A stretch of 20,508 nt of DNA from a bacterium (lineage in GTDB: Bacteria; UBP15; UBA6099), in assembly GCA_029564595.1 (NCBI GenBank), contig JAKQPS010000181.1, positions 1-20,508 of the forward strand, read 5' to 3'. This document shows, in pieces, positions 1 through 20,508 of the stretch. How positions within the stretch are numbered: the first letter of the stretch is position 1; each line of letters starts with the position of its first letter. The notes below the pieces were generated by a model. It had not been told where the DNA came from. It made no database searches and saw only the letters and a list, made by a program, of their open reading frames with translations. Both the position numbers and the translations under genes were made by a program.

Positions 1-27
1 CTCTTGTCAGCGTTGATCGCGATTAAA

Positions 28-45
28 GCGGCGATGAATCGCCGC
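28..45. repeat. Short perfect inverted repeat
   Basis: GCGGCGAT and ATCGCCGC form a perfect 8-bp stem around a GA loop. There is no T-tract on either side, so it is not a canonical terminator. It resembles a REP-like extragenic palindrome. Confidence 0.55.
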
Positions 46-197
46 ACTCCAAAATCAATGCGCCTCGAGAAGATATTTGTTAAGTGAAACGGGGCTTTTT
101 TAGGTTTTACCACTATATGAGTTTCAGGGGGAATCAGGAAATCATTTGGAAATAGATGCCACTGAAAAACCTTTCCCAATGTCTCTTCACTTGATAC

Positions 198-233
198 GCG
201 CCGAAGGCGGAAGCGAAGCTCCGCATTCGGCGC
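198..233. repeat. Imperfect long hairpin downstream of yciO
   Basis: Outer arms GCGCCGAA and TTCGGCGC are perfectly complementary. An inner stem GCGGA/TCCGC plus GC/GC closes on a GAA loop, with one mismatch and one bulged A. It lies about 75 nt past the yciO stop codon on the minus strand. It could act as an RNA 3' structure or be a dispersed repeat. Confidence 0.5.
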
Positions 234-259
234 TAGCGTGAAATTTTTTGAAAGGGATT

Positions 260-293
260 TTAAGGGAAAACTTTTTCAAAAGTTTTCCCTTAA
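260..293. terminator. 16-bp palindrome at the 3' end of the yciO operon
   Basis: TTAAGGGAAAACTTTT and its exact reverse complement are separated by only TC, giving a 16-bp stem. It begins 14 nt after the yciO stop codon on the minus strand, where a bidirectional terminator would sit. It lacks a clean trailing T-run: the minus strand continues into a mixed A/T stretch. Terminator function is therefore inferred from position and stem strength. Similar A/T-rich palindromes also occur as dispersed repeats in bacteria. Confidence 0.5.
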
Positions 294-306
294 CTCCCCT
301 CCTCCT

Positions 307-924
307 TCAAAAAGCCGGAGAAGGGTCGCCTTTGCCTTCACGGATGATGACAGGCTCGTCTCCCTGAGTGAAATCTATTATCGTGGAAAGTTCATAGGGG
401 ATGATTCCGGCGTCTATGACGAAGTCGAGAGCGTGTCCGATGCTGTCGTTGATGTCGGACGGATCGTCCATGTATTCTCGTCCGCTGTTCATGGCGGTAG
501 TTCCGATTATAGGGTTGCCCAGTTCGCTTATTATCGCTTGGCTGACGACGTTGTCAGGGACGCGGATGCCGACGGTTTTGCGGGGAGTCATGACGAGGCG
601 CGGCACTTCGCGCGTGGCTTGCAGGATGAACGTGAACGGGCCGGGAGTGAGTTTTCTCATAATCCTGTACGCGCCGTCCGGCACGAGCGCGTAGCGGCTG
701 ATGTCTTTGAGGTCCGAGCAAAGGAAAGTGAGCGGCTTCTTTTTTTTGTGAGGTTTCAGAGTATAGATGCGCTCGATGGCTTTTTTGCTCATCAGCGACG
801 CGCCTATGCCGTAAGTGGTGTCCGTGGGGTAAGCGACGAGTCCGTCGTCCCTGAGGGCGGATACCGCGAACGACACCAGCCTCGGCTGCGGATGATCGGG
901 GCTTAATTCAATGATTCTAGCCAT
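307..924 (-). CDS. yciO: YciO-type threonylcarbamoyl-AMP synthase
   Basis: A 205-residue single-domain member of the YrdC/Sua5/YciO superfamily, which makes threonylcarbamoyl-AMP from threonine, bicarbonate and ATP for the tRNA t6A modification. The nucleotide-binding stretch YPTDTTYGIG is at residues 32-41, followed by a lysine-rich KPHKKKKPLTF segment and the TPGPFTFIL motif. Several features point to YciO rather than TsaC: the N-terminus SPDHPQPRL, the RKTVGIRVPDN motif, a degenerate TTAMNSG where TsaC has TSAN, and the C-terminal VIIREGKGD. There is no C-terminal Sua5 domain. The start at 924 was chosen because a GGAGG lies 11 nt upstream and homology begins there; the frame stays open further upstream through the lapA-like gene, but that part looks like a shadow. 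It is the last gene of a three-gene minus-strand operon. YciO proteins are weak synthases in vitro, so the physiological role is uncertain. Confidence 0.9.
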   Translation of the reverse strand: MARIIELSPDHPQPRLVSFAVSALRDDGLVAYPTDTTYGIGASLMSKKAIERIYTLKPHKKKKPLTFLCSDLKDISRYALVPDGAYRIMRKLTPGPFTFILQATREVPRLVMTPRKTVGIRVPDNVVSQAIISELGNPIIGTTAMNSGREYMDDPSDINDSIGHALDFVIDAGIIPYELSTIIDFTQGDEPVIIREGKGDPSPAF

Positions 925-955
925 GCCTTGAGATGCCTCCCCCGCCGCGCGGAGT

Positions 956-1279
956 TCATTTCCCCTGCTCGCCGCCATCCGCCGGTTTGGCGGAAAGTTC
1001 TTCCACGCGCTTGAGAAGAAGGTCTCGCTCTTCCTCGGCGGACTTGAGGCTCGATCGCAGGTCGCGAAGGTTTTTGCCTGCGCGGAATTTGCCCGGAAGA
1101 TCGAGAAGAGCCATAGCCGCCATGCCGATGGCGAGCGCAAACAGCGCGATGTGCGCTACCGATGTTTCAGGCCGCGCCATCCAGAACACGTTCACCTCCG
1201 CCTTTTCCGGGTTGCTCAGCACGAAAAGAAGTGTCAACGCCAGAATAGCCACAAGCCCGGCCAGTTTGATTTTGCTCAT
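956..1279 (-). CDS. LapA-domain (DUF1049) membrane protein
   Basis: A 107-residue protein with two membrane segments at about residues 5-22 and 40-60, separated by a short loop (NPEKAEVNVFWMARPETSV). A charged coiled-coil tail follows at about 68-100, rich in Leu, Glu and Lys. This architecture and the loop pattern match the LapA/DUF1049 family, named for lipopolysaccharide assembly protein A in E. coli; most members are uncharacterised inner-membrane proteins. Its ribosome binding site, GAGGGG, lies inside the last codons of the upstream hydrolase gene. The hydrolase stop and this ATG are 3 nt apart, so translation is probably coupled. The lapB/yciM partner is not in the window. Confidence 0.8.
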   Translation of the reverse strand: MSKIKLAGLVAILALTLLFVLSNPEKAEVNVFWMARPETSVAHIALFALAIGMAAMALLDLPGKFRAGKNLRDLRSSLKSAEEERDLLLKRVEELSAKPADGGEQGK

Positions 1280-1282
1280 GTT

Positions 1283-2134
1283 TCACCCCTCGATGAATTC
1301 TTCGACAAGAGCGTTGAAGTTCCCCGGAGTCTCGATGTTCGGCGAATGCCCGCAGAAAGGAAATATGTGAAGTTTGGAGCCGGGGACTTTTATCGCGGAG
1401 GTCAAAGAAGATATGGCGTAAATGCCCGGATCGAGCGCGCCGTGGACGACGAGCGTGGGCGACTTAATGCGCCCGATTCTCTCTCTCGCGTCGAACTGCG
1501 CTATTTCGTCCATATATGTCGCGGTGGTTTCGAAAAATTTGTTCGTGAACATGAACGGGTTTTCGCGCAGATAGTATCTCATCACGTCCGGGGAGCTGCG
1601 CATTCCAAACGCGCCGATGTTGAACGCGAAAACTCCGCCGACGAGTCTGCGCTGCCTGTCGTTCATGAATCTGCCGAGGGTAGGCATGAGTTTCAGGCCG
1701 ATGTAAGTGCCGCTGCTCTCTTTTATGGAGGATGTTCCGGAGACGATTATCAGCTTGTCCACCATTTCGCCGAATCTGGCGGCGAAGTCGAACCCGATCA
1801 TAGTCCCCAGAGAATGGCCCATGAGGATGAACTTGCGGATGCCGAGAACCTTGGCGAGCGCCTTGACGTCCAGCACCGAGCGGTCGATGGACATATTGGC
1901 TGTGGCCGGGCTGTGGCCGAACCCGCGCAGGTCGAACGTGACGCACCTGTAGCGGTTGCTGAAATATCGCACCTGATGGATAAACTCGTAGTGGTCGGCT
2001 CCGAGGCCGTGTATAAAAAGAATTGCTTGATCGCCCTCGCCCTTTTCCACGACGTGCAACCCAGTGGCCCCGGACGGCAATTCGGGGTCGGGAATCATTA
2101 TCGTGCTGCTTTTCAGCATGGTTGAGCTTTGCAT
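1283..2134 (-). CDS. Alpha/beta hydrolase
   Basis: A 283-residue alpha/beta-fold hydrolase with every catalytic feature visible. The oxyanion-hole HG is at 42-43 (FIHGLGADH), the nucleophile elbow GHSLG at 106-110 with Ser108, the acid Asp235 in VVHGALDPG, and His263 in FCGHSPNIE. The DLRGFGHSP motif at 69-76 is typical of the esterase, epoxide hydrolase and C-C hydrolase branch. The substrate cannot be told from sequence. No signal peptide is seen, so it is probably cytoplasmic. The start at 2134 has GGAG 7 nt upstream; a second ATG at 2119 is possible, and the longer open frame upstream lacks homology. It is first in the operon with the LapA-domain and yciO genes and is divergent from murA. 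Confidence 0.88.
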   Translation of the reverse strand: MQSSTMLKSSTIMIPDPELPSGATGLHVVEKGEGDQAILFIHGLGADHYEFIHQVRYFSNRYRCVTFDLRGFGHSPATANMSIDRSVLDVKALAKVLGIRKFILMGHSLGTMIGFDFAARFGEMVDKLIIVSGTSSIKESSGTYIGLKLMPTLGRFMNDRQRRLVGGVFAFNIGAFGMRSSPDVMRYYLRENPFMFTNKFFETTATYMDEIAQFDARERIGRIKSPTLVVHGALDPGIYAISSLTSAIKVPGSKLHIFPFCGHSPNIETPGNFNALVEEFIEG

Positions 2135-2452
2135 GGCGCGACTCCGACCGGAAAACCCCGCGAGGCGGCGGAAGCGCGTTCGTCCGCCAGCCTTTCGTCC
2201 GATCAGCTTAATAATATAGCCCATCGCGGAAAAAGTTGAAACACCCGGCTGCGAAGCTGCCGACGCGCCGCCCTTACGGAAAGCAGGCAGTTGAGAGCTT
2301 CGCGTTTGCCGCGCCGGAATTTTCGCTTCTCGCCGCTCCATTATTCGCCCCGAACTCGGTTGCATTTTGATTTTCATTTTGATAGAATGTGATTCTCTTG
2401 AAAGCGGCGGGAACGTCTTTTTTTATGTCCCGCGACAAATAGAAGAGAGATC
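2135..2452. other. Divergent intergenic region, hydrolase operon / murA
   Basis: This 318-nt gap separates two divergent transcription units. It contains the murA promoter (separate entry). For the hydrolase operon only a weak candidate is seen: TATATT on the minus strand near 2214-2219, without a convincing -35. A small hairpin, GCGGGA/TCCCGC, lies at about 2407-2433 in the murA leader. No gene is seen. Confidence 0.5.
2360..2388 (+). promoter_or_regulatory. Sigma-70-type promoter for murA
   Basis: TTGCAT at 2360-2365 and TAGAAT at 2383-2388 are separated by exactly 17 nt, matching the -35 and -10 hexamers at 4/6 and 5/6 positions. Transcription would start near 2395, leaving a leader of about 58 nt before the murA ATG. 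Confidence 0.6.
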
Positions 2453-3721
2453 ATGCCAAAAACGAACGGCGACAGTTGTATACAGGTGAACGGTTCCGCG
2501 CGGCTGAAGGGCGAAGTAAAAATCAGCGGGAACAAGAACGCTGCGTTGCCTATTCTCGCCGCCGCCCTGCTCACCGAAGGCGATATAACCCTGAACAACA
2601 TGCCCGACCTCAGCGACATCCGGCTGATGAGAACGGTGCTGAACGAACTCGGAGCGAAAACGACGTTCGACAACGGTGTCATGACGATAAACGCCCGCGA
2701 CGTGAACAAGTACGAGACGCGGTTCGAGCTGATGAATCAGATGAGGGCGTCGATATACGTGATCGGGCCGTTGCTCGCGAGGTTCGGAGTGGCTAGGGCG
2801 CCGCTGCCGGGCGGATGCGCGATAGGCTCCCGCCCGGTCGATTTTCACATCAACGCTCTGGTCAGGATGGGCGCGACGCTGACGTTCGACCACGGCTCCA
2901 TGGAGCTTCGTTGCGGCAAGCTGCGCGGTCAGAGAATATATCTTGATTTCCCTTCAGTGGGAGCAACAGCCAATATAATGATGGCCGCCGCGCTGGCCGA
3001 AGGAACCACCGTAATAGAGAACGCCGCAGAGGAGCCTCACATTCAGGACCTCGCTTGGTTTATCAAGTCCATCGGCGGCAGAGTCAACGGCGCCGGCACG
3101 AAAACGATATCTATTGAGGGAGTCGCCAAATTGCACGGAGCCTCCCATACCATGATACCTGACAACATCGAAGCAGGCACTTTCATGGCCGCTGCCGCGA
3201 TCACCCGCGGAAACATCTCCGTCGAAGGCGTTCAGTTGAAAGACCTGCGCCCGATAATCGTAAAACTCATGGAATGCGGCGTCTCGATTAAAGAGCACAA
3301 GAACGCTCTCAAAGTGGTCGGCAGAAAAAAACTTGACCCTCTGAAAATAACCACCCTGCCCCACCCCGGTTTCCCCACAGACATGCAGCCGCAGATGATG
3401 GCTCTGCTGTCCACCGCCGAAGGGGTGAGCATAATAAAAGAAACCGTGTGGGAAAACAGGTTCATGCACGTTGCGGAGCTGGCGCGGATGGGCGCGAACG
3501 TCAACGTGCAGGGAAATACCTGCGTGATAATAGGAACGCCGCAGTTGAACGGGTCGAAGGTGGTGGCTACCGATTTGAGGGCGGGGGCGGCGCTTGTTCT
3601 GGCAGGGCTGGCATCCGAAGGCCCGACCACTGTATACAGAGCCGACCACATAGACAGGGGATATGAAAAATTCGAAGAAAAACTTCGCGGGCTTGGAGCG
3701 GATGTGACGCGGCCCGAATGA
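2453..3721 (+). CDS. murA: UDP-N-acetylglucosamine 1-carboxyvinyltransferase
   Basis: MurA catalyses the first committed step of peptidoglycan synthesis in the cytoplasm, transferring enolpyruvate from PEP to UDP-GlcNAc. The protein has 422 residues, the usual length. Visible active-site motifs are GNKNAAL with Lys28 and Asn29; LPGGCAIGSRPVD with Cys122, the residue attacked by fosfomycin (Cys115 in E. coli); FPTDMQ with Asp310; DLRAGAAL with Arg376; and HIDRGYE with Arg402. The two inside-out alpha/beta half-domains are both complete. Because Cys is retained, fosfomycin sensitivity is expected rather than the Asp-type resistance. The gene stands alone behind its own promoter. The Shine-Dalgarno is weak (a purine run, agaagagag, ending 3-4 nt before ATG). 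Confidence 0.97.
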   Translation: MPKTNGDSCIQVNGSARLKGEVKISGNKNAALPILAAALLTEGDITLNNMPDLSDIRLMRTVLNELGAKTTFDNGVMTINARDVNKYETRFELMNQMRASIYVIGPLLARFGVARAPLPGGCAIGSRPVDFHINALVRMGATLTFDHGSMELRCGKLRGQRIYLDFPSVGATANIMMAAALAEGTTVIENAAEEPHIQDLAWFIKSIGGRVNGAGTKTISIEGVAKLHGASHTMIPDNIEAGTFMAAAAITRGNISVEGVQLKDLRPIIVKLMECGVSIKEHKNALKVVGRKKLDPLKITTLPHPGFPTDMQPQMMALLSTAEGVSIIKETVWENRFMHVAELARMGANVNVQGNTCVIIGTPQLNGSKVVATDLRAGAALVLAGLASEGPTTVYRADHIDRGYEKFEEKLRGLGADVTRPE

Positions 3722-3788
3722 CGAGCGTCCCGGCGAACGGTCGAGGCGCTATAAATATGATTATGAGCGCGAAACTCAAGAACGGCTG

Positions 3789-3817
3789 TTGCAAAAAAAA
3801 CTGCGATGATATATATT
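3789..3817 (+). promoter_or_regulatory. Possible promoter for hppA
   Basis: TTGCAA at 3789-3794 and TATATT at 3812-3817 with 17-nt spacing match the -35/-10 consensus at 4/6 and 5/6. The implied start near 3824 gives a leader of about 260 nt before hppA. A closer promoter near 4030 cannot be excluded, though I found no good -35 there. Confidence 0.4.
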
Positions 3818-3829
3818 TTGCGGGGCAGG

Positions 3830-3849
3830 TTTGTGAAATCAATCACAAA
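3830..3849. promoter_or_regulatory. CRP/FNR-type operator candidate
   Basis: TTTGTGA and TCACAAA are perfect inverted arms around a 6-nt spacer. The core TGTGA-N6-TCACA equals the CRP half-site consensus. It lies just downstream of the start predicted for the 3789-3817 promoter, which would suit repression more than activation. No regulator gene is in the window, so the binding protein is unknown. Confidence 0.4.
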
Positions 3850-4036
3850 TCCTCCCGCGCCGCGCGCGCCAACGACTGACAACCCCGGACATTCAGCCAC
3901 GAAACGCGGCTCCGGGATGAAACTTGGAAACAAGACAGGGCGGAAAATGGAATCGGCCCGGCCACGCACGGAGACCCCGCGTCCGCAACGCGGCGGCCAC
4001 ACTACTATAAGTTCTCCGGCGTCAAAGTCGGTCTAT

Positions 4037-4053
4037 TATAGATTTAATCTATA
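4037..4053. promoter_or_regulatory. AT-rich palindrome before the hppA start
   Basis: TATAGATT and ATCTATA are inverted copies over 17 nt with only the centre mismatched. The element ends 14 nt before the AGGAGG Shine-Dalgarno of hppA. It could be an operator or a leader hairpin; the sequence does not say which. Confidence 0.35.
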
Positions 4054-4083
4054 GAAATATCATACATAGGAGGTATGAGAAGA

Positions 4084-6252
4084 ATGGATCTTGGTCAATA
4101 CAAACAGATTGCAATCATCGGCGTTCCGTTTTTCGGCGTGCTGGCCCTTCTGTTCGCCGCGTACAAAGCGGCATGGGTCTCAAAGAAAGACGCCGGAACA
4201 GCCGAGATGCAACAGATCAGCGGTTACATACAAGAAGGAGCAATGGCGTTTCTGAAACGCGAGTACTCGACGCTGAGCATATTCGTGGTGTGCGTCGCGG
4301 CGCTGTTGCTTGCGCTCGGCATCAGGCAGGACGCGCCGTTTACGGCGGCCGCTTTCCTGTACGGAGCGTTCTCGTCGGCTCTCGCGGGCTACTTCGGAAT
4401 GAAGATAGCCACTAAAGCCAACGTAAGGACAGCTCAGGGCGCGCGCACGGACCTGACGACCGCTCTCGGTATCGCCTTCTCAGGCGGCTCTGTCATGGGC
4501 ATGTGCGTCGTCGGCCTCGGAGTCCTCGGTCTCGGAATTCTGTACCTCCTTTTCGGAGGGATGGAACACCCGATGGAGACGATCAGCGGATTCGGCCTCG
4601 GCGCCAGCTCGATAGCTCTCTTCGCCCGCGTGGGCGGCGGCATCTACACCAAGGCCGCCGATGTCGGCGCCGACCTCGTCGGCAAAGTCGAAGCCGGAAT
4701 CCCCGAAGACGACGCCCGCAACCCCGCAGTCGTTGCCGACCTCGTCGGCGACAACGTGGGCGATGTGGCCGGAATGGGCGCGGACCTCTTCGAGTCCTAC
4801 TGCGGCTCCATAATCGCCGCCATGGTTCTCGGATACACCATCACCAACGCCGGAGTGCGCGGCATCATGCTGCCCCTCATTCTCGCCTGCGTCGGCATCG
4901 TAGCCTCGATTCTCGGAACCTTCATCGTCAAGACCAAGGAAGGCGGAAACCCGCAGTCAGCCCTTAACAACGGCTCCTTCCTCGCCGGGATACTGATGAT
5001 CGTCGGCTCTTACTTCACAATCAATCTTATCGTCGGCCCCGAAGGATTCGTGTTCGCCAGCGGCGCGAAATTTTCGAGCCTGCAGTTGTTCTTAGCCTGC
5101 ATCAGCGGCCTTGTCGCCGGAACAGCCATCGGACTTCTCACCGAGTACTACACGGCCGAGTCCAAAGGCCCGGCTCAGGGCATCGCCCAGCAGTCGAAAG
5201 TCGGAACGGCCACTAACATCATCAGCGGCCTCTCCGTCGGCATGATGAGCACCGCCCTGCCGGTTGTCGTTCTGGCCATCGCCGTCATTCTGGCGTACGT
5301 GTTCGGCGGGATGTTCGGAATCGCTCTCGCCGGCCTCGGCATGCTGAGCACCACAGGCATCGTGCTCGCCGTAGACGCTTACGGCCCGATCGCGGACAAC
5401 TCCGGCGGCATCGCGGAGATGACTCTCTCCGACCACCCCGAAGTCCGCAAACGCACAGACAAATTGGACGCTGTGGGCAACACCACTGCGGCCATCGGAA
5501 AAGGATTCGCAATCGGCTCGGCCGCTCTCACCGCGCTGGCCCTGTTCGGCGCCTTCACAGAAGTCGCCACCAAAGCCTCCGGCATCACGACCTCAATCGA
5601 CATCATGAATCCTTACGTCACCGCCGGACTGCTCCTCGGCGCCATGCTCCCCTTCCTATTCTCTTCCATGGCCATGAAGGCCGTGGGCGACGCCGCGTTC
5701 GACATGATCGAAGAAGTCCGCAGACAGTTCAAAACCATCCCCGAACTCGCCGCCGTTCTGGCCATCTTCAAGAAAGAGGCCGCAGGCGAGAAAGTGTCCG
5801 ACGCTGAAAAGAACAAAGCGTTCGACGCCGCGAAAGGCAAACCCGAATACGGCAAGTGCGTGGCCATCAGCACATCCGCCGCCATCAAGAGAATGGTCGT
5901 CCCCGGCCTCATCGCCGTGGCGTCCCCGCTCGTTATCGGCATCATCGGAAGGCTGATCGATCCGGCGCAACCCGCCGCGATGCTCGGCGGACTGCTCGCC
6001 GGCGTCACCTCCTCGGGCGTCCTCATGGCTATCTTCATGGCCAACACGGGCGGCGCTTGGGACAACGCCAAGAAGTTCATCGAAGCCGGCGGCGGCAACC
6101 TCGGCGGCAAAGGCTCCGACGCTCACAAAGCGGCGGTTGTCGGCGACACAGTCGGCGACCCCTTCAAAGACACGGCCGGCCCCTCCCTCAACATCCTCAT
6201 CAAACTCATGGCCATCGTGTCTCTCGTGTTCGCTCCGTTCCTCTTCGGTTGA
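4084..6252 (+). CDS. hppA: K+-dependent membrane-bound pyrophosphatase (ion pump)
   Basis: An inner-membrane pump that couples hydrolysis of pyrophosphate to export of H+ and/or Na+. It has 722 residues with about 16 hydrophobic segments, the family norm. Catalytic motifs are complete: [11 protein letters not shown] at 193-203, EDDARNP at 208-214, [17 protein letters not shown] at 223-239, and near the C-terminus GGAWDNAKK and [17 protein letters not shown]. Residue 469 is Ala in [11 protein letters not shown]+-independent pumps have Lys there, so this is the K+-dependent class. The Glu in DLFESY occurs in Na+-pumping members but is not exclusive to them, so ion specificity stays open. ATG 4084 is preferred over 4075 because AGGAGG (4068-4073) is 10 nt from it but only 1 nt from the earlier ATG. 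A strong terminator follows. Confidence 0.97.
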
Positions 6253-6283
6253 GAACCGGCGAACTCTGACATCGAAACAAAAA

Positions 6284-6311
6284 GCCTCCCCCTCTCGGGG
6301 AGGCTTTTTTT
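6284..6311 (+). terminator. Rho-independent terminator of hppA
   Basis: GCCTCCCC and GGGGAGGC form a perfect 8-bp GC-rich stem around CTCTC, followed by seven T. It starts about 31 nt after the hppA stop codon. An A-run on the other side lets it act in both directions, but no minus-strand gene ends here. Confidence 0.93.
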
Positions 6312-6313
6312 AT

Positions 6314-6338
6314 CCCGAATCCTAATGAAAGATTCGGG
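6314..6338. repeat. 25-bp palindromic repeat, variant copy 1
   Basis: Arms CCCGAATC and GATTCGGG flank CTAATGAAA. This is a variant of the palindrome found again at 9350, 10610, 12514 and 19966. It sits immediately after the hppA terminator. Confidence 0.6.
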
Positions 6339-6457
6339 TTTATTCTCTACTGCTTGCCCGCGACTCCCTCTCGATGGCCCCGGCATCCCTTGACTTATGA
6401 GCGCGGTGAATCTAATATCAAACTGACGAATAAATTTTGCCGACACGGAGCTAATAT

Positions 6458-7435
6458 TTGGACGGCGCGGAAGAAATGAAATGTCCGGTTTGCGGACGAA
6501 AACTGTATCCGGACAGGCCGTCATGTTTATACTGCGACTACGAGCGACCTCTGGACGACAATGTAAAAACCCTGCTGAAGAAACGCCTCGTCGCAAAAAG
6601 TCTCGGCATGGAGGAGTCCGCTGCCGAAGAGGCTACGACGGTGGGCGGCGTGTGTCCGGCGTGCGGCCGGAAGATGAAGCCTGAAGCAAAGTTTTGCCCC
6701 GGCTGCGGCGCGCGCGCGGACGCTTCAGCCACTCCCGTCCCTGCCGCCGGTTCAGCCCCACCCGCCACGAAATCCGCCCCATCCATCGACCGCATCGATT
6801 GGAAATGGTCTTCCTCTCATCTATTCAATAAACCCGCCGAAGTCAAATTGTCCATCGGCAATATCCTCTGGACCGCCGGCATCTTCCTCGCCCTCGCCTC
6901 CACCCAACTCCCCTTCGGCGTCGTCCCGGAAGAAAGAACCATGCTCGGCTTGAAACCGCAATGGCCCGTCCCGTTCCCCGCAGAGCTTCTCATCCCGCTC
7001 ATCGTCATCGCCGCGATGATTCCTCTATCAATTTTGAACTTCGTTTTCCCCGGCGGCATTCAAGGAAAATTCTTCAGGCGCGGGTTCGTCATCTTCTGGC
7101 TGCTGTTCATATTCCTCTTTCTCAAAGGGCTGTACACCGGCTCGTCGGGAACAATCTTCGCGGTAATCGCCGTCTTGGCCGTTTCGTTCGCGGGCAAACG
7201 TATGCGCGCGCGGCTAGACCTTTACGAACCATACTCCGCCGCCGCGCTACTGATGTGCTCCGTCACATTCCTGATATCATTGTCATTGCGCAACGAACTT
7301 CTCTCAAAAGCCGGCGCTGGGGTGTTCTCAGGCGGCGGGTTTCCCGCCCTCATTCTCGCCCTTGCCGCCATAATCGCGGGCAGCGTATTCAAAGCGGCGG
7401 AACTGCAGGAAGCAGGGACGGGCCGCGCCCGCTGA
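6458..7435 (+). CDS. Double zinc-ribbon multi-pass membrane protein
   Basis: A 325-residue protein of unknown function. Two CxxC-CxxC zinc ribbons lie at the N-terminus: Cys9/12 with Cys23/26, and Cys66/69 with Cys80/83. The second (CPACG...FCPGCG) is of the DUF7577/zinc-ribbon type common in bacteria. An Ala/Pro linker at about 88-110 leads to roughly six hydrophobic segments between residues 133 and 312. The ribbons are probably cytoplasmic. The TTG start at 6458 has GGAG 7 nt upstream; the alternative ATG at 6476 has only a badly spaced GGAAG. The gene is not obviously in an operon: a terminator precedes it and a promoter candidate follows it. No specific family is recognised beyond the ribbons. 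Confidence 0.75.
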
Positions 7436-7444
7436 CGCTCCGGT

Positions 7445-7472
7445 TTGCCTCCGCCCGGTTTTCTATTATGAT
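7445..7472 (+). promoter_or_regulatory. Possible promoter for the 7499-9261 operon
   Basis: TTGCCT at 7445-7450 and TATGAT at 7467-7472 with 16-nt spacing match the consensus hexamers at 4/6 and 5/6. The predicted start would be about 20 nt before the first gene. Confidence 0.4.
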
Positions 7473-7498
7473 ATGATTGTCAACTCAAGGAGGACGCA

Positions 7499-8041
7499 AT
7501 GTCAGAATACAAAATGGGATACATCGATATATACAAATCCGGCGCGGGCGAGTTCATGGGCGGCGCCCTCATCACCGACAGGCTCGGCATCCCCATCGAG
7601 TTCAGGCACACCGAACCCGTCTCTCCCACCAAAGTTCAGCAGATACTCTACGGCCGCGCGCTCGAAAAATTCGTCAAAACCGAAACGCTCGCCAAATGCC
7701 TCCTCGGCGACCTCAAAAACAAACCCGACCTGCTGGTGGTCGCCGACGCGGACTACTACCCGCTCACCCGCATGTTCAACTTCCCCTTCGTCCAACTCGG
7801 CAAAGCCGCCCGCGAGCCAATGGAAAAACACGGCGACTACGCCGAAGTCAGCGAAAGCGAGATACACCTTCAAGCCCTTTCACACCGCGAGCCGTTGCGC
7901 GTGCGCGTCGACCGCAAGAACGCCCCGACCATGCCAGCCATCAAATCCATCCTGACCGACGTGACCCGCACCATGGATGTGCTCGAACCTCTGTCCCGCG
8001 TTCAGGAAGCCCTGAAAGCTCTCGTCGCGGAAAAAATCTGA
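7499..8041 (+). CDS. Conserved-looking protein of unknown function
   Basis: A 180-residue soluble protein I cannot assign. A strong AAGGAGG lies 6 nt before the ATG. The N-terminal half has a compact alpha/beta look, with hydrophobic strands and GGALITDRLGIPIEFRHTEP at about 21-40, then YGRALEKFV and LLVVADADYYPL. The C-terminal half ends in a helical segment rich in Leu and Arg. No signal peptide, metal cluster or nucleotide-binding motif is visible. It is first in a three-gene operon; the next start codon is 1 nt after its stop. The LLVVADADYY stretch might be an active-site or partner surface, but that is a guess. Confidence 0.75.
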   Translation: MSEYKMGYIDIYKSGAGEFMGGALITDRLGIPIEFRHTEPVSPTKVQQILYGRALEKFVKTETLAKCLLGDLKNKPDLLVVADADYYPLTRMFNFPFVQLGKAAREPMEKHGDYAEVSESEIHLQALSHREPLRVRVDRKNAPTMPAIKSILTDVTRTMDVLEPLSRVQEALKALVAEKI

Positions 8042-8042
8042 C

Positions 8043-8726
8043 ATGGCAAAAGATATAGACACTTTCGAGGTGGCCCTCTCTCCCGGCGTTGAATCGTCCG
8101 AGGCCGACATCGCCATCCCAACCCCCGCAGTCTCCGAACCCGAAGCCGCCGCGCTCGCCGTCCCCGCCTCAGTGGAATATCCGCTCGGCCCCTCCCGCGC
8201 CGCCACCGCCTCCCTCGAATTCCCCGCCGCCGTCCCCTCCCGAGACATCGACCTGCTCTCCGGCGTCGTCAAAAAAATCGCCTCCAAAGACGTCGCCTTC
8301 ATCGCGGCGACCCTCATCAAAACCAAACCGCTGAAAGTCGATCTGCCACGCGTGTCAGAAAAGACGCACAGCATCCCGTGCGTCCCCCCGGACGGCATAA
8401 AGACCTTCCCCAGCCCATATCTGGACAACGCGCCGCAGAGCCGCGAGATGCTCAACATGAAACGCATCCCCTTCCCCGTCCTTTCCGAATTCATGAGCGA
8501 ACTGGCGAAAAAGAACGGAACAGCGTACACTAATATAGTTTTCATCGGGGCGTTCGATCCCGTGCCGACCCATCTGGCGGAAAAACTCACCCTTGACACC
8601 GTGATGGGCGTTCTGAAATTCTATGTCAGGAAGGAGCCTCGGGGAGAAAGGCGTTTCGCCCGCGTCGTATATGGACGCCGGCGCGACAACCACGAAATCA
8701 TCTCCGCCCTTTTCCCGGTGACTTGA
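8043..8726 (+). CDS. Unknown protein with Pro/Ala-rich N-terminal half
   Basis: A 227-residue protein that I do not recognise. Residues about 1-65 are acidic and rich in Ala, Pro and Glu, a probable disordered tether. A folded part follows from about 68, containing LLSGVVKKIASKDVAFIAATLIKTKPLKV and later IVFIGAFDPVPTHLAEKLTLDTVMGVLKFYVR, and ends in a basic stretch. There are no membrane segments. It starts 1 nt after the preceding stop and ends 1 nt before the next start, so the three proteins are probably made together and may form a complex. In this GC-rich stretch other frames are open, but the tight spacing supports this one. Confidence 0.7.
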   Translation: MAKDIDTFEVALSPGVESSEADIAIPTPAVSEPEAAALAVPASVEYPLGPSRAATASLEFPAAVPSRDIDLLSGVVKKIASKDVAFIAATLIKTKPLKVDLPRVSEKTHSIPCVPPDGIKTFPSPYLDNAPQSREMLNMKRIPFPVLSEFMSELAKKNGTAYTNIVFIGAFDPVPTHLAEKLTLDTVMGVLKFYVRKEPRGERRFARVVYGRRRDNHEIISALFPVT

Positions 8727-8727
8727 T

Positions 8728-9261
8728 ATGGTGGCGATTCTTGTCGTTCTGATTATATTTAACGTGATTCTGGCGTCCGTGCTGATTAAGAAATGGATCG
8801 ACAACGCCCCCGCCGCAGAGCCGCGCCCCAAACAACTTCGAGGCCGCGAAAAGCCCATCAATGAATTCTTCTCCTCCAACGAACCCGCCGCCACAGATGT
8901 CGAGGTGCGCGAAATCGCAGAACAATTGCTGGACAGAATAGACAGAAAAATCGACGTTCTCAAAGAGCTTATCCGGCAAGCGGACTCCCGGATAGCCACA
9001 ATGGGCGGAGCGGCAAGAGAGCTTCCCGCCGCGACCCGTTCAAGGGATGACGCGGCGGACCTCGACGCCTCCGGCAGACGCGGCGCGGCGCGGCGCGGCC
9101 CCGCTTCCAGAGACGACTCACAATCCGGCGGCGTCGACAAACGCTCCCGCATCATCCAGCTTCACAGAAAAGGATTTTCTTCCACACAGATAGCTCAGGA
9201 AGTCCAGATGGGCCGCGGAGAAGTGGACCTCATCCTCAACGTCGAAGGCTTCGACCGCTAA
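8728..9261 (+). CDS. Membrane-anchored helix-turn-helix protein (DUF2802/YlxL-like)
   Basis: A 177-residue protein with a clear layout: one N-terminal membrane segment (residues 2-21), a linker, a coiled coil at about 57-90, a charged low-complexity stretch at about 100-138, and a C-terminal helix-turn-helix (RIIQLHRKGFSSTQIAQEV, then GRGEVDLIL) at about 141-171. The combination of TM, coiled coil and a C-terminal HTH resembling sigma-region-4 recalls YlxL/DUF2802/DUF6115 proteins, some of which are encoded in chemotaxis or flagellar operons. That family name is from memory. It is last in the operon and overlaps nothing; its Shine-Dalgarno is poor, consistent with coupling to the upstream gene. 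Confidence 0.75.
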   Translation: MVAILVVLIIFNVILASVLIKKWIDNAPAAEPRPKQLRGREKPINEFFSSNEPAATDVEVREIAEQLLDRIDRKIDVLKELIRQADSRIATMGGAARELPAATRSRDDAADLDASGRRGAARRGPASRDDSQSGGVDKRSRIIQLHRKGFSSTQIAQEVQMGRGEVDLILNVEGFDR

Positions 9262-9349
9262 CTCCGCCCCGCGCCCATTTTCAAATCTTACCCAAGTGGC
9301 GCGCGGAACCCATTTCTACAAAAAACAGTCGCCCCGCATATACGAAGAA

Positions 9350-9374
9350 CCCGAATCCATCGTTAGGATTCAAG
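9350..9374. repeat. 25-bp palindromic repeat, copy 2
   Basis: CCCGAATCC, core ATCGTTA, then GGATTCAAG (right arm partly decayed). The core orientation is opposite to the 10610 copy. It lies 22 nt past the doc stop codon on the minus strand. The rest of the 9262-9396 gap holds nothing recognisable. Confidence 0.65.
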
Positions 9375-9396
9375 TTCAATCATCGGCGTAATCGAG

Positions 9397-9786
9397 TTAT
9401 GATTTGGAGCTTTCTCGAAAAAAAGCGGCAATAGCGGATTTGTTCATGCGGCCTTCGGCGACAGCAAGAACCATCTGCTCAAAAGCGACTTCATCAGCGG
9501 CAAAGTCAATATCATTCATAACGAGAAACACAAGCGAAGCGACGGCTCCGACACGCTTGTTTCCGTCAACAAAGGGATGATTCTTTACGATATGAAACAA
9601 ATATGCGGCTGCCATCTCAAAAATGTCTTCGTGCAGAAACTTGTCTCCGAATGAAGCCGCAGGCATGGCAAGCGCCGACTCAAGAAGGCCGACATCCCTT
9701 ATTCCAAGACTACCGCCGTATCTTGAGATCTGGTCTTCGTGAATCTGCAAAACTTCAGAAAAAGAAAGAAAAAGCGGCTCAGTCAC
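9397..9786 (-). CDS. doc: Doc-type (Fic-fold) toxin
   Basis: A 129-residue death-on-curing family protein, the toxin of a type II toxin-antitoxin pair. Doc proteins have a Fic fold but act as kinases; the P1 phage enzyme phosphorylates EF-Tu and blocks translation. The Fic/Doc motif HPFVDGNKR is intact at 70-78, preceded by the characteristic helix AAAYLFHIVKN. N-terminal IHEDQISRYGGSLGIRD and LLESALAMP are also typical. It uses a GTG start 4 nt after the antitoxin stop. The protein is full length and looks functional. Whether it phosphorylates or AMPylates its target cannot be read directly; Asn-Lys-Arg in place of Gly-x-Gly-Arg favours Doc-like kinase activity. Confidence 0.92.
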   Translation of the reverse strand: MTEPLFLSFSEVLQIHEDQISRYGGSLGIRDVGLLESALAMPAASFGDKFLHEDIFEMAAAYLFHIVKNHPFVDGNKRVGAVASLVFLVMNDIDFAADEVAFEQMVLAVAEGRMNKSAIAAFFRESSKS

Positions 9787-9790
9787 GATG

Positions 9791-10018
9791 TCACTCCGCC
9801 AGCCGTTTTAGAGCGCGGCCATACCGGGTATTGACCGAATCAAGCGCATTTGTAAACTTCTCCCGCCGCTTCTTGTCGCGCACCGGAGAAATAATAAGCG
9901 CGTTTCCGTCCGTAGAAATCTCAAGCGGCGTATCCGCGTCTACCTTCAGCAATTCCAGAATCGCCTTGTCAATCACCAACGCTAGACTATTTCCGTGTTT
10001 CGTCAGAGTCTTTACCAT
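9791..10018 (-). CDS. AbrB/MazE-type antitoxin
   Basis: A 75-residue protein with an N-terminal SpoVT-AbrB swapped-hairpin DNA-binding fold: VKTLTKHGNSLALVIDKAILELL, then a second beta-hairpin ending in NALIISPV at about 53-60. The C-terminal basic, helical tail (about 61-75) is where such antitoxins wrap their toxin. GGGGG lies 5 nt before the ATG. It is encoded just upstream of doc. AbrB-type antitoxins commonly partner Doc toxins where P1 has Phd. An inverted repeat next to the start codon is a likely autoregulatory site. Confidence 0.88.
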   Translation of the reverse strand: MVKTLTKHGNSLALVIDKAILELLKVDADTPLEISTDGNALIISPVRDKKRREKFTNALDSVNTRYGRALKRLAE

Positions 10019-10032
10019 ATACGCCCCCAGTA

Positions 10033-10054
10033 ATACATTGTACTAACAGTGTAT
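10033..10054 (-). promoter_or_regulatory. Operator/promoter of the AbrB-Doc module
   Basis: ATACATTGT and ACAGTGTAT are inverted 9-nt arms matching at 8 of 9 positions around ACTA. On the minus strand the element contains TACAAT, a 5/6 match to -10, about 15 nt upstream of the antitoxin ATG. No clear -35 is seen. The overlap fits the usual antitoxin autorepression. Confidence 0.5.
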
Positions 10055-10167
10055 CACCATGGCCGAAAAATAACAAGCCCGCCCGCCACCGACCAGACTT
10101 TCCAAGCTAGACACCCTACACCCTCTTTAACCCCTCCTGAACAACCTTCCCTAGAGCCTCGTTTTCC

Positions 10168-10198
10168 CTTTGTGCCTTTGTGCCTTTGTGCCTTTGTG
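10168..10198. repeat. 8-bp tandem repeat, about 3.9 units
   Basis: Unit CTTTGTGC is repeated three times, followed by CTTTGTG. It is intergenic. Similar CTTTGTG-type runs are common non-coding filler, so no function is proposed. Confidence 0.8.
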
Positions 10199-10471
10199 GT
10201 TCAATATTATCTGCCTCTTTTGCGCCTTTTTGAACAATCTGAGGCAAAACTCAGAATTGGCGCTTTTGGACGAGGCTGATTGGCGTGTTTGGTGAAAATG
10301 GGTTCCCTCTTTCGAGGGATGACGGCGCTAAAAGAAGAAGAAATTCCGGCACAACAGGAATGATGGCTCACAAGATAAAAAAATGGCTTAGCCCGGGTTT
10401 TTCAGCGGCATTTATTAAATCCACCTCTATTGCCCTCAGACATTAAAAATCCATTATCAGGAAAATGATGT

Positions 10472-10621
10472 ATGAACAAAATTATGAAACATAAAAATGA
10501 AATGCCCGCAATAATAGACAATATCAAGCAACATTTAAGACATATTGACAATTGTGCGTTATGCAGAATTGCCCATAAAAACTTGTTTTCTGCCAACATT
10601 CCGATTAAGCCCGAATCCTAA
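10472..10621 (+). CDS. Possible 49-residue protein with zinc-finger-like motif
   Basis: ATG at 10472 has AGGA about 9 nt upstream and opens 49 codons. The reading includes HIDNCALCR, an H-x3-C-x2-C pattern like that of zinc-binding anti-sigma domains, inside a helical, basic context. The last residues (KPES) are encoded by the palindromic repeat at 10610, so the natural end may have been replaced. Against it: very short, AT-rich by composition, and no known homologue recognised. It could be a chance frame or the remnant of a longer gene. Confidence 0.22.
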   Translation: MNKIMKHKNEMPAIIDNIKQHLRHIDNCALCRIAHKNLFSANIPIKPES

Positions 10622-10634
10622 CGACGGATTCGGG
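10610..10634. repeat. 25-bp palindromic repeat, copy 3 (perfect)
   Basis: CCCGAATCC and GGATTCGGG are perfect arms around the core TAACGAC. It begins 46 nt past the stop codon of the vWA-flagellin gene and could cap that mRNA. There is no T-tract. Confidence 0.8.
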
Positions 10635-10680
10635 TTAAAGCTGTCTTGTTAGCATGGCGACTGCTTAGAATTATCCCGCT

Positions 10681-12186
10681 CTACAGCCAGATAGTTTCCC
10701 AGTACGAGGCATCCATGTAGGAGTTGAAGACGCTTGCGAGAAGCGCGATTGGTTTTTGCGGAATAAACGATTTTGAGGCGAGATTGTCGTTTATCGCAGT
10801 GAAATTATTTTTCAGCACGCCCACCTGAATTCTATTGGAATTGAGAAAACCGAGGGCGTTGTCGATTATATCTATTGATTCCCTCGCTTTTTCCGCGGAG
10901 CTTGCGTCGGCTTTGGACAACCCGCTGGTTTCAGCCGTGCTTGTTTTGAACCGCTCGACTATGAGGTCCTTCGCGTCCGGCCCGGTTTGAAAATACATGT
11001 CCCAGTCGCCGAGGAGTTCGCGGGATGAACTGATGATTTTTTCCGTTATGACAATCTGGAATTTCCCTTCTTCGATGTCCTTTTCGACGCTGGCGATGAA
11101 GTTTTCAGTGACTTTATCAACCCATACGCCTTGTTTATCCATATTAAAAGCGGCGCCCTTGCCGACTTTATCGATGACATCCGTATAATCCTTGTCCGGC
11201 ATGGATGTTTCGTTGACTCCGACGACATAAAGCTCCGAGCCTGCGGATATCAGCGCGTCCGCGACGCTCTGCCTTAATTCTTCCGCTCCGGCTCCTTGTT
11301 GTGTATGGCTGGTTTTGGCATATCCTACGACGTCGAAGAAATCGTCTGAATACTCATCTGACAACATGACTGTCACTTTTGTGGCGTTTGGATCGAATTT
11401 ATCTCCGAATCTAGCCATCGCTTGGTCAAGGGACACAAGCCCTTTTTCGATTCCGCCAGCGATGTTTCCAAGAACTTTGTCCACATCAGCTTGGAAACTG
11501 GCCGCGTCGGACCTGAAATCTGTGGACCCGTTGCTGTCTAGGCTGATTTCAAAGCTCTCAATTGCCATTCGCACATCGAACCCTTTGTCTTCCAGCGCCT
11601 TGAACATTTTCTCAGCGTCTTCCTTGATATGCGCGATGTCGTCAGACATGCTGCCCGAGCGGTCAACCACCCATAAAACATCTATACGCGGTTTAATCTC
11701 GGTAATCGTGTTTTCTTCCACTTCCACCAATTGTTCGATTTCTTCGATTTCCTGCGTTTCCTCAAACCTAGCAAGAGTGTGGCTTCCGTGAATGTTGTTT
11801 GTCAGCCCGATCCTTGTCGTTTCGGCCTGCATTGCGCTGATTTCCTTATTCATGATCTTGCGTTGCGCGTCAGTTAACGTGGCTTCATTTGACGCTCGCA
11901 CAGCGACATTGCGGGCATGTGTCGCCATTTTGCTCTGCTCGCCGAGTCCCCAATCGCGCGCTCGTTGCCAGATCAGGCTCAAGTCCGTGTTTTCTCCAGA
12001 CATCTCATAGCCCGTTCTAGCGGCGGAAATCTCCTCGGTCATCATGCGGGCCGCCTGTTGCAAGTTGGCGCTATTCAGCGATGTCCGATTAGTAAACGCT
12101 TTTATCATAGCGTTTTTTGAATCATTGGTTCCGGACGTGGCTGACTGCGCGGCGAGCAAGAACGAATTGCTACCCATGATTTTCAT
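10681..12186 (-). CDS. Flagellin with an inserted von Willebrand factor A domain
   Basis: A 501-residue protein. Residues 1-135 read like flagellin D0/D1: SLNSANLQQAARMM at 36-49, DLSLI at 68-72, ARNVAVRASN at 91-100 (flagellin RELAVQASN), TLTDAQRKIMNKEI at 103-116, and TRIGLTNNIHG at 124-134 (flagellin RIANTTEFNG). Residues 431-470 match the flagellin C-terminal helix, with ARESIDIIDNALGFLNSNRIQVG and LKNNFTAINDNL. Between them, after an acidic linker (141-166), residues 167-380 form a vWA domain: IDVLWVVDRSGSM with MIDAS Asp175, Ser177 and Ser179, and VTVMLSDEYSDDF with Asp277. The final D0 helix is atypical, ending in YWETIWL. ATG 12186 has AGGCGG 6 nt upstream. A sigma-28 promoter precedes it. 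vWA MIDAS sites bind ligands through a divalent cation, so I infer a filament-displayed binding domain. Confidence 0.85.
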   Translation of the reverse strand: MKIMGSNSFLLAAQSATSGTNDSKNAMIKAFTNRTSLNSANLQQAARMMTEEISAARTGYEMSGENTDLSLIWQRARDWGLGEQSKMATHARNVAVRASNEATLTDAQRKIMNKEISAMQAETTRIGLTNNIHGSHTLARFEETQEIEEIEQLVEVEENTITEIKPRIDVLWVVDRSGSMSDDIAHIKEDAEKMFKALEDKGFDVRMAIESFEISLDSNGSTDFRSDAASFQADVDKVLGNIAGGIEKGLVSLDQAMARFGDKFDPNATKVTVMLSDEYSDDFFDVVGYAKTSHTQQGAGAEELRQSVADALISAGSELYVVGVNETSMPDKDYTDVIDKVGKGAAFNMDKQGVWVDKVTENFIASVEKDIEEGKFQIVITEKIISSSRELLGDWDMYFQTGPDAKDLIVERFKTSTAETSGLSKADASSAEKARESIDIIDNALGFLNSNRIQVGVLKNNFTAINDNLASKSFIPQKPIALLASVFNSYMDASYWETIWL

Positions 12187-12232
12187 GTTTGACCGCCTTA
12201 TTTTTGTTATATGGCAACTATACTTTTTCCCT

Positions 12233-12259
12233 ATATCGGCATAATGGGCGAAAACTTTA
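12233..12259 (-). promoter_or_regulatory. Sigma-28 (FliA) promoter of the vWA-flagellin
   Basis: On the minus strand TAAAGTTT (12252-12259), an 11-nt spacer, and GCCGATAT (12233-12240) match the E. coli FliA consensus TAAAGTTT-N11-GCCGATAA at 15 of 16 positions with exact spacing. Transcription would start near 12226, about 40 nt before the ATG. This class of promoter drives flagellin and other late flagellar genes. Confidence 0.88.
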
Positions 12260-12302
12260 GGTCTGAATAAATATTTTTTGCGTGTCATGTGGTTGTTCAG
12301 CG

Positions 12303-12358
12303 CCCTTTTCTCCGTCTAGCCCGCATTTTTCGCCAATGCGGCTTAGCAGAGAAAAGGG
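12303..12358. repeat. Nested long stem-loop upstream of the vWA-flagellin
   Basis: Outer arms CCCTTTTCTC and GAGAAAAGGG (10 bp, perfect) enclose an inner stem of CGCATT/AATGCG type. The total span is 56 nt and it lies about 45 nt upstream of the sigma-28 promoter. No T-run follows on either strand. A short open frame running through it on the minus strand has no support. Confidence 0.6.
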
Positions 12359-12460
12359 ACTAGCGAGCAAAGCAATTGCAACGACGGCGCAAAGATAATT
12401 ATTCCGGCAGCCGCCTTCTAATTCCTTTTTTGGGTTGTAACTCGTTTTGCCGCTATGAAG

Positions 12461-12501
12461 TCCGCCCGGAATCTCTTTCTCTATCGGCAAATCCGGGCGG
12501 A
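12461..12501. repeat. 10-bp inverted repeat
   Basis: TCCGCCCGGA and TCCGGGCGGA are perfect inverted arms around 21 nt. There is no T-tract on the minus strand, and only an A-run on the plus strand. It lies in the gene-free interval 12187-12546, between the flagellin and hepT. Confidence 0.55.
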
Positions 12502-12513
12502 AAAATGTTCGCT

Positions 12514-12537
12514 CCCAAATCCCAACGACGGATTCTG
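12514..12537. repeat. 25-bp palindromic repeat, degenerate copy 4
   Basis: CCCAAATCC, then CAACGAC, then GGATTCTG: same orientation as the 10610 copy but with several substitutions. It ends 10 nt from the hepT stop codon. Together with the 10610 copy it brackets the vWA-flagellin gene. Confidence 0.5.
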
Positions 12538-12546
12538 ATTACACTA

Positions 12547-12884
12547 TTATGTTTGCTTTCTGATTCCCTCAAGCGCCTTCAACAATTCAGGAACCTTGTT
12601 TCCAATCGCGTCCCATAAGGTTTCTTCTTCAAGCCCGAAATAGAAATGAGCAAGCACATCTCTCAGCCCGGCGATTTTTCGCCATTCGATTTCGGGATGC
12701 CGGATCCTGACCTCTTCCGGAGCCTTTTTCGCCGCCTCGCCGAGAACTTCCAGATTTCGCAACACTGCGTCGTAAACAATCCCGCCGGAGAAAAAGTCTT
12801 TCTATCTACATTTCTTGTGTGCTCAATAATGTTGCGGCAGCAGGCCATCATGTCGTCGAGCCACATAGACCAGTCACGCGACAT
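12547..12884 (-). pseudogene. hepT: HepT-type toxin (HEPN/DUF86), frameshifted
   Basis: Toxin of the HepT-MntA module, a HEPN-fold RNase. The N-terminal part (from ATG 12884: MSRDWSMWLDDMMACCRNIIEHTRNVD) and the C-terminal part (KDFFSGGIVYDAVLRNLEV through the RX4HXY motif RDVLAHFY to LLKALEGI) lie in different frames. The span is 338 nt; one extra base would give 339 nt, 112 residues, the normal HepT length. The break falls near 12796-12805, where the minus strand reads GATAGAAAGAC; one additional A in that run restores a continuous HepT. So a single-base deletion, or a sequencing error, in a short A-run inactivates the gene. The start overlaps the mntA end by 11 nt, as is usual for the pair. 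Confidence 0.85.
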
Positions 12885-13167
12885 AAACAGCCTCCTTCTC
12901 CACAAAGGGCCTGACGCGGTCTCTTAATCCGCGCCGAGTTACAAGATCGACGCGACCGCCCAGCAAATCCTCAAGGTGAAACTTCAACTCCATATACTGA
13001 TCGAAAGTCGGCGGTTCCTTGAAGTCCACAAGGACGTCGATGTCGCTATCTTGACGCGCCTCATCACGCGCGGCGGAGCCGAACAGCGCAAGCGCCACAA
13101 TCCCGTGGCGTTCTTTCAGTTCAGCGTAGTTTTCTTCTAAATGCTTCAGTATCTCCGCCCTGCTCAT
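12874..13167 (-). CDS. mntA: MntA-type nucleotidyltransferase antitoxin
   Basis: A 97-residue minimal nucleotidyltransferase. The signature FGSAARDEARQDSDIDVLVDF has Gly30-Ser31 and the metal-binding Asp42 and Asp44, followed by a conserved third acidic position in the RVDLVTRRGL strand. Family knowledge: MntA inactivates HepT by AMPylating the Tyr of its RX4HXY motif. The ATG at 13167 was chosen because homology (MSRAEILKHLEENYAEL) begins there and GGAGG lies just upstream (reverse complement of gcgcctcc); the frame continues upstream without resemblance. With hepT frameshifted, the antitoxin is either a relic or still binds toxins encoded elsewhere. Confidence 0.88.
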   Translation of the reverse strand: MSRAEILKHLEENYAELKERHGIVALALFGSAARDEARQDSDIDVLVDFKEPPTFDQYMELKFHLEDLLGGRVDLVTRRGLRDRVRPFVEKEAVYVA

Positions 13168-13317
13168 GGCGCGCCTCCTATCAACTCCGATGATATTATA
13201 ACACACATCCAGCGACACGGACTTCGCCTCCTGTCTCAGTCCGCCATTCTGCCGCGCGGAAAGCCCGCAATAAGGTCGACTTTCTTGAACAAATACGCGA
13301 TTGTTCAAAATTCGCCA

Positions 13318-13371
13318 TTAGGCTTCGGACGCTATAGTTCAGAACGGATGAAACGCGAGGCGCAAGGCGCG
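13318..13371. repeat. 54-nt dispersed repeat, copy A
   Basis: Beginning TTAGGCTTCGGACGC and continuing GTTCAGAACGGATGAAA, then GCGAGGCGCAAGGCGC, this stretch is nearly the same as 19979-20031. It lies in the 223-nt gap between mntA and the lyxose isomerase, which otherwise holds nothing I recognise. Confidence 0.75.
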
Positions 13372-13390
13372 TCAGCGCCCGCCCTCCCTG

Positions 13391-14071
13391 TTATTTTGCT
13401 TCCGGGTATTCCGTCGCCAGCAAACGAAGAGGCGGCTCGTCTTCCTCAATGTCAGGGAAACGTCCTATCTGCTCGACAAACACGTTGTCCGCATGGTCGT
13501 CGTTCACAGACGACACTTCTCCGACAAGAATTTTGCCCGCGCCTTTTTCACAATAGAACCTGTGATAGAGGCCGCGATGGATGGTGACGCTTTCGCCGGG
13601 GACAATGCGGAGGGCGGTTCCGGCGGGCGCTGTCCGTCTGACGCCGTCGAGGCTGAGCGTCACATCGGTGTCCGCCGGGGCGCCGTCCGGCGCGCAGTTG
13701 CGGACTTCCATCAGCAGTATGCCGCCTGCGCGGTTGATAATGTCTTCCATTTTCGCGCGGTGGAAGTGCATGGGGGTCATCTGGCCTTCTTCAAGTATGA
13801 GGATTTTCTCGGCGTACGGTTTATCTGCGGCGGCTCCGTTCAAGCTGCCGTTCCGCAACGTAAAAAGAACAAGCCCGAAGTTTGCGAAATCTCCCCGCCC
13901 GAAGTCCGTCACGTCCCATCCGAGTTGGGCGTCGCGAATCTCGTCAGCCTCATGCCCCGCCCTCGCCCAATCCGCGGGCGTCCACCGGGAGAACGGCGGC
14001 AACGCAAACTGTTTCTCTTCGAGAAATCTTTCTGTCTCGGCGATAAGCCTATTGATATGCGATCTTTTCAT
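13391..14071 (-). CDS. D-lyxose isomerase
   Basis: A 226-residue cupin-fold ketol-isomerase (EC 5.3.1.15 family) that interconverts D-lyxose and D-xylulose, and often D-mannose and D-fructose, using Mn2+. Metal ligands are visible: His102 and His104 in MTPMHFHRAKMEDIINR, Glu109, and His170 in IHRGLYHRFY; the E. coli enzyme has the same set one residue later. The N-terminus MKRSHINRLIAETERFLE and FALPPFSRWTP are also family-typical. ATG 14071 has AGGAG 7-8 nt upstream; a longer frame to 14101 lacks one. The gene is monocistronic with a 20-bp palindrome 25 nt before the ATG. No sugar kinase or transporter is adjacent, so the physiological sugar is unknown. Confidence 0.93.
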   Translation of the reverse strand: MKRSHINRLIAETERFLEEKQFALPPFSRWTPADWARAGHEADEIRDAQLGWDVTDFGRGDFANFGLVLFTLRNGSLNGAAADKPYAEKILILEEGQMTPMHFHRAKMEDIINRAGGILLMEVRNCAPDGAPADTDVTLSLDGVRRTAPAGTALRIVPGESVTIHRGLYHRFYCEKGAGKILVGEVSSVNDDHADNVFVEQIGRFPDIEEDEPPLRLLATEYPEAK

Positions 14072-14095
14072 ATCCGGACTCCTGTCGACATCTTT

Positions 14096-14115
14096 GCGCA
14101 ATTATATAATTGCGC
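14096..14115 (-). promoter_or_regulatory. Perfect 20-bp palindrome over the lyxose isomerase promoter
   Basis: GCGCAATTATATAATTGCGC reads identically on both strands. On the minus strand it contains an exact TATAAT about 30 nt before the ATG. No good -35 is seen at 16-18 nt. A repressor binding here would block transcription, so a sugar-responsive operator is a reasonable inference. Confidence 0.55.
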
Positions 14116-14797
14116 TACGCGAAACGCGCTTAGTATCGGCGCGATGGCTGGTCGGATTTCGGAAAAGCGGGCATAGAGGGCCGCACAAGAAGCGTTCTTC
14201 GTTTTGCCGACATTTTCAATTAAGACCGATTCACCCGCCCGGATGACTAGGGAACATAGGGTGGGCGGCCCCGGATTCAATCGCGGACGCAACGGAAACC
14301 GTGCGGAAGATATCTGCCGCATGATATATAAGCGGTTATGCCTGTTCCCGGGCGCCTATATTCAGTGTATGTCTTATCAACTCCCGCGGCTCTATTGTAT
14401 GCTCCGCCGCTAGCGCAATCAGTTTCGTCCCTTTCATAACTCCGCCGCCGTCCCGTTCGCGCCGAACCTCTTTATACATCTATAGCGCTTCCGATTTTCG
14501 CAAACCAATTATATCTCGCAAGCCCCAAACCAACAAACAATCCCATGGGCGCGTCGTAGCGCAGCGAACGCGCCCGACGCAAATCATCCCCGCCCGCCTC
14601 CCACCGCCGCTTTGACTCAAATAACACATGCCGTCGTTTGCTGTAACTAATGCGCGATCGGCAAAAACAAACTCTCAGAAATGTTTTCATAACAGTTTCG
14701 CATCTATTTCCTCAACTCGCCGAATAGGATTAAAAGAATGACCACTCAAGACAAAACAGCGAGCATGGCAAAAAAGCAAATTTTGAAGCCTTTTCAA
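14116..14797. other. Gene-free interval between purC and lyxose isomerase
   Basis: 682 nt with only short open frames of poor quality on either strand. I looked for tRNA arms, terminators and a coding frame with a Shine-Dalgarno and found none convincing. The right part (about 14575-14650) shares blocks with 20219-20290, suggesting a decayed dispersed repeat. A degenerate former gene cannot be excluded. Confidence 0.45.
14575..14650. repeat. Decayed repeat related to 20218-20290
   Basis: Both stretches begin CCCGACGCAAAT, pass through CCCCGCCC-type blocks and end in TTGCTGTAAC after about 70 nt. The middle is divergent, so the relationship is tentative. Confidence 0.4.
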
Positions 14798-15676
14798 TTA
14801 TTCAATGATTCTCGATAGGGCTTCCTTGTATTTTTCTATGGTATTATCGATAACATCCGGCGGAAGCTCAGGCGCGGGCGGCTTCTTATTCCAGCCCATG
14901 CTTTCCAAGTAATCGCGGACATACTGCTTGTCGAAACTGCGCTGAGGTCCTCCAGCCTGATACTCGTTTACCGGCCAAAACCTTGAAGAGTCCGGAGTAA
15001 AAGCTTCATCTATAAGAATCAACTCTCCTTCGGAAATTCCGAATTCGAATTTGGTGTCCGCTATGATAATGCCTCGACCGAACGCGTAGTCGGCGGCAAA
15101 CGAGTACAGCTCAAGACTTATATCGCGAACCCGTTTTGCCATATTTTCACCGACTATTTGACACGCATCGTCGAAAGGAATATTTTCATCATGCTGCCCC
15201 GCCGGCGCTTTTGTCGAGGGAGTAAATATGGGTTCGGCCAGTTTTTCCGACTCCTTCAAGCCGAAAGGCATACTTATGCCGCATACCGACCCTGTCCTCT
15301 TATATTCATTCCATCCTGAGCCGGAAATGTAACCGCGGACTATCGCCTCAATTTGAACAGGCTCGGATTTCCTGACGATTACAGCCCTGCCTTTCAAATT
15401 ATGATCGAGATCGTCGCCGCGCAATGAAGACAAGTCTTCTTGAATAATGTGGTTGGAAATAATTCCTCGGGTTTTTTCAAACCAGAAGTTGGACATTTGC
15501 GTGAGGATGATTCCCTTGCCCGGAACCGGCGTCGGCATTACAACGTCAAAAGCCGAAAGACGGTCGCACGCAACGATAAGCAACTTATCGCGATCTTCTG
15601 TTTGATATACATCGCGCACTTTTCCTCTTTTAACAAGTTCCATGCCGAGCAGTTCAGATTCAAAAACAGCTTTCAT
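14798..15676 (-). CDS. purC: SAICAR synthetase (PurC)
   Basis: Phosphoribosylaminoimidazole-succinocarboxamide synthase, which ligates CAIR and aspartate with ATP in purine synthesis. The 292-residue length is normal for the longer PurC class. Motifs seen: KRGKVRDVYQ at 16-25, CDRLSAFDVVMPTPVPGKG, EAIVRGYISGSGWNEYKRTG, the substrate loop FTPSTKA with GQHDENI, DTKFEFG, and DEAFTPDSSRFWP near the C-terminus. The ATG follows the stop of the chorismate synthase gene by a single base (TGA-G-ATG), so the two genes are translationally coupled. No other pur genes are present. Confidence 0.97.
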   Translation of the reverse strand: MKAVFESELLGMELVKRGKVRDVYQTEDRDKLLIVACDRLSAFDVVMPTPVPGKGIILTQMSNFWFEKTRGIISNHIIQEDLSSLRGDDLDHNLKGRAVIVRKSEPVQIEAIVRGYISGSGWNEYKRTGSVCGISMPFGLKESEKLAEPIFTPSTKAPAGQHDENIPFDDACQIVGENMAKRVRDISLELYSFAADYAFGRGIIIADTKFEFGISEGELILIDEAFTPDSSRFWPVNEYQAGGPQRSFDKQYVRDYLESMGWNKKPPAPELPPDVIDNTIEKYKEALSRIIE

Positions 15677-15677
15677 C

Positions 15678-17006
15678 TCAATACGCCGCCTTTCTCAAAG
15701 ATTGATACCCATAATGAGCTATCAGACTGTCCAGCAGCACGAGAGCCGCATAGTTCTCCGCAATCGGCCATATTCTTCCCACAATGGTCGGATCACGTCG
15801 AGTTATCGCGGCGAGCGTTGATGTTTCAAGAGTATATTTGTCTATGGTTGTCTGTGGCTTGTCGATTGTAGGCGTTGGCTTTACAGCAAGTCGCACTATT
15901 ATGGGCTGGCCCGTTGACAAGCCTCCCGTTACGCCTCCTGCGTTATTTGTGTCAAATATCACTTTGCCGCCTTCCGAACGCATCTGGTCATTGCTCTGTA
16001 TTCCGGTCATGTCCTTGACGGCGAATCCCGCTCCTATTTCCACCCCCTTAACTGCGCCGATGCCGAGCATGCGCCCAAGTTCGGAGTCGAGCTTGTCGAA
16101 AACCGGTTCTCCGAGTCCGGGGGGAACGCCGAGAGCGACCACTTCGACAACGCCTCCAGATGAGTCGCCTGTGCTTGTAATACGGTTGGCGGCGCGCGTC
16201 ATTTCCTCCGCGCATTCGATATCGGGGCAGTTTACAATATGATGAACGCCGTATTTGTCTTGTGTCTCTTGAGCTGAGAAAACCGGCGTTTTCGCTCGTA
16301 TTTCATCGATCTCGTTTTCTATCTCCGCGAATACTTTCATTTTTTCGAGAAATCTCATATCCATTGTGATTCTCTTGCTCACATAGATTTCCTGATAGAA
16401 AGGATCATGATCGCATCGCATTTTCTTATATGATTCCGTATATGTGAAAGCTCTTTCATGATCTATCTGTCCACAGCTTACCCCGGCGAGTTCAGTGATG
16501 TATGAGAAAACGGTTATTCCGTGATCTTTAAGAATTTTTTTCGCGGTATATCCTGCGGCCACTATCGGCGCAGTATATCGCCCGCTGAAAATTCCCGCCC
16601 CGACTGCGTCGTCGTCCGGGCCGTATTTCATGAACGACGCGTATGACGCATGGCCCGGCCTCGGCGTGCGGTTCGTGTCTTGATACTGCTTCACATGGAT
16701 GAAATGACGATCAAGATTAGGGATGACAATCGTCATTGGAGTTCCATTCGTATGATTCCTGTTCCCGGCGTTTTCAATGGTGTCCGCCGCGTTCAACCCT
16801 GTGAATATCACAGGCAGATCCGGTTCTTTTCTAGGCGAGGATAGCTCGTCGGCTCCCGGTTTTCTCAGGAGAAGATCGGCGTATATCTCCTGTTCGCTGA
16901 ACAATATACCCGGCGGCAAGCCTTGCACAGTCGCCGTCAGACCCTCTTGATACGAGCCTCCGGAAACTGTCACTTGAAAATTCCTTCCGATATGGCATCC
17001 GAACAC
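15678..17006 (-). CDS. aroC: Divergent chorismate synthase
   Basis: Chorismate synthase converts EPSP to chorismate using reduced FMN. Much of the family is clear: RPGHASY with His119, GDSSGGVVEVV at 280-290, GVPPGLGEPVFDKLDSELGRML, NNAGGVTGGLSTGQPI at 354-369, and AVKPTPTI. But signature 1, normally GESHG with the catalytic His, reads GGSYQ at 16-20, so Tyr19 replaces His. Signature 2 is GIFSGRYTAPIVAAG at 138-152, the FSGR variant, without the usual RGGG before it. Signature 3 has RRDPT rather than RHDP. At 442 residues it is longer than the usual 350-400, with an insert around 185-240. GTG start at 17006 has GGAGGG 7 nt upstream. It may be an active variant or a paralogue with a new role. 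Confidence 0.87.
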   Translation of the reverse strand: MFGCHIGRNFQVTVSGGSYQEGLTATVQGLPPGILFSEQEIYADLLLRKPGADELSSPRKEPDLPVIFTGLNAADTIENAGNRNHTNGTPMTIVIPNLDRHFIHVKQYQDTNRTPRPGHASYASFMKYGPDDDAVGAGIFSGRYTAPIVAAGYTAKKILKDHGITVFSYITELAGVSCGQIDHERAFTYTESYKKMRCDHDPFYQEIYVSKRITMDMRFLEKMKVFAEIENEIDEIRAKTPVFSAQETQDKYGVHHIVNCPDIECAEEMTRAANRITSTGDSSGGVVEVVALGVPPGLGEPVFDKLDSELGRMLGIGAVKGVEIGAGFAVKDMTGIQSNDQMRSEGGKVIFDTNNAGGVTGGLSTGQPIIVRLAVKPTPTIDKPQTTIDKYTLETSTLAAITRRDPTIVGRIWPIAENYAALVLLDSLIAHYGYQSLRKAAY

Positions 17007-17045
17007 TGTATTGCCCTCCGATTATTTATAGTTGACAGGTCAAGT

Positions 17046-17105
17046 TCAGAGTTCAATTTTTCTTGTCGCGACACGCGTCCCTGCCCGCATAAGCGGCGCA
17101 GACAT
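17046..17105 (-). CDS. Possible 19-residue leader peptide before aroC
   Basis: ATG 17105 is preceded by AAAGGAGTGGAGA, a very good Shine-Dalgarno, and opens 19 codons (MSAPLMRAGTRVATRKIEL) ending 39 nt before the aroC GTG. There is no run of aromatic codons, so classical attenuation by Phe, Tyr or Trp is not indicated. It could be a small protein, a leader for coupling, or chance. Confidence 0.25.
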   Translation of the reverse strand: MSAPLMRAGTRVATRKIEL

Positions 17106-17175
17106 TCTCCACTCCTTTAGATTCCGCGCGACTGTCTTCTAGCGATTTCAAATCTCTTGCCGACTTAAGAACGAA

Positions 17176-19116
17176 CTAAAGAGCGGGTATCAACTTTTCA
17201 TAGTCCTCAACCGATCCGCCGCCAAAACACACGTTGATAATCTCGGCTCCCAGAGGGTCAAGTTCGGCCGACTGAAACTGCGCCAGTTGCTCCTCGAAAA
17301 AAGCCTGAAAAACAGCGGCTCCTCGGTCGTAAGCTTCGGGGCCGACTTCCGGCTGTGTGTCAACATGAAGGAACAAGCGGTCAATCATTCGGCCTTCAAG
17401 TTGAAGTTGGCGAGGGGTATAGCCGAGCAGCGGACAGCGCGCCGGTCGCAGTTGTTCGGAGCGGAAATTGGCGGCGCCGCGCCTCGCCAGATAGTCGCGC
17501 GCTATCCACTGCGGCATGAACCCGACCTTCCACGCTCCTATGTGCTGATTGGGGCACAGGATGTGGCGCATCCGCGAGTGTTGGACGAACTGCTTTAGAA
17601 GCAGGTTGGCGTGGTCGATTTTTCTGCCTGTAGCGAAAGGCCAGTATGAGCCTACGCCTTCGCTGGTCATGCCTTCGGTGTCAACGATACTGGGATTGTC
17701 GTGTCCGCGAGGGGACACCAGACGCCACAGCCAAGCAAGCGCGGGCGGAAGCAGATGGAACATGCCTATAATTCCATACGTGGGGCGCTCTTTCGTGCAA
17801 GGAGGAGTGCGAACTCCGAAGCTGCGGATATCGACTGACACAGAATTGGAGACTGCCTTTGGAAAAGACTCTCTTGGTATGATTACGCGCGGGTTGGGAC
17901 AGGGGGCGCCGGGCGCGTCCTGAATGTGTTCCCATATAAGCGCTCGGCTGCCCGGAACAGTGTCGATGTTTAGGAACAAAAGATTTGTGGGCGGTTCGGC
18001 GGTAAGCCTTTCTAGATTCAAGTCCGTGCCGTAATGCTCAATGTGGTTGACTCGTATGAACCATGCGTCTTCAGCGTCGCAAACGCGCATTTTTCCGGAA
18101 TCGTTCTGAATAGATGGGTGACACATAGCCATGTCGTCCGTGACGGCGAGCAGTTCGCAGCTTCTGGGGACTTCAAGAAATACACTTTCGCCGGTTATGA
18201 TGTTTTCTCCGAGCAGAAGCCTGCCGTCCGGGCGGCGGTGCGCCTGCTCTAGCATTTCGCTTTTGCCTCCGCCGCTGGCGCCCTCGTGCATGATGGTCAC
18301 AATGTTGTCGTACGGGGTGACCACTTGAACCGTCGAACAGTGCGCGGTAATCCAGCCTTCCCGCTCGCCCAGCGCGAGCAGGGCTCCGTAAACCCCCTTC
18401 TTCGCGCTGGGTCCCGGGTACAAGTTAAAAGAGAACACTTCGTGCAGATTATCCATCCTGTTGTGAGCCACCACTTGACGGCCTTCAAATCGCGTGTGCC
18501 TGAACATCGGCGCCACATACAGAATAACGCGCGGCGAGTAGTCATCGGGAATGTCGCTCAAAGGAATAATTCCTTGCAGCATCGCCAACCCTAGCGCGAA
18601 AAATCCGGTGTTCTCAGGCGCGACGGCTAGAGCTTCAAAACCCATTCCCGGCCGGCCTGCGACAAATGCGTAAGCGGCAAGCTTCTGTCCTGCCAGCCAG
18701 TCGAATACCTCCGCCCTCAACGGATCAAAATCCTCGCCGTATCGCTCCTTGAAAGTTTCTTTGTCCGTCGGCGACGAATCGGCGATCAACATGCAATCCG
18801 GGTCGCGACGTCTCATGTAAGGTTCGGTGTAATTAACCGCAACTCCGTTCCTGACACGCATCACTTCAGCCTCGACCACACGGGTTCCGTCCGGCAATTC
18901 GCTGCAGACCTTCATCATTCTGCTTCCGGGCCCGCCGCACGCAATATCTATCAGTTCGTCAATGCCGCTTACGACTCGCACACCCGGACTTGCTTCAAAT
19001 ACGCGCCGCAACTCTTCGGGCGGATTAAGCTTTTTCCATGCAGGCGCATCCATAACTAGTTGTGATGCCGCCCTAGCATACACATCGCGCTCTTTTGATT
19101 GACCATATTCTCTCAT
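17176..19116 (-). CDS. DUF4914-like protein with PEPCK-fold P-loop
   Basis: A 646-residue protein. The nucleotide-binding P-loop GASGGGKSEM is at 279-288, followed about 45 residues later by LLAVTDDMAMCHP, an Asp-Asp pair like kinase motif 2 of phosphoenolpyruvate carboxykinase. Other striking stretches are NIDTVPGSRALIWEH, GIIGMFHLLPPALAWLWRLV, GVGSYWPFATGRK and a C-terminal CFGGGSVEDYEKL. Neither the GTP-type (FPSACGKTN) nor the ATP-type (GLSGTGKTT) PEPCK signature is present, so I do not call it pckG or pckA. The size and motifs fit my recollection of DUF4914, a family with a PEPCK-like core and unknown function. It is monocistronic behind a long structured leader. ATG 19116 follows a GGCGGAAAG purine run. 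Confidence 0.7.
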   Translation of the reverse strand: MREYGQSKERDVYARAASQLVMDAPAWKKLNPPEELRRVFEASPGVRVVSGIDELIDIACGGPGSRMMKVCSELPDGTRVVEAEVMRVRNGVAVNYTEPYMRRRDPDCMLIADSSPTDKETFKERYGEDFDPLRAEVFDWLAGQKLAAYAFVAGRPGMGFEALAVAPENTGFFALGLAMLQGIIPLSDIPDDYSPRVILYVAPMFRHTRFEGRQVVAHNRMDNLHEVFSFNLYPGPSAKKGVYGALLALGEREGWITAHCSTVQVVTPYDNIVTIMHEGASGGGKSEMLEQAHRRPDGRLLLGENIITGESVFLEVPRSCELLAVTDDMAMCHPSIQNDSGKMRVCDAEDAWFIRVNHIEHYGTDLNLERLTAEPPTNLLFLNIDTVPGSRALIWEHIQDAPGAPCPNPRVIIPRESFPKAVSNSVSVDIRSFGVRTPPCTKERPTYGIIGMFHLLPPALAWLWRLVSPRGHDNPSIVDTEGMTSEGVGSYWPFATGRKIDHANLLLKQFVQHSRMRHILCPNQHIGAWKVGFMPQWIARDYLARRGAANFRSEQLRPARCPLLGYTPRQLQLEGRMIDRLFLHVDTQPEVGPEAYDRGAAVFQAFFEEQLAQFQSAELDPLGAEIINVCFGGGSVEDYEKLIPAL

Positions 19117-19200
19117 GACTTTCCGCCTTTCGCTTGTTTTGCAGCAATCAAATGGCTCTCAACGTCAATTGTTTCCTTCATCATCTATTCTCGTAATAAC

Positions 19201-19236
19201 AAAAAACCGGACGAAGCTATTCTCGCTTTCATCCGG
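19201..19236 (-). terminator. Intrinsic terminator hairpin in the DUF4914 leader (distal)
   Basis: On the minus strand CCGGATGAAAGC pairs with GCTTCGTCCGG (one bulged A, one G-T pair) around GAGAATA and is followed by six T. It lies 85 nt upstream of the DUF4914 ATG. It may end transcripts from 19822 or act as an attenuator of the downstream gene. Confidence 0.8.
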
Positions 19237-19243
19237 CTTCACT

Positions 19244-19274
19244 TCCGCTTGACTCAGGAATCGAACCGAGCGGA
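19244..19274 (-). ncRNA. Central hairpin of the DUF4914 leader
   Basis: TCCGCT and AGCGGA form the outer stem; inside, CTCGG pairs with CCTGAG (one bulge) around TTCGATT. The inner loop resembles a tRNA T-loop, but no acceptor or anticodon arms fit around it. It sits between two terminator hairpins, as a sensing or anti-terminator domain would. The RNA class is not recognised. Confidence 0.4.
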
Positions 19275-19287
19275 CTTGAAACAAAAT

Positions 19288-19319
19288 AAAAAACCACCGG
19301 ATGCATTCACCGCCGGTGG
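19288..19319 (-). terminator. Intrinsic terminator hairpin in the DUF4914 leader (proximal)
   Basis: On the minus strand CCACCGG and CCGGTGG form a perfect 7-bp stem around CGGTGAATGCAT, followed by six T. It lies about 130 nt past the stop of the DUF2294 gene and about 60 nt after the candidate promoter at 19385-19412. Confidence 0.8.
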
Positions 19320-19384
19320 CCTATAATTCAACTGGCTAATACTACTGCCCCTTGAATACCTGCCTTTGTTTTCTTTCGCTTAAA

Positions 19385-19412
19385 AGAATAATAGTTTTCC
19401 GTTTTTTGTCAA
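19385..19412 (-). promoter_or_regulatory. Promoter candidate for the DUF4914 gene
   Basis: On the minus strand a consensus TTGACA (19407-19412) is followed after 16 nt by TATTCT (19385-19390), a 4/6 match to -10. Transcription would start near 19378, giving a leader of about 260 nt before the ATG at 19116. Confidence 0.55.
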
Positions 19413-19450
19413 GAAAACTATTTCTTCATTGTCTAAATATTTTTCGCAAA

Positions 19451-19822
19451 TCATTCTGCAGCCAACACAAGAGAATCCATTACGAAGATAATAACGCGCT
19501 CTCCGGTATGAGTGCTGATATCCGTATGAAGACTTTTCACTTTTCTGTTCGTAATATCTTGAATAACTATCTCGAGCAGCGTTCGTCCCTTTTCGATCAG
19601 TTTTGTTCGCACCTGTTTTATGAGAGCCTGACCATCAGGGTCGCCTTCGGACTTCGCCAAATGCTTCTCTGCCGGGGTAAGAACACCGCTCAACCTTACT
19701 AAAATCATGTCGTCAATTATGTATGTTTTGGTTTCCTCCGGCCCGCGCCCCATATACTCCTTTTCAAATTTCACAATGGCTTCGCTGATGTCGGCTTCAA
19801 TCTGGCCTTTTGTCCTAATCAT
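19451..19822 (-). CDS. DUF2294 / MpsC-like protein
   Basis: A 123-residue single-domain protein. The family pattern is clear: TKGQIEADISEAIVKFEKEYMGRGPEETKTYIIDDMILVRLSGVLTPAEK in the N-terminal two-thirds, then HTDISTHTGERVIIFVMD near the C-terminus. DUF2294 has been renamed for MpsC of the Staphylococcus MpsABC Na+-coupled bicarbonate-uptake system, but most members stand alone and have no proven function. No mpsA or mpsB partner is in the window. GGAGGGG lies 5-6 nt before the ATG. The protein is cytoplasmic, without membrane segments. Downstream lie the promoter and terminators listed for the DUF4914 leader. Confidence 0.88.
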   Translation of the reverse strand: MIRTKGQIEADISEAIVKFEKEYMGRGPEETKTYIIDDMILVRLSGVLTPAEKHLAKSEGDPDGQALIKQVRTKLIEKGRTLLEIVIQDITNRKVKSLHTDISTHTGERVIIFVMDSLVLAAE

Positions 19823-19965
19823 CTCAACCCCTCCGTTTGTTATATTTTGCCATATTACGTGGAATGTTTGCTTGTTTTGTTGAATTACTATCGTGAACGC
19901 CTTTTAACAGTAATCCGAATCCATATGCAATCCTTAGTTTTCATCAATAATCATTCAAAATTGAA

Positions 19966-19990
19966 CCCGAATCCGTCGTTAGGATTCGGG
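19966..19990. repeat. 25-bp palindromic repeat, copy 5 (perfect)
   Basis: Arms CCCGAATCC and GGATTCGGG flank the core GTCGTTA, the reverse complement of the core at 10610. It runs directly into the 54-nt repeat, so the two may be parts of one larger element. Confidence 0.8.
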
Positions 19991-20031
19991 AGCGATTGTT
20001 CAGAGCGGATGAAATGCGAGGCGCAAGGCGC
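19979..20031. repeat. 54-nt dispersed repeat, copy B
   Basis: TTAGGATTCGGGAGCG, then GTTCAGAGCGGATGAAA and GCGAGGCGCAAGGCGC: aligned with 13318-13371 with few substitutions and one single-base length difference. Its left end overlaps the right arm of the palindrome at 19966-19990. Confidence 0.75.
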
Positions 20032-20110
20032 ATTTTTGCAGTGAATAGAACTTATTGTTCATGAAAAAAAATGCGGCGGCAACGAAGCAGTTCGCCGCTA
20101 TGAAAATTGC

Positions 20111-20142
20111 CCCGGTTCGTCGGCTTTATCGACGAATACGGG
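20111..20142. repeat. Related imperfect palindrome
   Basis: CCCGGTTCGTCG and CGACGAATACGGG pair imperfectly around a short loop (GCTTTAT). The CCCG...CGGG ends and TTCG content suggest a diverged relative of the CCCGAATCC family, but this is uncertain. Confidence 0.4.
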
Positions 20143-20338
20143 TTGAAATAGTTTCTCTTTGGTAACTCTTCAAAACGTTTCATCGACCGTCGGGAGCGAA
20201 TCGCCGCCGCGCTTCTCTCCCGACGCAAATAAATCCGCCCCCATCCCCGCCCATAATCGAACAGCGCAAGATGTCTATTGCTGTAACAAAGCGGGAGTGA
20301 CGATAGGGCTGGAGTTACTGAGGGTTACATGATAAAAT

Positions 20339-20362
20339 TGCTGTAATAAGTGCTGTAATAAG
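20339..20362. repeat. Two tandem 12-bp repeats before the sensor-kinase-like gene
   Basis: TGCTGTAATAAG occurs twice back to back. A related TTGCTGTAACAAAG lies at 20278-20291 and another at 14638-14650. The pair lies about 80 nt upstream of the gene at 20445, so it may be a regulator-binding site or a repeat remnant. Confidence 0.5.
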
Positions 20363-20444
20363 TGAGAGTAAGCATTTAGCTCTCTGAAAAAAAAAACATA
20401 AAAAGGCTTTTTAAAATTGCCTGCGCGTGATATGTTTTATTTTA

Positions 20445-20508
20445 ATGCATAGCGATGAAGCGAGAAAACCAACATACGAAGAGCTTGAGCAGAGAGTAAT
20501 ATATCTTG
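20445..20508 (+). CDS. Partial gene: N-terminus like a PAS-type sensor kinase
   Basis: Only 21 codons lie in the window (MHSDEARKPTYEELEQRVIYL). The motif KPTYEELEQRV is a familiar start of PAS-domain histidine kinases and related signalling proteins, where it begins a coiled coil (EELEQRVxxLE). The downstream domains are outside the window, so the assignment rests on this motif alone. No good Shine-Dalgarno is visible; an in-frame GTG at 20427 is an alternative start. Confidence 0.5.
   Translation, partial: MHSDEARKPTYEELEQRVIYL

Follow-up and report, generated by a model that had tools for sequence, protein, structure and literature searches.

A diverged flagellin paralogue with an integrin-like vWA domain between its D1 halves

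Does a single open reading frame at positions 10681 to 12186 of a 20,508-nucleotide stretch of bacterial DNA (hereafter the window) encode a flagellin with a vWA domain built into it, and if so, what would such a protein do? An initial annotation had read it in this way and had proposed that the product, perhaps a minor or tip subunit, turns the filament into an adhesin or a capture surface. The frame was recovered at these positions, and every motif quoted in that annotation was found in its translation. On the minus strand, it runs from an ATG at 12184-12186 to a stop at 10681-10683 and encodes a protein that we refer to as P0001. Although a second in-frame ATG lies upstream (12286-12288), the one at 12184-12186 is the preferred start because a sigma-28-type promoter lies between both ATGs and a Shine-Dalgarno-like sequence precedes the downstream ATG. 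The features of the locus are as follows:

10681..12186, minus strand: vWA-flagellin coding sequence (P0001), 501 aa; ORF calling, with a full-length ortholog, G001:C614
12233..12259, minus strand: sigma-28 (FliA)-type promoter TAAAGTTT-N11-GCCGATAT, first base 73 bases before the ATG; one mismatch to consensus
12193..12199, minus strand: Shine-Dalgarno-like AAGGCGG, 6 bases before the ATG; from the sequence, conserved in G001
11782..12186, minus strand: residues 1-135, D0-N (strongly diverged) and D1-N helices (40-99, 106-130); phmmer against PDB flagellins, AlphaFold helices, VIA alignment with flagellins beginning at residue 37-46
11689..11781, minus strand: residues 136-166, acidic linker, predicted disordered; pLDDT <50 at 133-163
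11071..11688, minus strand: residues 167-372, vWA / integrin I-like domain; PF00092, integrin beta structural match, family vWA profile
11650..11664, minus strand: MIDAS motif D175-R-S177-G-S179; D-x-S/T-x-S in all canonical family members
11446..11448, minus strand: E247, at the position of the MIDAS glutamate in integrin beta; family alignment, integrin beta-8 'EGG'
11341..11358, minus strand: D277-E-Y-S-D281-D282, third MIDAS loop and family-specific acidic pair; D277, D281 and D282 invariant in 11/11 aligned members
10948..11004, minus strand: residues 395-413, beta-hairpin of D1 that bears the 'F-Q-T-GPD' motif of the phylum's flagellins (VGPD); alignment, strands 395-400 and 408-413
10771..10896, minus strand: residues 431-472, D1-C helix; AlphaFold pLDDT 78-93, phmmer stretch 413-473
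10684..10770, minus strand: residues 473-501, short tail in place of the C-terminal D0 helix; alignments, tail shared with G001 (97% identical amino acids)

The central part of P0001 has a vWA fold. A search with the VWA profile, which the annotation had proposed as a check, returned PF00092 as the sole Pfam-A match (E 2.5e-4), although its 21.8 bits fall just below the 23.8-bit cut-off, and in the AlphaFold model residues 163-369 fold like an integrin beta I-like domain (VIA-align, Z 17.1). As claimed, the domain occupies the position of the flagellin variable region, between the D1 N-helices on one side and the 'GPD' hairpin and C-helix on the other. When a profile of the family's vWA parts was compared with the PDB, it matched collagen VI, a thread matrix protein, integrin beta and microneme protein MIC2, and its alignment places E247 on the 'EGG' glutamate of integrin beta-8; this glutamate of integrin beta is a MIDAS ligand. 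The full MIDAS pattern (D-x-S-x-S, T or E, D) is present as D175, S177, S179, E247 and D277. The MIDAS residues of the DRSGS motif and Asp277, singled out in the annotation, are conserved across the family: D169, D175, M180, D277, D281 and D282 are invariant across eleven aligned members, S/T177, S179 and E247 are nearly invariant, and position 247 is E in every vWA-flagellin compared except the D0-less G005:C34. Just after the MIDAS motif lies a D182-D183 pair with the spacing of the integrin ADMIDAS; it occurs in P0001 and its ortholog only, without counterpart in other members, and we therefore make no ADMIDAS claim. The vWA domain of P0001 is probably metal-binding.

The two ends of the protein are diverged flagellin D1 halves that bracket the vWA domain. 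With phmmer, PDB flagellins match P0001 in two collinear stretches, 3-138 and 413-473 (9atl, E 1.3e-7); NCBIfam flagellin models also match in two stretches (best E 4e-7), and the flagellins of the same genome match residues 46-125 and 422-471. No Pfam match to Flagellin_N (PF00669) or Flagellin_C (PF00700) was found even at E 10, so that the proposed profile check succeeded at both ends with NCBIfam and failed with Pfam, which overlooks these flagellin ends and was rejected as a sufficient test by itself. An identity as FlgL was also rejected, FlgL models being absent from the NCBIfam matches. In the AlphaFold model, built on a 21-sequence alignment (mean pLDDT 71), the D1-N helices reach block pLDDT values of 71-92 across residues 51-130, and a D1 domain forms from the N and C helices plus the beta-hairpin. 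VIA-align matches residues 44-482 to the filament subunit 9hpz (Z 19.3, 2.1 A, 182 residues). The annotation had noted D1-like helices at both ends and had proposed structure prediction to see whether residues 1-135 and 431-470 pack as a D1 bundle with the vWA domain outward; sequence matches at both ends and the modelled pairing, with the vWA fold in between, bear this out.

P0001 is a lone gene amid toxin-antitoxin-like modules, outside any flagellar cluster. The modules that flank it in the window (9397-10018 and 12547-13308) comprise, in one case, a Fic/Doc toxin and an AbrB-like antitoxin and, in the other, an MntA-like nucleotidyltransferase and a HepT-like ORF, seemingly interrupted by a frameshift; together with P0001 they form a lower-GC stretch (0.45-0.50). 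A DUF6115 protein (E 1.3e-8) is encoded a few genes away, at window positions 8728-9261, and is syntenic in G001. Upstream of P0001, the sigma-28-type site compares with a chance expectation of 0.18 sites at 3 or fewer mismatches, and the block that holds it is identical in the G001 ortholog, with indels in the sequence farther upstream. FliA is encoded in the same genome, similar sites lie upstream of several of its flagellins, and exact TAAA-N15-GCCGATA sites number 10 genome-wide versus 4 for a reversed control; a clear sigma-28 site is missing from most order-level relatives outside the genus. This near-perfect, conserved promoter-like site would place P0001 in the flagellar regulon.

In place of the C-terminal D0, the alignment shows a tail of about 30 unrelated residues, and the canonical ERLSSGLRIN stretch is lost as well. 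D0-N is strongly diverged and of low confidence in the AlphaFold model, with structural alignment to flagellins starting mostly from about residue 37. A complete D0 with both terminal helices is thus found in the canonical relatives and not in P0001, and the loss of D0-C is common to P0001 and its G001 ortholog. Flagellins that have been studied polymerise poorly once terminal D0 segments are lost, and ordinary polymerisation of P0001 is therefore doubtful. This qualifies the initial reading: its architecture is upheld by sequence and by the AlphaFold model and is joined by conserved MIDAS-type residues and a sigma-28-type promoter, but P0001 itself is a questionable filament subunit. For the vWA-flagellin family, a role as filament adhesin or capture surface is plausible; for P0001, a minor, tip or non-polymerised protein is as likely as a filament-wide adhesin, because both D0-C and the ERLSSGLRIN stretch are lost. 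Filament display appears to fit canonical relatives such as G006:C189 better: in a model built on its own alignment, residues 1-527 of that protein superpose on whole filament subunits with Z values of up to 21.4, which indicates that an intact D0/D1 core can accommodate a vWA insert.

The explanation that we favor, with moderate confidence, is that P0001 is a flagellin paralogue with an integrin-beta-like vWA (MIDAS) variable region that would be transcribed by FliA (sigma-28) alongside late flagellar genes, exported via the flagellar type III apparatus and ligand-binding outside the cell. There the vWA domain would be presented so that a divalent cation at the MIDAS coordinates an acidic group of the ligand. 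Canonical vWA-flagellins would be minor filament subunits that make the filament an adhesin, while P0001, because it has lost the C-terminal D0 helix and kept D1 and the MIDAS, would most likely be either a specialised minor subunit, placed at an end, only occasionally along the filament or through D1 contacts, or a protein that the filament tip releases. Against this explanation stand the isolated position of the gene outside a flagellar cluster, the lack of Pfam Flagellin_N and Flagellin_C matches, the lost D0-C with the diverged D0-N, and the absence of P0001 from two genomes of its genus, G003 and G002, the latter just 67% complete. The computation shows the architecture, the predicted fold, the selection, the promoter-like site and the family; export, location and the binding of metal and ligand are inferred.

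A possible but less probable alternative is that P0001 no longer assembles and has become a vWA protein, secreted (or cytoplasmic), for which D1 is only a scaffold, heading towards D0-less paralogues like G000:C203. Such shorter vWA paralogues, without both D0 halves and without a Pfam flagellin match, occur in 6/7 phylum genomes and have the same hairpin pattern; the alignment links them putatively to flagellin. Their existence, the lost D0-C and ERLSSGLRIN stretch, and the very long branch on which P0001 sits (2.65 changes per column) would all suit a protein that has left the filament. On the other side, P0001 retains its MIDAS pattern and its sigma-28 site, while in these paralogues the MIDAS pattern is degenerate and a sigma-28 site is not clearly present. 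The G000:C203 paralogue itself (G000:C203:12350-13507; L113:9216-10514) has 432 aa, a D1-like hairpin, no D0 and a degenerate MIDAS; it lies downstream of lptB/lptG- and hpf-like genes and is conserved in G000-G003, and both G005 and G006 have relatives of it.

The extreme divergence of P0001 and its missing D0-C, together with a relative in G004 that has an internal stop, could also point to a decaying pseudogene or an assembly error of a canonical vWA-flagellin. However, the ortholog G001:C614 (also under record JAKQBV010000506.1, a MAG) is 89% identical along its whole length, the 501-codon frame is intact in both genomes with no indel between them, dN/dS between the two is low (omega 0.22 for the whole frame and 0.19 for the vWA part), and the tail is almost unchanged, which argues that P0001 is maintained. 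Judging by its isolate name, the organism is from soil. Because omega lies far below 1 and a separately assembled genome has the same tail, decay or misassembly is very improbable. No frameshifted D0-C was found in other frames downstream of P0001, and with the tail conserved, a frameshift or truncation of a full flagellin was rejected.

The layout recurs well beyond this locus. When the same architecture was sought in other genomes, as the annotation had advised, it was found in many loci, in the order and in three further phyla: vWA-flagellins with Pfam Flagellin_N and Flagellin_C are clear in the same order and rare in the other phyla, and P0001 is among the most diverged members. A Pfam scan of ten relatives matched Flagellin_N in nine and Flagellin_C in eight of these nine, the ninth (G004) being cut by a stop; VWA was matched in 7/10, and the remaining ones show the same motifs by inspection. 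All seven phylum genomes compared (7/7) have a vWA protein of this group, counting the shorter D0-less paralogues. In other phyla, G035 has a vWA-flagellin and G317 a degenerate version; G433, with Flagellin_N, VWA and Flagellin_C, was the only one seen on inspection of the matches among 398 genomes, and G950 was recognized by inspection among 195 genomes. These profile searches scored the best 3 to 8 candidates per genome, with matches inspected, and absences from them are not proof. Five candidates (G119, G411, G391, G795 and G796) were rejected on inspection as flagellins with other large inserts and no vWA. No plasmid-borne relatives of P0001 were found; plasmid matches to the G035 relative are flagellins, ordinary judging by their annotations only. 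The G035 genome also contains a 22,286-aa open frame with vWA domains (G035:C2:50073-83225).

In a tree of the core (D0/D1), the order's vWA-flagellins including P0001 form one clade (99/99), in which P0001 groups with the canonical G006:C189 and G005:C170, and the G035/G317 forms are nested in their own phylum's flagellins (100/100). In the vWA tree, the vWA of G035 is weakly joined to those of the order (91/87). Taken together, the two trees suggest that the variable region was exchanged or that a vWA domain was inserted repeatedly. Recurrence in many loci and purifying selection on the ortholog pair establish that the layout is not due to chance. That the terminal helices are a generic coiled-coil with a fortuitous likeness to flagellin would agree with the silence of the Pfam flagellin models, but is hardly credible given the collinear N and C matches, a D1 superposition that includes the hairpin, and relatives at 25-37% identity that are unambiguous flagellins. 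We tentatively propose, as a broader and rather uncertain view, that vWA-flagellins make up a recurrent class of integrin-like flagella that arose more than once through swaps of the variable region, and that in this genus the loss of D0-C turned one member into a MIDAS protein that is controlled by FliA, exported by the flagellum and active either at the end of the filament or free outside the cell.

The closest precedent is flagellinolysin, a proteolytic flagellin with a functional domain (PMC5595980; PMC7643111; NCBIfam NF033876). Like vWA-flagellins, flagellinolysins carry this domain in the hypervariable region between conserved D0/D1 halves and are scattered across diverse phyla. They differ in that their insert is an HExxH metalloprotease, while that of P0001 is a vWA/MIDAS domain predicted to be ligand-binding and non-enzymatic, and in that P0001 is without D0-C; P0001 has no HExxH, and NF033876 is absent from its NCBIfam matches. 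Integrin beta I-like and extracellular MIDAS vWA domains (MIC2, collagen VI, and Bdellovibrio Bd0875 of PMC11003981) have the same vWA fold and D-x-S-x-S with E and D ligands, and the integrin beta I-like domain is the best structural match of the insert (Z 17). Unlike these, the domain of P0001 sits on a flagellin, with an acidic pair (D281/D282) conserved in the flagellin group, and no integrin-like hybrid domain or alpha-subunit partner was seen for P0001. Sortase pilus tip adhesins such as SpaC also bear a vWA/MIDAS domain on a surface filament, as proposed for vWA-flagellins, but on a Gram-positive covalent pilus rather than through flagellar export and assembly. Among solved sequences, one of the closest to P0001 is the Sphingomonas A1 flagellin homologue of PDB 3k8v/3k8w/2zbi, which its depositors describe as a bacterial cell-surface flagellin; it shares the flagellin D1 fold and has no vWA domain.

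The annotation knew of no described vWA-flagellin, and our search of openly licensed papers likewise found none; no reference to vWA was found in the two flagellinolysin papers (PMC5595980; PMC7643111), nor is there one in a large survey of flagellin diversity (PMC7018530). Because flagellinolysins are a precedent and no vWA-flagellin report was found in these openly licensed papers, we rate the vWA-flagellin as a new variation on the flagellinolysin-type design. That filaments can bear enzymes is known from flagellinolysin; if the proposal is true, a MIDAS domain at this position would give a rotating filament many regulated, metal-dependent binding sites and motile soil bacteria a direct route to capture surfaces, polymers or other cells. 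Because the design recurs in several phyla, some bacteria may use flagella to grip ligands. The family is also a natural test of how much of flagellin D0 is dispensable.

The same genome encodes many flagellins, some with large inserts and one flagellinolysin-like, which is in favor of the explanation preferred here. The flagellinolysin-like one is a 553-aa flagellin with an HEMTH metalloprotease-like insert (L070:8251-9912; G000:C138) that matches NF033876 with E 6e-24, below that model's cut-off; 562-aa flagellin frames occur in G002 and G003. Two giant flagellins have 1006 aa (L071:8459-11479) and 919 aa (L072:7394-10153), the former with matches to PD40 propeller repeats and, weakly, to TSP3-like ones; a perfect sigma-28-type site lies 339 bases upstream of it. 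In a further flagellin, L073 (G000:C36:20820-21223), a separate frame holds the first 54 positions of the profile, which a frameshift or an assembly error would fit.
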